Part shown: piece after piece, positions 1-64,000 of the stretch
How positions within the stretch are numbered: the stretch's first letter is position 1
Layout of the letters: every line of letters starts with the position of its first letter
Origin: Pirellulales bacterium
Lineage (GTDB): Bacteria; Planctomycetota; Planctomycetia; Pirellulales; Lacipirellulaceae
Reading direction: 5' to 3'
DNA: 64,000 nucleotides
Assembly (NCBI GenBank): GCA_028279215.1
Contig: JANQOF010000027.1
Location: forward strand, 1-64,000
The notes under the pieces: generated by a model
Told to the model about the DNA's origin: nothing
The model's database searches: none
Seen by the model: only the letters and a program-made list of their open reading frames with translations
Made by a program: the position numbers and the translations under genes

Positions 1-905
1 ACCAACATGGTGCCGACCGACGCGACCACCATCGTGTTCAGCGCCAGCAGGTTCACGATTCCCGGTTCACTGAACCACCAAACGAACGTGGCGAGTGCGG
101 CGATGAGCAACTCCACGCCCATGCCCGCGGCCGAGACGGCCATCCGGTGCCAACGATTTGGCAGCGACCAGATATCCGTCACATCGCAGTACAACGTGGG
201 AACAAACGCAAGCAGCATGACTCCAAGCTCGTGCACCTCGGCACCCAAATGCTTGGCCACCAATGCGTGGCCCAACTCGTGCAGCACCTTCACTACCGTC
301 ACCGTCGCCGCCAACCACAACCAGTTGCGAGGCGCGAAGAGTTCGGAAAGCGTCGGTAGCCGATCGACGAACTCGCCAGCATGGGAAACGATCAGCCAAA
401 TGGCCGCAAGAATAATGGCAGCCGCGACGGCTAACGCCACGGGGTGAAATAGCGGTCGCAGTATTGCGTGCAGTCGATCGAGCAGTCGATCTGGGTCGAT
501 GCCGCGGAAGCGGATTGCCAAGAGTTCGGTCCACGACCAAGCGTAGCGGAGGCGCCGTCGCCGCTGGGCTGCATTGGCCAGCTCGGCGCCTTGCCCCGAC
601 GCGGTTGACATTAACAATCCCGCCTGGTGCATCCGCGAAAGGTAGTTCTGGATTTCGGCAAGCGTGATTCGCTCGGGCGCGAAGCGTCGTTCGAGCGCAC
701 TCTGTAGTTTTCGCAACGACGTTTGTTCGTCGAGCAAGCCAAGCAGACAGAACTCTCGCTCGCCTAATTCGTGTTGCTCAAGCGACAAGGGATCCTTCAC
801 TACCCACATACCGCGCCCCGGCACCGCGATGGCCATTGTCATCACGTCGCGGCGGGCTACCAGCGGCAAGGGCGAGTCGTTCGTGGCGGGGAAGCGAAGG
901 GCCAT
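1..905 (-). CDS. M50 (site-2 protease-like) membrane metallopeptidase, 3' end outside window
   Basis: Partial; 301 N-terminal residues lie in the window and the gene runs off the left edge. Residues 1-100 form a soluble region resembling the PqqD-like/winged segment that precedes the protease in planctomycete export clusters. A membrane segment lies near 155-175, then the zinc site HELGH at 209-213 in 'VLHELGHALVAKHLGA', then hydrophobic segments near 255-275 and 285-300. M50 enzymes cleave within membranes; beside HlyD adaptors they are thought to serve export or maturation, which is inference here. ATG 905 is the only ATG after the upstream in-frame stop; no clear ribosome site is visible. 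It follows the HlyD adaptor gene by 38 bp and is probably co-transcribed. A fused C-terminal lipoyl domain is possible but out of view. Confidence 0.85.
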   Translation of the reverse strand, partial: MALRFPATNDSPLPLVARRDVMTMAIAVPGRGMWVVKDPLSLEQHELGEREFCLLGLLDEQTSLRKLQSALERRFAPERITLAEIQNYLSRMHQAGLLMSTASGQGAELANAAQRRRRLRYAWSWTELLAIRFRGIDPDRLLDRLHAILRPLFHPVALAVAAAIILAAIWLIVSHAGEFVDRLPTLSELFAPRNWLWLAATVTVVKVLHELGHALVAKHLGAEVHELGVMLLAFVPTLYCDVTDIWSLPNRWHRMAVSAAGMGVELLIAALATFVWWFSEPGIVNLLALNTMVVASVGTML

Positions 906-943
906 TCGAGCGTCGATGTTGAATTGAGAGGCTGGATGAGTAG

Positions 944-1915
944 CTATTCTGAGTTCTTATCGGCGATGTTGTTTCCGGTTGCCGTGTTGCGCTCGCCTTC
1001 AATTCGCATCTCGACCGGTTGGCCTGGACGGAGTGCGCCGCGCGGGTTATCGACTTCGGCCCACAAACGGACTTGTTTGTTGATGGGATCGATTTCTGGA
1101 CTGACGAACACAACTGGGCCCTGCACGGCGTCGTTGGTGCTGGAGACTACAACGATTGCCTGCCGGCCTACCAGACCCGCAGCCGCTTCGGAAGCAGAGA
1201 CAAAGCCCTCGGCCTTGAGCCGCTCGGTGCTGACTAGTCGTACCACCTTTTGCCCCGGTTCGACCCATTCGCCCACGCTTGCTTCCACCGCCACGGCGAT
1301 ACCGTCGATGGGCGCGACTATTCGCCGCCGTCGGATCTCAAGGTTGGCCGCTTCGAGTTTGCGCCGCGCCACCTGCTCGGCCAACTTTGCAAGTCGCAAG
1401 GTGTGCCGGCCCGCTTCGACTTCGAGCTTCAGCTTCTCGACGTTCAACCGTTCGACGTCAATTTGCGATTGCGAGACGCTCTTGGCGAACTTGGCGATCG
1501 ATTCTTCGCTACGCGCTAGTTCGGCTTCAGCGACCCGTTGGGCGGATTCAGCGGCGCGGACTGCCACGTCGTTCTCCGACTCCGCTACGGCAAGCGCCAA
1601 CTCGGCCTCGGCGGTCTGGGCTGCGATGCGGGCGGCCGTGTCGTCGATGCGGGCAATTACCTGGCCCCGCTTCACATTCGAACCTTCACTGACTGACAGA
1701 TCTACTAGCACTCCGCTCTCACCCGCGGCCAGGTCAGTTTCGTCGATAAGCTGGAGCACGACCGACTCGGCAACAATTGAGTCGGCAGCGCTAGCAGAAC
1801 TGGCTACGACGATCAAATAAACGGCTAGAAACAATTTGAGAATCGCCCACTCTCCCCTCGGGGGAGAGGGTTGTGAAACTGCTTCGAGTAGTGAGCAACA
1901 TGCGTCTTGCGTCAT
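944..1915 (-). CDS. HlyD-family periplasmic adaptor (membrane fusion protein)
   Basis: 323 residues. A hydrophobic stretch near 26-43 ('FLAVYLIVVASSASA') reads as a signal peptide. It is followed by a lipoyl-like half-motif, a long Ala/Glu-rich coiled coil (about 95-190), the second lipoyl half ('APIDGIAVAVEASVGEWVEP') and a beta-barrel region ending 'LRPGQPVEMRIEGE'. Such adaptors bridge an inner-membrane transporter to a TolC-like channel. ATG 1915 lies one base after the stop of the upstream HlyD/GAF gene and has a GGGAG ribosome site, so the two are probably translationally coupled. Oddly, a perfect 8-bp hairpin (CTCTCCCC/GGGGAGAG, 1850-1868) falls inside the first 25 codons; a TTG start at 1834 after it would leave a tighter signal peptide and is the alternative. 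Confidence 0.85.
   Translation of the reverse strand: MTQDACCSLLEAVSQPSPPRGEWAILKLFLAVYLIVVASSASAADSIVAESVVLQLIDETDLAAGESGVLVDLSVSEGSNVKRGQVIARIDDTAARIAAQTAEAELALAVAESENDVAVRAAESAQRVAEAELARSEESIAKFAKSVSQSQIDVERLNVEKLKLEVEAGRHTLRLAKLAEQVARRKLEAANLEIRRRRIVAPIDGIAVAVEASVGEWVEPGQKVVRLVSTERLKAEGFVSASEAAAGLVGRQAIVVVSSTNDAVQGPVVFVSPEIDPINKQVRLWAEVDNPRGALRPGQPVEMRIEGERNTATGNNIADKNSE
1850..1868. repeat. CTCTCCCC/GGGGAGAG hairpin inside the HlyD adaptor gene
   Basis: Eight-base perfect inverted repeat (1850-1857 and 1861-1868) with loop TCG. It resembles the dispersed CTCTCCC/GGGAGAG intergenic elements of many GC-rich genomes; a decayed piece (GCGAGAGGGT) lies near 14692. Here it sits in the 5' coding region, encoding about residues 16-22. 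Confidence 0.6.
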
Positions 1916-1916
1916 T

Positions 1917-3947
1917 TCAAAACTCCCACCAGTTACGTAACGTTCGCCAGAAGTCGTGCATCATGACGTAACCCATTGGTTTTTCGCCCACGATAATTCG
2001 CGCTCGCACCGAGCCGCCGGGGCGAAGGGCCGCGGTTCGCAGTTCGTCTGGCAGCGGCTGGTCGGGTAGCGCCTCGACGCGAACTTCGCGGTGCTCGCTG
2101 CCCGCGGGTGTGGTCACCAAATCCGCACGCTGTGCAATGCGACTAACAGTGGCCGTGTGCAGTTCGCTTGCGTCGCTACCTAACCGGTATTCGACCACCA
2201 AGGGTTCATCGTTCGCGTCGCGAAGCAGGTCGAGCTTTTCATCGGGCACCGCGAGTTCCACTAGCCAGTCGCCCGCCGTATCGGCTACCGTCACCAATAC
2301 CTGCCCGCGCTCGACTGGCCGCCCCGGAGCCAAGCGTTCGTCGACCTGCCAAGTGGTGACAGAACCCGCCAGTGGGCTAACTACTTCCAGCGATCGCGCC
2401 TCGCTTTCGCGAAGCGACAGTTGCTGGTCGAGATTCTCAAGTTTCGTTTTCAGTTGTTGCTCCTCGCCGCTCAGCCGATACAGCTCCAAAGGATCAGTCG
2501 ATGCGGCCGCCGCGGTGGTTCGGGTGGAGCGTACCGCTTCGAGTTGCTTGCGGGTGGTTGCCTGCTCGCCGCGCAGTTGTTCGATTTGGGCGGCCAACTC
2601 TGGGTCGCGAAGTACGAGCAGCGTTTCGTCTTTGTTGACCAGCCGACCATGCTCGACCGCCAAACGATCGACAATGGCGGTGCGCGGGGCGAATACATCT
2701 CGTCGCTCCACAGGCACGAGCTGCCCACGGACATCCACCGTAAGCGTTGTCGGAACGGTCAATAGCGCCATGGCGATGGCACCCACGAAGAGCGCGGCTA
2801 CCGACAGCCGAAACAACGTTCGCGGCATGCGTAACCAGCCGAGTGTGCGCAGCACCGAGCCCAACGGCAACTCGTGCCAGGCAACCGCATTAGCCACCGC
2901 TGGCGCCGCGGTACTCGCGAGTTCGGCGACCGCCATCGGACTGAGGTCACGCTGCTGGACGCCAAATTGCTCGGCGACCAATACCCCGCGTGTTTTTGAG
3001 TTCTGGAAAGTATTCTTGGCCGATGGGACGGGCATCACAACCAGCCGCCGGGCATGGAACTCGTCGACATACCGCGTGACCGCTTGTTCGACTTGCGGCG
3101 CTGCGCTCGCATCGCCGTCCGACTGGTCGGCATACTCGATTGGCTCGTCGAGCTGCACTGCCATGGCGGCAAGCTGTTCGAGCGCCCGCGCTGCTCGGCT
3201 ACGCCGCTCGATACGTTGCGTACCGCTTGAGGCGAGCAGCTTGGCACCTCGGCCGCTTGATGCGAGTACGCTGAGCCGATCGCAATCGAGCAGCCGCCGG
3301 CCCTCGTTGGTTATGGCCATGGCGGTCCTAACCAGATCGTTTTCGCCATCAATTTGCTCGGCGAATCGCGCTAAGTCCGCATTGGTAGAACGTTCTTGGG
3401 AAAGCCGCGCCAGTTCTTGTCGAATGTGATACCCGGCCGCCAGATCGCTAGCAGCGGCGAGCACTTGCTCGGCCCCTTGGTAACTGGAGGGCGCTCGACC
3501 GGCGGGCAGCAGTAAGGCGATCGCCGCCAAAGCGCCGCGGCCATCGTGAGTCCAATCTTCCAGCGTGACCGGCGCAATCAAGTAGTGTTCGTTCGTGGGA
3601 TTCTCGGTCGACGCGTGAGGACCGCGCGGCGGGAGCGAGACGACCTTGTCCGATTGCATTGCCGTGGCCACCAGGTGTTCGTGCTTCGGGCGATCGTTAA
3701 CCGACTCCGCCCACCCAGCGCTCTGGGCGGCAAGTTGCAACCGTCCCTGCTTTCGGAGCCATACCACCGCGTGCGTGGGTGCTAGCAACGTCGCGAGATG
3801 GGCAATCGTTGTGCGATAGAATTCTTCGGGCGGCCCGGACGCTTTGGCGGCAGTGGCTACTTGGTCCAACACGCGGTCGAGCTCATCCCAAACGGCCTGA
3901 TCGGCGGGGGAGTCAACGCGCGACGGACTTTGGGACGCGGGGCTCAT
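1917..3947 (-). CDS. HlyD-family adaptor fused to two N-terminal GAF domains
   Basis: 676 residues. Residues 20-170 and about 200-360 look like two GAF-type sensor domains (for example 'THAVVWLRKQGRL' and 'RRLLDCDRLSVLA'). One membrane segment lies at about 378-398 ('LFVGAIAMALLTV'). The periplasmic part has lipoyl halves, a coiled coil (about 450-500) and a C-terminal barrel ending 'LRPGGSVRARIIVGE'. The arrangement suggests cytoplasmic sensing attached to an export adaptor; the ligand is unknown. The start is set at ATG 3947 because the earlier 24 codons are low-complexity and out of character. It heads the leftward HlyD-HlyD-M50 cluster and diverges from the TolC-like gene, with about 217 bp between start codons for both promoters. 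GAF-HlyD fusions occur in planctomycetes; the role is inferred. Confidence 0.82.
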   Translation of the reverse strand: MSPASQSPSRVDSPADQAVWDELDRVLDQVATAAKASGPPEEFYRTTIAHLATLLAPTHAVVWLRKQGRLQLAAQSAGWAESVNDRPKHEHLVATAMQSDKVVSLPPRGPHASTENPTNEHYLIAPVTLEDWTHDGRGALAAIALLLPAGRAPSSYQGAEQVLAAASDLAAGYHIRQELARLSQERSTNADLARFAEQIDGENDLVRTAMAITNEGRRLLDCDRLSVLASSGRGAKLLASSGTQRIERRSRAARALEQLAAMAVQLDEPIEYADQSDGDASAAPQVEQAVTRYVDEFHARRLVVMPVPSAKNTFQNSKTRGVLVAEQFGVQQRDLSPMAVAELASTAAPAVANAVAWHELPLGSVLRTLGWLRMPRTLFRLSVAALFVGAIAMALLTVPTTLTVDVRGQLVPVERRDVFAPRTAIVDRLAVEHGRLVNKDETLLVLRDPELAAQIEQLRGEQATTRKQLEAVRSTRTTAAAASTDPLELYRLSGEEQQLKTKLENLDQQLSLRESEARSLEVVSPLAGSVTTWQVDERLAPGRPVERGQVLVTVADTAGDWLVELAVPDEKLDLLRDANDEPLVVEYRLGSDASELHTATVSRIAQRADLVTTPAGSEHREVRVEALPDQPLPDELRTAALRPGGSVRARIIVGEKPMGYVMMHDFWRTLRNWWEF

Positions 3948-4164
3948 AGCCTTCAGTATATTGGTCGGTTGCGGATTTGGATGCTCGCAATCGCGGCGTT
4001 GTGCGCTCGCGCGTGGCAAATAATTCCGATTATGCTGGATTTGCCTCGTGCGGCCGGCCGATGACTCAAAAGACCGTGCTGCCGTGCATTCCTGCGCGCA
4101 GTGCAGTCAATCGGCCCGGGGGGGCAGCCACGCGAGTAGAGAAACTCGCCTTACAACGGCCCCG

Positions 4165-6399
4165 ATGGTTCGTCCGACACGTATCGTTTGTTCACTGCTC
4201 ATGGTGGCTACCACTCTGGTGGGTTGCCATACATTGGATGTTAGTGAATTCAAACCGCACAACGACGTGGCGGCCGAGCACTACGAACTGGTGAGTTCGC
4301 AGATCGAGTACCCGGCCCTTAACGGCTGTTCGGAGGCCGAGTGCGATACCACTATCCGCTCGCTGGCGCCGCGGACCGTTACCAGCGGCGAGCCGGCCGA
4401 GTACCAAGACGTCCGTCTGGCCGACGTTGTTCAACTTGGGCTCACCAATACCGATGTGCTCCGCGACGTTGGCGCCACGGTGGTTCTCAGCCCTGAGGGC
4501 ACCCAAACCAAGTACGACCCCGCCATCATCGAGACCGATCCGGCGTTCGGCATCGAGTCGGCCCTGAGCGCGTTCGACGCTCAGTGGACTACCAGCCTGT
4601 TCTCCGAAAACAATGACCGAGAGATCAACAACGAGTTCTTCGGCGGCGGCACGCGAACGCTACAGCAAAACGCCGGCGTGTTCCAAACACAGCTATCTAA
4701 ACGTGCCGTTACCGGTACGGAGATGTCTGCCCGGCATATCGTGGAGTTCGACGGCAACAACGCGCCGGCGAACCAATTCGATGACGCATGGACCGTGAAG
4801 GTCGAGGGCGAGGTGCGGCAACCGCTGCTGCAGGGCAGCGGCATGGAGTACAACCGCATCGCCGGTCCGACGCAAACGCCGGGCGTGTACGCGGGCGTGG
4901 TGCTGGCTCGAATCAACACCGACGTAGAGTTGGCTCAGTTCGAAGTCGCGGTGCGCGACTACGTGAGTAACGTCGAGAATGCCTATTGGGACCTGTACTA
5001 CGCGTATCGCGATCTCGACGCCAAAATCGCCGCGCGAGACGCGGCCCTCGATACTTGGCGGCGCGTGCGTGCCCTGTACGACGCCGGTCGACGCGGCGGC
5101 GAGGCGGAAAAGGAAGCCCAAGCCCGCGAGCAATACTACCGATTTCAAGAGGAAGTGCAAAACTCACTGGGTGGGCGTCTATTCGATGGCACCCGCACCG
5201 GTAACGGCAGTATGGGCGGTACATTTCGCGGCACCGGTGGTGTGCTGGTGGCCGAGCGGAGGTTGCGGCGGCTGTTAAACTTGCCAGCCAGCGATGGCCG
5301 CCTGCTCCGACCGGTGGAAGACCCCGTGCTTGCGCCGGTGCACTTCGATTGGGAAGAAATTGCCTGGCAAGCGGTCGAACGGCGGGCCGAGTTGCGCCAG
5401 CAGCGATTCCAGGTGCGGAAGCGCGAGCTGGAAGTCATCGCCAGTAAGAACCACTTACTGCCGCGACTCGACGTGGTGGGCCGATATCGCTTCCGCGGGT
5501 TCGGCAAAGACTTGCTCCCCACCGGCGGAACATCTCTACCACGGTTCGATAACGCCTACGAAGACATGATGACCGGCGACTTCCAAGAATGGCAAGTTGG
5601 CTTTGAGATGGACATTCCCATCGGCTACCGCCGTGCCTACACAGCGGTGCGCAATGCCGAGTTGCTACTCGCACGCTCGCGGGCGATCTTGCGCGATCAG
5701 CAGGAGGAAGTGGTGCACCTGACGGCCAATAGTATTGCGGAGGTCGATCGGGCGTTTGCTGTCTCAAAGACCAGCTACAATCGTCTGGCCGCCAGTCGCG
5801 AGCAAGTGGCGGCCGTGCAGGCGGCGTTTGACAACGATAAAGCGTCGCTCGACTTGTTGCTTGAGTCGCAGCGACATCTGGCCGAAGCCCAATCGCGGTA
5901 CTATCGCACGCTCGCGGAATACGCGATCGCCATTAAGAACGTGCACTTCAACAAGGGCACGCTGCTGGAGTACGACGGGGTGTACCTGGCCGAGGGGCTT
6001 TGGCCACAGAAGGCATATAGCGACGCGGCCGCGTTGGAGCGACGCCGAGGAAAAGCCCGGCGACTAAGTTACGCCTCGTCGCTTGCGCCGGTCGTAAGTC
6101 GAGGCGTGTACGATCAGCACCCCAGCGATAGTGGCTATTCGACAGTGAGTACCGATCAGCAGCCGGCTGAGGCGCCCTCCGAGGAGATTGACGCGTCGGG
6201 CGGCGAGTCGTCGATTCTCGACGCACCCACTAAGATGCCCGCGCCAACACCGATCGACGATAAGGTCTCCGAATCGCCGCTACCTGCGGTTGCCGACACG
6301 GTTGCCGAATCCGAGCCAGCTATACCGAAGTTTCCAACACTTATTCCACCGGCGGACGATGCCCATACCGCCGTGGGAGAGCTAAGACTGTTCCGTTAA
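4165..6399 (+). CDS. TolC-family outer-membrane efflux lipoprotein
   Basis: 744 residues. The N-terminus is a lipoprotein signal with lipobox 'TLVGC', Cys21 being the acylation site, which fixes the start at ATG 4165 rather than the ATG 39 codons earlier. Two outer-membrane efflux repeats follow: one around 'YVSNVENAYWDLYYAYRDLD' (residues 270-290), the second around 540-600 with 'DNDKASLDLLLESQRHLAEA'. The last 95 residues are a Pro/Ser/Glu/Asp-rich tail beyond the usual TolC fold, making it longer than the typical 450-500. TolC trimers form the outer-membrane exit duct for HlyD-linked pumps, and the divergent HlyD/HlyD/M50 cluster is the obvious partner. No ATPase or RND pump is visible in the window, so the energising component must be elsewhere or be the M50 protein itself. 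Confidence 0.88.
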   Translation: MVRPTRIVCSLLMVATTLVGCHTLDVSEFKPHNDVAAEHYELVSSQIEYPALNGCSEAECDTTIRSLAPRTVTSGEPAEYQDVRLADVVQLGLTNTDVLRDVGATVVLSPEGTQTKYDPAIIETDPAFGIESALSAFDAQWTTSLFSENNDREINNEFFGGGTRTLQQNAGVFQTQLSKRAVTGTEMSARHIVEFDGNNAPANQFDDAWTVKVEGEVRQPLLQGSGMEYNRIAGPTQTPGVYAGVVLARINTDVELAQFEVAVRDYVSNVENAYWDLYYAYRDLDAKIAARDAALDTWRRVRALYDAGRRGGEAEKEAQAREQYYRFQEEVQNSLGGRLFDGTRTGNGSMGGTFRGTGGVLVAERRLRRLLNLPASDGRLLRPVEDPVLAPVHFDWEEIAWQAVERRAELRQQRFQVRKRELEVIASKNHLLPRLDVVGRYRFRGFGKDLLPTGGTSLPRFDNAYEDMMTGDFQEWQVGFEMDIPIGYRRAYTAVRNAELLLARSRAILRDQQEEVVHLTANSIAEVDRAFAVSKTSYNRLAASREQVAAVQAAFDNDKASLDLLLESQRHLAEAQSRYYRTLAEYAIAIKNVHFNKGTLLEYDGVYLAEGLWPQKAYSDAAALERRRGKARRLSYASSLAPVVSRGVYDQHPSDSGYSTVSTDQQPAEAPSEEIDASGGESSILDAPTKMPAPTPIDDKVSESPLPAVADTVAESEPAIPKFPTLIPPADDAHTAVGELRLFR

Positions 6400-6482
6400 C
6401 GGGACCGTGCGACCAGCTCGCCGCGGCGTTCGTATGCTAGGCTTTCTATAGGTCCAACCATCTCGTCGTAGCGGAGCAAGTC

Positions 6483-6722
6483 ATGCCGCGTCTACCCGGA
6501 AAGCTCGCAGGACGGCTGCGGCACCATGTTGCCACATGGTTCTCGGCCCGCTTGGAAGAATCGCGGCACTGCCGCGACTGTGACGCAGCGGTCAGCCCTT
6601 GGGACCAAGTTTGTCCTGAATGTGGCACGACCAGTCCCGCTCGTGTCCACATCTCACCACTGGTGTTCGCTGGGTTGGGCTTGGCGGTGTTAGCGGTGCT
6701 CGCCGTGGTGCAAGCGGTTTAG
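6483..6722 (+). CDS. small zinc-ribbon membrane protein
   Basis: 79 residues. Two CxxC pairs (Cys30/Cys33 and Cys44/Cys47, 'CRDC' and 'CPEC') form a zinc-ribbon knuckle, followed by a single hydrophobic segment at 60-79 that ends the protein. This is the layout of small planctomycete zinc-ribbon tail-anchored proteins of unknown job. It lies 83 bp after the TolC-like gene and 56 bp before the PhoR-like kinase, all on the same strand, so it may be transcribed with either. Function is not known; the cysteine spacing and the tail anchor are what the sequence shows. Confidence 0.72.
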   Translation: MPRLPGKLAGRLRHHVATWFSARLEESRHCRDCDAAVSPWDQVCPECGTTSPARVHISPLVFAGLGLAVLAVLAVVQAV

Positions 6723-6778
6723 GGGCAGCGTCTTGTGCCCCCTTTTGCACTTTGGGGTTCGGCGCGCATCATAGGTGC

Positions 6779-8155
6779 ATGCTGCGTTCTCGCTTGTACT
6801 GGAAGTTGTTTCTCGCCGTTTTTGGTCTCGTCGCCTCGGCATCGGCGATCACGGCTGCGCTCGGGTATCGGTGGCGCGACCAGCCAGACATGGGAGGTCA
6901 GCTCACTGTGCTGGTGATCGGACTGCTGCTGGTGGCGGCGGCGATTACTTACTTGATTGTACGGAGCCTTGTCGTCCCGCTACTTACACTCCGACGAGCC
7001 GCGCAAGCCATTACCGATGGCGACTATGAGCATCGCGTGCCCGTTCGCTCGAGCGACGAACTCGGCAGCTTGGCCCGATCGTTGAACCAAGTAAGCCAAG
7101 ACCTCGGCCAACAGCTTACCGAGCTGCGCAACAGCGACGAACGTCAGGCGGCCGTGTTGGGCGGCATGGTCGAAGGCGTGGTGGCTGTAGACGACAATCA
7201 CTGCGTGCTGTTTGCGAATGCGGCGGCGGGCAAGCTGTTCGGATTCTTGCCGCCCAGCGTTGTTGGCCGCCGACTACTGGAGGTGATTCGCGACCATACA
7301 CTCGACGCCGCCGTGGCCGAGGTGCTCAACACGCGCCAATCGCAGGCGATTGAATTGGAATGGAACGTCGACACCCCGCGCATCCTCGCCGTTCAGGTGA
7401 CGCCGCTTCCCAGCGCGGTGGACATCGGAGCGGTGATCGTGCTGCACGACAACTCCGAGCTGCGCCGCCTGGAAACGATTCGGCAAGAGTTTATCGCCAA
7501 CGTTTCGCACGAACTCAAAACGCCGCTGAGCAGCATCATGGCGTACACCGAAACCCTGCAGCGCGGCGCGCTCGACGACCCGGAGCATCGCGAGCAGTTT
7601 CTCAATCGCATTGCCGAGCAAGGTGAGCGACTGAACAACCTGATTCAAGACATGTTGAGCCTTGCCCGTATCGAGACCGCGCAGCAGCAGTTCGAAATCG
7701 TTACCGTCGAACTCGCCGACGTGGTGCGACGCTGCATCGACGATTACTCAAGGCAGGCGGCGGCCAAGTCGGTGGCGCTCCAGCCTGTCGATGGGTTCCC
7801 GTCGGCAAAAGTCCGTGCCGACGAAGAAGGGCTGCGGGTGATCTGCAACAATCTGATCGACAACGCGGTGAAGTACACGCCCGACGGTGGCCGTGTCGAC
7901 GTCGAGTGGCGATCGATTAACGGACACGTTCGCATCGAGGTCGCCGACACCGGCCCAGGCATCCCACGAAGCGAAGTAGCGCGAGTGTTCGAGCGATTCT
8001 ACCGCGTCGACAAAGCCCGCTCGCGCGAGTTAGGCAGCACAGGGCTCGGCCTATCGATTGTCAAGCACCTGGTCCAATCGTTCGGCGGCACCGCTGGCGT
8101 CGAAAGCCAACTTGGCCAAGGTAGCCGTTTTTGGGTCGAATTGCCGGCGGCCTAA
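6779..8155 (+). CDS. PhoR-like sensor histidine kinase (HAMP-PAS-HisKA-HATPase)
   Basis: 458 residues. Two membrane segments (about 8-28 and 40-62) are separated by only about a dozen residues, so there is no real periplasmic sensor. HAMP follows (63-115), then PAS (about 125-225), HisKA with phospho-accepting His244 in 'SHELKTP', and an ATPase domain with N box 'NNLIDNAVKYTPDGG', 'DTGPGIP' and 'GSTGLGLSIV'. This matches PhoR-class kinases, which read phosphate status through the Pst transporter and PhoU and phosphorylate PhoB. No response regulator is adjacent; the window's PhoB is 15 kb away, so pairing is inference. The start is ATG 6779: upstream codons overlap the zinc-ribbon gene and are not protein-like. 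Confidence 0.85.
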   Translation: MLRSRLYWKLFLAVFGLVASASAITAALGYRWRDQPDMGGQLTVLVIGLLLVAAAITYLIVRSLVVPLLTLRRAAQAITDGDYEHRVPVRSSDELGSLARSLNQVSQDLGQQLTELRNSDERQAAVLGGMVEGVVAVDDNHCVLFANAAAGKLFGFLPPSVVGRRLLEVIRDHTLDAAVAEVLNTRQSQAIELEWNVDTPRILAVQVTPLPSAVDIGAVIVLHDNSELRRLETIRQEFIANVSHELKTPLSSIMAYTETLQRGALDDPEHREQFLNRIAEQGERLNNLIQDMLSLARIETAQQQFEIVTVELADVVRRCIDDYSRQAAAKSVALQPVDGFPSAKVRADEEGLRVICNNLIDNAVKYTPDGGRVDVEWRSINGHVRIEVADTGPGIPRSEVARVFERFYRVDKARSRELGSTGLGLSIVKHLVQSFGGTAGVESQLGQGSRFWVELPAA

Positions 8156-8317
8156 TGTACCTCCAGGTGCGAGACGTGCTGGCTGTCTGAACACTCGCAA
8201 TAGTCCGACGATCAGAACGGTCCAAAGATCTCGATTTTTCCTTGCCGTGGCGGAATGACGGATGGTAGATTGGTGCACTATCTCGAATCTACTGCACCAA
8301 TCCTTGGAAGACTTCTA

Positions 8318-9469
8318 ATGAATCGAATTGGCATCTACTTGGTCGCGGCAGTATTTGTATCTGTTGCAACTCCATCCTGGGCGATTGTTGCAGAAAAGCC
8401 AGTGCCGTTTGCAAAGCAGTACCGACTGATCGATTTAGGAGTGCTAGACACGCAGACCAACAAGAGCGTTGCGACCGACGTCAACGAGTCGGGCACAGTA
8501 GTTGGTTACAGCGAGACTCAAAGCGGTAGACGCGCATTCGTTTGGACGGCAGCCGACGGAATGGTTGAGTTAGGAGGCATACAGGGTGTTTATCAATTCA
8601 GTGTCGCCAATGCTATCAACGATCTAGGACAGGTTGTTGGCCAGGTGCGGATCAATGGCGATCACGCTTACTTGTGGGACAGCCCTACCGAGGCTCGCGA
8701 CATTGGAACATTGCATCCTAGCGGGCCTGGATTTGGAACTAAGGCACTCGACATCAACAATTCCGGCCAAGTCGTAGGTGAGAGCGACTTTTCGATAGGC
8801 ACGCGGGCGTTCCTCTGGACAGAGGACTCGGGGATGCAATCGTTGGGAATACTGGGACCGAACAATGTTGACTATCAAGCTCGTGGAATCAACGAGTTGG
8901 GACAGGTTGTCGGCTTCGCCAGTAAGACCTTCACCAACGATCACGCCTTTTTGTGGACTCCTGAAACGGGCATGCAAGACATCGATGACGATCCAAGCGA
9001 TACCAGTCGACTGAGCTTTGCCGACGCTATAAACGACTCCGGCGAGGTGGCTGGTGATCGGATGGGCCAAGAAGGCGCTTTCATTTGGACGGCGGCAGGA
9101 GGCATGGAGCCGATCGGAGACTTGCCAGGGGCCAACAACCTTAGTTTGGCTTTCGACATCAACAATCACGGCCATATTGTCGGGCGTGGGCAGACGATTT
9201 TTGGCGATCACGCCTTCATTTGGTCGCGCGCAGACGGAATTGTCGACCTCAATGATTTGCTTGACGAGTCGGGGGATGGCTGGACAGTGCGGATTGCGCA
9301 CGGCATCAACGATCGAGGCATGATCGCCGCGTTCGGAAGGAGTCCGTCAGGCCAGCCAGGGTCCAGTTCGGAGCGAGCGATATTGCTTGTGCCCATCCCA
9401 GAGTGCTCGAGTATGCTAATGTGCTTCATTGGCGCTTCTCTGTTCAGCTTGGTGGTAGTTCGGCGTTAG
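8318..9469 (+). CDS. HAF-repeat secreted protein with degenerate PEP-CTERM tail
   Basis: 383 residues. A signal peptide occupies about 1-24 ('LVAAVFVSVATPSWA'). The body is built of HAF-family repeats of about 50 residues, each pairing an 'INDLGQVVG'-like turn with an 'AFLWTEDSGMQSLG'-like strand; at least six copies are visible. The C-terminus carries 'PIPECSSMLM', a hydrophobic stretch and a terminal 'VVVRR', the shape of a PEP-CTERM exosortase signal except that the hallmark PEP reads PEC. Proteins with this tail are moved across the inner membrane and processed by exosortase; the altered motif may reduce recognition. It is related to the HAF protein at 11.0-12.2 kb on the opposite strand. 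ATG 8318 was chosen because the signal peptide starts there. Confidence 0.8.
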   Translation: MNRIGIYLVAAVFVSVATPSWAIVAEKPVPFAKQYRLIDLGVLDTQTNKSVATDVNESGTVVGYSETQSGRRAFVWTAADGMVELGGIQGVYQFSVANAINDLGQVVGQVRINGDHAYLWDSPTEARDIGTLHPSGPGFGTKALDINNSGQVVGESDFSIGTRAFLWTEDSGMQSLGILGPNNVDYQARGINELGQVVGFASKTFTNDHAFLWTPETGMQDIDDDPSDTSRLSFADAINDSGEVAGDRMGQEGAFIWTAAGGMEPIGDLPGANNLSLAFDINNHGHIVGRGQTIFGDHAFIWSRADGIVDLNDLLDESGDGWTVRIAHGINDRGMIAAFGRSPSGQPGSSSERAILLVPIPECSSMLMCFIGASLFSLVVVRR

Positions 9470-9532
9470 AACGGCCATCGCCATCGCTAAGATCCACCGG
9501 ATTGCGACAGCCTGTTGGTCTGACGCAAGTGC

Positions 9533-9577
9533 ATGCAATGCACCACCGTCAAATCTCCCAACAACGATGGCGCGGTT
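9533..9577. repeat. dispersed intergenic repeat, copy 1 (related to 14575-14619)
   Basis: Starts ATGCAATGCACCACC. The copy at 14575 has the same first 15 bases and matches at 29 of the first 34. Both lie in non-coding gaps beside secreted-protein or LRR genes. Confidence 0.65.
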
Positions 9578-9721
9578 CGATTGGGCTGCGGCTTTAGAGC
9601 GCCCTTCGCCAATCTGTGGCGTGCCCGCTTACTGCGTCCGCACCTAGCTATGTTGGCCTGCATCGATGAATCATGCAGATTCGCCCGCCTTACCAGATTT
9701 GACTCGTTTGCGCCAACATCG

Positions 9722-9747
9722 CTAAAGCTAGTCGAAGCACGCTTTAG
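9722..9747. repeat. inverted repeat CTAAAGC/GCTTTAG
   Basis: Perfect 7-bp stem (9722-9728 and 9741-9747) with a 12-base loop, in the gap after the HAF protein. No T-run follows, so it is a weak terminator candidate. Confidence 0.4.
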
Positions 9748-9905
9748 TTGCCCGCCGACGGTAAGAACATTAGGATGACGGTGGGTTGGCACGACATTCG
9801 ACAAAGTGCTCCGCACCACGCCGCGCTACCCTCATCGCCCCGGGGCGACGCTGCGTTCGTTGGTTACTTAATCGACCGCTCGACGCTGTCACGAAAGGAA
9901 CCGCC

Positions 9906-10889
9906 ATGTTTGTTTCGCGTAGCTTGCTCCCACTTCTTGCGGTCACGCTGGCGATGGCGAACTGCGACACGGTTTGCGGCGACGGATACGGCGAAGCCTC
10001 ATCGAGTGCGACCGACCAACCGTTTCCGCTGGATCTATCGGATCATCTACCGGACCAAGGGGACCTCTCCGCCTTTAAGGATTTCGTTCATCGACAAGTC
10101 GTTGATGGCATGCCGTTTCAGATCGAAGGCCCGATTACTCTATATGGCACGACACCAGCGGAGCGAGGGAACGTCCATCGGGAAGCGGCCCAAGATATTC
10201 CAGTGGGCCGCGCGTTGGATGAGCTGCACCTGATTCACTACACCCACTGGCCGGACGTGCACGGCGAAGTGGTCGCTTTCGTGTGCATGAATTACGCCGA
10301 CGACACCATGTACGCATTCCCGATTCGCTACGGACATCATGTGCGTGATTGGTTCAACTTACCTTCATACCAGACCGAGACGGTGGACGATCCAAACACC
10401 ACGATCTGCTGGCGTCGGTCCCCGATCGGATATAAGGCGCCCGTTCGCGTGTTCAAGAGCACTTTCGAAAATCCGTTTCCTGACAAGCGCGTTACCGAGA
10501 TCGACATTGTGTCGAATGGCAAGTTGGCCGCGTACAATCTGCTCGCCGCGACGGCAAGCCTCACAACAGATCGCAACCAAGAGGACGTCGAATTTCAGAA
10601 CCGCGATTTCGACGCCAAGGTGACCATAACGGTTGTCGATCAACGAACCGGCAAACCGATCGAAGACGTATTGGTGATGCCAAGTATGACGGTGGAAGGG
10701 GAGGGCGTGGTCGGAACGCCGGTCCGCACGTCGGCCGAAGGAATGGCCAGCATTCCGTACCCCACCGCAGATACCGAGGGAATTTGGGCGAGTGTCAGCA
10801 AGCCAGGCTACTCAAGCGCCTCCGAATCATGGCGAGTGCCGGCGCCCGAAGTGCATACGTATGAATTGCGACGGACTTCGAATGAATAG
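9906..10889 (+). CDS. secreted protein of unknown function with a carboxypeptidase-regulatory-like domain
   Basis: 327 residues. A signal peptide is visible at 1-24 ('LLPLLAVTLAMANCDTVCG'), possibly a lipoprotein type. The middle (about 60-200) has no motif I recognise: it is rich in aromatic residues with His-Tyr pairs such as 'LIHYTHWPDVHGEVV'. Residues 230-327 look like a beta-sandwich of the carboxypeptidase regulatory-like type ('VTITVVDQRTGKPIEDVLV', ending in a Gly-Tyr-Ser turn). Start at ATG 9906 is supported by an AAAGGA site eight bases upstream and by the signal peptide. It stands alone, with convergent HAF and PEP-CTERM genes downstream. A binding or structural role outside the inner membrane is as far as the sequence goes. 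Confidence 0.7.
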   Translation: MFVSRSLLPLLAVTLAMANCDTVCGDGYGEASSSATDQPFPLDLSDHLPDQGDLSAFKDFVHRQVVDGMPFQIEGPITLYGTTPAERGNVHREAAQDIPVGRALDELHLIHYTHWPDVHGEVVAFVCMNYADDTMYAFPIRYGHHVRDWFNLPSYQTETVDDPNTTICWRRSPIGYKAPVRVFKSTFENPFPDKRVTEIDIVSNGKLAAYNLLAATASLTTDRNQEDVEFQNRDFDAKVTITVVDQRTGKPIEDVLVMPSMTVEGEGVVGTPVRTSAEGMASIPYPTADTEGIWASVSKPGYSSASESWRVPAPEVHTYELRRTSNE

Positions 10890-11040
10890 GTAAGGCAGCT
10901 TCACCGTCGCTCAGGTGTTTCACGCCGAGCGAAATACGCCTTCGGGGAATTGCATGCCCCAGCGCAGGTTCACAAGTCCCGAAATCGCATCTAGGAAAGC
11001 GGGTGTCACCGACACATGTCCGCAATCCGCGTTGCGATCG

Positions 11041-12201
11041 CTAACGCCAGCTCTTCCGAACAGCAAGGCATCCGAGTGCGACGCTCGCACCCAGCACCAT
11101 CGACGAAGGTTCGGGCACTGGCGTCAGCAAGAAGGCACGTGTGTCGCCGCCGAAGGTTCCGAAGCCAACGATTTGCCCGTGCGTGTTGATCGCGTTGGCG
11201 CTGAGGAGATTCCAGCCACTGTCCGCGGGTATGAGCGAGTTGAGATCAAAAATCGCACCCGCTTTCCAAAGCACTGCCGCACCGCCGAACGAGGGGAAGG
11301 TGTCAAAATCCGCAACGTAGCCGACGATTTGTCCCGCCTCGTTCAAGTCGAGCGCACGTGCATTGTCGAACGATACTCCCGGGAGCAGCCCTAGGTCTAC
11401 ACTCGACGTACCATCGTAGAAGAAGGCGCGGGTCTGTCCGCTCACCGGGTCGCTGTAACGACCGACGGCTCGACCGTCGTCGGTGGCGGCGAAAGCTTCG
11501 CCGAAGACGCTGCCCGCTGGCGAGCCAATCGTGGTTGGCGTGTAGCCACCAACGCCATCTTCCAGCCAAAGCGTCGGTTCGCTGGTTGTATCCGAGTCGT
11601 TCCGCGCGACCCCCGCAATCACTCCCGAAGGGCTGACCCCATAGGCACGCGCGAAACTGTCAGTGGTACCTAGCGGCGTGCCGAGGTCTTCCAGCGGGTC
11701 GCCCGGAGTGCCATCGCTCACAAAGGCGCGTACGCTTTGCCCGTTGTTGGCGGCGCCAACCACAGTCCCCGCGTCGTTGATGTCGTTTGCCACCCCGCCG
11801 CTGCCGCCGGGCAGGCTGCCGAGATCATCGATCGTGTCGGTGGTGCTCTCGTAGCGGAACGGCTTGCTCGGCCCATTGCCGCTCTCGCCTGCGACGACAC
11901 CGGAGTTGTTCACGCCAAAACCTCGACCGAACGTTGGCACGTCGGGCAGGATCGGGATTTCTTCCACAACGCCAGCTCGCCATACGTAGGGAAACAATTG
12001 AGTGCCGCCGGCTTTGCGACTGTTGCCCGTAACGAAGCCGGTATCGGAGATGTCGTTGGCAAAATTTTGATCGCCACCAAGTGTTTCGATGGGAATGATT
12101 TCGTAGGTGGTTGCAGCGAGTGACGCATTTGCCGCTCCAAGGAGTGCAACTGTGCAAAGCAGGCCCTTTGTAAGCTTGCGCGAAAAAACGGAACTCTTCA
12201 T
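11041..12201 (-). CDS. HAF-repeat PEP-CTERM secreted protein
   Basis: 386 residues. A signal peptide occupies 1-30 ('GLLCTVALLGAANASLA'). HAF-type repeats follow through about residue 355, with units such as 'GRGFGVNNSGVVAGES' and 'FARAYGVSPSGVIAG'. The C-terminus has a canonical PEP-CTERM signal: 'VPEPSSMVLG', a hydrophobic stretch and basic end 'RKSWR'. Such proteins are sorted by exosortase to the cell surface or matrix; HAF repeats have no assigned activity. It lies 63 bp after another PEP-CTERM gene on the same strand and may be its operon partner. Its intact PEP motif contrasts with the PEC of its relative at 8318. Confidence 0.85.
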   Translation of the reverse strand: MKSSVFSRKLTKGLLCTVALLGAANASLAATTYEIIPIETLGGDQNFANDISDTGFVTGNSRKAGGTQLFPYVWRAGVVEEIPILPDVPTFGRGFGVNNSGVVAGESGNGPSKPFRYESTTDTIDDLGSLPGGSGGVANDINDAGTVVGAANNGQSVRAFVSDGTPGDPLEDLGTPLGTTDSFARAYGVSPSGVIAGVARNDSDTTSEPTLWLEDGVGGYTPTTIGSPAGSVFGEAFAATDDGRAVGRYSDPVSGQTRAFFYDGTSSVDLGLLPGVSFDNARALDLNEAGQIVGYVADFDTFPSFGGAAVLWKAGAIFDLNSLIPADSGWNLLSANAINTHGQIVGFGTFGGDTRAFLLTPVPEPSSMVLGASVALGCLAVRKSWR

Positions 12202-12264
12202 TGGTCTATTCCTTGGGTGATTTATCTCGTTGAGCGAAGATCGGACGACGACAGATTCAAGTGC

Positions 12265-13251
12265 TCAATTTCGTCGGCGTCGCGCGATCAACAACACAAC
12301 TCCAGCCAGCCCCAAGAGGGAAAGCGACGCTGGCTCGGGCACCGGCGACGATCCAAATCCAAAGAAGATGACACCTGGGTTGGTGCCCACGAGTTCCCAC
12401 GTCCCGTCGCTGAGGTCGTAGCGAGCGACCCCTCCCAGACGTTGGGAGAACGTGTCAGGGTCACCATCGTCGTCGAAGAAATTCACAGCCCCAAATAGTG
12501 CGTCGAAGTTTCCGTCGGCATCCTCATCGACGCCGGTTAGCGCGGCGAATCCCGCGTAGGCGCCGCCACCAACGCTACCTACTGCGCCAACGGCTCCAAT
12601 GACAGCTGCCTCGCCGGTCTCAGGATCGAGCGAGGTCAGCGAATCGGTAGCGAGGTCGACACCGTAAAGCGTGTTGCCGACTGCACCAAGACTGATGATG
12701 AACGGCCCGGTTGTTCCAAGAGGATTGCCCGCAGCGGTGTCGATTGCGTCGCCAATCTCCGTGGCGCTTATGGAAATGGGCGATGCGGCTCCGTTCGCGA
12801 TGTCGATGCTGTAGAGCTGCTGCGTATCGAAATTGCCGTCAAATGGGAGGATAAATCCACGTCCATCCGGCAGGATTTCAAAGCCAGTGGCGTTTAGTCC
12901 GTTGTTTGCGCCTATCGTTGTCTGGTCCCCGGTGGCTGGATCGACCTGCACCAATTGCCCCGACGAGAAGCCGAGCAGCCGCTGGTCGATCGTACCCGCC
13001 AGGGCAGCCGGGAGCCCAGTTGTGACGGGCGAGATGGGCGACGCCACGCCGGTCTGAGTGTCGATGGCGTAGACGTAGTTCTCACGGCTATCGTCGTGCC
13101 CCGGCTCTCCTGGCGGGATATTAGGGTCGCCAGGGACGAGCAGTTGCCCCGACGCATAAATGGTACCCGCCGAGGAAGTTAATGGAGTAAGGGCAATGGC
13201 AATAAGGGCCCAAGTCATGCACTTGAGCTCGGGTCGAATAGTTCGCTTCAT
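12265..13251 (-). CDS. PEP-CTERM secreted protein, beta-propeller-like
   Basis: 328 residues. Start at ATG 13251 gives a signal peptide ('ALIAIALTPLTSSAG'); an ATG 15 codons upstream would only add charged residues. The body contains repeated strands of the type 'LYGVDLATDSLTSLDPETG' and 'LVQVDPATGDQTTIG', as in bacterial propeller-like secreted proteins. The C-terminus is a textbook PEP-CTERM signal ('VPEPASLSLLGLAG', then Arg-rich end). It probably leads a two-gene unit with the HAF protein 63 bp downstream. Its upstream gap contains a pair of palindromic TGCAA-TTGCA boxes (13315-13356), a candidate operator 64 bp before the start. Confidence 0.83.
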   Translation of the reverse strand: MKRTIRPELKCMTWALIAIALTPLTSSAGTIYASGQLLVPGDPNIPPGEPGHDDSRENYVYAIDTQTGVASPISPVTTGLPAALAGTIDQRLLGFSSGQLVQVDPATGDQTTIGANNGLNATGFEILPDGRGFILPFDGNFDTQQLYSIDIANGAASPISISATEIGDAIDTAAGNPLGTTGPFIISLGAVGNTLYGVDLATDSLTSLDPETGEAAVIGAVGAVGSVGGGAYAGFAALTGVDEDADGNFDALFGAVNFFDDDGDPDTFSQRLGGVARYDLSDGTWELVGTNPGVIFFGFGSSPVPEPASLSLLGLAGVVLLIARRRRN

Positions 13252-13562
13252 TGGGTCGACTCCTGGTGTCAGTCTTGAAGTAAGAGCGTTTTGCATAGGC
13301 GGTCAGCACGTACATGCAACCGGATTGCAAAATATCGTATGTGCAATCCAGTTGCAAGTGTGGGTTTTGTGAATGAACGAGGTGTCGTCGCGAGGTAGGC
13401 GAAATCGGAGAAGACCGCTCATTTCGAATGCGATTCGCGTAGCGAATACCTGTACCCGTACGAACTGCGACGGGCGACGACGCAAGAGTACGTCTTACGT
13501 ACCCTACGCCTCTGGCGGCTGCTCCGCCCAGGTCCGAGGAAACCGACCCTAGCTGGCCATCG
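13252..13562. other. 311-bp intergenic region upstream of the propeller-like PEP-CTERM gene
   Basis: Holds the paired palindromes at 13315-13356 and a small inverted repeat ATTCGC-GTA-GCGAAT near 13433-13447. No gene is evident. Confidence 0.55.
13315..13356. promoter_or_regulatory. paired palindromic boxes (TGCAAC-N-TTGCA), candidate operator or hairpin
   Basis: TGCAACCGGATTGCA at 13315-13329 and TGCAATCCAGTTGCA at 13342-13356. Each box is itself a TGCAA/TTGCA palindrome, and the two boxes are inverted copies of one another with one mismatch. They sit 64 bp upstream of the PEP-CTERM gene start at 13251, where a repressor or activator site would be expected. Confidence 0.5.
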
Positions 13563-14447
13563 TCATTCCGTATCAATCATGGCTTCGGCCTCATCGCCTG
13601 AACGTGAGGGTGTCCACATGATGTAGCAACGCGGCAATGCGACCTTCAGGTCTTGTACCCCCGTTTTCGTCACGTTGGTACGTTCCAGATCAAGGTTTAT
13701 CAGGCTCTTCAATCCCTTTAGGTTTTCCAGCCCGGCGTCCGTTATCTCCGTATCTACCAGCGTAAGCACCTTCAAGTTCGGCAGCGCTTGTAGATGCCGT
13801 AGACCATCGTCAGAAACATGGGTGCGGTCTAACTCCAGCGTTTCTAGCGACTGCAGACCCTGCAGGTGTTCAAGTCCAGCATCACCGATTGGGTTGTTGC
13901 TGAGATGTAAGTGGGTGAGCGATTGCCACGGTGATAGGTTCTGTAGACCAGGTCCTTTGACGCTTGTGCCATGCAATTCCAGCCACGTCGTATCGTCCAA
14001 CGTCCGCACCGAATCCAAGTTACTGTCATGAATCGCCGGTCCGGAGAACTTCATCATGGTCGAGTTGCATGGCCGGCTGCCACCTGCCCTTTCGACCAAA
14101 GCTGTCTTGCGATTGGAGGCTTGCGACACCTGCATTAGCCGAAGATCGCGGTATAGGTGGACTCCATGGAACACAGCGCCTACCGCAGCGAATCCAACAA
14201 CAATGGACGTAAGGATGACGCTAAGCTGACGCTTACGGAGACATCCAGTTTCACGAAGCAGGCCTAAGGAGATTCCCACGGCCGCTCCTACGAACACACC
14301 GCCGACGAGCAATACGCGAGCCTGTTCGACGACGCCGTAGTGCTGCTGGGCAAGGTATGCTCCCGCCGCGAAGGCCCCCGCGCAGAGGGCTCCAGCGAGA
14401 GATACTGGTCCGAATCTTCGTAGCCGACGATTCGACGAGTCACACAC
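13563..14447 (-). CDS. membrane-anchored leucine-rich-repeat protein
   Basis: 294 residues. Three hydrophobic segments (about 15-35, 44-62, 76-98) precede a soluble part. From about 165 to 280 there are four or five LRR units of 24 residues, such as 'LETLELDRTHVSDDGLRHLQ' and 'LKVLTLVDTEITDAGLENLK', the 'GL.HL' type common in planctomycetes. LRR surfaces bind other proteins; the partner here is unknown. A CNS-type short stretch between the membrane part and the repeats shows no recognisable catalytic domain. ATG 14447 is followed directly by an Arg-rich start and then the first membrane segment. The gene lies about 310 bp upstream of a PEP-CTERM gene on the same strand. Confidence 0.75.
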   Translation of the reverse strand: MCDSSNRRLRRFGPVSLAGALCAGAFAAGAYLAQQHYGVVEQARVLLVGGVFVGAAVGISLGLLRETGCLRKRQLSVILTSIVVGFAAVGAVFHGVHLYRDLRLMQVSQASNRKTALVERAGGSRPCNSTMMKFSGPAIHDSNLDSVRTLDDTTWLELHGTSVKGPGLQNLSPWQSLTHLHLSNNPIGDAGLEHLQGLQSLETLELDRTHVSDDGLRHLQALPNLKVLTLVDTEITDAGLENLKGLKSLINLDLERTNVTKTGVQDLKVALPRCYIMWTPSRSGDEAEAMIDTE

Positions 14448-15101
14448 AACACGCCCTCGCAGATTTTCGTAGAGTAATTGCTACGCAGGTTAATAGGATA
14501 GCACGCTTCCCACATGCGCAGGATGGGCGCCCCTGGTTTGGTGATAGCCTACCGGTGTGCCGATAGTAGGGTGGATGCAATGCACCACCTTCGAATCTTC
14601 CGCCAACGGGGCGCGTTTCACGTACCCTCAGTCTCGGTCCCACCTCCGCAGGCCCTCCCCAGACGCTGCCGCGTGTCTGACCCTCCTGCTGGCGAGAGGG
14701 TGAATTCTTAGTCCGGTTTTTTGTTGAAAGTGGGCCAGCGAACGTGATAGGGTGAATCGTTTGCGCAGGGCGCTGGATCAGAAGTCGAGGGCCAGGGGAG
14801 TTGATTGGTCGTTGGGTGGTTGGCGCTTGGTCAGTTGCCAGAGTTTTTTCCAACTTGCACTTACCCAGGAATTTACTCACCCACGTGGAAGGAGAGCCGA
14901 AGTCGTAAGCCGATTGTTGAGAACACCTTACAGCGTCGCCAACACGATCGACCCTCCGAATAGATGCACCGCGAATCGTTTTTGGGCGCGGCGTGTTGGG
15001 GAATTGTTCCAACATATTGCTGCGCAACGAGTTGCGCCGATGGGTCTTTTCACACCGTGGAAAGTAGTGAATTTACCCACCGAGCTGCCGCTTTTGGGAC
15101 G
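14448..15101. other. 654-bp intergenic region between LRR gene and sthA
   Basis: Open frames here have no protein-like composition and read through repeats. It contains the second copy of the dispersed repeat (14575-14619), a GATAGCCTACC element near 14542 and a decayed GAGAGGGT element near 14692. I see no gene. Confidence 0.55.
14575..14619. repeat. dispersed intergenic repeat, copy 2 (related to 9533-9577)
   Basis: Starts ATGCAATGCACCACC, preceded by GGGTGG. It shares 29 of the first 34 bases with the copy at 9533. Confidence 0.65.
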
Positions 15102-16520
15102 TTATGCGTACACGAGGTTCAACTTGTTGAGCCCATTGTAGGCGGCCACTTTGTAGCATTCGGCGAGGGTGGGGAAGTTGAACACATTGTTGATGAAGAA
15201 ATCGGCGTGGCCATCGAGTGCCATCACGGCTTGGCCGATGTGGATCAACTCGGTGGCGCCTGCGCCGATGACGTGGACGCCGAGGATCTTGTGAGTGTCT
15301 TGGTGGATCAGCAGTTTAAGCATGCCCAAATCGTCGCCCAGTATTTTGGCGCGGGCGATTTCGCGGTAGTGGGCGATGCCGGCTTCGTAGGGGATGCCCT
15401 GTTCGGTGAGTTGCTCTTCGGTCATGCCGACCATCGAGATCTCGGGCACGGCGTAAATGCCATATGGGAACAGTTCGGTGTTGTAGTTACCAACTTCGCA
15501 CTGGCCAAACGCGTGGCAAATCGCCCGGCGGCCTTGCTCCATGCTGGTCGACGCCAGGGCGGGGAAGCCGATCACGTCGCCGGCGGCGTATACATGCTCG
15601 ACGTTGGTTTGATAGTCGTCGTTGACGCGCAGGCGCTCGCGATCGTCGAATTCGATGCCTACGTTTTCCAGCCCGAGCGAACCACAAACGCCCTGGCGTC
15701 CGACGGCGTAGAGCAAGGTTTCGGCTCGCAGCGTTTTGCCGCTTTCGAGTTTGGCCTCCACGAGTTTACGAGCGGTACCATTGAGCACGTCGATCTCGGC
15801 AATCGACTCGACCTTCTCGCCCAGGCGAAGCGTGACGCCTCGCTGCCGCATGAAGTAATGGAATGCGTCGCCAATCTCGCGATCGAGAAACCCGAGCACT
15901 TGTCGGCGTCCTTCCACGAGCGTCACTTTGACGCCCAGGGTCGCCATCATGCAGGCGTACTCGGTGCCGATCACGCCACCGCCGACGACGATCATGCTTT
16001 TGGGCAAGTGGTCAAGCTTCAGCAGTTCGTCGCTGGTGAGAATGGTGTGCTGGTTGAATGGAATGTTGTCGGGACGAGCGGGGCGAGTGCCTACGGCGAT
16101 AAGGAACTTGTCGGCCGAGACTTTCTCGACCGATTCCGGGCCCTCGACGTATACTTCGTTCGGCCCAGCGAATCGAGCGGGGCCCCAAAGAAGTTCGACG
16201 TTGTTACGATCGAACTGGTTGTGAATCAGATCCCACTCGTGGCGAATGACGGTCTGCGAGACGGCTACGAGGTCGGCGATGGTGATGTTCTTCTTCACCC
16301 GGTAGCTCGACCCGAACAGCCCGCGCTTCGCAGCGCCGGTGAGATGGAGCACTGCTTCGCGGAGCGCTTTGGAAGGAATGGTACCCGTGTTGATTTGGGC
16401 GCCGCCGAGCACGCGATTCTTCTCGATAATCGCGACTCGCTTGCCGAGCTTTGCCGCCTGAATGGCACCTTTTTGGCCTGCGGGACCGGTTCCGATGACG
16501 ACGCAATCGAAGTGTTTCAT
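15102..16520 (-). CDS. sthA: soluble pyridine nucleotide transhydrogenase
   Basis: 472 residues, close to the 466 of E. coli SthA. Flavoprotein of the pyridine nucleotide-disulfide family that moves hydride between NADH and NADPH in the cytosol. FAD-binding 'VVIGTGPAGQKGA' lies at 6-18, the NAD(P) site 'VVGGGVIGTEYA' near 178-190, and the dimerisation domain in the last 120 residues. The active-site CxxxxC of the disulfide reductases is missing: the segment reads 'GGAQINTGTIPSKALRE', with 'GTIPSK' typical of SthA. That loss argues for transhydrogenase rather than dihydrolipoamide dehydrogenase or mercuric reductase. Start at ATG 16520 places the FAD motif at the expected distance; 15 further codons upstream look non-coding. 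It stands alone. Confidence 0.88.
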   Translation of the reverse strand: MKHFDCVVIGTGPAGQKGAIQAAKLGKRVAIIEKNRVLGGAQINTGTIPSKALREAVLHLTGAAKRGLFGSSYRVKKNITIADLVAVSQTVIRHEWDLIHNQFDRNNVELLWGPARFAGPNEVYVEGPESVEKVSADKFLIAVGTRPARPDNIPFNQHTILTSDELLKLDHLPKSMIVVGGGVIGTEYACMMATLGVKVTLVEGRRQVLGFLDREIGDAFHYFMRQRGVTLRLGEKVESIAEIDVLNGTARKLVEAKLESGKTLRAETLLYAVGRQGVCGSLGLENVGIEFDDRERLRVNDDYQTNVEHVYAAGDVIGFPALASTSMEQGRRAICHAFGQCEVGNYNTELFPYGIYAVPEISMVGMTEEQLTEQGIPYEAGIAHYREIARAKILGDDLGMLKLLIHQDTHKILGVHVIGAGATELIHIGQAVMALDGHADFFINNVFNFPTLAECYKVAAYNGLNKLNLVYA

Positions 16521-16909
16521 GAGGGGATGCGGGGGAAGGGGATCCGAATCAAGAACGCGCAGCATCGAGCCGCTAGTTGCCTCCGTACCGCCTGCATCGG
16601 CCCACAGTATAGCAGAACTCGATGGAAAGAAAGCGTTCGGTCAGGCAATGCGGGAAAGCCGCGAGGGGGATGTCGATTGTGCCGGTCGCAGCGAGGGCCG
16701 CGATTTCGTCCTGCTGAGTCGCTATTTGTGAGGTACTTTTGGCTGAGTGGCGACGCGGTTTGGTTGAACGTGCTCGCGAGTCTGCTTCGCGGCACGCTTT
16801 GCTTTGCGGCGCGGCTAACGTTGTAACACGCTTTGCTTTGCGGCGCGGCTAACGGTGGGATCGCGGCGCGGTTAACGTTTCACCACCTTACCTTTCGCCA
16901 TTCACTCCC
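16521..16909. other. 389-bp intergenic region with direct repeats
   Basis: No gene seen. Its right half carries a 28-bp perfect direct repeat and a shorter third copy (16793-16877) just before the next gene. Confidence 0.55.
16793..16877. repeat. 28-bp direct repeat, two perfect copies plus a partial third
   Basis: Copies at 16793-16820 and 16827-16854 (CACGCTTTGCTTTGCGGCGC, then GGCTAACG) spaced by 6 bp, and a partial copy GCGGCGCGGTTAACG at 16863-16877. The array ends 32 bp before the start codon at 16910, so it may hold promoter or operator sites. Confidence 0.8.
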
Positions 16910-17536
16910 ATGAACCGACGTCAGTTTGCGTTTTGGATCGGAGCAGGTCTGTTCAGTCTGGGCGAGCGCCTGGGAGCTCAGTCGCTCGATACGCTGGCCG
17001 CCGTGGTGATGCAGTGCGCCGAAAAGAGCGTCGACGGAAAGACGTGCGTCGAGCAACAGCGTTGGAGCTACCACGAGAACAACACCTGGCGGTGGTTCGA
17101 ACGCGAAGCACTCGTCGACGAGCGTTGGGAACTTACCGGGCGCACGGTGCCCGTGAATCGCATGACCGGTGAGCATCTGACGCCGGCCGATGGCTACCTC
17201 GACGAAAGCTTGGTGCCCGGTGAAATCCGCACCAGCAAAACGATGCCGCGGGCGGACGATCATCTGATCGCCTACGACGACGAAGACGACTATGGCGAGG
17301 TAAGCGAGGTGCGTCGCGCTCGAAGTGGTCGCCCTCCCAGCAAATGGCTGCGAAGTTTGTATGCTGAAGAGCTTCGGATGTGGTTGCCGGAGGTCGACGT
17401 GCCAACGGTAGGTGTAAGCGGCATGACAGTGTGGACGCACCTCACGCGAGATCACTACTTCGACGCGGAAAAGATTGAAGGTTTGAACGACATGGAACTC
17501 GCCAAGTTACACTCGGTAGCTCACTTTGGTTATTGA
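16910..17536 (+). CDS. hypothetical protein with Tat-like or short signal N-terminus
   Basis: 208 residues, not recognised. The N-terminus 'MNRRQFAFWIGAGLFSLG' has a twin-arginine start (RRQF) and a short hydrophobic stretch, suggesting Tat-dependent export of a folded protein. The rest is acidic and aromatic-rich, with three Trp in 'YHENNTWRWFE', an Asp/Glu cluster near 120-128 ('AYDDEDDYGE') and a conserved-looking end 'KLHSVAHFGY'. No catalytic motif stands out. A 28-bp direct-repeat array ends 32 bp upstream. DUF427 follows 84 bp downstream on the same strand, but there is no functional link I can name. Confidence 0.68.
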   Translation: MNRRQFAFWIGAGLFSLGERLGAQSLDTLAAVVMQCAEKSVDGKTCVEQQRWSYHENNTWRWFEREALVDERWELTGRTVPVNRMTGEHLTPADGYLDESLVPGEIRTSKTMPRADDHLIAYDDEDDYGEVSEVRRARSGRPPSKWLRSLYAEELRMWLPEVDVPTVGVSGMTVWTHLTRDHYFDAEKIEGLNDMELAKLHSVAHFGY

Positions 17537-17620
17537 GGGTACTGGTCGAAGTTGTGGAGCACGACTACGCTTTCGCAAGTAGGTAACAAGTTTTCACGCA
17601 AACAATGACGGAGCCAAGCA

Positions 17621-17902
17621 ATGAAAGCGATTTGGAACGAGACCATCATCGCCGAATCGGACGACACCGTGATTGTCGACGGCAACCACTACTTCCCTGC
17701 GGAGGCAGTTTTGGAGGAATACCTGGTGGCCAGCACTTGCACGAGCCATTGTCCTTGCAAGGGCGACGCGGGTTACTACACGCTCGAAGTGGCCGGCGAA
17801 ACGAACCCCGACGCGGCTTGGTACTACGCGGACCCCAAGCCCGAAGCGGAGCACATTCGCGGACGGATTGCGTTTTGGAAGGGCGTGGTGGTGGTCGACT
17901 AG
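17621..17902 (+). CDS. DUF427 domain protein
   Basis: 93 residues, the full length of a DUF427 domain. It shows the family's landmarks: 'KAIWNETIIAESDDTVIVDGNHYFP' split as an N-terminal beta-hairpin, then 'CTSHCPCKGDAGYY', then 'AAWYYADPKPEAEHIRGRIAFW'. The cysteine cluster with 'CPCKG' is a typical family signature. Structures of this family show a small beta-barrel with no settled activity. It ends six bases before the stop of the convergent DUF1501 gene. The start is the first ATG of the domain. A cytosolic housekeeping role is likely but unproven. Confidence 0.85.
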   Translation: MKAIWNETIIAESDDTVIVDGNHYFPAEAVLEEYLVASTCTSHCPCKGDAGYYTLEVAGETNPDAAWYYADPKPEAEHIRGRIAFWKGVVVVD

Positions 17903-17908
17903 CGCCAG

Positions 17909-19393
17909 CTATGCGATGATGTCGTCGACCACACGGGCCGGCTTCACGCCTGTGAGTTTTTGGTGGAGACCTTGGTGCGGATAGACAAGACGCTCGTGGT
18001 CGATGCCCAGCAGGCGCCAAATCGTGGCGTGCAAGTCGCGGATTTGGACGGGGTCTTTGGCAACTTTGTAGCCGATGGGATCGGTTTCGCCGTAGCTAAA
18101 GCCTTGCTTCACGCCGCCGCCGGCCATCCAAATGGTGAAGGCGTTTGGATTGTGATCCCGGCCAACGAGCTTCATTTCGCGCCCGCCCCGGTTTTCACGC
18201 ATCGGGGTGCGGCCGAATTCGCCAGCGAACACAACTAGGGTGTCTTCCAATAGGCCGCGTTGCTCCAAGTCGGTAAGCAAGGCGCACATTGGTTGATCGA
18301 CCTCCTGGCAGCGCTGTTTGAAGCCGCTGTCGAGGGCTTCGTTCGGGCTCGCACCGTGCGAATCCCAACCCCAGTGGAACAACTGAATGAACCGAACACC
18401 ACGCTCAGCCAAGCGACGGGCGAGCACGCAGTTGTTGGCAAAACTCTCCTTGCCGGGCTGTGTGCCGTAGAACTGGTGGATGTGCTGCGGCTCGTCCTTG
18501 AGGTTCATCGCCTCGGTGGCCGAGAGTTGCATGTTGGCTGCCATTTCGTACTGGTTGATACGGGTGAGTGTCTCGGGATCGCCAAATTCCTGATACGTAT
18601 CCTGGTTGACTTGGTTGATGGCGGTGAGCATGCGATTGCGCATCGAAGTGTCGATCCCCTTGGGGTTTGAGAGGAACAACACAGGTTCGCCCACCGATTG
18701 ACACTGCACGCCTTGATAAACCGATGGCAGGAACCCAGCCCCCCAAGCGCTTTTGCCAGCGCTTGGTACACGTCCACCAGAGACAAGCACCACGAAACCA
18801 GGCAGGTTCTGGTTCTCGCTCCCCAACCCGTAACCAAGCCAGGATCCCATCGACGCATAGCCCAGATTTTGATTTCCCGTGTGCAACAAGAGTTGAGCCG
18901 GCGCGTGGTTGAATTGATCGGTCGTCATCGAACGGATGAACGTCACTCTGTCGATCACGCGCTCGAAGTTTGGCAGGCGGTCGGAAATCCACTGCCCTGA
19001 CTCACCCGTCTGATGAAACGGATAATACGACCCCAACAACTTGGGAACACCGCGGATAAAGGCGAAGCGCTGCCCTTCAAGGAATTCCTGCGGGCAGTCC
19101 TGACCATCGTGTTTCGTGAGTTCTGGCTTGTGGTCGAACAGTTCCAATTGGCTTGGAGCACCCGCCATGTGCAGCACGATGACGCGTTTAGCACGGGGCA
19201 CGAAGTGAGGCTTACGCAAAGCAAAGGGATGCGCCGGGTCGCGCTCGGCTTGATCGGCACCGATTGTCGAAGTTGCACTCGCCGATTGCCCTGCCAGCCA
19301 AAACGCACCCAATCCGGCCATGCCATTCCGCAGGAAGAGTCGCCGTGTTTGGTGGGTCAGCTGAGCGTGCTGGTAGTGTTGCAGAAGGTTCAT
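17909..19393 (-). CDS. DUF1501 protein (sulfatase/alkaline-phosphatase-like fold, Tat-exported)
   Basis: 494 residues. A twin-arginine signal is clear: 'TRRLFLRNGMAGLGAFWLAG' near 16-35. The rest has DUF1501 landmarks, including 'VIVLHMAGAPSQLELFDHKP', 'LDSGFKQRCQEVD', 'VVFAGEFGRTPM' and 'VGRDHNPNAFTIWMAGGGVK'. The fold is related to sulfatases and alkaline phosphatases, but substrates are unknown. In planctomycetes it nearly always pairs with a PSCyt1/DUF1549/DUF1553 protein, as here: that gene ends 46 bp upstream on the same strand. The pair is probably co-transcribed and acts together outside the cytoplasm, perhaps on sulfated or other complex polymers; this is inference. Confidence 0.9.
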   Translation of the reverse strand: MNLLQHYQHAQLTHQTRRLFLRNGMAGLGAFWLAGQSASATSTIGADQAERDPAHPFALRKPHFVPRAKRVIVLHMAGAPSQLELFDHKPELTKHDGQDCPQEFLEGQRFAFIRGVPKLLGSYYPFHQTGESGQWISDRLPNFERVIDRVTFIRSMTTDQFNHAPAQLLLHTGNQNLGYASMGSWLGYGLGSENQNLPGFVVLVSGGRVPSAGKSAWGAGFLPSVYQGVQCQSVGEPVLFLSNPKGIDTSMRNRMLTAINQVNQDTYQEFGDPETLTRINQYEMAANMQLSATEAMNLKDEPQHIHQFYGTQPGKESFANNCVLARRLAERGVRFIQLFHWGWDSHGASPNEALDSGFKQRCQEVDQPMCALLTDLEQRGLLEDTLVVFAGEFGRTPMRENRGGREMKLVGRDHNPNAFTIWMAGGGVKQGFSYGETDPIGYKVAKDPVQIRDLHATIWRLLGIDHERLVYPHQGLHQKLTGVKPARVVDDIIA

Positions 19394-19439
19394 GTGATTT
19401 CTTCCACCACTTCGCGGGAGGACTGCGAATATAGCAAGC

Positions 19440-22391
19440 TTACCTTGTTACGACATCGTCCAAGTTCAAAATGGCGCTCGCTACGATTGTGCGGGCGTAC
19501 GTTTCTGCACTGGCGCCGAGCGAGGTCATCTCCTCGTTATTGGTATCGAACTGCGCACTTGCGTCGTTGTGCAACGACTCCAACACCGAGATGGCTGCCT
19601 CGCGAGCCGTTTCGCCGGTGGCTTGCTCTAGCGCCCATGCGATTTGCTCTCGCACGGTGGCGCCACCCTCGCCCGCCATCCGTTCGGCAAATCCTTGGGC
19701 GCATTCGACAAACGCCGGATCGTTCATCGTCACCAGCGGTTGCAGCGGCGTGTTCGTCGCAATGCGTCTCACGCTGCAAACCTCGCGCGTGGGCGCATCG
19801 AACATGGTCATCGAAGGGTAGGGGCTTGTGCGTTTCCAATAGGTGTAGAGTGCTCGCCGGTAACGATCTTCTCCCTCAGCGGTCACCCACCGGGCACCGG
19901 AATATACGCTTGCCCACACGCCGTCGGGCTGAGGTGGCATGACCGAAGGACCATACATCTTGTTAGACAATTTACCACTAAGCATCAGCGCCTGGTCGCG
20001 GACCATCTCCGCAGTGAGGCGAAGTCGCGGTCCGCGGGCGAGCAGGCGGTTCTGTGGATCGAGCTTAGCGCGTCCAGCGCTCGCTTGCGACTTCTGGCGA
20101 TACGTTGCCGAGAGCACCATCTCGCGGAGCAGCCGTTTGGTACTCCACCGCATTTCGGTTTGGAATCGCGCCGCCAGATCGTCGAGCAACTCGGGATTCG
20201 ACGGCGACGCGCCGCTTGAGCCAAAATCGCCAACGGTCTCCACAATGCCAATTCCGAAAAGTCGTTCCCACAAGCGATTCACCAGCACTCGCGCTGTTAG
20301 TGGGTGCTCGGCCGAGGCGAACCAACGGGCCACGTCGAGCCGATCGACCGGCCCATCACTCTTGATTGGTGGAAACACGGCCGGCACGCCCGGCTGTACT
20401 TCGTCGCCCTTCGCGAGCCAGTTGCCTCGCTCGAATACGAACGTCCGACGACGACGCGCTTTGTCAAGCTCCGAAGTAATGGGAATCGCAATACTGGCAA
20501 TCGCCTCACGATCCGACTTCGCCTGGGCCAATTTGCCCCGCAGCTGCTCTATCTGGCTATCGTTTATCAGGTCGGTCCATTGGCGGGCGGAAGATGCCGA
20601 CAAACGTCCACGGCTGACAACTTGTGCGATTCCACCACTGCCGTTTCGGTTGTGCTTCAACTCGACCTTCAATCGACTTCCGGCGGGCACGTCGACTGGC
20701 TCGTTTGGTACGAACACAGCCCACCGAGGTCGGTCGAACTTAGGCGCGACACCCCATCCGTCATTGTTGTCGGTCAGGCTGGACGCCGGACTCAGCAGCG
20801 GCTCCGGCTCGTCGCACATGGCCAATTGGAACTGCACTTCGCGGGCCGGCTCGTTGCCGGGTGGGTCGATCCATACACGCAGTCGCGTTACAGTGAATCC
20901 AGTTTCGGGAATGCGGATCGCCTCGGCCAAGTCGACCGGCAGCGAATCGATCCGCAACGCTGTGAGTTGTTGGAGAGTTCTTGGCAGGACTGCTTCGAGT
21001 GTGAACACCGAACCAGCAGTCACCGTACCCGACTCAACGAACTCGCTCGCGCCACTCTCCGCGTCCTGCCGAATGATCAGTTTGGTTTGCCCGGTGGAGT
21101 TTGCCCTCTGCAGCACTAGGCTACTCCAAAGGCTAGTGTCTTCGGCGATAGAAGTAAATCGGGCATGCAACTCGCGTTTGAGTTGCGAGATGCGGTGGTC
21201 GAGTTCGTTGGCCCGTTGCCAGTCGTTGCGGTCCTTCGGCACGGCTAGCGCGGGCGTCTCCTCATCTCGATCGCAATCGCGAGTGGAGTTGAATGCGGCC
21301 AAGAATGTATAGAACTCGTCGTTGTCAATTGGATCGTATGGATGCGAATGGCACTGTGCACAGCCAAACGTCAAGCCGCCGAATACTTGCCAAGTGGTGT
21401 TTACCCGGTCGACCACAGCGGCGGTGCGGAACTCCTCGTCGTCGGTCCCGCCTTCGGTATTCGATTGCGTGTTACGATGAAAAGCGGTTGCCACGCGGTC
21501 GCCCATCGTCGCGTCGAGCAGCAAATCGCCGGCCAGTTGTTTGATGATGAACTGGTCGTACGGCAGGTCTTCGTTGAGCGCGCGAATCAGCCAATCTCGG
21601 TAGGGCCAGATGTTGCGATGGGGATCCTTCTCGTAACCCATGGTGTCGGAGTATCGAGCCAGGTCGAGCCACATCGTCGTCCACCGCTCACCGAAGCGCG
21701 GAGAAGCCAACAGCCGATTGACTACTGTCTCGTAAGCGCTCGGCGACTGGTCAGACAGGAAGTCCTGGCGCTCTTGCTCGGTCGGTGGAAGGCCCGTCAG
21801 ATCGAAGGTCACTCGTCGCAGCCACTCGTTTCTGGATGCCGGAGGCGAGGGCGCGAGTCCCTCGTTTTCGATCCGCGCGAGTACGAACGGGTCGATCGAG
21901 TTGCGCCCCCAATTCGGAGTGGTGTTCTCAGGCGGACCGTGAATGCGCGGGGGAACCAACGACCAGTGCTCCTGCCATTCGGCGCCTTCTGCAATCCACT
22001 GTTTCATGAGCGCAATTTCACGCGCGCTAAGCGGTGGGCCGTGGTCTGCTGGAGGCATTCGGTAGTCGGTGTCGGTGTCGGCAATCCGTTCGACCAGGTG
22101 ACTCGCCTCAACATCACCGGGCACAATGGCCGCTGCGCCCGAGTCGCCTTCGGCCAGTGCTTTGTCGCGATAGACAAAAGAGACGCCGCTAGCCTGCATC
22201 ACACCGCCGTGGCACGCCACACAATGGTTGGTGAAAATCGGACGGATGTGGTCGTTGAAGCTTATTGCTTCCGGCAACGTGGAGTCTCCGCGCGCGAACA
22301 CGCCCGGCCAAATCATGGCGAGGGTCAGTCCAAGACCAAGCGGATGCAAGTTTGTCGAGAGGCCGTGCATTCGGCAGGTGGAGACGCTCAA
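19440..22391 (-). CDS. PSCyt1/DUF1549/DUF1553 planctomycete cytochrome protein
   Basis: 983 residues. A signal segment occupies about 15-34, then a single c-type heme motif Cys57-x-x-Cys60-His61 ('CVACHGG') in the PSCyt1 domain. DUF1549 follows (about 150-360, with '[18 protein letters not shown]' and '[20 protein letters not shown]'), a less conserved middle, and DUF1553 (about 690-940, '[20 protein letters not shown]' and '[20 protein letters not shown]'). This is the largest protein type specific to planctomycetes; it is periplasmic or cell-envelope bound and of unknown redox role. ATG 22391 or ATG 22370 could start it; both leave the signal intact. It leads the pair with the DUF1501 gene downstream. 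Confidence 0.9.
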
Positions 22392-22616
22392 ATAGCGATG
22401 CGAAGGTGAACAGCATACTCAGGCGGGTAGCCTAAATTATAAGCGTCGACAGCCGGATGATACAGCAATAAGGCCTTGTTGGCTTAAAGAACTGCAACCG
22501 ACCGAATGAGTTATTCGGAATATTCTTAGAGATTCTTGCCGGTTGGACGTTCCGATCGAGGGGTACGATATCACCCCGAAACGCATCGTCCCGAAGAATT
22601 GCAGCGTCTTGCGCAC

Positions 22617-23324
22617 TCAAACTCGACTCAATACCGATGCCGGATCGCGGAAGCGGTATCCGACGCCTCGGACCGTTTCGATTAAATCGGCGTGCTTGTC
22701 GAGTTTCTTGCGAAGCGCGCGTACGTGGACGTCGATCGTTCGTTCGAGTACCAGGGAGTCGCCACCGAGCGCTGAGTCGATCAACTCGGAGCGACTGAAT
22801 ACTCTCCCCGGTTGTCTGATGAGCGCTTCGAGTAAGCTGAACTCGCTTGGCGTTAGGTCAAGCACTTCTTCGCCAGCCATCACACGGTGTCGTTCGCGAT
22901 CGACGAGAATCCCTTGGCTAACGAGCGTGTCGCCGCTGACGCCCGCGCCCTGTCTCCGGCGGAGCAACGCCCGAATACGCTCAAGCAGTACCTTGACGCT
23001 GAATGGCTTGGTCACGTAGTCGTCCGCGCCGACACTGAAGCCAGCCACTTGGTCGGTTTCTTCGGCCTTGGCGGTGAGCATTAGAATGAGCATCTCGCGC
23101 GTCACCGGGTCGGACCGCAATCGGCGGCAGATTTCTAGCCCATCGACCAGCGGTAGCATCAAGTCGAGCACCAATAGCTGCGGTCCCTTGAGCCGAGCCT
23201 GCGATAACCCGTCTTGGCCATCGCGAGCGACCATCGTTTCGTAGCCGTCCTGGCGTAGGTTGTAATCCAACACATCGGCCAGCGACCGATCGTCTTCCAC
23301 AATCAGAACCAGCGGTTTAGCCAT
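22617..23324 (-). CDS. phoB: phosphate-regulon response regulator PhoB
   Basis: 235 residues. Receiver domain 1-120 with phospho-accepting Asp54 ('LVLDLMLP'), acidic pocket Glu10/Asp11/Asp12, switch Thr84 and Lys106 ('DDYVTKPF'). An OmpR/PhoB winged-helix domain covers about 135-228, ending 'VDVHVRALRKKLDKHADLIE'. It is the last gene of the pst operon, six bases after phoU, and so should be made under its own control. It would bind TTAACA-like direct repeats such as those upstream of pstS. No kinase gene follows, unlike the usual phoB-phoR pair. The start fits the receiver's first beta strand. Confidence 0.9.
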   Translation of the reverse strand: MAKPLVLIVEDDRSLADVLDYNLRQDGYETMVARDGQDGLSQARLKGPQLLVLDLMLPLVDGLEICRRLRSDPVTREMLILMLTAKAEETDQVAGFSVGADDYVTKPFSVKVLLERIRALLRRRQGAGVSGDTLVSQGILVDRERHRVMAGEEVLDLTPSEFSLLEALIRQPGRVFSRSELIDSALGGDSLVLERTIDVHVRALRKKLDKHADLIETVRGVGYRFRDPASVLSRV

Positions 23325-23330
23325 GGGAGT

Positions 23331-24014
23331 TTAGAATGCTGAGGTGTCTTGTTGAGTGGGTTCACGGCGATGACGTGTAATCTCGCCCTCCACCAAGTAA
23401 ATCACGTCTTCGGCGATGTTGGTGGCATGATCGGCGATCCGCTCGATATGCCGCGTTGCCGAAAAGTAATACAATGCCGCTTCGACCAAGTCGCTTCTCG
23501 ATCGCATGGTCGTTTGTACTTCACCAATAAGCTGGTCGTTCAGCGCGTCGACTTCGTCGTCCCGCTGGCAGATCCGCTTTGCTTCAACAGCATCGAAGTC
23601 GACAAACGCGTCGATTGCGCCACGGACCATTTCGACGGCGACGTCGGCCATCGATTCCAAATTCGTGGCGTCGAGAAACTCTGGAAGCTCGGCGACCGAA
23701 CGGGCACGTTCGGCCACATTCACGGCCAAGTCGCCAATTCGTTCCAGGTCGCCGTTGATTTTCAGTACGGCGGCCGTCCGTCGCAGGTCGATGGCGACCG
23801 GTTGATGCAGAGCGAGGATCTTGAGGCACTCTTCCTCAATCGTCACTTCGCGTTCGTTAACCGCCTGTTCCTCGTTCATGACTTCCCAAACCAAATCGAC
23901 TTGCCGTTTGCACAGTGCACGGCTGGCGTTGCGAATCATGCCCTCGACCACCGACGCTTGGGTCAGCAGTTCGCGCTCGAGGTGCTGTAAGTCGCGTTCT
24001 AGATGTTTGCTCAT
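23331..24014 (-). CDS. phoU: phosphate signalling protein PhoU
   Basis: 227 residues, standard length. Two PhoU repeats of three-helix type are visible, with the family's metal-binding acidic motif in 'EEECLKILALHQPVAIDLR' and in the second repeat 'RHIERIADHATNIAEDVIYL'. PhoU links the Pst transporter to the PhoR kinase and dampens signalling when phosphate is plentiful. It sits between pstB (27 bp upstream) and phoB (6 bp downstream), as in many bacteria. The C-terminus carries an extra Arg/Gln/Thr-rich tail of about 15 residues beyond the usual end, with no known role. Confidence 0.93.
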   Translation of the reverse strand: MSKHLERDLQHLERELLTQASVVEGMIRNASRALCKRQVDLVWEVMNEEQAVNEREVTIEEECLKILALHQPVAIDLRRTAAVLKINGDLERIGDLAVNVAERARSVAELPEFLDATNLESMADVAVEMVRGAIDAFVDFDAVEAKRICQRDDEVDALNDQLIGEVQTTMRSRSDLVEAALYYFSATRHIERIADHATNIAEDVIYLVEGEITRHRREPTQQDTSAF

Positions 24015-24041
24015 TTCGCTAACTCGCTAATGAGTATGGGA

Positions 24042-24902
24042 TCAGCCGAAGCGACCCGTGATGTAGTCTTCTGTTTCCTGCTTCGATGGATTCGTAAACA
24101 CTTCGTTGGTCACGCCGGCTTCGATCAAGTGCCCCTCGTAAAAGAACGCTGTTTGATCTGATACGCGAGCTGCCTGTTGCATATTGTGCGTGACGATAAC
24201 GATGGTGTAATTCTCCTTCAACTCAAAAATGAGGTCCTCGATTCGTAGTGTGCTTGTTGGATCGAGGGCCGATGCGGGTTCATCCATCAACAACACGTCT
24301 GGATCGGTTGCCAGCGCCCTGGCAATGCATAGCCGCTGTTGCTGGCCACCCGACAGAGCAAGCGCTGAATCGTTGAGCCGATCTTTCACTTCATCCCAAA
24401 GGGCCGCTTGCACAAGCGATCTTTCCACGATTTGCTCCAAGCGGTCGCGCGACTTTAGGCCTGCCACACGCGGACCATAGGCGATGTTCTCGAAGATCGA
24501 TTTGGGAAACGGATTCGACTTCTGAAACACCATGCCTACCCGCTTCCGCAGATCAACGACATCGACCTTGGGGCCGCGTATGTCCAGTCCATCCAGCAGG
24601 ATCTGACCTTCGACTCGCGTTTGTTCAATCATGTCGTTCATGCGATTCAGGCATCGCAGGTAAGTACTCTTGCCACAACCAGAGGGGCCGATCAGCGCGG
24701 TGACGCAATTCTCGGGAACATGCAGCGTAATGTCATGCAGCGCGTGGTGCGTGCCGTACCAGAAGTTGACGTTTGTCGTTGCGAATTTCTTTGGCGACCC
24801 TGCCAGTTCGGAAGCCGAACGCAAGATCTTCTCGGTCGAAGCGGTTGGACGTCCGACGGCGACGGGAGAGTCTTCCACGGTGTTTTCACTCCAGCGGCTC
24901 AT
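24042..24902 (-). CDS. pstB: phosphate ABC transporter ATP-binding protein PstB
   Basis: 286 residues. Walker A 'GPSGCGKST' near 92-100, the PstB-specific '[10 protein letters not shown]', Q-loop region '[12 protein letters not shown]', ABC signature 'LSGGQQQRL' and Walker B '[12 protein letters not shown]' are all present. The enzyme hydrolyses ATP on the cytoplasmic face to drive phosphate uptake through PstC-PstA. About 40 residues precede the fold, longer than usual, Ser/Thr-rich with no motif; an internal start is possible but no strong candidate was seen. It lies 59 bp after pstA and 27 bp before phoU in the operon. Confidence 0.93.
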
Positions 24903-24961
24903 GGACTACACGCCTATCATTGTTTCCTGTTTCCACACGACTTGTTCTAGTCTCGCGGAAT

Positions 24962-25852
24962 CTACCAACGAACTTTCTTCCCAAACCGGTATCGCACGAA
25001 GGCCGCGACCATATTCAGGCTGATCAATACCACAAGCAGTACGATGATGGCTGCGGCGGCCAAATCGTGAAACTCGGGCTTTGAATGCATGGCCCAATAA
25101 AAAATCGCTAATGGCAAGGCCGAGAATGTATCCCAAACGGATGTCGGTGCGCGGTCGACGTATTGCACCGCTCCCATGGCCACCAGTGGCGCTGCCTCGC
25201 CCAAGGCTCGGGAAACTGCAAGGATCACGCCTGTCATGATTCCCGGCATGGCCGCTGGCAACACTTGCCTCCAGGTGGTTTGCCATCGCGTGGCGCCCAG
25301 CGCGTAGGAGGCTTGGCGGATGGAGCCAGGAACGGCGCGCAACGCTTCTTGAGAAGCGAGAATCACGATTGGCAACACAACCAGAGTCAAGGTGAGTGCA
25401 CCGGCTAGAATGCTCTGTCCAAGATTGAGGATGTAGACGAATATGCCAAGACCAAGCAATCCATAGACGATCGATGGCACGCCAGCCAGATTGGCAATAT
25501 TGAGTTGCACGATCCGCTTCCATCGCGATTCGGCTGCGTATTCTTCCAGGTACAACGCGGCACCAACGCCAAGTGGTACGGCGAACAGAGTCGTCAGGCC
25601 AATGAGCCACAAACTGCCGATCAAATAGACCCAGATGCCGGCCTTCGCGGCGCTGCGAGAGGGTAAGTTACGGATGAGATCCCAACCAAGGTAATCAAAT
25701 CCGCGCCATAGTACGCTAATCAACAGAAACGCAAGGATCGCAACGCAACTAATCATGGCCATCAAGCACACCGCTCCGAACAACTTTGACAGCAGCCGTT
25801 TGCGCTGGCGATATCGGGCCATCAACTCCTGCTCGGCTGCCAGATTCGTCAT
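24962..25852 (-). CDS. pstA: phosphate ABC transporter permease PstA
   Basis: 296 residues. About six membrane segments, with the binding-protein-dependent permease EAA loop around 'EALRAVPGSIRQASYALGAT' near 180-200. The N-terminus is cytoplasmic and charged, followed by the first membrane segment at about 25-47. PstA forms the membrane channel for phosphate with PstC. Its ATG overlaps the stop of pstC by four bases, so the two permeases should be made in equal amounts. The end is 59 bp from pstB. Confidence 0.92.
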   Translation of the reverse strand: MTNLAAEQELMARYRQRKRLLSKLFGAVCLMAMISCVAILAFLLISVLWRGFDYLGWDLIRNLPSRSAAKAGIWVYLIGSLWLIGLTTLFAVPLGVGAALYLEEYAAESRWKRIVQLNIANLAGVPSIVYGLLGLGIFVYILNLGQSILAGALTLTLVVLPIVILASQEALRAVPGSIRQASYALGATRWQTTWRQVLPAAMPGIMTGVILAVSRALGEAAPLVAMGAVQYVDRAPTSVWDTFSALPLAIFYWAMHSKPEFHDLAAAAIIVLLVVLISLNMVAAFVRYRFGKKVRW

Positions 25853-26787
25853 TCGTACTTCTCCCGCACTCGGCTTAAGATGGCTTGGGCAGCCAGATTA
25901 AGCAGCATGGTCGAAACAAATAACGTGAGTCCGACGGCAAAGATGGTGCGGTACTCGGGTGTGCCGTGGGCGTTCTCACCACCAGTCTTTTCCACAATGT
26001 ATGCGGTCATCGTCTGAATACTCTCAAACGGATTGGCGGTAATCCGTGGTGTACCACCGGCCGCCAAGGTGACGGCCATGGTCTCGCCGATAGCCCGCGA
26101 AATGGCGAGCAAGAACGAGGCCACAATACCCGACATGGCCGCGGGTACGATCACCTTGACAGTCACGTCGAACTTGGTGGCGCCCAACGCGTAACCCGCT
26201 TCTCGAAGGCTCCGTGGCACCGACCGCAGTACGTCCTCGGAAAGCGATATGACCGTTGGCAAGATCATGAATCCCACCACGATTGCCGCGCACGCAGCAT
26301 TGGCAGGATCTGCGTTTGGAACCCAGTCGCGTATAATTGGCGAGATGACGATCAGCGCCAAATAGCCGAACACAACCGACGGCACGCCCGCCAGTATTTC
26401 TAGTGCCGGCTTGACGGTTTCGCGAATCCAAGGCGTTGCGTACTCGCTCAAGTAGATGGCCGTGCCAAGTCCTAATGGAATGGCCACTAGCGCGGCGCCG
26501 GCGGTGACGAGTAGTGTGCCGCACAAGAGCGGTAGAATGCCGTATTGCTGGTTCTGCGGTGCCCATTGGGTGCCCGTTACAAACTCAACAATCGACACCG
26601 TACCGAAGAACTGGAGCGACTCGAACAACAGCAGTACGACAATGCCGACCGTCGTCAGTACCGAAACCCCGGCGCAAACCATCAGCACATAACGCACCAT
26701 GCCTTCGATACGATAGCGACGCAAACGCGCCGCGTCGACTACGAGCGATCGTCGCGGATTGTCGCTAGCGATATTGGTTGTGCTCAT
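25849..26787 (-). CDS. pstC: phosphate ABC transporter permease PstC
   Basis: 312 residues from ATG 26787; the nine-codon Arg-rich extension from the earlier ATG was left out. Six membrane segments and an EAA loop 'LRSVPRSLREAGYALGATKF' near 200-220 mark it as PstC. It pairs with PstA to form the channel in the inner membrane. The gene starts 65 bp after pstS and overlaps pstA by four bases. A phosphate-specific extended loop is visible around 'FVTGTQWAPQNQQYGILPLL'. Confidence 0.92.
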   Translation of the reverse strand: MSTTNIASDNPRRSLVVDAARLRRYRIEGMVRYVLMVCAGVSVLTTVGIVVLLLFESLQFFGTVSIVEFVTGTQWAPQNQQYGILPLLCGTLLVTAGAALVAIPLGLGTAIYLSEYATPWIRETVKPALEILAGVPSVVFGYLALIVISPIIRDWVPNADPANAACAAIVVGFMILPTVISLSEDVLRSVPRSLREAGYALGATKFDVTVKVIVPAAMSGIVASFLLAISRAIGETMAVTLAAGGTPRITANPFESIQTMTAYIVEKTGGENAHGTPEYRTIFAVGLTLFVSTMLLNLAAQAILSRVREKYE

Positions 26788-26852
26788 GGATCGTAGTCGT
26801 GCCCGAACGCGCATCTATGCAGCTTCGTGGTCGCGGCGCATCATGCCGCGAC

Positions 26853-27803
26853 TTAGCCGCCTACTGGTTTTGCAACATCCGACGACAGCTCTTTGAACTT
26901 TGCCTGATTGTCGGCTGTGATTTCCGCGCCCACCGGAACATGATTGACATCGTTTGCAAGTTCGGCGGCGTTATCGAGATAGAACTTCACAAAGTTCGCG
27001 ACCTTGGGGTCTTGAAACGAGTCAAGATTGACGTAAATGTACAAAGGTCGAGAGAGCGGAACGTAGGTATTGTTGCTAATCGTCTCATTGGTTGGTTTGA
27101 TGAACCCGCCATCGCCAGCGTTGATGCCAAGTACTTTCAAGCCATCGGTATTTTCGACGTAGTAGGAGAAGCCAAAGTAGCCTAAGGCCCGCTCGTCGGC
27201 TTTGACGCCATTGACCAGCACCATGTCTTCTTCACTCTGGGTGTAGCCCGTGCGGCTCTTGGTATCTTCACCTAGCACTTCTTCCTTGAAGATGTCGAAG
27301 GTGCCCGAGTCGGCACCTGGGCCAAACAACTTGATCTCCTCGTCGGGCCAGTCTGGATTCAGGTCGCTCCATTTCTGGATCGGGCTATCGAGCCGAAATA
27401 TCTCCTTGAGCTGCTCGACAGTCAGCCCGTCGCACCAGTCGTTTTTGGGGTTAACACATACGGCAATGCCATCGTAGGCAATCGGGAAGCGATCGAACCG
27501 GACACCAGCTTCCGCGCACAACTCCGCTTCAGCCTTTGTCATTTCGCGTGAGGCGTCGCAGATGTCGATTTCTCCGGCGCTGAATCGTTCCATCCCGCCG
27601 CCGGTGCCTTTCTTGGCCACCGTAACCCGAATTTCGGGGTGTGCGGTTCGGATCTCCTCGGCGACGGCCTCGGAGAGCGGATAAACGGTGCTGGAGCCAT
27701 CGATCTCGACATCGGTACCGCGGCCACCTTGCCCGCCGGACCAGCAGCCCGAGGCCAAGCCAACACTCAGAAGCGCTATCATTCGTTTCGCCGTTGCCGC
27801 CAT
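26853..27803 (-). CDS. pstS: phosphate-binding lipoprotein PstS
   Basis: 316 residues. A lipoprotein signal ends in 'VGLASGC', Cys20, which fixes the start at ATG 27803; the upstream extension is unlike a signal peptide. The phosphate-binding fold shows 'EIDGSSTVYPLSEAVAEEI' at the N-terminus, 'GTGGGMERFSAGEIDICDAS' and 'GPGADSGTFDIFKEEVLG', all contacts for phosphate in this family. It captures phosphate in the periplasm and hands it to PstC-PstA. It is the first gene of the operon, and a four-unit Pho box lies 94 bp upstream (27897-27938), so strong induction on phosphate starvation is expected. Confidence 0.93.
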   Translation of the reverse strand: MAATAKRMIALLSVGLASGCWSGGQGGRGTDVEIDGSSTVYPLSEAVAEEIRTAHPEIRVTVAKKGTGGGMERFSAGEIDICDASREMTKAEAELCAEAGVRFDRFPIAYDGIAVCVNPKNDWCDGLTVEQLKEIFRLDSPIQKWSDLNPDWPDEEIKLFGPGADSGTFDIFKEEVLGEDTKSRTGYTQSEEDMVLVNGVKADERALGYFGFSYYVENTDGLKVLGINAGDGGFIKPTNETISNNTYVPLSRPLYIYVNLDSFQDPKVANFVKFYLDNAAELANDVNHVPVGAEITADNQAKFKELSSDVAKPVGG

Positions 27804-27896
27804 CGAGTTGCTACTCCAGAAGACTGAAAAATGACGAAAAAACAAGGGCAAATTGCCCGCTCGTCGACCGCCGTACGCCCGCCCCGCAAGCAAACA

Positions 27897-27938
27897 TGTT
27901 AAGGAAGTGATGTTAAGGAAATATTAAGACCATGTTAG
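27897..27938 (-). promoter_or_regulatory. Pho box: four TTAACA-like direct repeats upstream of pstS
   Basis: Read on the minus strand: CTAACA (27938-27933), TTAATA (27927-27922), TTAACA (27916-27911) and TTAACA (27902-27897). Spacings are 11, 11 and 14 bp, the helical spacing of PhoP/PhoB boxes. The last unit ends 94 bp before the pstS start codon. Confidence 0.75.
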
Positions 27939-27985
27939 GGGCAACGGTAGCCTACCTGGCTCCACATGCCGAGCAGCCGTCGATT

Positions 27986-29908
27986 CTACGCGGCCCGGCG
28001 AGCTTCGCTCTGCTCATCGGCGGCACCGTGAGGGCGGTCCCAGGCGAGCGTACGACCGAGGCTTTCCTTCAGCCGAGGTAGCTCCGCCTCGGCTGCCGCG
28101 CGGCCGGCTTCCACCAGGCCCTCGGCCTGCGTGAAATCGTCGAACGGAAACTCGGCCGTGTTGGGTGCGATCAAGAAGTCGCACTGCGATCCATGCAGTC
28201 GGGCGAGATTGATTAGCTCTACGTCGGTCACGCGCAGTAGCGTGCTGAGGTAGCCAGGGCGGCGCATCTTCTTGGTGGGCGTGCCCGACGTGTTACCGGC
28301 GAAATTCGGCGAGAGTTGCTTGCTGACGTCGACGGCCACGCTGTAGTCTACCTGCTGCTGACGCAGCGCCGTGACCGGCAGGTTCATCAGTACGCCGCCA
28401 TCGACCAGCGCTTCGCCGTCGCGCAGAATCGGAGCGCCGAATACCGGGTGGTTGATGCTCTGCAGCACCGCGCTTACCAAGTCGCCTGAATCACGGATGC
28501 GGTGCTCGCCGCTGACTAAGTCGACGGTCACAGTTTGGGCTGGCGTCAGTAGTTGGTCGAACGTGTATCGATGCAGCGATCGGCGGAACTTGCCCTCGGC
28601 CAATCCAAGACGAAACACAGCCAACATGTACCATTGAGGCGACTTGGGCATCCAGCGGATTGATCGCGGCGGTGTCATTTCCTGTTCAAACAGTTGCCGT
28701 GTGCGCCTCAGCGAAAATCCAGCCGCGTACGCCGCAGCGGCCATGGCGCCTGCGCTCGTGCCTGCCACGCGATCGAAGTAAATTCCGTCGCGCTCCAGTA
28801 CCTCGAGCACGCCCAGGTGAGCTATGCCGCGGGCGCCGCCGCCGCCCAGCGCCAATCCAATCTGAATGCCGCGCATCGCCCGAACCAGCCGTGTCAAATC
28901 GCGCCGGGTAAACTCCGCTCCTGCCTCGGCTAACAAGTATTGGACACGAAGCGGCGGCTCGTCGAGCATCGCCGCCAAGTCACCTGGTACTTCAAGCGCA
29001 GGAGGCAAAGGGTCGATCGCGCCGATGGCCTCCACCAAGCGAATCCGTTCAGCCAATCCCTTGGGCGCTTCGGCGAGTAGCTGGCCAAGTTGGTTGAGCG
29101 AGCGCTCGCGTTCGACTTCATTGTCGCCAACGACCCACAGAACCATCTCGTGTTGCATCAGTAGTAGCGACGTTGCTCTCGATGGATCGATGTCCACCAG
29201 CGTCCGTTCGCCGGCGGCAACCGCAGCCGACAGATGGGCGACTAGTTCGCGTTCGAAGTGCGCTTCACCAGCCAGTTCATTCCAATTGTCGATCGCGCGG
29301 CGCGGCGACTGGTCGCTGTAAACGCGCAGTTCGCCGCCTTCGCGAGCTACAGTGGCCGACATTTGAGCGGCCAAGTCGATTGCGTGCGACGTGCCACGTA
29401 CCAACGCCACGTGGGTTCGCTCGTGTCGAGTACCGCCAGAGATCTGTCCACGTAGCCACTCGCCGAGCGATCGGCAAAGGTTGGCTGCAAACCCCGGCAC
29501 GCGAGCCAAACTTTGTTCGAAGTCGGGCCGCGTTAGCTCCAGTAGTTCGGTATCCATCACCGCGGTCACGTTGGCCGATCGCGAGCCGCCCACCAAAAGC
29601 GACATCTCGCCAAAGTGATCGCCCGGCCGCAGGTGGTTGAGCACTCGCACGCCGTCGCCCGGTTCGTCGATGTTGATGCTCACCCGACCGCTGACGATCA
29701 CAAACATGCTCTCGCCAGTTTCGCCTTGCCGACATGCGTGTTGCCCGCTGCGGAGCGTCACGCTTCGGCACGACGCCAATATGTCGTGCACCTCCGCGTC
29801 GGTGAGCGAACCAAACAGGTTGCTCCGCCGAATGTGAATTGGTACGGGCGTCACGACGTGCGTCTCGCGGCGGTGGAACGTAGGTACAGACCGAGTCGCC
29901 ACAGACAC
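27986..29908 (-). CDS. patatin-like phospholipase with N-terminal cyclic-nucleotide-binding domain
   Basis: 640 residues. A cNMP-binding domain covers about 29-145 with a phosphate-binding cassette 'FGEMSLLVGGSRSANVTA'. The patatin domain follows at about 345-540: oxyanion motif 'GGGGARGIAHLG', nucleophile Ser in 'GTSAGAMA' near 385 and catalytic Asp in 'DGGVLMNLPV' near 501. Together these form the Ser-Asp dyad of lipid acyl hydrolases. The design matches NTE/RssA-like enzymes that cut phospholipids or lysolipids under nucleotide control, probably at the inner membrane. Start is uncertain: ATG 29908 falls inside a dispersed 40-bp repeat (29873-29912), so codons 1-12 may not be original; a GTG about 20 codons in is the alternative. 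Confidence 0.85.
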   Translation of the reverse strand: MSVATRSVPTFHRRETHVVTPVPIHIRRSNLFGSLTDAEVHDILASCRSVTLRSGQHACRQGETGESMFVIVSGRVSINIDEPGDGVRVLNHLRPGDHFGEMSLLVGGSRSANVTAVMDTELLELTRPDFEQSLARVPGFAANLCRSLGEWLRGQISGGTRHERTHVALVRGTSHAIDLAAQMSATVAREGGELRVYSDQSPRRAIDNWNELAGEAHFERELVAHLSAAVAAGERTLVDIDPSRATSLLLMQHEMVLWVVGDNEVERERSLNQLGQLLAEAPKGLAERIRLVEAIGAIDPLPPALEVPGDLAAMLDEPPLRVQYLLAEAGAEFTRRDLTRLVRAMRGIQIGLALGGGGARGIAHLGVLEVLERDGIYFDRVAGTSAGAMAAAAYAAGFSLRRTRQLFEQEMTPPRSIRWMPKSPQWYMLAVFRLGLAEGKFRRSLHRYTFDQLLTPAQTVTVDLVSGEHRIRDSGDLVSAVLQSINHPVFGAPILRDGEALVDGGVLMNLPVTALRQQQVDYSVAVDVSKQLSPNFAGNTSGTPTKKMRRPGYLSTLLRVTDVELINLARLHGSQCDFLIAPNTAEFPFDDFTQAEGLVEAGRAAAEAELPRLKESLGRTLAWDRPHGAADEQSEARRAA

Positions 29909-29912
29909 TACA
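29873..29912. repeat. dispersed 40-bp repeat, copy 1 (35/40 identical to 63309-63348)
   Basis: Core GTAGGTACAGACCGA. It overlaps the first codons of the patatin gene; the other copy is intergenic at 63309-63348. Confidence 0.75.
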
Positions 29913-30054
29913 GGCTGGCCGTATGCAAGCCAATGTCACTTGGTGCTAGCTAAGCTTCATAGTGGTTTTGACCCAATTGACCCCAACTCGGGAAAACGAT
30001 TCGTTGGGGCAATTCTTACGGCCATAGCGGTCGCCGCAATGCCTTTTTCAGTAG

Positions 30055-30087
30055 CGACTTACAGCAAATCGTGTTGTCGTAAGTCGA
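30055..30087. repeat. inverted repeat CGACTTAC/GTAAGTCG
   Basis: Perfect 8-bp stem (30055-30062 and 30080-30087) with a 17-base loop, directly upstream of a stronger hairpin. Confidence 0.55.
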
Positions 30088-30091
30088 TTTC

Positions 30092-30117
30092 AATTGCCCC
30101 AATGCTGGGGCAATTGG
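30092..30117. repeat. 11-bp perfect hairpin CAATTGCCCCA/TGGGGCAATTG
   Basis: Stem 30092-30102 and 30107-30117, loop ATGC. Strong enough to fold as RNA; no T-run follows on either side, so a simple terminator is unlikely. Confidence 0.7.
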
Positions 30118-30208
30118 GGCAAAACCCGCTGTTAAGTACCGATGTCGAGCCCTACGTGTCGCTAAGTTGCCAAACAGCTACCGATCCAACGGCAAGTTCA
30201 TTAGATCA

Positions 30209-30288
30209 AACCGGACGGAGATTTCTACAGCGATTCTTGGCCACTACGGAGCACGTCTTTGTTGGCCGCTGACCAGCCAAGTCCGGTT
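30209..30288. ncRNA. candidate structured RNA: nested stems AACCGGAC/GTCCGGTT and TTGGC/GCCAA
   Basis: Outer perfect 8-bp stem (30209-30216 and 30281-30288) with an inner 5-bp stem (30237-30241 and 30276-30280) stacked directly on its 3' side. Together with the upstream hairpins this suggests a folded transcript or leader, not a known family I recognise. The call is tentative. Confidence 0.25.
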
Positions 30289-30491
30289 GTAGGGCTTGTG
30301 CATTCAGCCAATCGGCTGTGGTGCGAGATTCGCGACCGTTATCAAGTAGCCATGCTGCGAGTGGCAATTAGTCTGGAACTTGGGCAACGAGTGGCACCCC
30401 ACGCACGCCAAAGAGGGCCTTGCACCCGCGTCTTACCTTGCCCTTGTGGGCAGGCTGAGTTTGTTCTGATGTTTCTATTGAGGAAGAACCA

Positions 30492-31046
30492 ATGAAGAAG
30501 GCAACATCGTTTTTCGTCGCAGCCATCGTGGCTGCAATCGCAACGTCGCAGCTTGGTTTAGCGACGACTCTCGATTTCGATCTGCGACCAGCAACGCCTG
30601 GTGGAACGCAGCAGATTTACCATCTCGAAAACGGCAACTACCTTGGCCTCTGGGGTATCAGCGGCGGCGCCACCGATCAGGTTGGCCTGCCATTTACGTC
30701 CGCGGAACTTACCGAAGATTTTGGAATCAACTCCGACCGTATCGTTGGCTACTACTACAACACGCCGGCCGGCGGCGCTTGGGCCGGCAATCCGTCCGAC
30801 TTCACACCGTTCGGCGCAACAGTAACCATCGACGCGGTCTCGAGCAGCAGCGGAACTGGCAAGCTGTTCGACTCGTTTTGGGTCGAGTGGACCGGCGGCA
30901 ACTTGTTCAATCTGGCGCAAAACAGCAACATGCCGGCGTCGGCCACGTTGTCACCCCCACCGGCCGTTCCCGAACCTTCGTCGATCTTGATGGTCGTAGG
31001 TGGTTTGGCAGCGCTCGGAATAATCCGTTGCCGCGCGACCCGCTAG
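30492..31046 (+). CDS. PEP-CTERM secreted protein
   Basis: 184 residues. A signal peptide covers 1-25 ('FFVAAIVAAIATSQLGLA'), and the C-terminus is a full PEP-CTERM signal: 'VPEPSSILMVVGGLAALG' then a basic end. The mature part is short, about 120 residues, Gly/Thr/Asn-rich with no known domain. It is probably a surface or matrix protein sorted by exosortase. The ribosome site GAGGAAG is well placed. A strong hairpin (31090-31117) 44 bp after the stop should end its transcript. A hairpin-rich gap lies upstream. Confidence 0.82.
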   Translation: MKKATSFFVAAIVAAIATSQLGLATTLDFDLRPATPGGTQQIYHLENGNYLGLWGISGGATDQVGLPFTSAELTEDFGINSDRIVGYYYNTPAGGAWAGNPSDFTPFGATVTIDAVSSSSGTGKLFDSFWVEWTGGNLFNLAQNSNMPASATLSPPPAVPEPSSILMVVGGLAALGIIRCRATR

Positions 31047-31436
31047 GGCAAATCGCAATCCCACTCCCCGTTCCATCGCACCTAAGCAAGAGCGGCGGCC
31101 CACCGTGGCCGCCGCTCGTTTCGTTGTTGGGTCGGCTGTGTGCCGTGCAAGTACAAATGCGCGCTAAAACACTTCCTGCTAAGCAGACAACCTGTCCGCC
31201 GCTTTGTGAGAGGCCTTGGTTTCCGACGTCGGTACCACATAGCGGAGTGTTGCCGATGCGCAACATGATGCAAAAAATCCACACGCTGCCCTTCGGCTAT
31301 TCGTGGCCGGAAGTCAGCAAGACACTGTGTTTGCAGTGATTTGCGCCCAGTTTCGTTGAAGCTACCGAGGTGTGGCGTGGCGGTTGCGTTACATGGCGAT
31401 CGCAGCCCCCTCCTCCCACTCGTGACAAGTTCCGCC
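31047..31436. other. 390-bp intergenic region with terminator
   Basis: Apart from the terminator hairpin at 31090-31117 I see no feature or credible gene here. Confidence 0.5.
31090..31117 (+). terminator. GC-rich terminator hairpin after PEP-CTERM gene
   Basis: Perfect 11-bp stem GAGCGGCGGCC (31090-31100) and GGCCGCCGCTC (31107-31117), loop CACCGT, followed by GTTTCGTTGTT. The T-tract is weak but the stem is strong and well placed. Confidence 0.65.
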
Positions 31437-32309
31437 ATGAAGTTACTGAGCCCGCTGGCTCTCGCGCCGATAATCCTCGTGTCTGTCGCTGTACACGGCG
31501 CCGAGCCGCCCCGCGCGGTGGTCACTTTGCAAGACGGTCGTACGATTGCCGGATTGCTCGACGATGCCACCGACGACCGCGCACTATGGATTCGATTGAG
31601 CGAGCAGCGCATCCGCCTCGCGGTGTCGTATCCGTGGAATGAAGTCGCCGGCATCGAAGTGGATGGAACCGATGTGACGGAAGGCGAGATTCTGGCGTCG
31701 CCTGACGAGTATCTCGCGGAATGGCCCCGGTTCTTACTATTCGATGAGCAAGAACCACTGACCACGACCTATCGCGAAGAGCCGATTGAAGATCTGCGAC
31801 GCGCAACCGCCACCAGCTTCGGCGCGAGACTGGCCAATTGGGATCGTGATGTTGAGCCCGATGGCTACGAGGTTGCTGTGAGGGTACTTGATGAGTACGG
31901 GCGCCCCATGGCGGTTCGCGGGACACTCTCCGCCCGCCTTGTGGGAGAACGGAACGGCGGACCTGGAACGCCGACGGTGCCTGCGGTACCGACGGTGCTG
32001 GAGCGTTGGAGCAAGCGGATCGACTTTGAGCAGTTCGTGGGCGGTCAAGCAATCTTCCGTCTGCCGTTTCGCGCCATCTTTCCCGAGCGCGAACTCGACA
32101 TCCAACCAGGTGGTATTTTGGAGATCGAAGTCGGCGCGTTCGGCCATGGTCGGATGGCAGCGTCGGCCGCGGTGCCGCTGCGTCAGTTCAACGCCATACG
32201 CGATCGATACGAACAGAGCATCGGCTCGCGATTCTTTCCGGGCGAGCGCCACCGTCATTGGAGTCATGCGGATCGCATGACCGATATCGAATCCGCAATT
32301 GGCCAGTAG
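31437..32309 (+). CDS. secreted protein of unknown function
   Basis: 290 residues from ATG 31437, where a signal peptide begins ('LSPLALAPIILVSVAVHGA'). The first mature part (about 25-85) has an SH3-like look, 'VVTLQDGRTIAGLLDD' and 'WNEVAGIEVDGTDVTEG', as in planctomycete proteins with a beta-rich start. The rest has no motif I recognise, with a 'GPGTPTVPAVPTVLERWSKR' linker near 190-205. The gene stands alone and converges on the pilus operon. An envelope-associated structural role is the most that can be said. Confidence 0.65.
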   Translation: MKLLSPLALAPIILVSVAVHGAEPPRAVVTLQDGRTIAGLLDDATDDRALWIRLSEQRIRLAVSYPWNEVAGIEVDGTDVTEGEILASPDEYLAEWPRFLLFDEQEPLTTTYREEPIEDLRRATATSFGARLANWDRDVEPDGYEVAVRVLDEYGRPMAVRGTLSARLVGERNGGPGTPTVPAVPTVLERWSKRIDFEQFVGGQAIFRLPFRAIFPERELDIQPGGILEIEVGAFGHGRMAASAAVPLRQFNAIRDRYEQSIGSRFFPGERHRHWSHADRMTDIESAIGQ

Positions 32310-32351
32310 AGGACGACGTTGCCGACTCCCTTATGGCCTTATGGCGACGGG

Positions 32352-32522
32352 CTATTCGCCACTTGTCGAATGGTCTTCCGCCTGTCGTCGGTCTTGTTTG
32401 CGTCGGTCTTCTCCCGCGGGTAGTTGCTTCGTGGAGTCTTCATCCGTTTGCGCACGGCGGTCAACCTCACGTTTTTCTATGAGATGCTGAAAGTCGTCAG
32501 GTAGTTCGAGATGGTTCGGCAT
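32352..32522 (-). CDS. 56-residue charged protein closing the pilus operon
   Basis: 56 residues, ATG 32522 to TAG 32352, starting 26 bp after the secretin stop on the same strand. It begins 'MPNHLELPDDFQHLIEKRE' and continues as a highly charged, Arg/Asp/Gln-rich stretch ending with repeated D-R-R and R-R-K units ('GEDRRKQDRRQAED'). There is no hydrophobic segment, so it should be cytoplasmic and possibly helical. Position and codon use fit a real gene. Function is unknown; it might regulate or chaperone the pilus motor. Other planctomycete operons may hold similar short proteins, but I cannot confirm that here. Confidence 0.6.
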   Translation of the reverse strand: MPNHLELPDDFQHLIEKREVDRRAQTDEDSTKQLPAGEDRRKQDRRQAEDHSTSGE

Positions 32523-32548
32523 GGCAGTTGGATTGGGCTTTGGGTTCG

Positions 32549-34291
32549 TTATCGTCTCGGAAGGCGCGCAGGCTCGCTCGCAACTTGCGGCGTCGCCTCA
32601 GTGGCGTCGGGGCAGGGGGGCAGACGGCGAATGACGTATTGGCCGGCGGAGCCCGGCGTGCGCGCGCAGCTTTTGGGGGGCTCGCAGCAACCGTACCCCA
32701 ACCGGCTGCGACAGCATCGGCACATGTTACGCGCGCTATCGGGCATTTGCGGTTCGTAGGGTCGCGGGTAACGGCACAGTGGACCATACACCAGCGGGTC
32801 GCGCGCCCGTTGCACTTCCAGATCGTTTTGCATCTGCAGACACGGTTGGTACGGCAGTAAGTGGGGCATTATCGCAACGATGATTTCCTTTCGCTTGCGC
32901 TCCTCGTTACGGCGCTGGAAGAAGAAGCCGGCGTACGGAATGTCTCCCAGTACGGGCACTTTACTTTGCGTGATCTTGTCTTCTTCTCTAATCAGTCCAC
33001 CAATGACAATACCTTGTCCGTCGGAAAGGAAGGCGTTGGTTTCCACTTCGGTGGTGGCTTCTTCCGGCAGGCCCGTGGCGTCGTTGATTTGCCCAGACGA
33101 CACCTTCGGGGAGATTCGCATCATCACACGTCCATCTTGTGTAATCCATGGAGTGAACTCCAACACGACACCCACATCCAAGAAGTTCACGCTTTCTTGG
33201 GTACTGGTTTGCGTGGTGGTGGTGAGTCGGTAGGGAAGCTTCTCACCAATTTGCATTCGCGCCTTCTGTCCGTTTACGGCAAACAACTTGGGCGACGCCA
33301 GCTTCTTGGCGTCGGTAGTGGTTTCCAGTAGTTCCACGAGAGAATCCAAATTGCCACCCGATAGCTCGACAAAGAACGCTTGTGGACTGTCGGGATTCGC
33401 AAATCCGGTGGTTTCGAATCGAATGCTGGTCCCGCCTATTCGGCCAAGCTCGTCGAAGTTGACGCCGGCTTGCAAGTCGTTGGCCAGATCGACTTCTAGA
33501 ATCTGCACTTCCACCAGCACTTGACGAGGTGGTTGGTCGGATTGCGCAATGTACGCGGCGATCCGATCGACGTACTCGGGCAAGTCTTCCACGGCTACCA
33601 TTTCTCTGGTGCGACGGTTGTCGGTCGACGAACTTTCGGTCACCCAAGACTTGCCAACCGGCGATAACAATCCTTTGACCGCCAGATCGATGTCGACCGC
33701 CGCGGCGTAGTCGAGATTGAATAACTCAAGGCGGCGTCCCTGTGTTGACGGACCGACAGAAATCCCTTCAGTAACTTGCGTGACGTGGATGATATTACCT
33801 CGACGGCTCCAGGTGTGGCCGCACGACGAGAGTATTGCGTCGAGCGCGGTAGAGAGCGGTACGTGGTCGAGCGAGACCGTTACCGTCGCGTCGCTCACCG
33901 ACGCAAACACCAGGTTCAGTTTTTGTGATTCAGCCAACAGCGCCAGGACCTGGCGGAGCGGGGCGTCGCGAACCACCAGCCGCACCAACCCTTCCTCATT
34001 TTCCACCTCGATTGTGCCGGGCGCGGCATCGCTACGAACGGGAATGAAGTGTTCGGGCGGCGGCGCGGGAATCGGTTCTCCAGTTCGCGCCTCAGCAGCC
34101 GGTGGCGAGAGCACACTGCCGAGGCCCTCGGCGATGTTGGAGAAGTCGAGAGCCGGTCCGGATGTTTCCTGCGCACACACGGGCGCAGCGATCACTGCCG
34201 CAAGCGACAACCCTGCGATCCACTTGCGCAGCGCGACGTGTGTTCGAGTTAGGATGGCCCTGCGATCCATCGCCAGTTTGCCTTGTTTCAT
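32549..34291 (-). CDS. secretin (type IV pilus/type II secretion outer-membrane channel) with Cys-rich tail
   Basis: 580 residues. A signal peptide occupies about 25-40 ('LSLAAVIAAPVCAQE'), then an STN-like N0 region (about 100-175), a secretin N domain (about 180-265) and the beta-barrel secretin domain (about 300-475, 'VGVVLEFTPWITQDGRVMM', 'VIGGLIREEDKITQSKVPVL', 'GDIPYAGFFFQRR'). It forms the outer-membrane pore for pilus or pseudopilus passage. The last 100 or so residues are unusual, with nine cysteines ('NMCRCCRSRLGYGCCEPP') past the usual end of the family. The start overlaps the PilP-like gene by four bases, and the 56-residue gene follows 26 bp after the stop. Confidence 0.88.
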   Translation of the reverse strand: MKQGKLAMDRRAILTRTHVALRKWIAGLSLAAVIAAPVCAQETSGPALDFSNIAEGLGSVLSPPAAEARTGEPIPAPPPEHFIPVRSDAAPGTIEVENEEGLVRLVVRDAPLRQVLALLAESQKLNLVFASVSDATVTVSLDHVPLSTALDAILSSCGHTWSRRGNIIHVTQVTEGISVGPSTQGRRLELFNLDYAAAVDIDLAVKGLLSPVGKSWVTESSSTDNRRTREMVAVEDLPEYVDRIAAYIAQSDQPPRQVLVEVQILEVDLANDLQAGVNFDELGRIGGTSIRFETTGFANPDSPQAFFVELSGGNLDSLVELLETTTDAKKLASPKLFAVNGQKARMQIGEKLPYRLTTTTQTSTQESVNFLDVGVVLEFTPWITQDGRVMMRISPKVSSGQINDATGLPEEATTEVETNAFLSDGQGIVIGGLIREEDKITQSKVPVLGDIPYAGFFFQRRNEERKRKEIIVAIMPHLLPYQPCLQMQNDLEVQRARDPLVYGPLCRYPRPYEPQMPDSARNMCRCCRSRLGYGCCEPPKSCARTPGSAGQYVIRRLPPCPDATEATPQVASEPARLPRR

Positions 34292-34833
34292 GGCGACCCT
34301 TCCTCGCTAGTCAAGACGATTCCTGACGCGGTGATTTCTTCCACACGGAATCCCCTCACACGGTCGCCTACACGTAGCTGGTGGTTGCCCACCAGTGCGA
34401 GAGGTTCGCCATCGACCTCCACAATTACCGCCGCACCCAATTGCCGTAATTCGGCGATCGCGTCGGCCTGCTCGCGCGACGAGCTATCGGCCTGCGGCAG
34501 GTTTAACTCCGCCGACGTCACGGCCGAACGAGCCCAAGCCGGTGTAGCAAACGGATCGTGCGTGGTGGCAAGTCTCAAGTTCGGGCGCGGCCACGGCTTT
34601 ACCTCGGGCAGCGATTCTCTTGATTCGCTTGCCGGGTCTGCCTTTGCGAGCGCGGCCGGCGCGGTCTCGGACCCGGCGGTTGGCGTTATTAACTCGGCGG
34701 GTGCCGGAAGGCGGCTTGGTAATTGGCTTACCACCACGTAGGTTAGTATCACACCGAGCACGGCAATCAGCGCAAGCTTCCCGGGCGTCGCGCCGACGCG
34801 GGTCATCCAATCTTGCTGTTTGGACTTGCTCAT
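34288..34833 (-). CDS. PilP/GspC-like inner-membrane pilus assembly protein
   Basis: 181 residues. One membrane segment at about 19-36 ('LALIAVLGVILTYVVVS'), a Pro-rich linker (about 40-110) and a C-terminal beta domain (about 140-181, 'EPLALVGNHQLRVGDRVRGF' and 'VEEITASGIVL') of the PilP/GspC homology-region type. Such proteins contact the secretin's N0 domain and tie the inner-membrane platform to the pore. It overlaps both neighbours by four bases (PilO upstream, secretin downstream). Sequence similarity to PilP is not obvious, so the name comes from domain shape and position. Confidence 0.65.
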   Translation of the reverse strand: MSKSKQQDWMTRVGATPGKLALIAVLGVILTYVVVSQLPSRLPAPAELITPTAGSETAPAALAKADPASESRESLPEVKPWPRPNLRLATTHDPFATPAWARSAVTSAELNLPQADSSSREQADAIAELRQLGAAVIVEVDGEPLALVGNHQLRVGDRVRGFRVEEITASGIVLTSEEGSP

Positions 34834-35426
34834 AGCGGCGCTTCCCCGTTGGTAGCGTTGTCTATCGCGGAGGTCATGGCGAACTGCAGCGAGTACACCA
34901 CTTCGAACGGGTAGCGGTTTTCATCGAGATCCGATTCGATCGACAGTTGGCGCACCGTCGAGAGCCGATCGAGCTGGCTCACTCGGTGGACGAATCGACA
35001 GATACTGGTGTAGCTGCCTTCGCCTTGCAATACGACGTCGACTTCGGAGTAGTTAGGAAACGTTTCGATCGAAAGCCGGCCGAAGTCGTCGATCCGCAGT
35101 TGTTCTTCGTGCGCAATCGACGTTGCCTCGCTAAGGAATGTCGCTTCCAGTGGTTCGTCGGGAATTCGTCGGCGGATGGTCGCAATTTGCCCTTCCAACT
35201 CCTCGACCGCGGCGCGCAACTCGTGGTGCGTGGTATGGACGTTCACGTTGTTCTGTAGCAGATTCCGCAGTTCGCCGATTCGCGCCTGCTGCGCGTCTTC
35301 GCGTGCGTGGAGCGGGCTGTACACGCAACCGTAGTAGCCGAGTAGCATGCCCCCCCATAGCGCGGCACCTATGGCGGCAAAGGACGCGCGTAGTAGTTGT
35401 CGATCGTTGATAAACACCGATGTCAT
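34830..35426 (-). CDS. pilO: pilus assembly protein PilO
   Basis: 198 residues. Short cytoplasmic start, one membrane segment at about 15-32 ('AAIGAALWGGMLLGYYG'), a coiled coil (about 40-95) and a C-terminal ferredoxin-like domain (about 110-185, 'DVVLQGEGSYTSICRFVHRV'). This matches PilO, which pairs with PilN to form the inner-membrane alignment complex. It lies 21 bp after pilN and overlaps the PilP-like gene by four bases. Confidence 0.8.
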   Translation of the reverse strand: MTSVFINDRQLLRASFAAIGAALWGGMLLGYYGCVYSPLHAREDAQQARIGELRNLLQNNVNVHTTHHELRAAVEELEGQIATIRRRIPDEPLEATFLSEATSIAHEEQLRIDDFGRLSIETFPNYSEVDVVLQGEGSYTSICRFVHRVSQLDRLSTVRQLSIESDLDENRYPFEVVYSLQFAMTSAIDNATNGEAPL

Positions 35427-35447
35427 GACGGCGGTAGTGGACTAAAA

Positions 35448-36008
35448 CTAAAGTTGGCACTCGACTTGGAACGACCGCGCTTGCTGGTTGCTTGCGGTCT
35501 GCGAGGCGCTGGAGTTCAAACTCACGTCCGCAAACAAGCTGCTTGCGCGAAGTGCCTCGGTAAACTTGGCGATGGCCGAGTTGTTGTTGCCATACCCGGA
35601 AACGACGGCCACACGCTGGTCGCCGCTCGCGCGATTGGTTTGCAGCTCCAAGCGGTCGACAAACACCCGACCGTCGGCACTAGCTGCTGCGCTAGAGATC
35701 GCTCCCAGCAACGTGATTGTGGGGCGCGAATCAACCAAGCGCAAGGTAAGTTGTTGTGCTTCGCGCATCGAGTTGATCTCGGTGCGCATCCGAATGCACT
35801 GGTTTTTGAGCGTTTGGATCGGCGCGTAGCGATCCTCGAGCGATCGTAATTCTTCGCTGGTCGCGGTGCCTTGCCACCATTGAACGGTTCCGCACAATGC
35901 CAGCAGCACCGCCGTACCCACTAGCATGCGGGTCCAGCCTTGCCGAGCGCCGCGAAGCAATTGCCGCCGGCGGTCTTCGTCGGTCATCAAGTTCAGGTGC
36001 GTGCTCAT
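35448..36008 (-). CDS. pilN: pilus assembly protein PilN
   Basis: 186 residues from ATG 36008, which overlaps the end of pilM by four bases; the longer reading adds 36 out-of-character codons. Like PilN it has a short cytoplasmic N-terminus that starts 'MSTHLNLMTDEDRRRQLLRG' and would bind PilM, one membrane segment (about 30-45), a coiled coil and a C-terminal beta/alpha domain (about 95-180, 'GRVFVDRLELQTNRASGD'). It forms the membrane platform with PilO. The position directly after pilM is diagnostic. Confidence 0.82.
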   Translation of the reverse strand: MSTHLNLMTDEDRRRQLLRGARQGWTRMLVGTAVLLALCGTVQWWQGTATSEELRSLEDRYAPIQTLKNQCIRMRTEINSMREAQQLTLRLVDSRPTITLLGAISSAAASADGRVFVDRLELQTNRASGDQRVAVVSGYGNNNSAIAKFTEALRASSLFADVSLNSSASQTASNQQARSFQVECQL

Positions 36009-37087
36009 AGTTGTGCCTCCCATCGCAATCCCGACAAGGCAATCGCTGGTCCCAGCATGCAGATGGGCACCCGCTTGGAGGCCGCGGTCGCTTTGGCATC
36101 TTCGCTTAGCTGCCAAACCTTCACTTGACGATTGAGCTGATGACTCAACACCACGTCGATGCCGCCCAGCGCGGCACCGCCACCGAACAGGTACATCACG
36201 TTGGGCGCAAGGAATAGCCGCTTGGGCGTCATGTTCTTGCCCACGTTGTGAAGGTGTTCGAGCGTGCGCCGTAACTCGCCCACCAAATGGTCGACCACCG
36301 GATCGATCAGTTCGGCCACCACTTGCGACACCTCGTCGGGCGTGTCGGCCGGTTTTGGCGACATATTCAATGTGTGCATCAACTCACTTGCTTCGTCCAC
36401 TGTAAGATTCAACTGCTCGGCCACCGTTGTTATCGCGTCGGACAGCGCGCAGTGACGCAATTGGCGCACGTAGACAGCTTGCTGCGCGTCGACCAACACA
36501 AACGTGGCACCGGTGTAACCCCAATCGAGCGCCGCAACGGTGTTGGACGAACTGCCGCCAACTAAGCCTACGGCTCGGGCAAGTGCTTGGGGCACTCCGT
36601 CAATGACCTCGGTTCCCAGACCTGCCCGATATAGGTCGGCAGTGGTAGTTTCCGACCATCGGTTGCTGGTCGAAAGCACGTTGACGCCGCCGTTGCCGGA
36701 CTTGGTGGCCAAGCCGGGCCAAATGTCGAACACGCGCCCCTCGAGGCTTACGCCGACAGTTGCCAACTCGTCGACAATGGCCGCAATTTGCTCCGAACCG
36801 CCCGCCTCCACGTGACGAGCCGTATGAAATTGGCACGCAGTAGTTGGCAGCGTGGCAGCCGCCCGGCGGCCGCTTGTTTGCGCGGTGACCAGCGCCGCAG
36901 AAATCTCATCGGCTGCCGAAACGGGAGGCGCATCGAGCACGTCATCGTCGCGCCAAGCGTTGCTTCGCGGTACGATGGCTGCCTCGGCTAGGCGCAGGCG
37001 GTCTCCTTGCCGCACCACCTGCGCTAGCTTAAGGTTGCGAGCGCCGATGTCGAGCCCGATCCATCCGTGTTTCGATCGCCCAAACAT
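36005..37087 (-). CDS. pilM: pilus assembly ATPase-fold protein PilM
   Basis: 360 residues, the family's usual length. Actin-like nucleotide-binding fold: 'GWIGLDIGARNLKLAQV' at 9-25 (phosphate loop 1), 'AALDWGYTGATFVLVDAQ' near 200 and 'NVMYLFGGGAALGGIDVVLS' near 305-325. PilM is a cytosolic protein that couples the PilB motor to the PilN/PilO membrane complex. It starts 65 bp after pilC and overlaps pilN by four bases. Confidence 0.87.
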   Translation of the reverse strand: MFGRSKHGWIGLDIGARNLKLAQVVRQGDRLRLAEAAIVPRSNAWRDDDVLDAPPVSAADEISAALVTAQTSGRRAAATLPTTACQFHTARHVEAGGSEQIAAIVDELATVGVSLEGRVFDIWPGLATKSGNGGVNVLSTSNRWSETTTADLYRAGLGTEVIDGVPQALARAVGLVGGSSSNTVAALDWGYTGATFVLVDAQQAVYVRQLRHCALSDAITTVAEQLNLTVDEASELMHTLNMSPKPADTPDEVSQVVAELIDPVVDHLVGELRRTLEHLHNVGKNMTPKRLFLAPNVMYLFGGGAALGGIDVVLSHQLNRQVKVWQLSEDAKATAASKRVPICMLGPAIALSGLRWEAQL

Positions 37088-37152
37088 TTCGATTTACTTG
37101 CCGTTACCAGTTAGCTTCCTTGCCATCCTGCTCATCCCCACTCAGTCTTCTG

Positions 37153-38280
37153 CTATCCTTTGCCTGCGAACGATGATAGGTCGAACACCGGCAACATCAC
37201 GGCGAGCACCACCGTAGCAACCACCGCCCCCATGACGACCGTGATCATCGGTTCCATCGCCGACACAACCTGTCTGGCGCGGGTTTCGCCTTCGTCTTCG
37301 AAGTAGGCTCCCACCATTCGCGACACTTCCGCCAACTTGCCCGACTGCTCGGCGGTGGTGAGCATCTCGCTCGCCGCAGGCGGCACCACGGTGCTGGCCG
37401 ACAGCGCGCTGGCAAAGCTTCGTCCGTTTACCACGGCGTCTTCAATGTTGGCGAACAGCGCCTGGTACAGTGAGTTCTTACTGCTTTGCCGCGCCAATCG
37501 CACGCTATCTAGCAGCGGAACACCGCTATCCATCAACATGCCAATCAACCGGCAACTGCGACCGATGAGCAGTGTGCGAGTCACGTCGCCGATCATCGGT
37601 GCATGAAGCAGAAGACGGTCCCACACTCGACGGCCTACCTCGGTCGTAGGAATTGCCACCACCGCTGCGCCGGCTAGTCCGGCCATCGGGATCCACAGCC
37701 ACCAGCGGCCGCGGATTTCTTGCGACACGGCAATCAGCGCTTGGGTAATCCAAGGTAGCGTCATGTCGTAGTCGCTGAACAGTTCGGCGAATCGTGGAAG
37801 GACGAACACCAGCAGTACGCCAATCACACCTAGCGAAACTGCCAGCAGAAGCAGCGGATACACTAGCAATCCACGAATCGATCGGATCAGCCGTAAACGA
37901 CTGCGTTCGAGTTCGGAAAGCTGCTCGAGAACGTCGGCCATGTGGCCCGATGCTTCGCCAGCGGCCACGGTAGCTACATAGGCCGAACTGAATATCTTGG
38001 GATACTTTCGCAGCGCGTCCGAGAATGCCTGACCGCCAATCACCGCGTCGTGAATCTCATGCAGTACGCCAGCCAGAGCCGGACGACGGCACTGCCGGGC
38101 GGCCGATTCGAGCGCCGTCGCGATGTCGACGCCCGAGCGAATCATGATCGCCAGTTGCGACGTCAAGTTCACCACGTCGGCGGCCGAAACGCTGGGTTGT
38201 TTCGGAGCGCTCGCGTGCGTCCTCTGCCCACTACTTGGCAGGGAGAATTGCGGGATCGACTTGGCAGTTTCCAGTTGCAT
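37153..38280 (-). CDS. pilC: type IV pilus/type II secretion inner-membrane platform protein PilC (GspF)
   Basis: 375 residues from ATG 38280. Two GspF domains, each with a helical bundle and membrane segments: 'VNLTSQLAIMIRSGVDIATA' and 'RSCRLIGMLMDSGVPLLDSV' open the two repeats. Three membrane segments (about 165-190, 210-235 and 345-370) are predicted from hydrophobicity. The platform transmits PilB's rotation to the growing pilus. It starts 40 bp after pilB. Compared with PilC of model species (about 400 residues) the N-terminus is short. Confidence 0.85.
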   Translation of the reverse strand: MQLETAKSIPQFSLPSSGQRTHASAPKQPSVSAADVVNLTSQLAIMIRSGVDIATALESAARQCRRPALAGVLHEIHDAVIGGQAFSDALRKYPKIFSSAYVATVAAGEASGHMADVLEQLSELERSRLRLIRSIRGLLVYPLLLLAVSLGVIGVLLVFVLPRFAELFSDYDMTLPWITQALIAVSQEIRGRWWLWIPMAGLAGAAVVAIPTTEVGRRVWDRLLLHAPMIGDVTRTLLIGRSCRLIGMLMDSGVPLLDSVRLARQSSKNSLYQALFANIEDAVVNGRSFASALSASTVVPPAASEMLTTAEQSGKLAEVSRMVGAYFEDEGETRARQVVSAMEPMITVVMGAVVATVVLAVMLPVFDLSSFAGKG

Positions 38281-38320
38281 TTCAAACTTATCTTGTGAGC
38301 GACTTAGCAAGTCACTTCTG

Positions 38321-40099
38321 TCACTCGAACAGCGCAATCCTGGCGACCTCTTCCAGGCTGGTCACCTCGCGTTTCGCAAGTTCTAGTCCGCCTTCAAGCA
38401 GCGTGGGCAGATTCAGTTCACGCCGCCAGGCATGGACTTCGTCGACACTCGCCTCGGCGGCCACTAGCGATCGCAATTTACTGTCGGCAGGCAGCAGTTC
38501 GTAAATGCCATGCCGTCCCTGAAAGCCCGTGTCAAAACACTCTCGACAACCCTCGCCACGAGCAAATGCACGTCGCATGTCGCCCTTGTAGTGTAGCGAG
38601 CGCAAGAACTCTTCGCTGGCGTAGTGCGAACTACGGCACTTGGGGCAAATGGTTCGCACGAGTCGTTGCGCGAGCACGCCCACCAGCGCCGAGGCCAACT
38701 TGTACGATTCAACGCCCATGTCCATCAATCGAGTGACGGCGCCCGCGGCGTCGTTGGTGTGCAATGTGGTGAGCACCAGGTGGCCGGTAAGCGCGGCTTG
38801 CACCGCCACCTTTGCAGTCTCGGTGTCGCGAATCTCACCCACCAGGATCACGTCGGGGTCTTGTCGCAGAATCGAGCGGAGCGCGGAAGCAAACGTCACG
38901 TTGCGCGTCGAGTCGATCTGCACCTGGTTGATCAGTTCCATCTGATACTCAACTGGATCTTCGACCGTCACGATGTTGCGGTGCACGCTCTTGATTAGCT
39001 CAAGCGCCGAGTACAACGTGGTCGTCTTGCCACTACCGGTTGGTCCGGTGACCAAAAACAGTCCATACGGCCGACCAAGCAGGGTCTTGATCGTGGGCAA
39101 CATCTCAGTGGGAATGCCGAGCTTGTCCAAGTTGAACGTCAGCCGACCTTTATCGAGCACACGCATCACGACTTTCTCGCCCAGTACGGTGGGCAGTGTC
39201 GATATACGCAAGTCGACCTCTTTGCCGTCGACGATCACTTGGCAACGGCCGTCCTGCGGAGTACGCTGCTCGGCAATGTCGAGCTTGGCCATGACCTTAA
39301 TACGCGACACGATCGCGGGATAAATGTCGCGGCGCGGGCGCAGCATCTCTACCAGTTGCCCGTCGATACGAAAACGCACCACGCCGTAGTTCCGACTCGG
39401 TTCGACGTGAATATCGCTGGCCCCTTTGCGGATCGACTGCAGGATCAGGTAGTTCACCAGGTTGATGACGGGACTGCCCTCGACCAAGTCTTGGACCGAG
39501 GCGATGTCAACACCAGTAATATCGCTTTGCAACTCGACCGCGTCGTCGTCCATGTCGGCGGTCACGGCGTCGACCTCAAAGTCGTCTTCGTAGCCGCGCT
39601 TGAGCATTCGGTTGATGGCGGTGCGGAAAGCAAACACAGGCCGCACGTTCAGCCGAGTGACGCGCTCGATGGTGTCGATCTGATCGAGGTCGAACGGATC
39701 GTGCATCGCCACGATCAGCGTGTCACGAACGCGGAATAGGGCCAGCGCCAACAAACGCTCGGCCAGCTCACGAGGCAGCACGCGCACCGCGGCAGGGTCG
39801 AGCAGTCCTTCGCGCAAGCGGGCTGAGGGTACGCCGAGTTGAGCCTCGATGTACGGCAGCAGCTGCTCTTCGCTTACCGCGCCCATTTCCAGTAACTGCT
39901 CGCCCAACGGCTGGTTGCTGTTGGCTTGTTCGGCGAGCGCTCGTTCCAGGTCTTCGGGCTTGAGCAGGTTGGCGCCGATGAGTTGCTGGCCGAGCGGACG
40001 GCGATGGCCGCTTGAGGCGATCGCCTCGGGTGTCGCTTCGCCTTCAAGCGGCGCGGTCAGTTGGCTGAAGTCTTCGAGTGCTTCGGTGTTGGCGCTCAT
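38321..40099 (-). CDS. pilB: type IV pilus/type II secretion extension ATPase PilB (GspE)
   Basis: 592 residues from ATG 40099; the upstream 53 codons read as Arg-rich shadow. N-terminal MshEN-type domain (about 30-165, 'LLKPEDLERALAEQANSNQP'), which in relatives can bind c-di-GMP. The ATPase core has Walker A 'GPTGSGKTTTLYS' near 345-357, the Asp box, Walker B 'DPDVILVGEIRD' and His box. Two CxxC pairs ('CPKC', 'CREC') in the C-terminal part form the zinc site typical of PilB/GspE. The hexamer powers pilus or pseudopilus extension. The start overlaps the STAS gene by four bases, so regulator and motor are translationally coupled. Confidence 0.9.
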   Translation of the reverse strand: MSANTEALEDFSQLTAPLEGEATPEAIASSGHRRPLGQQLIGANLLKPEDLERALAEQANSNQPLGEQLLEMGAVSEEQLLPYIEAQLGVPSARLREGLLDPAAVRVLPRELAERLLALALFRVRDTLIVAMHDPFDLDQIDTIERVTRLNVRPVFAFRTAINRMLKRGYEDDFEVDAVTADMDDDAVELQSDITGVDIASVQDLVEGSPVINLVNYLILQSIRKGASDIHVEPSRNYGVVRFRIDGQLVEMLRPRRDIYPAIVSRIKVMAKLDIAEQRTPQDGRCQVIVDGKEVDLRISTLPTVLGEKVVMRVLDKGRLTFNLDKLGIPTEMLPTIKTLLGRPYGLFLVTGPTGSGKTTTLYSALELIKSVHRNIVTVEDPVEYQMELINQVQIDSTRNVTFASALRSILRQDPDVILVGEIRDTETAKVAVQAALTGHLVLTTLHTNDAAGAVTRLMDMGVESYKLASALVGVLAQRLVRTICPKCRSSHYASEEFLRSLHYKGDMRRAFARGEGCRECFDTGFQGRHGIYELLPADSKLRSLVAAEASVDEVHAWRRELNLPTLLEGGLELAKREVTSLEEVARIALFE

Positions 40100-40431
40100 C
40101 GCGAGAAACTCCCCACACCGGCTTTGGCCGTATCGAATACTTCGAATCGATCCTCGACGCCAGTGAGCCGCAAGATGTCTGCCACCAACGGTGTGGCTCC
40201 AGCGAGCTTCATGGTGCCGCCGTTTTGGCAGACTTCGTCGGCCGCATCGAGCAGCCACTCCAGCCCATCGCTGTCGATCAGTTGTAGTTGCGACAAGTCA
40301 CACACCACCATTGGCGCGCCCGCCTTGTTCACTTTAACCAGCGCCGCGGCAAGTTCGTCGGTCTTTTCAGCGTTGAGCGAACCGTCGATTTGGACGACGT
40401 CGACCGCTCCTTGAGTTTCGACGTGGATCAC
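40096..40431 (-). CDS. STAS-domain protein (anti-sigma-antagonist-like)
   Basis: 111 residues, a single STAS domain. The start 'VETQGAVDVVQIDGSLNAEK' and the core 'DLSQLQLIDSDGLEWLLDAA' show the family's fold; the phosphorylatable Ser sits in 'DSDGLEWLL'. STAS proteins usually work as partner-switch antagonists, phosphorylated by a kinase of the RsbW type. No such kinase or sigma factor is nearby. It overlaps the histidine kinase upstream and PilB downstream by four bases each, which suggests control of the pilus motor rather than of a sigma factor; this is inference. Confidence 0.82.
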   Translation of the reverse strand: MIHVETQGAVDVVQIDGSLNAEKTDELAAALVKVNKAGAPMVVCDLSQLQLIDSDGLEWLLDAADEVCQNGGTMKLAGATPLVADILRLTGVEDRFEVFDTAKAGVGSFSR

Positions 40432-42266
40432 AGCCTCGCCTCCTGCACGAGCGGAATGCGGACCGTGAACGTACTACCCTTGTCGACGACGCTCTTGACC
40501 CTGAGTTCGCCGCCGTGCAGCCGAACGATCTCGTTGGCCAACGACAGACCCAGACCGGTTCCCGTTTCTTGCTGAACGCGATGATCTTTGCTGCGGAAGA
40601 ACTTCTCGAACACATGCGGCAACTCGTCGGCCGCAATGCCTATTCCAGAATCCTCCACACTGACTGCCAACACTCCGTCGGTGCTACTGACGACCAAGCC
40701 AATGCGACCCTGTTCGGACGTGTACTTTGAAGCGTTCCCGAGCAGGTTTACCAGCATCGCCGCGATCTTGTCTTTGTCCAAATAGGCTTCGCCGAGTTTC
40801 TCAGGCAAGTCGACGCCGAACTCCTGCGACTTCTGTGTGGTCAATGGCCTGACTTTGTCGATTACTTCGTCGAACATTCGCCGGAGTTGTACGTTTTGGC
40901 GATTGATCGACAGCGAGCCGACTTCCATGCTGCTGACGCTAAGCAGATCGTCGACGAAGCGGGCCAACCGGGTCGCTTCGTTGTTGATTGTGTTGCAGAA
41001 TTCTTTTTGTTGCTCCACGTCCACATCGTCCATCAGGGCGAGCGTTTCGGAGTAAGCCTTAATGTTGGCCAGCGGCGTACGCAACTCGTGTGTGGCAGCG
41101 TCGATGAATTGTCCACGCATCTCCTCGGCCAGTCGTTGCTGGGTGATATCGCGCAGCGACCAAACGTGGCCCGATCGTCCGGCCTCGATCGGTTGTCGCT
41201 CGATGCGTAAGGTTCGCCGTCGCTCGCCATGCGATCGGGTGACTTCGCCTCGCGTTGCACGCGCGGGACTAGCGGAGCTAACCGCTTCGAGCGAACCCGG
41301 GTCGTCGACATGTTCGCGTAGGTAATCTGAAATCGGGCAGCCAGAGGCTTCGTCGCCGTGGCCACTCTCGCCCAGCAAAGCGGCTAACGCTCGATTGGCA
41401 AACGTGATGCGACCCTCGGTGTCGGTGACCGCCAGGCCTTCGCTCAGGTGATCGAGTACGTGCAGCGATTCTTGTTGCTTGCGACCCTCGATCGCCGCGG
41501 CAACACGCTCGGTGAGCGACTGTTGAGTTGCATCTTGCCGAGTTTGTTTCAATTGGTCGATCAAGCGGTTCCACCCGATGCTTACCACACTTGTAGCGGG
41601 CAGCTTTTCGAGTTGCAACGGCATGGAAGCGGGCAAGCTACCCATGTGTCGCAGCTGCTGTTGTACTTGCGCTATGGGCAGGATAAGCCGCCGCAGCAAG
41701 AGTGCTCCCGCGCAAACGAGGATCAGCGGAATCAGTATTGCAGGCGGAGCCACCTCGGCGGCAGCGAGGGCGGTCGTCCAAAACTCGGGCGCGGGCGAGC
41801 CGACCAATAGCTGACCGATAGGTTTCGCTTGCACGGAGAGCGGAGTTCGCAGTTCGAGCATCTGATGGTCGTCGTCGGTCGTGTACCTGATGGCTTCCAC
41901 CTGCCCCCAACTCATCTGGTCGCCAGTTCGCTCAGGTGCCTTGGTGCCGACCTTATGGGGATCGGTGTGCGCGACAAACGCGCCATCGGTTCCCACGATG
42001 CCGCAGTAGGAGAGATGATTATCGTCGCCTATTCGCTTGACGAGTGCTTCGAACGACGCTCCCTGATCTCGAAGGTAAGCCATTTGAGCCTGAGCCGCCG
42101 CTTTGCCCATTAGCGTTAGGCATTGACTCTCCGAACGCGACGACAGCACCGCGTGCACGGCAAACACGACGCCCACGGATAGCCAAGTGATGGCTACTAG
42201 CGACACCAGCAAGTAGCACGAAACCACTTGCCGGGCGAAGCCGAGTTGGAGTTGATTGCGGTTCAA
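40428..42266 (-). CDS. sensor histidine kinase of the pilus operon (Cache-like/HAMP/PAS/HisKA/HATPase)
   Basis: 612 residues. Membrane segment at about 15-38, a periplasmic sensor of about 130 residues (45-170, with 'LSYCGIVGTDGAFVAHTDPH', a Cache/PAS-like strand), second membrane segment at about 180-200, HAMP-like linker, PAS (about 265-360, 'EGLAVTDTEGRITFANRALA'), HisKA with 'DAATHELRTPLANIK' and an ATPase domain with 'NLLGNASKYTSEQG', 'DSGIGIA' and 'TGTGLGLSLA'. It likely phosphorylates the single-domain response regulator encoded 51 bp upstream. The overlap with the STAS gene makes a regulatory chain into the pilus genes plausible. Confidence 0.87.
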   Translation of the reverse strand: MNRNQLQLGFARQVVSCYLLVSLVAITWLSVGVVFAVHAVLSSRSESQCLTLMGKAAAQAQMAYLRDQGASFEALVKRIGDDNHLSYCGIVGTDGAFVAHTDPHKVGTKAPERTGDQMSWGQVEAIRYTTDDDHQMLELRTPLSVQAKPIGQLLVGSPAPEFWTTALAAAEVAPPAILIPLILVCAGALLLRRLILPIAQVQQQLRHMGSLPASMPLQLEKLPATSVVSIGWNRLIDQLKQTRQDATQQSLTERVAAAIEGRKQQESLHVLDHLSEGLAVTDTEGRITFANRALAALLGESGHGDEASGCPISDYLREHVDDPGSLEAVSSASPARATRGEVTRSHGERRRTLRIERQPIEAGRSGHVWSLRDITQQRLAEEMRGQFIDAATHELRTPLANIKAYSETLALMDDVDVEQQKEFCNTINNEATRLARFVDDLLSVSSMEVGSLSINRQNVQLRRMFDEVIDKVRPLTTQKSQEFGVDLPEKLGEAYLDKDKIAAMLVNLLGNASKYTSEQGRIGLVVSSTDGVLAVSVEDSGIGIAADELPHVFEKFFRSKDHRVQQETGTGLGLSLANEIVRLHGGELRVKSVVDKGSTFTVRIPLVQEARL

Positions 42267-42317
42267 AGCACCAAAAAGGGGTCGGCGAGTCGTATGAAGG
42301 ATTGCGCCCCGTCGCCG

Positions 42318-42725
42318 CTAAACGATGGCGGGGGTCAACAACTCTTGCACCTTCCTGAGGACCTGCGACGGGCTGAACGGCTTGGCGAAGGTAGCCGCGA
42401 TGCCCAATTCCTCGCAAAGCTGCGGCAGTTCCAATTCCAGCCCCTTCGCAGTCAAGAGCATGATGGGTATGTCCGCGTACTCTTCGAGGTTTCGCAGTTG
42501 GCTGCAAAGCTCAATGCCGGTCATCACGGGCATTTGCTGGTCGGTGAGCAACAGATCGAAGTGTTCCAATTGCGCACAGGCCCACGCTTCGGCTCCATTG
42601 GGAGCCTGCGTAACCGAATAACCGGCTTTTGTGAGGGTGAATTCGAGCACCCGCGACAAAGCGGCATTGTCTTCGGCAACCAGAATTTTGGGAGTCGATG
42701 GGTCCATTGCTGAAGTATGGGTCAT
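42318..42725 (-). CDS. single-domain response regulator (CheY/PilG-like)
   Basis: 135 residues, receiver domain only. Acidic pocket in 'ILVAEDNAALSRVLEF', phospho-accepting Asp in 'FDLLLTDQQMPVMTG', Lys in the 'ATFAKPFSPSQVL' segment. With no output domain it should act by binding a partner, as CheY does for the flagellar motor or PilG/PilH for pili. It precedes the histidine kinase by 51 bp and leads the pilus operon proper. ATG 42725 or ATG 42707 could start it; the fold begins after either. Confidence 0.85.
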   Translation of the reverse strand: MTHTSAMDPSTPKILVAEDNAALSRVLEFTLTKAGYSVTQAPNGAEAWACAQLEHFDLLLTDQQMPVMTGIELCSQLRNLEEYADIPIMLLTAKGLELELPQLCEELGIAATFAKPFSPSQVLRKVQELLTPAIV

Positions 42726-42891
42726 GGATGTGCGTGAGCGCAGCAGCAGCGCACTGCTGCGGTAAAGCTCATCGACACGTTGCGACGGGTAACTCCCTTA
42801 CAATCGGTCGGGCCCGTGCATGCCGCAGATCGCAACCAACCCGCGCAACCGCTAAGGTCGAACCAACCGCTACAGACTGCCAAACGCAGAG

Positions 42892-42918
42892 TGCCAGCAA
42901 ACGACCGGTTCGCTGGCA
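42892..42918. repeat. inverted repeat TGCCAGC/GCTGGCA between pilin and response regulator
   Basis: Perfect 7-bp stem (42892-42898 and 42912-42918) with a 13-base loop, between the pilin gene and the rest of the operon. It may reduce read-through, allowing more pilin than machinery. No T-run is present. Confidence 0.45.
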
Positions 42919-42992
42919 TGATTAACGTGATTTCGATCTGTGTCTGGCACCCGCGCCAGCGTCTTCGGTGCTACAGCTCGCCGAAGCACGCT

Positions 42993-43400
42993 CTAGTAGC
43001 TGCTGTAAGCAACTGAATCGGAGTCGGTGGCAGACGAATTGCAGATAAATGTGCCTGAAGTGCCGTCGTACATCCAGGCGGTACCGTTGTCGGCCGCCGT
43101 GCCATCCTTGATGGTCGCAGCGCCGGAATGGGTCCCCACCGGACACGTCGGGAAGGTACTGCCTCGCAAGTAAGGATCAAGATCCGATGCCAGCGAAGCG
43201 GAGCCCGAGGGAGGCGAGCCATTTTGGGCGGCGTACAACTCAATGGCATTTCGCACGACCGAAAGTGTCTGTTTTAGGCCATTCTCGGTAGCATCCGCCG
43301 AAGTGCTGAGAAATTTGGGCGCGGCCACACCGGCCAGAATGCCCAGGATCATGATCACCACCACTAATTCGACCAGCGTGAAACCCGTCTTGCAACGCAT
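42993..43400 (-). CDS. type IV pilin/GspG-like pseudopilin
   Basis: 135 residues from ATG 43400, an AAGGA ribosome site upstream. The prepilin leader is very short ('MRCKTG'), cleaved before Phe of 'FTLVELVVVIMILGILAG', which includes the invariant Glu5 of mature pilins. The mature domain (about 40-135) has a pair of Cys ('TCPVG', 'FICNSS') that could form the D-region disulfide and an Asp/Ser/Tyr-rich end. It is the likely major pilin of the adjacent machine. It lies 267 bp upstream of the response regulator and diverges from the HD-GYP gene. Confidence 0.87.
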   Translation of the reverse strand: MRCKTGFTLVELVVVIMILGILAGVAAPKFLSTSADATENGLKQTLSVVRNAIELYAAQNGSPPSGSASLASDLDPYLRGSTFPTCPVGTHSGAATIKDGTAADNGTAWMYDGTSGTFICNSSATDSDSVAYSSY

Positions 43401-43779
43401 GGCTATAGTTCCTTGGACGTTGTGTTTCTCGACGTTCGTACCCAAAAAAACGCCAACCACCCCACCTGAACCGCCGCTAGTGATCGACGGCGTAATCTGC
43501 TTTTGTATCCAACCGTAGCTCATGTTTCGCAGCAAGTGTGCCGCATCGCGCGACTTCGCAAAAATGATGGGCGACAGAACATCGTGGCTACGACTGCTAC
43601 ATCCGTTGTAATCGGTAGGTCAGATCGAATCTCGTTGACGCGCTACCCACCTAACCTACCTTTAGTTGGTGGAAAACAACGGTTCGCCTTCCCGCGGTAG
43701 AGCGTCGCTAGGCGACCGTTCGTGCAGTCAGAAGGCCAGTGGGCCGTATTCGATCGGGACGATTTCCGCAGACGCCGCC
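43401..43779. other. 379-bp divergent region between pilin and HD-GYP genes
   Basis: Holds the promoters of both genes. Apart from an AAGGA site before the pilin I can point to no defined box. No gene seen. Confidence 0.5.
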
Positions 43780-45366
43780 ATGACTTCCAGCACTTGTTGC
43801 GAAATCGACAAATCGACGGTCGCCGCTTGCGGCGAGCTTCTTACGTGGCTCCGCCAAACCTTTGGTAGCGAATTCCGTCTTGCGGCTCACGTTCGTGATG
43901 ACGCATGGCACTATGTCGCCACCGATCGAGTGTTTTCCGGTGACGAGAGCGTGTTGGGCGAAGGTGTTGCGGCAGCCTGTAGTGAATCGATCCAATTGCG
44001 CCAACCAACTGTGTTGCCGGGCGACCGGCAGCATACAGTGGTGGTCCCTATGCCTACTGCGGCCAACAAAGTGGCGATTGGTACGGCAGGCGATCTGCCG
44101 ATCGACGCGATCGAACAAATGGCCGACCTCTGGTACACCGCGGCAAGCAACAAGCGGAAGATAGAGCAGTACCAGTCGGAGAATGAGTTCTTCGCTGAGC
44201 AGCTAAGCGATGATCTCGAGGAACTGACGTTTCTCCGCTCAATGGTGGAACACCTGGAGGTGTCCGACGACTCTCACGACCTGATGGCGCTGGCCCAGTC
44301 GACGCTGCCGCTGTTGAACGAATCGATCAAAGCAGAATGCCTGTCGCTGCTGATGGCTCCGGACGGCACCGATCCCGTGGATGCCGTTCCGGCGATCAAG
44401 TTGGGCGAGCGAGAGTTCCCCGATTCGCTGCTGATGCGAGTTGTTCACTGGTTCGGCGACTCGGCCGGCGACAAACCGGTGGTCAAGAATCGTCTTGGTT
44501 CAACTCCGGAGGGAGAGCATCTACCCGGCGTTCGCGAATTGCTGCTGGTGCCGGTTGCCTCGCGCAATGCGCAGATGGGTTGGTTGCTGGCAATCAATCG
44601 CCACTGGCCGGCTGGCGCTCGACCCGACAGCCCTTGGCCACTCAGCCAGTTGGAATTTGGAAGTAGCGAAGCGTCGTTGGTGAGCACGACCGCCTCGATG
44701 TTGGCCACCCACGCAAGTAACCTCGACCTGTTTAGGGAGAAACAGCAGATTCTAATCAGCGTGGTGCGATCGCTGGTTTCGGCGCTCGACGCCAAGGATG
44801 AGTACACCTGCGGTCATAGCGAGCGCGTCGCCCTGTTCGCAAAGATCCTTGCCCAACAAGTGGGCTACGACGAGGATCAATGCGAGCGACTGTACCTGAC
44901 CGGCTTGCTGCACGACGTTGGAAAAATCGGCGTCTCCGACGCGGTGCTGAACAAAAAGGGGAGACTCACCGACACCGAATTCGCGGAAATCAAGAAGCAC
45001 CCCGATGAGGGCTGGGCGATCCTGCAAGATCTGGAGCAACTGCGATACGTGTTGCCCGGCGTGCTATTCCACCACGAGCGGGTCGACGGTAGGGGGTACC
45101 CAGACGGGTTGCATGGTGAAGAGATTCCATTGGATGGTCGGCTACTGGCAGTGGTCGACGCTTACGATGCGATGACCAGCGACCGCCCCTATCGATCAGG
45201 CATGCCTCCGCTACGCGCCCAGGAAATTCTCCGTGGCGGCGCGGGTACGCAGTGGGACGCCGAACTGATCGACCAGTTCTTCGCCGTGCTCGACAAGATC
45301 GAGGACGTCCGACAAAGCTACCGCCTCCGCGACCGCCCCACCCGATCTCGGGGTAGCAGCCAGTAG
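43780..45366 (+). CDS. HD-GYP domain phosphodiesterase with GAF-like N-terminus
   Basis: 528 residues from ATG 43780; the earlier ATG adds 38 unlikely codons. Residues 1-140 and about 160-310 look like GAF-type sensor segments, with a coiled coil near 130-160 ('RKIEQYQSENEFFAEQL'). The HD-GYP domain follows (about 325-510): 'HSERVALFAKIL', catalytic His378-Asp379 in 'HDVGKIG' and 'HHERVDGRGYPDGL'. Such enzymes hydrolyse c-di-GMP. The neighbouring PilB has an MshEN-type domain that can bind c-di-GMP in relatives, so a link to pilus activity is plausible. Transcribed away from the pilin gene. Confidence 0.88.
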   Translation: MTSSTCCEIDKSTVAACGELLTWLRQTFGSEFRLAAHVRDDAWHYVATDRVFSGDESVLGEGVAAACSESIQLRQPTVLPGDRQHTVVVPMPTAANKVAIGTAGDLPIDAIEQMADLWYTAASNKRKIEQYQSENEFFAEQLSDDLEELTFLRSMVEHLEVSDDSHDLMALAQSTLPLLNESIKAECLSLLMAPDGTDPVDAVPAIKLGEREFPDSLLMRVVHWFGDSAGDKPVVKNRLGSTPEGEHLPGVRELLLVPVASRNAQMGWLLAINRHWPAGARPDSPWPLSQLEFGSSEASLVSTTASMLATHASNLDLFREKQQILISVVRSLVSALDAKDEYTCGHSERVALFAKILAQQVGYDEDQCERLYLTGLLHDVGKIGVSDAVLNKKGRLTDTEFAEIKKHPDEGWAILQDLEQLRYVLPGVLFHHERVDGRGYPDGLHGEEIPLDGRLLAVVDAYDAMTSDRPYRSGMPPLRAQEILRGGAGTQWDAELIDQFFAVLDKIEDVRQSYRLRDRPTRSRGSSQ

Positions 45367-45850
45367 AAACACCGGCTGGGGCATATGTATCGCATTCGCG
45401 TACGGTGTTTGCACGATCCGCGGAGAACACTGCAATGCTGCGCGGCTACGCTTGCGCCGCCAGTTCGCTCGCGGTCGCCGGTGCAAAACTCATTGAGTTT
45501 GCAGCACAATTCGCGCTTGCGTCGCAGGTGTCCGAATGAACCCATGGACAGGTAGCCTGGGTGGAATGGGAGCTTCGTGACGAGGCTTCGGTGAAGACAC
45601 TGTTAAGTGTTGAAGAATCCGCCTGATAGCTACTTGACGATTGCGCCACTCCCTCGGAAACTCTTCGTGTGCTTTGCAAGATGCATCGGGCGCTAGTGTG
45701 TTAGCATGTCTGCGTGGTGATGTATTCGCGCTAGAGTCCAAAATCTTATTTGAGACTTGCATCAGGGGTGTTTTCTTCGCATTTGCTCTCTACCTTGGGT
45801 GGGATTCACAAGAACTCACACTCAGGGGCAACCCGTTAGGAAGTTGTTTG
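45367..45850. other. 484-bp intergenic region
   Basis: Only short, unconvincing frames. I see no repeat or RNA fold here beyond a weak GGTAGCCTGGGTGG element near 45550. Confidence 0.5.
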
Positions 45851-47062
45851 ATGATCCAGCGGAAATCGGGTTTTACACTCGTCGAGCTGTTGGTGGTGAT
45901 CGCGATCATAGGCATTCTAGTCGCCCTGCTGTTGCCTGCCGTTCAAGCGGCACGCGAGTCGGCGAGGCGAACACAATGCACCAACAAAATGCGACAGCTT
46001 GGGCTAGCAATGCTCAACTTCGAGAGCACTAAGAAGCACCTTCCCCCAGGTGGGCCGAGTTGTCTCGCGAGTGCGCCGCCGTGGTTGGTTGCCGGCAACC
46101 AGGGTGGAGGCGACTGTTATGGACCCAACTGGGCACTGCAGCTGTTTTCGTTTGTGGAAGAGGGGGGATTGGCGGAGCTTGCCAAGGCGGCTCTTAACGA
46201 CCCAGCGATTGTGGACCGAGCAAACCCGTTCGACACATGGGACATGCAGGCAAAGGGTAGCCGCCAATGGCGTGTATTTCATGAAAGCACTAGCGACACG
46301 CTTATTTGCCCAAGTTCAGGAACTTTACCCGGCGGACTACTGCCCTACAACGACGACGACGACGGTACTTCCGGCGTCGGCTTGGGCCATCTTTCCAAGG
46401 GCAATTATGTCGTCTGTTTTGGCGGCAACTCCATGTCGTACGCAGTCTTCAACGCCCCCCCCGAGTTTAGGGTGCCTACCCCACCAAATGCGCAGCTCAA
46501 TGGCGAACCTGTAGTTCTCTCCGATCCGGCCGGCATGTTTGGAATCGAGAGAATCAATCGCGATCCCGTTGGTCAGCGGGTTGGCAAAGGTAGACGTCTG
46601 GCAAAGGTGGTCGATGGCCTATCGAATACTGTCATGTTGAGCGAAGTACTCACCTGGAATGAAACGAACGAACAGGGCATGCCAGTCTCCAACGACGTCG
46701 CGCAGGGCAACGACGATTGGCGAGGAGCGTGGATGATCCCCGGTATGGGAGCAAGTGCCTTTTCCGGGCGTAATCCGCCAAACTCTGGCCTGCCTGACGT
46801 TATCCCGGCATGTGGTACAGGGCTTACCCGCGATCATTCGGAGCTTCCTTGCTTCGAACAAAAATCGAGCCCGGAAACTTGGGCGTCCGCGCGTAGCGCT
46901 CATCCGGGCGGCGTTAATGCGTGCCTGGGCGACGCATCGGTGACCTTTGTTTCCGAAAGTGTGGAGCCGCTCGTGTGGTTTTCGTTTTGCACGATGCGTG
47001 GCGAAGAGTCCTACGTCGGTCTTGATGCGGATGCACCAAAGCTAACCTACGGCGACGAATAG
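45851..47062 (+). CDS. DUF1559 prepilin-like protein (H-X9-DG type)
   Basis: 403 residues from ATG 45851. Prepilin cleavage signal '[18 protein letters not shown]' with an N-terminal methylation motif, then the long DUF1559 region (about 35-390) typical of planctomycetes, where dozens of copies occur per genome. The C-terminal '[20 protein letters not shown]' contains the H-X9-DG motif. These are thought to be pseudopilin-like proteins assembled on the surface; roles are largely unknown. An upstream ATG would add 70 codons without pilin character. The next gene encodes the giant surface protein on the same strand, 260 bp away. Confidence 0.88.
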
Positions 47063-47321
47063 CCGCATCTATCACTTCGTCTCTCCCCAAAAAGTACTAA
47101 GCGCCTGCGGCTGTATCTAATTCAGTGCCGTCGGTCAATTGTGGTTGCTTTGCGCGCACAGTTTGTTCATTGAGACCAACCATGGCTTACACAGAACGTT
47201 AACAATCCGCACCCAAAAATCTAACAATCGCTCGCTAATCTTAACTCACCTTCTGCAATTCACATCCTACATAAGAACTATTCGACAAGTTTCAGTTCGC
47301 TGCCAACAGGGAGAATCACCA

Positions 47322-50300
47322 ATGCGTAAGCGATTCACGAAGACCCGCCGCGCCAACAAAGCTCGACGAAACGGACTGGCTCAAGGTCGGCGCATGACGA
47401 TCGAAGGATTGGAGCGACGCGAGCTGCTTGCGGTAGCGGTTTTCCAGCAGGGTCTGAGCGGCTACGAAGGCCAAGAAGACACGGTGCTTTACTCCCGCGA
47501 CCCGGACGTGAATTTCGGCACCGAGGGCTCGATCAGCCCTGACCAGCAAGATGCCAACGGGGTGCGACAAGGTCTGGTGAAGTTCGACGATATCTTTGGC
47601 GACGACCCGGGGCAGATCCCGCTTGGATCGACCATCAACTCGGCTGAGCTCGTCTTCAACGTGGTGAACGACTCTAACTCTGCAATGCAGATGAGTGCGT
47701 ACCGTATGCTCACCAATTGGAGCGAGGCCACCGCCACCTGGAATACGTTCGGCCTGATCGGCGGTGTGCAGGCTTCCGAGGGCGAAGCAAGTAACCTGCC
47801 ACCCGACGGAATCCTCTATGACCCCGATACGACGGCCGAAAACCCACTAACCGCGGGTCGCTTCGATGTGACGCGGTCCCTGGAGTTCTGGGCGGCCGGC
47901 TTCAACAACTTCGGTTGGATGATCGAGAGTTCGGCCACCAACGGTTGGGACTTCCGCACCAAGGAGTCGGCACAGTCGCAGCGGCCCATGCTGTCAGTCG
48001 ACTTCACCGCGCCGTCGGGTGGTGGGTCGTTCGGCTTCCTCGACATCGCGCCGACCATCTCCGAAGGTGGTGCGTCGATCACGCTCGAAGTGGCCCGCCT
48101 GGGCGGCACAACCGGTGCTGCTTCGGTGAGCGTCGCGGTTGCGGGCGACACCGCAACCGGTGGTGTCGACTTCGACGATTCGGCCATCGCGGACCTGCAG
48201 TTCGCGGACGGCGAAACGCTTAAGACAGTGACGATCGCCATCACCGACGACACCGCTCTAGAAGGCAACGAGACGTTTACCGTCACGCTTTCCGGCGCGA
48301 CCTTGACCGCCGACAAGGACGTGGCGACGGTGACCATCGGCGACAACGATGCCCTGATCAACGAGGTGCTCGCGAACATTTCAAGCTCTCTGGAGGATGA
48401 AACCAACCGCGAGTACGTCGAGTTGATCGGCACGCCGGGCGAATCGCTCGATGGCTACTACTTCGTTGTGTTCGAAGCTGAAGAGGAGGAGGCTGGCGGA
48501 ACACCCGACCCCAATGGCCCCGCGTCCGGTCTCAACGGTTCGGGAACGGGCGTTGCCGATCTAGTGATCGATCTTACCGGTCAGAGCTTCGGAGCCAACG
48601 GCCTACTGGTTATCACACCGATGAATTGGGCCTACACGCCTGATGCGGATACTGCGGTATTCGCCACCGCCCAGCTCGATGGCGCGGGTGGTGTGCTCGA
48701 AGACGCGTCTCAAACCTACGCTCTGATCCGCAGCCCGTCCGCTTTGGTCCAGGGCTTTGACTACGACCAAGTTGGTTTCTACGAGAACGAGACAAACCAG
48801 GCGTTCGGCGTAGTGACCGACATCAACGGCAACGTGATCGACGCGGTCGGTATCCTCGACCAGCTCCCGGCAGGTGCCCAGGTGATCGACAGCGTCGGCG
48901 TGGTGGAAGGCGGCGGCGGCGACCGCGACCGCACGCTGGCCGCTCCAGAGCTTGGCAACCCCGGCATCCACGTGCACCAGCCAACCCGCATCAACGCGGC
49001 TTCTGGCAATGTGACGTCCGACGCAGTCTCGCGTCGCGCCGGCGAGACGCAGCCTAACACGATTGGCGCTTGGTTCAACGGCGACATCGCGGACGGCGAC
49101 GATTCGTCCGGTCCGATCGCATACGAGAACGACACGTTCTTCGTGAGTGTCGTCACCCCAGATGGTGCGGTGCTCACGCCAGGTGCTCCCAACATCCTCC
49201 GCACCGTGTTCTTCAACCGGGACGACCAGCAGACGGAAGTCGCCGAGGCCGATGGCAGCGTGACTGTGACGATTGAGCGCACCGGCGATCTGAACGAGAC
49301 GATCGACGTCACCTACCGAACTTTCGACTTTGGAAGTGCGACCGAGGACGTCGACTACACCGGCGTAGAACAGACAATCTCGTTCGGCGTGGGTGAAACC
49401 GAGAAGGATGTTACGATCAACCTACTGCCGGACTCTGAAGCCGAGGGCTTCGAACGATTCTTGGTCGAGATCACCGATGTGGTCAATACCACGCCCGGCG
49501 GTGGCGGACAGTATCTTATCACCAACGGCCGCTCAACGGAGCGTGGGCCTGCCGACGGTCAGCCGACCAATCCAAACGGTGAGGCAGAGATCACTATCGC
49601 GGACGCGGACGTGCAGATCGCCACATTCCAGAACGGCATGAACAGCTACTTTGGCACCCAGGACGCGTACCTGGATGGCGAGCTGCGGTTCAGCCGCTTC
49701 GGGCAGGACTCCACGGTCGAGGTTGATCAGGTGAAGGGCGTTGGGGAAGATCAACCCGACGCGGTGCGGCCGCAGCAGGGCATGCTCGTCTTCGACGACG
49801 TGTTTGGCGCTGGCGTCGACCAGGTGCCCGAGGGTTCCAAGATTTTCGACGCGTTCTTGACAGTCAACGTAACGGCCATTGCCCCGGGTGCGGAGGTGAA
49901 CTTCTTCCGCATGCTCAACGACTGGGAGGAAGTCAACGCAACGTGGGATGATCCACAAGGGTCAGCCGGCGGTTCCATCTCCAACGGCGTCACGCCTGAC
50001 GGCATCGAGGCCACTTCGGCGCCGGACTTCTCGGTCGCGGACGCTGGGCGTGCGGGTCTGGTTGAAATTCCGATCAACGTAGACACCGTGCAGAGCTGGG
50101 CTAACGGCTCGCTTGAAAACTTCGGCTGGACAATCATCACCGACCTGGGCGAACTGTGGCGCTTCGACAGCTCCGAGGCGTTCTTGGTCGGCACTTTCCG
50201 TCCGGAATTGACGGTGTTGTACACCGATCCCGCGGCGGAAGAATCTGGGACCTTTAGCCTCTCCCTGGATGAGTACGTGGCCGGAGAAATCGGCGGTACG

Positions 50301-52175
50301 GCCACGGTCACCGTCAACCGAATTGGTGGCTCAAACGGCCCAGCGACGGTCGATTGGTCTCTCACCGCCGGAACCGGCAGCCTGGCAGATATCTCTGGCG
50401 CCACAAGCGGCCAGGTGTCCTTCGCAGATGGTGAGCTCTCCAAGACCTTCGACATCACAGTGAACGACGACTCCGAGATTGAGACGAACGAGACGCTCAC
50501 GATTTCTCTCTCCGGCACGGGTCTCGAATTCGAGCGTGATAGCGCTACTCTCAAGATCCGCGACAACGACTTCAACCCGATTGGCGGCGACCTACTGCTG
50601 AGCGAGATCTGGATCAACTCGCCCGGCAACGACCCACCGCATGAGTTTGTCGAACTGATCGGCGACCCCGGCGTCGCGCTGGGGTCGGTCTACTACGTCG
50701 CGATTGAGGGCCTCGTTGGTGATCAGACCGGGCGGGCTGAAAAGGTGATTGACCTTGGCGACTTCCAAAACGGCGCCAACGGCCTCACCATCATTACGCC
50801 TGACGCTGAGGACTTCGCATTCAACGTGCCTAGCGACACAACGCAGATCGACTTGCTAGGTTCCATCGAGTCGGAGAATGTGGCTAGCGAGAACGACTCC
50901 ACAACCTATCTGCTGGTCTACAGTCCGTTCACCGAGTTGACTACGACGATCTTCGACTACGACTGGAATGACAGCGGCTCGTCGGACCTGTTTGACATTC
51001 CAGGCGTCGAGATTATCGACTCGCTCGGCGTGCCGGTGGCGGGCGTGGAAGACCAGTTGTATGGCCCGAGCACCAATCGGGCGGCGTTCGCGAACTTCGA
51101 CCCCGAGGTCGACGCGGTGAGCCGCTCGCGTGGCAACACGAGCCGGAACTCCGGTGCCGCCTGGTTCGGCGGCGACCTGCAACCCGGCGGTGACGACTAC
51201 CTGCTGTACGAGGCCGCCGAGGCGTTCGGCCTGCCGGTCGATGGCGCTGCCCTAACGCCCGGCGAAGAGAATGTGGGTGATGCGAACGCCAGCCCGTTGG
51301 TTTCGCTGACCTCTGTCGCGGGCAATCCGGATGGGACACTCAGTCTTACGTTTAACGGACCGGTGAGCCAGAACAACCTTGGTGATGGTGGCATCACTGG
51401 CCCTGAGGGGACCGGGATCACAATAACCGACGACACCGGCACCGCGATCGTCGGCGTTGACTTGCTGCCGGTGGTTGACGGCTATTTCACCAATACGCTG
51501 ACGCTGTCGTTCACCGGCTCGGGAGCCACGAACGGTGGGTTGCCGGTCGGTTCCTACCAATTGAACTTGGTGGGTAACGGCTTGATTGGAAACGGCCGTG
51601 CTGTGGATGCGGCCAACACGTCTTCGAGCACCGGCAGCGACGCGGTGGTTGCGTTCAATGTCGCTATTGGGTCTGGCCCCGGCGACTTCAACAACGACGG
51701 CCGTGTGAACCTCGCCGATTATACGACTTACCGCGACAACCTGGGTGCTGCGGAGTCGGAATTGCCTGGTGGTGTCGGCAGCACGAATGGCTCAGGTGTT
51801 GTCGATACGGCCGACTACAGCCTATGGAAGTCGAGCTTTGGCGACGTTTACACCGACATCAGCATTCCGGCGGCGGCTTCGCTTGTCGTGTCCGAGCCTT
51901 CGCTTGCTTTGAGTGTCGAGACTGAAAGCGAAGTGCCCGCATCGGTGGCTGCCTTCGCTGAGCTTGGTGAGGACGAAGGCGTCGCTGCCGCGTTCAGCGA
52001 AGCAAACGTTGCGGCTAGTGCCGTCGATCAGACGTTGCTGCTACATCGCTGGGGGGGCGAGTTCGAGCCGAGCGGCGTCGACTTCGAGGGACCAAGCTCC
52101 GCCCAAGAAGACGGCGAAGGCGATAACAGTGACAGTTGGCACGACGCCTTGGACTCTGTGTTTGCTGGAGTCTAG
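47322..52175 (+). CDS. giant surface protein: LEPR-XLL start, DNRLRE, Calx-beta, lamin-tail-like and dockerin domains
   Basis: 1617 residues from ATG 47322, with a GGGAGA ribosome site. The N-terminus is basic with 'LERRELLA' (about 30-37), the LEPR-XLL-type motif of large planctomycete proteins. Domains in order: DNRLRE (about 40-230), Calx-beta (236-345), lamin-tail-like (345-553), Calx-beta (627-760), DNRLRE (765-970), Calx-beta (975-1085), lamin-tail-like (1087-1270), an Ig-like domain (1323-1446) and a dockerin pair (1452-1513, '[20 protein letters not shown]'). The DNRLRE/Calx/lamin-tail block is duplicated. Acidic, low-Cys, with no PEP-CTERM tail. It is probably secreted and surface-attached; a cohesin partner is not visible. 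About 100 further C-terminal residues are Glu/Ser-rich. Confidence 0.85.
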
Positions 52176-52302
52176 CGTACACGGTGCTTCGATTGCTGGC
52201 CTCGCGTTCTACAGACGTCGACGCCGCCTGCCGTGGTATCGCAGAGCGCGTGGCGAATTGAACGTAGCCGGCCGACCCGATGGCATGCCGCTCCGGTGGC
52301 TT

Positions 52303-52326
52303 CTGAAACTAGGGCAGCAGTTTCAG
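52303..52326. terminator. inverted repeat CTGAAACT/AGTTTCAG between convergent genes
   Basis: Perfect 8-bp stem (52303-52310 and 52319-52326), loop AGGGCAGC, 130 bp after the giant gene and 90 bp after pgsW in the other direction. A T-run is missing, so function as a bidirectional terminator is only possible. Confidence 0.4.
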
Positions 52327-52414
52327 GAATCACCCGGTAGCGGATGCCGGGCGGCGAGTCTGTTGCGTCGCAAACGCGGGTGCCGTCAACCGTCTAAGAC
52401 CGACGCCCAATCTG

Positions 52415-53572
52415 TTAGACCATCGGCTCGGGATGGCCGGATGGTTTATTCGAATGCCCACCCTGCAAAAGCCGAAAGCCGACGTCGGAACGGATGAATC
52501 CGAATAAGCTGGCGACAATCACTACCAGCACGCCGATGGCCAACGGGCGATTGTAGTCTTCGCGCACAAACACCGCTCCGTGGCCCGGTTCGATGAGTTC
52601 GCGGAACTCGGGCGCCGGCGGGGCGGGCAGACCGAACCGTTCCGCAAGATCAACTATTTGCACTAGGTTGATTACCGGTACGCCTTGATTGCTTAGCCGC
52701 GGCATTACTCCATCCAAATCGGTGGGCATTCTTACGGGCGGCCTCAGATTGAGCCCTTCGTCGAAGACCTTTTTCCCTACACTGGTGCCGGCCGACACCG
52801 CGCCGCCGCCGACATTGATGTAGCACTTGATTCCCTGGCGGGCTGCCTTGTCACGTATCAGGTCCATCCGGGCGTCCACCGCTCCAGCGAAGTCTTTGGC
52901 GGCGATCAACGGCAACTCGCATCGTTCGATCGCTTCCTCGATGTCGACCTTTCCGTCGGCCGTCAAGTTTTTGGCGCGGTCTTCTTCGCCGCCCATCGAT
53001 GCGGCAATACTGCGTTTCTCGATGATTCCCTGGTCGTACAGGTGTTTCTCCATGTCGATCCAGAGCAGTTCGGGTAGGTTGGCTCCCCATTCAGACGCCG
53101 CCCCGCTGCTGATAATGATTGGCTCGGCGCCGATCGCCTCGACGGCGACGATGGAGCAAATGTTGAGCGACGGGAACGACCCAGATAGGCCCAGGCCGAC
53201 GTAGTCGCCCTCCTTGACCCCGGCTCGCTTGAGCATGTCGACGACAACTGCCGCGAAGTTGGGATTGGCTGCGGTTTGTTTGGAAGGCAGCACCCCATGA
53301 ACGCTTGTGACGCTCGACGTGTTGACGCCAATCAGGCCGGTTTCTAGCGGGTCAAACTCTGGGTCGATTTCTTCCACCCGCTGTCGTAACTTCTTGATGT
53401 CTTCGAACGCACGCTGCGCCAACTCTGCGGCGTCTAGCTTGTCTTGGTAGTAGGGCTGCTGACGGGGTTCACGAAGCTGCTCGACCATCAGCATGCCGAT
53501 TGCGGACATTAGCGCGATGAGAATCATCGCTGGTCGCGATACCGCCTTGGGACGCCAGATGACTTTCTTCAT
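52415..53572 (-). CDS. pgsW: poly-gamma-glutamate system protein PgsW
   Basis: 385 residues. Membrane segments near both ends (about 16-31 'MILIALMSAIGMLMVEQL', and 345-362 'LAIGVLVVIVASLFGFI') enclose a large extracytoplasmic domain. The middle has strands such as 'EGDYVGLGLSGSFPSLNICS' and 'GIKCYINVGGGAVSAGTSVG' characteristic of the family found with pgsB and pgsC. Its exact role in polyglutamate synthesis or anchoring is not settled. It is the last gene of the pgsBCW unit, 113 bp after pgsC. Confidence 0.8.
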   Translation of the reverse strand: MKKVIWRPKAVSRPAMILIALMSAIGMLMVEQLREPRQQPYYQDKLDAAELAQRAFEDIKKLRQRVEEIDPEFDPLETGLIGVNTSSVTSVHGVLPSKQTAANPNFAAVVVDMLKRAGVKEGDYVGLGLSGSFPSLNICSIVAVEAIGAEPIIISSGAASEWGANLPELLWIDMEKHLYDQGIIEKRSIAASMGGEEDRAKNLTADGKVDIEEAIERCELPLIAAKDFAGAVDARMDLIRDKAARQGIKCYINVGGGAVSAGTSVGKKVFDEGLNLRPPVRMPTDLDGVMPRLSNQGVPVINLVQIVDLAERFGLPAPPAPEFRELIEPGHGAVFVREDYNRPLAIGVLVVIVASLFGFIRSDVGFRLLQGGHSNKPSGHPEPMV

Positions 53573-53685
53573 CAGTATGTGTTAAGTTCTTCGTGTTTGC
53601 CGCTCGAACAAGCTTGCCTCGAATGCCATTGTTTCGTCATTCGCTCCTAAGGCAACCTAAATGGCCGTGCGACTGGGTGCTAGTG

Positions 53686-54165
53686 TTAGTGCATGTTCAG
53701 CTCGTGACCAAAAATAAGCACGAGGATCAGCCGGATCACCACTGCCGCCGTCACCAGCGCACAGAGCGTTTCGACCCAGCCTTGTCGGTCGAACCAGATG
53801 GCGATCAAACCGGGAATGATGTATCCGATGACCTGAAATTCGGTTTGCTCGCTAGCGTAGGTTTCAACCGAAGTGATCAGTTCCATGGGGATGTAGTTGA
53901 ACAGAATTCGCACGAGATAGCCGACAAGAATCATCAGCACGGTACGACGGCGGCCATAGACGATGATGAATGTGCTCATCAAGTAGACGATTAAGTAGGT
54001 GACCAGCGCGGCAACGATGGTAAGCACCACGTCAATCGGACGGCTAAGCGCCAAAGCAAAGTAGCCCGGCACCACCATTCCCCCGGCCGCCAGCCCGAAG
54101 AGTTCGGAGAACAAGAGACTGACCGCCAGGCCAATGCCAATGGCAACGCTGAGAAGTTCGACCAT
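53686..54165 (-). CDS. pgsC: poly-gamma-glutamate biosynthesis membrane protein PgsC (CapC)
   Basis: 159 residues from ATG 54165, one base after the pgsB stop; CapC of Bacillus is about 149. About five membrane segments, with the family motifs 'FGLAAGGMVVPGYFALAL' near 25-42, 'YGRRRTVLMILVGYLVR' and the end 'GWVETLCALVTAAVVIRLIL'. PgsC joins PgsB at the membrane for the polymerisation and export of poly-gamma-glutamate. The start chosen removes a 52-codon extension lacking protein character. Confidence 0.88.
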   Translation of the reverse strand: MVELLSVAIGIGLAVSLLFSELFGLAAGGMVVPGYFALALSRPIDVVLTIVAALVTYLIVYLMSTFIIVYGRRRTVLMILVGYLVRILFNYIPMELITSVETYASEQTEFQVIGYIIPGLIAIWFDRQGWVETLCALVTAAVVIRLILVLIFGHELNMH

Positions 54166-54166
54166 G

Positions 54167-55363
54167 TTACTTGAATACGGTTTGGGTGCTGCGATTCGCA
54201 AAGTAGCGCACGACGTCGAGGCCCACGCCGCCGATGTTGGCCATGCCCATCGCGAGGGACGAGCGGCCGGACAGATCGATGATGATTTCGAAGATTTCCT
54301 CGGTGCGGCGGTTTTCGGCAAATACTATCTTCAGCGGATCGAGTCCTGCCTCGGTTGCCGCCTTGCCGAAGATATACGTACCGTTGCCGATCAACACGTA
54401 ATAATCGGCCGGCGCCCAATCGGCGACGATGCGGCCCAACTGGTGCGAGCGGTCGGGGCGGTCGGCCCTACAGTTAAACACCGCAATCCGTCGTTCGACA
54501 TCCGAGTAGCGCTCGAGTGCCATATTCCAGATCCGTTCAGTACTCTCCGGATCGTTGGCCGCAAAGCCATTGACGAAGTTGATGCGGCGGCCAAAGAAAT
54601 CCATCTCGTGAGCGGTCATTGCCCCTGGGTCGGGCTTGGCATTCCACATGCCCGTCAGCGCGGCGCCACGCTCGACTCCTAGATCGTCGCAAACGCGAAG
54701 CGCTAACGCGACATTTTCGGCGTGCTCGACATAGGGAAAGTTCACCAAGTCGAGCGGCGTGATGCGGGCTACATCTTCCTCGGTTACCGGAATGAGTTGT
54801 GTACCCCGATCGTCGCACACTTCTTGAAATATGTCTAAGTGGTCGCGTTCGGCGGTAAACAGCTTTGCGCCCACGGGAATCATGCCGGCCAGCGCCCGTG
54901 CCACGTCGCGCTCCGAGGGGCCCATCACGTCGAGATGGTCCTCTCGAGCGTTGGTAATCACTCCGTGGGTTGCTCGTACGATGCGATTTTCGCAGAGCCA
55001 CTGTAGGTGCGGAACGAGCGCCATGCATTCGAGCACCAGGGCCTCGGCATTGGCGTCGACCGTTGCTTCGACGATGCGCAGCTGTTCGATGATATTCGCC
55101 CGAGCTGGTCGAAACACCGGGTACTCGGTGCCATCGGGAAGAATCATCCTTGGCAAGGTGCCCGTGGTCTTGCAGCAGGTGCGAATCTCGCCGGCGCGCA
55201 TGCCCGCGGCAATCAAACGCGCGACACTCGACTTACCGCGAGTGCCGTTGACGTGAATGCGAGTGGCGATCTGTGAGAGCCGTTTTCGGTGCCCTATCGA
55301 TTCCACTAGGCCTGCCCCAGCGAGCAGCCCCGTGGTGGCCAACAGAATGGCAGCAGCGGACAT
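54167..55363 (-). CDS. pgsB: poly-gamma-glutamate synthase PgsB (CapB)
   Basis: 398 residues, matching Bacillus PgsB (about 393). N-terminal membrane segment (about 2-18), then the Mur-ligase-like ATP-binding fold: P-loop 'NGTRGKSSVARLIAAGMRAG' near 38-57, 'VLECMALVPHLQWLCE' and 'GVITNAREDHLDVMGP' near 130. These are the amide-ligase residues that activate the glutamate gamma-carboxylate with ATP. The start at ATG 55363 gives the expected membrane anchor. It leads a pgsB-pgsC-pgsW unit. The usual fourth gene pgsA (capA) is not found here, nor any depolymerase. Confidence 0.9.
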   Translation of the reverse strand: MSAAAILLATTGLLAGAGLVESIGHRKRLSQIATRIHVNGTRGKSSVARLIAAGMRAGEIRTCCKTTGTLPRMILPDGTEYPVFRPARANIIEQLRIVEATVDANAEALVLECMALVPHLQWLCENRIVRATHGVITNAREDHLDVMGPSERDVARALAGMIPVGAKLFTAERDHLDIFQEVCDDRGTQLIPVTEEDVARITPLDLVNFPYVEHAENVALALRVCDDLGVERGAALTGMWNAKPDPGAMTAHEMDFFGRRINFVNGFAANDPESTERIWNMALERYSDVERRIAVFNCRADRPDRSHQLGRIVADWAPADYYVLIGNGTYIFGKAATEAGLDPLKIVFAENRRTEEIFEIIIDLSGRSSLAMGMANIGGVGLDVVRYFANRSTQTVFK

Positions 55364-55542
55364 CGGGCTGGTTACTTTGGGGGGTAGCCGGAAGGGGCGA
55401 TTAGACCTGTCCTGCAAAATTTATCGGCAAAAAAGGGCTACTGCAAGCGGCGGTTTTGGGAGGAGTGCGTAGAATCAGGGAGAATGCCGCGCCGGCCGAA
55501 AGTCGACCCGCGCCGTAAGACAGGATAAAATGAAAGGGCAGA

Positions 55543-55609
55543 AGGACGGGGGGTGAAAATCCGTCTTCACGGAAGTTGGGCCTGGTGCTACAACCCCCTT
55601 ACGGCCCGA
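55543..55609 (+). promoter_or_regulatory. structured leader with possible pseudoknot upstream of the Cys-rich pair
   Basis: In the leader before ATG 55631: a stem AGGACGG/CCGTCTT (55543-55549, 55561-55567) competes with a stem TCCGT/ACGGA (55560-55564, 55569-55573); a further stem GGGCC/GGCCC (55578-55582, 55603-55607) encloses CCCCC (55594-55598), which can pair with GGGGG at 55549-55553. Two mutually exclusive folds fit a regulatory switch. No match to a riboswitch I know. Confidence 0.35.
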
Positions 55610-55630
55610 TCTATAGCTCGCGCATTGAAT

Positions 55631-56062
55631 ATGAACCGTATTTTGTCACGCCCGCTGAATACAATCCTGGCCCTGACGGCCGCGATGGGCGTTGCGCTTG
55701 CTGGGTTCATGGGCTATCCGCCATGTGAATGCACCACCTTCCACGAAGCAGCGGCGCGGCCGGCCGCCTGTCCTCACTGCCATTCAGCCGAGGCAAATCC
55801 TACAGACTGCCACGGTTCATCAGGATGCAGCGACGACGATTGCGGCTGCCCTTGCTGCCACGGATCGCCGGCCGATCAGCCATTGGTGGTGGAGACCGAC
55901 AACTCGATCGCGCCACACGACCTCGAGCATTTGCTGAATGCGCCTGCGTCTGACTGGTTCTCTCCACCCACCGCGACGATCGCCACCGGAGGTTGGCGCG
56001 AGGAGTTCACTGCGACTTCGGCGAATCTGCGCCTGGCGAAACTCTGTCGCTGGCTCATTTGA
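55631..56062 (+). CDS. small secreted Cys/His-rich protein
   Basis: 143 residues from ATG 55631. Signal peptide about 1-28 ('ILALTAAMGVALAGFMG'). The mature part starts with a Cys/His cluster: 'PPCECTTFHE', 'ACPHCHSAEANPTDCHG', 'CSDDDCGCPCCHGSPADQP', about 12 Cys and 6 His within 50 residues, then a more ordinary tail. The spacing fits metal binding outside the cytoplasm (Zn, Cu or similar), but I recognise no named family. The leader upstream is structured. The metallothionein-like gene starts 98 bp downstream on the same strand, so the two probably form one transcript. Confidence 0.7.
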   Translation: MNRILSRPLNTILALTAAMGVALAGFMGYPPCECTTFHEAAARPAACPHCHSAEANPTDCHGSSGCSDDDCGCPCCHGSPADQPLVVETDNSIAPHDLEHLLNAPASDWFSPPTATIATGGWREEFTATSANLRLAKLCRWLI

Positions 56063-56160
56063 CGTATTGGCGCTCCGCTGCTCGCTTGGGGTGGTGGTGC
56101 GCACTCATGGAAGAGCGACCGCTTAGAATACGTCTATCTTTACCTCAGGAGAATGGTTTG

Positions 56161-56514
56161 ATGAAACCTATGTTTGCGTTGATTGCGCTTGTGGCCGTAG
56201 TTGCCGTAGGCGCGTTTGCGTTCCGCACGGTGACTGCCGATCAGGTGGCGGTCGAAGGAACTTGTTGTTGCGGCGACGATTGCCCTTGCGAATCGTGTGA
56301 TTGCACAGGCGACAGTTGCTCGAATTGCGACTGCGTGGCATGCGATTGCCCGAACTGCGAGTGCGATGGCTGTACTGATGAGGCTTGCTGCAGCAAAGAA
56401 GGTTGCTGCAAGGACTCGGAGGCCACCTCTTCGGCGACGGCAACAACTGGCGTCTGCCCGTGCGAAGCATGCGATTGCTCCGATTGCGAATGCGACGTCC
56501 CATCGGCTGCTTAG
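56161..56514 (+). CDS. secreted metallothionein-like Cys-rich protein
   Basis: 117 residues from ATG 56161, with a CAGGAG ribosome site. Signal peptide about 1-28 ('ALIALVAVVAVGAFAFRTVTA'). The mature chain has 25 cysteines among about 88 residues, mostly in CxC, CC and CxxC units: 'CCCGDDCPCESCDC', 'CSNCDCVACDCPNCECDGC', then a Ser/Thr linker and a second short cluster 'CPCEACDCSDCECD'. There is no aromatic or His-rich core, which is the signature of metal-thiolate cluster proteins. Unlike known bacterial metallothioneins it is exported. A strong terminator follows 30 bp later. Confidence 0.78.
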   Translation: MKPMFALIALVAVVAVGAFAFRTVTADQVAVEGTCCCGDDCPCESCDCTGDSCSNCDCVACDCPNCECDGCTDEACCSKEGCCKDSEATSSATATTGVCPCEACDCSDCECDVPSAA

Positions 56515-56543
56515 TCGGCTAGTCGTCGAACTTTGAAACCTAC

Positions 56544-56581
56544 ACAGCCCGCCGAGTTGTTACACTCGGCGGGCTGTTTTT
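56544..56581 (+). terminator. rho-independent terminator after the Cys-rich pair
   Basis: Perfect 14-bp stem (56544-56557 and 56564-56577, ACAGCCCGCCGAGT/ACTCGGCGGGCTGT), loop TGTTAC, then TTTTT (56577-56581). Confidence 0.9.
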
Positions 56582-56690
56582 GTAGGGCAGCCCGCCGGCA
56601 GGGCGAAGGGAAACGCACACCCCACCGGCGGACTCCACCGCGCCAATCCTTCAGCATCCTCGTTCTGATAGCTTTTGATTCCCTTTGTCG

Positions 56691-59516
56691 CTAACGCCAC
56701 TCGAGCACTCGAAACACGCCTTCGCGGTTCTTCACCTTGCTGGGCAGGGCGAGGAGACGGTCGCGATAGACGCTGAGCAGCACGGCCACCGCGAAGAACA
56801 CCCCACCACCGACCATCATCATGATCGCCGCGCTCTCGAGCTCGGGCAGGTGAACCAGAGCAACCAGGCTCAGGACCCACAACGCCAACGAGGTGCTGCC
56901 CACCAGGGTCGTAGAGCGGATGCGGCATACGACTCCCGCGCCTACGAGGGCCAGGCCAACCGCAAGCGAGCCAACTTCGTGTAGGAGTCCAAGTCCCCAA
57001 AAGGGAGCGTAGCCGTTGAAACGCTGAGCCAATAACCCGAGCACCAATGGTCCGGCCGCCAGTAGGCTACCGGTCAGTAGGTTGAAGTCGACCAGTGGGT
57101 CGCGCGATTCGCCTTCGCGGCGCCAGCGCAAGTGTCCAACGACTAGCAAGAGCATGCCCACGGCCACGGTGAATATCTCGCCGCGCTCCCAGATCGTAAG
57201 CGGCGACATCACGTTGACCACTAACACGCCGGCCAACGTGTGCAACCCGGCGAGTGTTTGCGAGGTCCGCTTCCAATCTTCCGATCTGGTGAGTAGCGAT
57301 GCAGCTAATGCGACTACGGCTTGCCCTGCGGCAAGACCCAGCAAACCGATCTCTGGTTCGTCGGCTAACAATCGGCCCATGGTCATCAACAATCCAGCCG
57401 CCGCGCCGAGGGTGACGATCACCGCTCCAATCACCGCCAAGCGACCGGCAGGTTGCTGGTCGCGTCGGGAGAGCAAACGTGCGGCAACGATCGTCGCGAG
57501 ACCCACCGCACTTGCGGCCACCATCGGTGCGTACTCGGCGAAACCCGCGTAGGCCAGCAATTGCCATACAGCCGCGCAGCCACTGACTCCCGCCAGCGCC
57601 GAAGCAGTCGTTGTGCGCCGCTTGAACGCCACAGTTCCCATCACGCCTGCGGCCGCGGCATAAAATCCCGCCAGCGACAGATGGTCTAACCCTGAAGTTG
57701 CGCCAACTGTGCTCGTCCAGCCAGCTAGCACGGTCACCGAAAGCAGCAATAAGAACATGGTGGCCGCTTGCGCGGTATCCAATAGTCGCGACAGCGGGTG
57801 GTCGGCCGAAGCGCGAATCGACGCCATGGCAAAACCGACTGGCAAGAGCATAACCAACGCCAATAGCGTGGAAGCCGACGTCACACCAGCGGCCACGAAG
57901 CCCGATGCGGCCAATCCAACGACCGGCAACCCAAGCGCCTGCAAATAGAGGGTGGACTTTGCCGAGTGGCCGCGCCGCCGCTCGCCCCACGCGGCGACCC
58001 CGCAAGCGGTGGCCGCTACCAGCGTCGCGGTGCCGTATAACGGCGAAATGGCAAACGCCAACGGTTGCCCCAACGGCAACACCAAGCCACGCAACAAGGC
58101 AATTGCCCCCCATCCCACGGCAACAGCCGTGCAAACCGCTCCCACGCCACCCAGCGCCGTGCCTAAATGGTCAACGTCGCTGGTCTTCTTTCTGCCGATC
58201 GTCGAGGCAAGGTGCGCGGCCAAGCCTGTCGATGCCAACACCAACAGCACAACCGGCTCGGTAACCGTGACGCTCAACAGGTCGAGCAGGATTACCTCGC
58301 ACCATAACAGAGTCATTACCGCCGAGTAGGCGTAGGTGCGACCGTGTGAATTGGCGACGAATTGCGAGTACACGTAAGTGTAAGTACCAAGCAGCGCCAA
58401 TAGCAGCGCCCACAGTTTGATGCCCGGTACGGTGGCCACTTCGGGAATCGCGAACCAACCGAGCTCGGCGAACATGGGTTCGTAGAACCAACCGACGAGC
58501 CGGCCGCTGAGCAACACCACCAAGCCAACCGCCATAGCCACGTGGCCCGCGACAAAGAACGCCTTGCCAAACCGTCGCCGACTAAATGGGCTGTCGCCTG
58601 TGGTGAAAAGCCGCTCGACATGAATACAGATCGCGCCGAGCACGACTAAAAATGTCGATGGACCGATGACTTCCCAGAACCGTCCGACTTGCTGATCGGC
58701 CAGGAACAGCAGCCCAGTCATGGCGACACCGGCCACGAGTGTGTAAACGAACATCGGGTCTTTGAGCAACCGCGCTACGCCAGCGTACAGCACGCAGCAC
58801 ACGAGCGCCGGTACCCACAGGCGCCCGCCATCGGTCAAAGTAATCAACCCTTGCGCGTCGTAGAACCACAGGTTCAGTGGCATCACTAGGCACGCCAAAA
58901 GCGTAATGGCGCGGCCCGCGGTTTGATGCCGCGAGTACCGAACCAAGCTCGCGCCACCTGCGAGCAGGGCAAGATTAGCGCCACCCACGCAGCTGGCGAC
59001 GACTAGCGGATTCTCGAACACTCCAATCGACCAGAGCCATACAACCAGGCCAAACACGAGCAGCGCTCCGCCGGTGATCATCATGATGTGCAAGCTGCGC
59101 GGATCGAGTAGTTGCTCGACGAGCGTCCGTTGGATGGGCGCGTCGTCCACGGCTTCGGCGTGTCCGGCGAGGCGATCGCGCAAGCCGGCCAACCGTCGTG
59201 CGACCTCCGCTTGAAACTGCGCGCCTTGTTCGTCGCTGAGCAACTTGCGAGTCACCAAACGATCGAGTTGGTTCGCCAAGAACACAAGATTGCGGCGCTC
59301 GTGTTCCAACTCTTCGAGATGTTCCAGGCACATTTCGGCGGGCGGCATCTCGGCGGCGTAGTCGCCATCGGGATTGATTTTGGCGATCCAATTGTCGTAG
59401 GCATGCGCGATGTGCTTGAGTTGATCCTCAGTGATTCGTTGCTGTTGTCGCCACTCCACAAGCTTCCGCTTTGTGTGTTGGAGTGCGGCTAAAAGGTCGC
59501 GTGCTGACTCGGTCAT
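56691..59516 (-). CDS. large polytopic membrane protein of unknown function
   Basis: 941 residues. The N-terminal 130 residues are soluble and charged, with a coiled coil ('LEELEHERRNLVFLANQLDR'), followed by about 20 or more hydrophobic segments from residue 140 to the end, arranged in pairs. This resembles planctomycete DUF2339/DUF2157-type membrane proteins, but I cannot assign it firmly. No catalytic motif, ABC or transporter signature is visible. It diverges from the sigma-54 activator (190 bp apart) and may be its target; no -24/-12 promoter is clear. Base composition is like the neighbours. Confidence 0.7.
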   Translation of the reverse strand: MTESARDLLAALQHTKRKLVEWRQQQRITEDQLKHIAHAYDNWIAKINPDGDYAAEMPPAEMCLEHLEELEHERRNLVFLANQLDRLVTRKLLSDEQGAQFQAEVARRLAGLRDRLAGHAEAVDDAPIQRTLVEQLLDPRSLHIMMITGGALLVFGLVVWLWSIGVFENPLVVASCVGGANLALLAGGASLVRYSRHQTAGRAITLLACLVMPLNLWFYDAQGLITLTDGGRLWVPALVCCVLYAGVARLLKDPMFVYTLVAGVAMTGLLFLADQQVGRFWEVIGPSTFLVVLGAICIHVERLFTTGDSPFSRRRFGKAFFVAGHVAMAVGLVVLLSGRLVGWFYEPMFAELGWFAIPEVATVPGIKLWALLLALLGTYTYVYSQFVANSHGRTYAYSAVMTLLWCEVILLDLLSVTVTEPVVLLVLASTGLAAHLASTIGRKKTSDVDHLGTALGGVGAVCTAVAVGWGAIALLRGLVLPLGQPLAFAISPLYGTATLVAATACGVAAWGERRRGHSAKSTLYLQALGLPVVGLAASGFVAAGVTSASTLLALVMLLPVGFAMASIRASADHPLSRLLDTAQAATMFLLLLSVTVLAGWTSTVGATSGLDHLSLAGFYAAAAGVMGTVAFKRRTTTASALAGVSGCAAVWQLLAYAGFAEYAPMVAASAVGLATIVAARLLSRRDQQPAGRLAVIGAVIVTLGAAAGLLMTMGRLLADEPEIGLLGLAAGQAVVALAASLLTRSEDWKRTSQTLAGLHTLAGVLVVNVMSPLTIWERGEIFTVAVGMLLLVVGHLRWRREGESRDPLVDFNLLTGSLLAAGPLVLGLLAQRFNGYAPFWGLGLLHEVGSLAVGLALVGAGVVCRIRSTTLVGSTSLALWVLSLVALVHLPELESAAIMMMVGGGVFFAVAVLLSVYRDRLLALPSKVKNREGVFRVLEWR

Positions 59517-59704
59517 GTCGTGTTTCCCTTATTTCCCTTGGTTCGCGTCGACCCCTCGAAGGATGCAGGGCCGTGTCAGCGGTTCGCCGAATGCAAGCTG
59601 AATGCCAAGGCAGCAGCGATCGACGCAAGTAATTGAAATAAATGGAGTTGCGTCGTTTTTTCGGGGCTATGAGCAACGCTCTCCGCCGGGACGATGTACA
59701 CTAG

Positions 59705-61297
59705 ATGCATGCGGTGTTGTACATCCTGCGCACGTCAGACTCGCCATGCCCGTTGTGGAGTTCCCTGGTGATTGCCTCGCACGACCAATCGTTCCTCGAA
59801 GCCCTCGCCGAGTTGGCGTATTGCAATCCGTTCAGTCGCCGTCGGCTGGAGTTGGAGGAGCTGGCGCTTGGCGACGACTACGACGCCAGCGACACCCAGC
59901 TTTGGAGTCGCACGCTTGAGACCGACGTCTCAGAGCGCCCGAACGTCGCGCGGCTGACCGACCGCGCCGATCGCATCGCCGAACAGCTACGCGCGTCGAT
60001 CGATGAGGGCGAGAAGTTAGACGAGCGTACGCTTGAGCTGTACGACGCCCTGGTGCCTTACGTGCTCTACTATCGACACGTGGCCGGACTACCGTTCTGC
60101 GAGGCCAGTGGACCGGATCACCAAGCCGTTCTGCAGCCAGCGTGGAAGGCGTTCTTCGAGAGCTATCAACGGTTCTTCGCCACGTCGACCGCAAGCGCGA
60201 ACGATCGTGCCGCGGCGGCTCATCTGTTCGCGTGCCTGTACCAGGTGCGTCGCGCGTTTCGACATATTTTTGATTGCATCTTGGGCGAGTCGGTACCAGT
60301 CGCCCGGCTCCGCGAGACGGTATGGCAATCGATCTTCACACACGACATGCGCCGATACCGCCGCAGTTTGTATGGCACGATGCGCGAGCTGCCAACGTTG
60401 ATCACCGGCCCGTCGGGCACCGGTAAGGAGTTGGTCGCGCGGGCAATTGCTTCGTCGCAATACCTGGTGTTCGACGCCGACCGACAGCGGTTCGTCGACG
60501 AGCCGACTGAAGCGTTTATGCCGCTCAATCTTTCGGCGCTGTCGCCAACGCTGATCGAGTCGGAACTGTTCGGCCACGCGCGCGGTTCGTTTACCGGCGC
60601 GACTGCCGACCGCGTTGGTTGGCTGGAAGCTTGTCGGCCGCACGGGGCAGTGTTCCTCGACGAGATCGGCGATCTCGACCTCACCATTCAAGTCAAACTG
60701 CTACGCGTCGTGCAGCATCGCACGTATTGCCGATTGGGCGAAACCCAGGAGCGAACGTTCAATGGCAAAATCGTTGCCGCCACGAATCGCGATCTAGCGG
60801 AAGAAATCGAAGCAGGCCGATTCCGACATGACTTCTACTATCGGCTGTGCGCCGATCGCATCGAGACACCGAGCCTCAGCGAGCAACTTGCCGACCGCCC
60901 CCAAGCACTCGGCGGGCTGATTCACTTCATTGCCGAGCGCATCGCGCCAGGCGAAGCCGAGGTGGTCGCCGCCGAGGCCGAAATGTGGATCCACGGCAAC
61001 ATGCCCACCGGCTACAGTTGGCCCGGCAACATTCGCGAACTCGAACAATGCGTTCGCAACGTGTTGGTCCGCCGCGAGTATACGCCTCGCCACGAACCGA
61101 AAGCCGAGCGAACGGGTTGGCTGTCGGATGCCGAAGAAGGGAGGCTGTCGGCCGACCAATTACTCGCCGCCTACACCACTTGGGTCTACGCCAAACTCGG
61201 CACCTACGAAGCCGTCGCCAAGCAACTAGGCGTCGATCGGCGGACGGTGAAGAGCAAGATTGATGAGGAGTTGCTGAGTCGGATTCGCCAGGGGTGA
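59705..61297 (+). CDS. sigma-54-dependent transcriptional activator
   Basis: 530 residues. Residues 1-200 are an unrecognised N-terminal sensor with no receiver or PAS motif. The AAA+ domain (about 225-440) has Walker A 'GPSGTGKE' near 235, the sigma-54-contact loop as 'GSFTGAT' near 290 in place of the usual GAFTGA, Walker B 'GAVFLDEIGDL' near 316 and the arginine-finger region. The C-terminus (about 485-525) has a Fis-like helix-turn-helix, 'YEAVAKQLGVDRRTVKSKID'. It should remodel RNA polymerase holding sigma-54 at distant promoters. The 190-bp gap to the divergent 941-residue gene is the natural place to look for its sites. ATG 59705 is the first start; an internal GTG is possible. Confidence 0.85.
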   Translation: MHAVLYILRTSDSPCPLWSSLVIASHDQSFLEALAELAYCNPFSRRRLELEELALGDDYDASDTQLWSRTLETDVSERPNVARLTDRADRIAEQLRASIDEGEKLDERTLELYDALVPYVLYYRHVAGLPFCEASGPDHQAVLQPAWKAFFESYQRFFATSTASANDRAAAAHLFACLYQVRRAFRHIFDCILGESVPVARLRETVWQSIFTHDMRRYRRSLYGTMRELPTLITGPSGTGKELVARAIASSQYLVFDADRQRFVDEPTEAFMPLNLSALSPTLIESELFGHARGSFTGATADRVGWLEACRPHGAVFLDEIGDLDLTIQVKLLRVVQHRTYCRLGETQERTFNGKIVAATNRDLAEEIEAGRFRHDFYYRLCADRIETPSLSEQLADRPQALGGLIHFIAERIAPGEAEVVAAEAEMWIHGNMPTGYSWPGNIRELEQCVRNVLVRREYTPRHEPKAERTGWLSDAEEGRLSADQLLAAYTTWVYAKLGTYEAVAKQLGVDRRTVKSKIDEELLSRIRQG

Positions 61298-61350
61298 GAG
61301 CCGGCTGCCATGCGCGGGATTTTCTCGACCGCGCCGAGGGCATTGTGTGA

Positions 61351-61545
61351 TCAACTCCGATACCAAACGATGACCACTCCGATCACGCCTTCCTGCGAAT
61401 GAGAAACCGAAATCAGCTTTTCCTGTGGTATCTGAGAGGCGAATTCTGCGGCTTCTCCGCATAAGGTGTCCCACGGTTTGATGCCACTCCTGAACATCTT
61501 GTAGGCGACGCGCGTCGGGTCGTTCGCGTACGTGTCACTCGTCAT
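61351..61545 (-). CDS. small hypothetical protein
   Basis: 64 residues. Compact and cytosolic, with no signal or membrane segment. The core 'TLCGEAAEFASQIPQEKLIS' and the end 'VSHSQEGVIGVVIVWYRS' have the regular hydrophobic spacing of a small folded alpha/beta protein, unlike the neighbouring non-coding frames. It lies between the sigma-54 activator (convergent) and the serine hydrolase (same strand, 89 bp upstream). Function unknown; it might be transcribed with the hydrolase. Confidence 0.55.
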   Translation of the reverse strand: MTSDTYANDPTRVAYKMFRSGIKPWDTLCGEAAEFASQIPQEKLISVSHSQEGVIGVVIVWYRS

Positions 61546-61634
61546 TTTGCCAACTCCTATGTGTTCCTTGTTGTAGAGTGGATGGTGAGTGGCGTTGTCG
61601 ATCGCTGGCGAATGCCATTGCGACTCTGCGCCCG

Positions 61635-63005
61635 CTACTCAATCCGCTTTGCCGTCTGGCGGACTCCATTCTGAAATAGTTCGACCGAGTTGCATTGGCC
61701 GGATTCGTCGACGTGGAAAGTGAGTGTCGCTTCGACAACCTTGTAGTACCACTCGGTGTTGCTGCGAGGATATACACGGAATGTGGGCTGGCCCGTCAGG
61801 CCGACCAGCAGTTGGTCGCCCTTAGTCGTGACGGTGAAGACTGCTCCCGGCGCTACCTGATACTTACCCACGTAGGGCTGCAGCTTTTCGGGCTCCACTT
61901 TCAAGACCGTTTCAAATTCTCTCGGCTTCTCGGCGCTACCGGCCAGCATGCGAACGAGTTGTTCGGCAAGTTGGTCGACCTCATCGGTAGCGGTGTTCGT
62001 TAGTACGACGACCGCGACGTCTAACTCTCGGTTGGCAAAGAGGCTGGCGTGGTAGCCACCCGTCTGCCCGTTATGCCAGCGCGTCGTGCCATCGCGGGCG
62101 ACGTGCCAGCCGAGGCCCATAGCGAAGTTGGCGTCGTCGATTGGCTGTTGGTGAACCTGCCACGCAAGATCGATTGCTTCGCCCAGTTTGCCATCGGGCG
62201 GATAGAGATTCGACTGGGCGAACTGGAGCATGTCGTCGACAGTGCTACGGATGGCGCCAGCACCGGCGAGTTGGTCAAAGGTCCAGCAATGGTCTGGGAT
62301 TCCACCTTCGGTGTGTGGTGGCGCCAAGCGGGCCTTCTGATCGTCGTCAAGTTCGATCGTCGTATCGGTTAAGCCAAGCGGCTGCGCGATACGCTGTCCG
62401 AGCAGGGTGCCGTATTCGACTTCTTGATCGAACGAAAGAACCGCGCCCAGCAACCCGGCGGCAAGATTCGAGTATTCGCTTCTCTCACCGGGCCGTTTGC
62501 GCGGTCGGTAGGTACGAAGAAAATTAGCCAACCGCTTGCCGTCGTAGTCGGCGTACGGGTTGTTCGGGTCGGCCGGCTCCAAGTTGTCGGGCAGTCGCGG
62601 CAGCCCAGAAGTGTGTGTCGACAAATGCCGCAGCCGGATTGGGATGGCCTCGTCGCGTTGCTGCATTTTGATGCTACTCGGCAGCAACTCTTCGACTGGC
62701 GTGTCGAGCGATACTCGCTCATTGGCTACCGCGTCGGCCAGCAACAGGCCCGTAAACACCTTGGAGATGGAACCGATTTCGTAGACGGTGCGCTCATCAG
62801 GCACAGTGGCGTCGCCGGTGGAGAGTCGCCCATAACCCCGAACGGCAGATCGGTTGCCTTTGATCACTCCAATCGACATGCCGACGACGGTCTCGCTGTT
62901 GACATACGGCTGTGCCAACCGATCGATCTCGCTCGCAAGGTCGGCGGCATTGGTCGATGAGTTGCTAAGCAATCCAACTGTCGCAAGAGCAAGAAGCTGT
63001 TTCAT
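61635..63005 (-). CDS. beta-lactamase-fold serine hydrolase (class C/esterase type)
   Basis: 456 residues. Signal peptide about 1-20 ('LLALATVGLLSNSSTNAA'). The active-site motifs of the class C beta-lactamase/DD-peptidase fold are present: Ser79-Ile-Ser-Lys82 in 'EIGSISKVF', Tyr-x-Asn as 'SEYSNLAAG' near 170 and 'HNGQTGGYHAS' near 330 in place of KTG. A C-terminal beta domain (about 365-450) follows, as in DUF3471-type proteins. Such enzymes are often esterases or peptidases rather than true lactamases, acting in the periplasm or outside. The HNG third motif argues against a classic AmpC. It stands alone. Confidence 0.87.
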   Translation of the reverse strand: MKQLLALATVGLLSNSSTNAADLASEIDRLAQPYVNSETVVGMSIGVIKGNRSAVRGYGRLSTGDATVPDERTVYEIGSISKVFTGLLLADAVANERVSLDTPVEELLPSSIKMQQRDEAIPIRLRHLSTHTSGLPRLPDNLEPADPNNPYADYDGKRLANFLRTYRPRKRPGERSEYSNLAAGLLGAVLSFDQEVEYGTLLGQRIAQPLGLTDTTIELDDDQKARLAPPHTEGGIPDHCWTFDQLAGAGAIRSTVDDMLQFAQSNLYPPDGKLGEAIDLAWQVHQQPIDDANFAMGLGWHVARDGTTRWHNGQTGGYHASLFANRELDVAVVVLTNTATDEVDQLAEQLVRMLAGSAEKPREFETVLKVEPEKLQPYVGKYQVAPGAVFTVTTKGDQLLVGLTGQPTFRVYPRSNTEWYYKVVEATLTFHVDESGQCNSVELFQNGVRQTAKRIE

Positions 63006-63524
63006 CTAAGGAGTCTCCCTGGCAGATGGCGGTAGATGGGCATCATCTTACGCTAATCGGATGGCACAGGCGTGGATTCGCCGACCGCAGGATGATCTTG
63101 GCTGAATCATTCACTCGATAGAGAGAAGTATACTCGATGCCTATCGGGTCCGTGTCGATTGTGACAGGAGGTCGTCCCGTTCAAGGTAGCCCAAGTCGGC
63201 GATAGCCTACCTGGGGCGCGAAGCGACGGGATGTCATTGCCGGATGCTACCCACTTGTGACCAGCGTCAAACTGGCGCGGCGGGCGGGTAGCCAGTTGCC
63301 ACCCGGCAGTGGAATGTAGGTACAGACCGAATCGCCGCGGACCCTACAACCTTTCCGCCAGGGAGCCGACATCACTTGGGATGCCGCGATTGGCCAAAAC
63401 CAAAAGGCGATAATTTGCGCCTTTTGGCGAATATCATGGAAAAATCGCAAGGCGGGCTGCATCTATAGTGTGGCCAGCGGCGTTTTTCTCCCAAATTATC
63501 ACCATTTTCGGTCGTGTCACCCAT
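63006..63524. other. 519-bp intergenic region with dispersed repeats
   Basis: Contains GATAGCCTACCTGG (63201-63214), related to 27948-27958 and 14542, and the second copy of the 40-bp repeat (63309-63348). AGGTAG/CTACCT and CCCGT/ACGGG form inverted pairs near 63178-63230. No gene is apparent apart from the sigma factor's leader. Confidence 0.55.
63309..63348. repeat. dispersed 40-bp repeat, copy 2 (35/40 identical to 29873-29912)
   Basis: Core GTAGGTACAGACCGA in a non-coding gap between the serine hydrolase and the sigma-factor gene. Confidence 0.75.
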
Positions 63525-64000
63525 TTGAGCAAAGAAACCAGTAAACAACTGGATGCGGACGCGGCGCGGGCACGCGAACTCGAAGATTCCGTTTGGTCAC
63601 GCTACGTCTCACGGTCCGACGACGAAGCGTTTGCTGAAGTACTCCGCACCTACTACGGGTTAGTTTATACGGTTTGCAGCCGTGTCTTGGGCAACAACCA
63701 CTCGGGGGTCGAGGATGCCGTGCAGGAAACCTTCTGCAAGCTGGCAGCGAATGCAACCTCAATCCATTCGAATCTTGCAAGCTGGCTCCACACCTGCGCG
63801 CTCAATACCGCCCGTGAAATCGTGCGGAAGGATCAGAACCGACGCAAGCGAGAAACACGATGGGCCAGTGAGCGGGCGTTGGCCAACCAGGCAGATGCCG
63901 CATTAGCCAGCGATCTTGACGAAGCGATCACTTCACTCGATGAGTTGGATCGAATAGTTGTTGTGGAGTATTTTCTGGTTGGGCGCTCCCAGACCGAATT
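63525..64000 (+). CDS. ECF RNA polymerase sigma factor, 5' part (cut by window edge)
   Basis: 158 residues are visible and the frame runs off the right edge. It has no ATG near the front; TTG 63525 starts the frame directly before a Glu/Asp-rich N-terminus ('SKETSKQLDADAARARELED'). Region 2 is clear: 'DEAFAEVLRTYYGLVYTVCS', 'VEDAVQETFCKLA' and 'ASWLHTCALNTAREIVRKD', the last being the planctomycete ECF form of the -10-binding helices. A linker of about 35 residues follows, and region 4 begins ('LDELDRIVVVEYFLVGRSQTE'). Such sigma factors guide stress or surface-related gene sets. A C-terminal extension, common in planctomycetes, cannot be seen. Confidence 0.88.
   Translation, partial: MSKETSKQLDADAARARELEDSVWSRYVSRSDDEAFAEVLRTYYGLVYTVCSRVLGNNHSGVEDAVQETFCKLAANATSIHSNLASWLHTCALNTAREIVRKDQNRRKRETRWASERALANQADAALASDLDEAITSLDELDRIVVVEYFLVGRSQTE

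Follow-up and report, generated by a model that had tools for sequence, protein, structure and literature searches.

A candidate metal-sensing leader gene precedes a putative exported metallothionein-like protein in Pirellulales

The window analysed here, 64,000 nucleotides of DNA from a bacterium of the order Pirellulales, family Lacipirellulaceae, carries two short genes for Cys-rich proteins in tandem, designated ORF1 and ORF2. Judging from sequence comparisons, we think it rather probable that ORF1 is a cis-acting metal-sensing leader gene, operating in the mode of CutF and CruR, and that ORF2 is its output, a putative exported metallothionein-like metal scavenger. A wider proposal is more tentative and could well be wrong: that ORF1-type leaders form a new class of metal-sensing arrest peptide in Pirellulales, which would halt the ribosome at its own stop codon, hold its metal site on a tether of about 70 residues, respond to periplasmic copper or silver, and serve two unrelated outputs.

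Metal sensing by a nascent exported protein has been described in two proteobacterial cases, CutF (PMC9973294) and CruR (PMC9426467). Both are DUF2946 proteins with proline-type ends, and in both the spacing from Cys to stall motif is kept within 1-2 residues (PMC9973294, PMC9426467), while a later paper points out that the arrest itself lacks direct demonstration for either (PMC10987492). A few DUF2946 homologs in Planctomycetes are mentioned in the CruR paper (PMC9426467). Arrest peptides that act at a stop codon include those ending NSP-stop, NAP-stop, and DGMK-stop (PMC10987492), as well as TnaC (discussed in PMC9973294); in the known cases, it is the stop codon that occupies the A site during arrest.

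Organization of the unit

The features of the unit, all on the forward strand, are as follows.

55503..55531, weak candidate promoter TCGACC-17-TAAAAT, 5' of ORF1 (consensus match only)
55566-55594, second weak promoter candidate TTCACG-17-TACAAC, found by eye, with its -10 at 55589-55594
55631..56062, ORF1: 143 aa, 11 Cys, signal-like hydrophobic N-terminus, Cys/His clusters, variable spacer, conserved C-terminus
55841..55858, CGCPCC (residues 71-76), the last of the Cys clusters in ORF1, with its final CC 68 residues from the C-terminus
56042..56062, codons of the ORF1 C-terminal motif L-C-R-W-L-I-stop, a candidate ribosome-arrest sequence
56063..56160, ORF1-ORF2 intergenic region, in which a large stem is predicted, beginning at the ORF1 stop codon and ending 5' of the ORF2 ribosome-binding site
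56146..56152, ORF2 ribosome-binding site CAGGAGA, predicted to be partly masked by a local hairpin (P paired 0.62)
56161..56514, ORF2: 117 aa, 25 Cys, hydrophobic N-terminus, metallothionein-like
56544-56577, 14-bp stem of the intrinsic terminator closing the unit, with a T-run to 56582

An earlier note, made from the letters of the window, had described two exported Cys-rich proteins with signal peptides in tandem and a 14-bp terminator behind them; both encoded proteins do have hydrophobic N-termini. Both proteins are kept in relatives, and the terminator is present as described; of the 16 loci examined, nearly all have a similar hairpin with a T-run 3' of ORF2. A -10 element of TACAAC or TATAAG type was seen by eye at comparable distance in two relatives from the same genus. 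PADLOC returned no match.

A family of metallothionein-like proteins

Within the family, 18 of 43 genomes have an ORF2 homolog; across the order, 23 of the 296 genomes sampled do. An alignment of 13 sequences over 43-47 aligned residues shows a core of the form CCCGxxCxCxxCxCx4CxxCxCxxCxCxxCxC, in which 15 Cys residues are invariant; the conservation of the Cys pattern that had been set as a check on the earlier note is thereby found. As in bacterial and plant metallothioneins (e.g. Pfam Metallothio_2), the protein is short and very Cys-rich, with a conserved array of CxC and CxxC repeats. It differs from them in its probable export, suggested by the hydrophobic N-terminus, and in that the ORF2 protein of the window belongs to no Pfam or NCBIfam family. 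Only one of 14 ORF2 relatives matched the plant-type Metallothio_2 model, and weakly (E 0.0053). No related structure was found in the PDB, and a search for distant relatives with the trimmed ORF2 alignment led to only three named loci. In one relative from the same genus (L003:2021-2974), repeats have enlarged the ORF2 counterpart to a length of 317 aa and a total of 65 Cys.

The earlier note had read the unit as serving metal handling through an exported metallothionein-like protein. This reading is well supported, both by the Cys pattern and by a sister class of ORF1, described below, that lies before CusB genes.

A divergent first gene with a conserved end

An ORF1-type gene lies 74-220 nt 5' of ORF2, in the same orientation, in all 23 testable loci, that is, loci in which both genes are readable and none of which came from the motif search described below; L003 entered this set through ORF1 rather than ORF2, and one further ORF2 locus, cut by a contig end, stands outside it. 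This gene order spans four families of the order. The ORF1 proteins themselves have little in common beyond their Cys clusters and extreme C-terminus, and only 3 of 59 genomes gave a relative when searched directly with ORF1. Membership in DUF2946 was ruled out for ORF1, which does not match the profile (PF11162); genomes of the same family do have PF11162 matches, at other loci.

The proteins end in L-[CSG]-[VIR]-W-x-[NI]-stop. Trp occupies position -3 from the stop in 23 of the 23 loci gathered independently of the motif and in 55 of 55 overall. At the remaining positions, the 23 loci have mostly Leu at -6, Cys, Ser, or Gly at -5, mostly Val at -4, and mostly Asn or Ile at -1. When sequences are anchored at the C-terminus, the final six residues share an identity of 0.56 and the six before them 0.32; past residue 12 the value is 0.08-0.12. 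The motif is encoded by varying synonymous codons, and each of the three stop codons occurs after it, which indicates that selection acts on the peptide. The ending in the window, LCRWLI, is a divergent variant of its genus. Proline-rich or RAPP-type C-terminal motifs are absent from the ORF1 family, with its consensus L-C-V-W-x-[N/I]-stop; a PP pair about 14-16 residues before the end occurs in some loci and is absent in the window.

We also ran a degenerate pattern encoding L-[C/S]-V-W-x-[N/I]-stop against the DNA of 43 genomes, using the reversed pattern as control, and obtained 44 places versus 18 for the control. Twelve of 20 inspected places lie at the end of an ORF that is Cys-rich and has a hydrophobic N-terminus; five of these leader ORFs precede metallothionein-like genes, seven precede CusB/CusA genes, and none lies elsewhere. 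The other eight places lack a Cys-rich leader ORF and represent chance. The five metallothionein loci added in this way were selected by the motif itself and so are not independent evidence for it; the 23 are. A profile of the C-terminus only, being too short, gave noise across the phylum.

The distance from the last Cys cluster to the C-terminus is held within narrow limits, at 65-75 residues in the metallothionein class (70.9 +/- 2.35, 28 loci) and 67-70 residues in the efflux class (68.6 +/- 0.74, 27 loci), while the length of the Cys region varies far more (sd 10 and 14). Identity within the spacer of the metallothionein class, 0.229 versus 0.208 for shuffled sequences, is no better than shuffled. 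A spacer kept in length and free in sequence is what would be expected of a nascent-chain sensor whose metal site has to be held a defined number of residues away from the ribosome.

A second class before efflux genes

A profile for the efflux class identifies 27 loci in two families, each before a gene for a CusB-type adaptor, and all 27 proteins end in [L/F]-[C/S/G]-[V/I]-W-x-[I/L]-stop. The seven members used to build the profile belong to no Pfam family, DUF2946 included. Across the phylum, the profile found one marginal partial match. Since this sister class of ORF1 precedes CusB-type efflux genes, copper or silver would be the likeliest signal.

No conserved RNA fold was found in the gap between leader and CusB gene (alifold -3.9 and -0.8 kcal/mol). 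Several efflux-class loci of one family share a stretch resembling CCGGTGCGCGC just 3' of the stop codon of the leader ORF. Loci L111-L113, L120, L121, L123, L125, and L131-L157 have Cys-rich leaders ending in LCVWRI-stop or LCIWRI-stop before CusB/CusA-type genes.

RNA pairing at the ORF1-ORF2 junction

Across the 23 loci, pairing between the ORF2 ribosome-binding site and the final 60 nt of ORF1 has a mean probability of 0.50, versus 0.18 in synonymous shuffles (z 6.5). The excess holds after averaging within genera (z 6.0) and recurs in five loci found later (0.46 versus 0.16, p 0.006). Duplexes between an ORF1 tail and its own ribosome-binding site are also stronger than those obtained by permutation between loci (p 0.00035). 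The window differs from most of its relatives, its ribosome-binding site having a probability of only 0.01 of pairing with the ORF1 tail; the fold of its intergenic region alone is unexceptional (z -0.77).

With a ribosome placed on the ORF1 stop codon, opening the site costs on average 4.5 kcal/mol instead of 6.0, with a drop of at least 1.5 in only 9 of 28 loci; in the window the cost hardly changes, from 2.3 to 1.8 kcal/mol. The pairing test on the efflux class, made on seven loci with uncertain start codons, was not significant (p 0.16). The RNA step is thus supported only at the level of the whole metallothionein class; the window locus is not a clear case, and the seven efflux loci do not show the pairing.

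Proposed mechanism

In the mechanism we propose, ORF1 would reach the Sec translocon during its synthesis, as its N-terminus suggests. Once the ribosome has arrived at the stop codon of ORF1, about 70 residues separate the peptidyl-transferase centre from the last Cys cluster, a length that could span exit tunnel and translocon and, if the presumed topology is right, bring the cluster to the periplasmic face. The C-terminal L-C-V-W-x-N/I-stop may slow or arrest termination, and metal bound to the Cys clusters would prolong or relieve this arrest, the direction being proposed by analogy with CutF. A ribosome held at the end of ORF1 would keep the structure at the ORF2 ribosome-binding site open, such that ORF2 is translated when metal is present; pairing at this step is seen statistically for the class, not for the window locus. 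The ORF2 product would then be exported and bind metal.

We prefer this CutF-like design to a structural partner or plain coupling because it accounts together for an exported Cys-rich leader, a fixed tether, a peptide anchored at the stop codon, and a hidden ribosome-binding site. Several observations count against it: the LCRWLI ending of the window is divergent, the motif lacks prolines of the CutF/CruR type, pairing in the window has a probability of 0.01 and a ribosome on the ORF1 stop hardly alters access to the site there, only 9 of 28 loci show a drop of at least 1.5 kcal/mol, and pairing in the efflux class is not significant.

Alternative explanations

The earlier note had seen in ORF1 a Cys/His-rich partner of the metallothionein-like protein. 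A Cys-rich protein of exported type is indeed encoded there, but a role as regulatory leader gene is more probable than one as second scavenger: the C-terminus and the length of the spacer are under constraint in a protein that otherwise drifts in sequence, and RNA pairing across the class is found between ORF1 and ORF2, not 5' of ORF1. A stable periplasmic metal-binding protein or metallochaperone, with a C-terminus that docks on a partner and only incidental coupling, would explain why ORF1 is exported, Cys/His-rich, and always beside metal-handling genes, its company with metallothionein and efflux genes then reflecting related functions. A docking motif, however, need not sit exactly at the stop codon, nor does docking call for a spacer of 65-75 residues without conserved sequence, and the RNA pairing is above synonymous expectation; we regard this explanation as unlikely. 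That same pairing of ORF1 tail with ORF2 ribosome-binding site is what ordinary translational coupling predicts, translation of ORF1, as first gene of a metal operon, merely opening the site with no metal-dependent arrest. Coupling of this kind leaves unexplained the stop-anchored motif, its reuse before efflux genes, and the fixed distance from Cys to end, and we give it still less credence than the metallochaperone.

Control of the unit by a metal-responsive RNA switch 5' of ORF1, the model put forward in the earlier note, is very improbable. Two alternative stems can indeed be drawn in 55540-55610, but no more than by chance: the leader at 55530-55630 folds at -27.9 kcal/mol, compared with -30.3 +/- 3.5 for shuffled sequences (z +0.68). 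Rfam has no match to the leader at the gathering threshold, and relaxing the threshold yields only ylbH at 12 bits, a chance match. Nor was conservation of the leader, a further check on the note, found across three loci of the genus, the window and two relatives that hold ORF1. On these results we reject the leader as a riboswitch. If the second promoter candidate is used, moreover, its possible -10 at 55589-55594 would leave most of the proposed switch outside the transcript.

Comparison with known systems

The leader gene reading of ORF1 gains from two traits shared with CutF and CruR, namely the fixed Cys-to-motif distance and the position of a first gene directly 5' of metal genes. CutF of Rhodobacter capsulatus (PMC9973294) is likewise a small exported first-gene protein in which a Cys metal motif keeps a fixed spacing to the conserved C-terminus. 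The metal-defence gene that follows it has its ribosome-binding site hidden in RNA structure, a trait that has support across the metallothionein class of ORF1 loci but is weak in the window locus and in the efflux class. Unlike CutF, ORF1 is not a DUF2946 protein, ends in L-C-V-W-x-N/I-stop rather than a proline-rich sequence, has several Cys clusters and a spacing of about 70 rather than 45 residues, and precedes a metallothionein-like gene or a CusB-type efflux gene as its output. CruR of Bordetella pertussis (PMC9426467) is also an upstream ORF of exported type, with a C-terminal motif at fixed Cys spacing, and controls the next gene by copper; it has a RAPP motif and a Rho-dependent copper shut-off, whereas ORF1 has a Trp motif at the stop. 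With the stop-codon arrest peptides ORF1 shares conserved residues directly before the stop codon, but the known ones sense export status or tryptophan, arrest by ORF1 is putative, and none with Trp at -3 was found among them.

Within the literature covered, which left most subscription journals and preprints outside its scope and so leaves priority uncertain, we found no description of the motif, of planctomycete metal-sensing leaders like ORF1, or of an exported planctomycete metallothionein. If the proposal is correct, sensing of metal by a nascent chain has a second sequence class, in another phylum and with a distinct stop-anchored motif, and the strategy has evolved in more than one form, here with a measurable tether length and two alternative outputs. 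An exported metallothionein-like protein would likewise join bacterial metal defence. The ORF1 ending is a short arrest-sequence candidate that can be tested directly.

Two genomes of one Lacipirellulaceae genus (loci L160 and L163) encode small exported DUF2946-like proteins that end in RGPPLA-stop, directly before pseudopilin-like genes with His-rich stretches. These are candidates for RAPP-like arrest separate from ORF1, and the Trp class and a RAPP-like class therefore appear to coexist in Lacipirellulaceae.

Genomic neighborhood

In seven loci (L007, L008, L013, L015, L017, L018, L020), the gene 5' of the unit is presumably purD, which it resembles in C-terminal sequence. The unit in the window stands behind a capB-like gene, as opposed to the purD-like gene of several other genera, and these different upstream neighbors suggest that the unit may have moved. 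The adjoining unit on the reverse strand (52415-55417) is a probable cluster for capsule or poly-gamma-glutamate synthesis, consisting of a CapB-like gene of Mur-ligase type (Mur_ligase_M), CapC (PF14102, E 2e-34), and a third gene for a membrane-anchored protein without a Pfam match. Beyond it, 47139-52175 on the forward strand encodes a 1678-aa protein with three Calx-beta matches and one CBM96 match.
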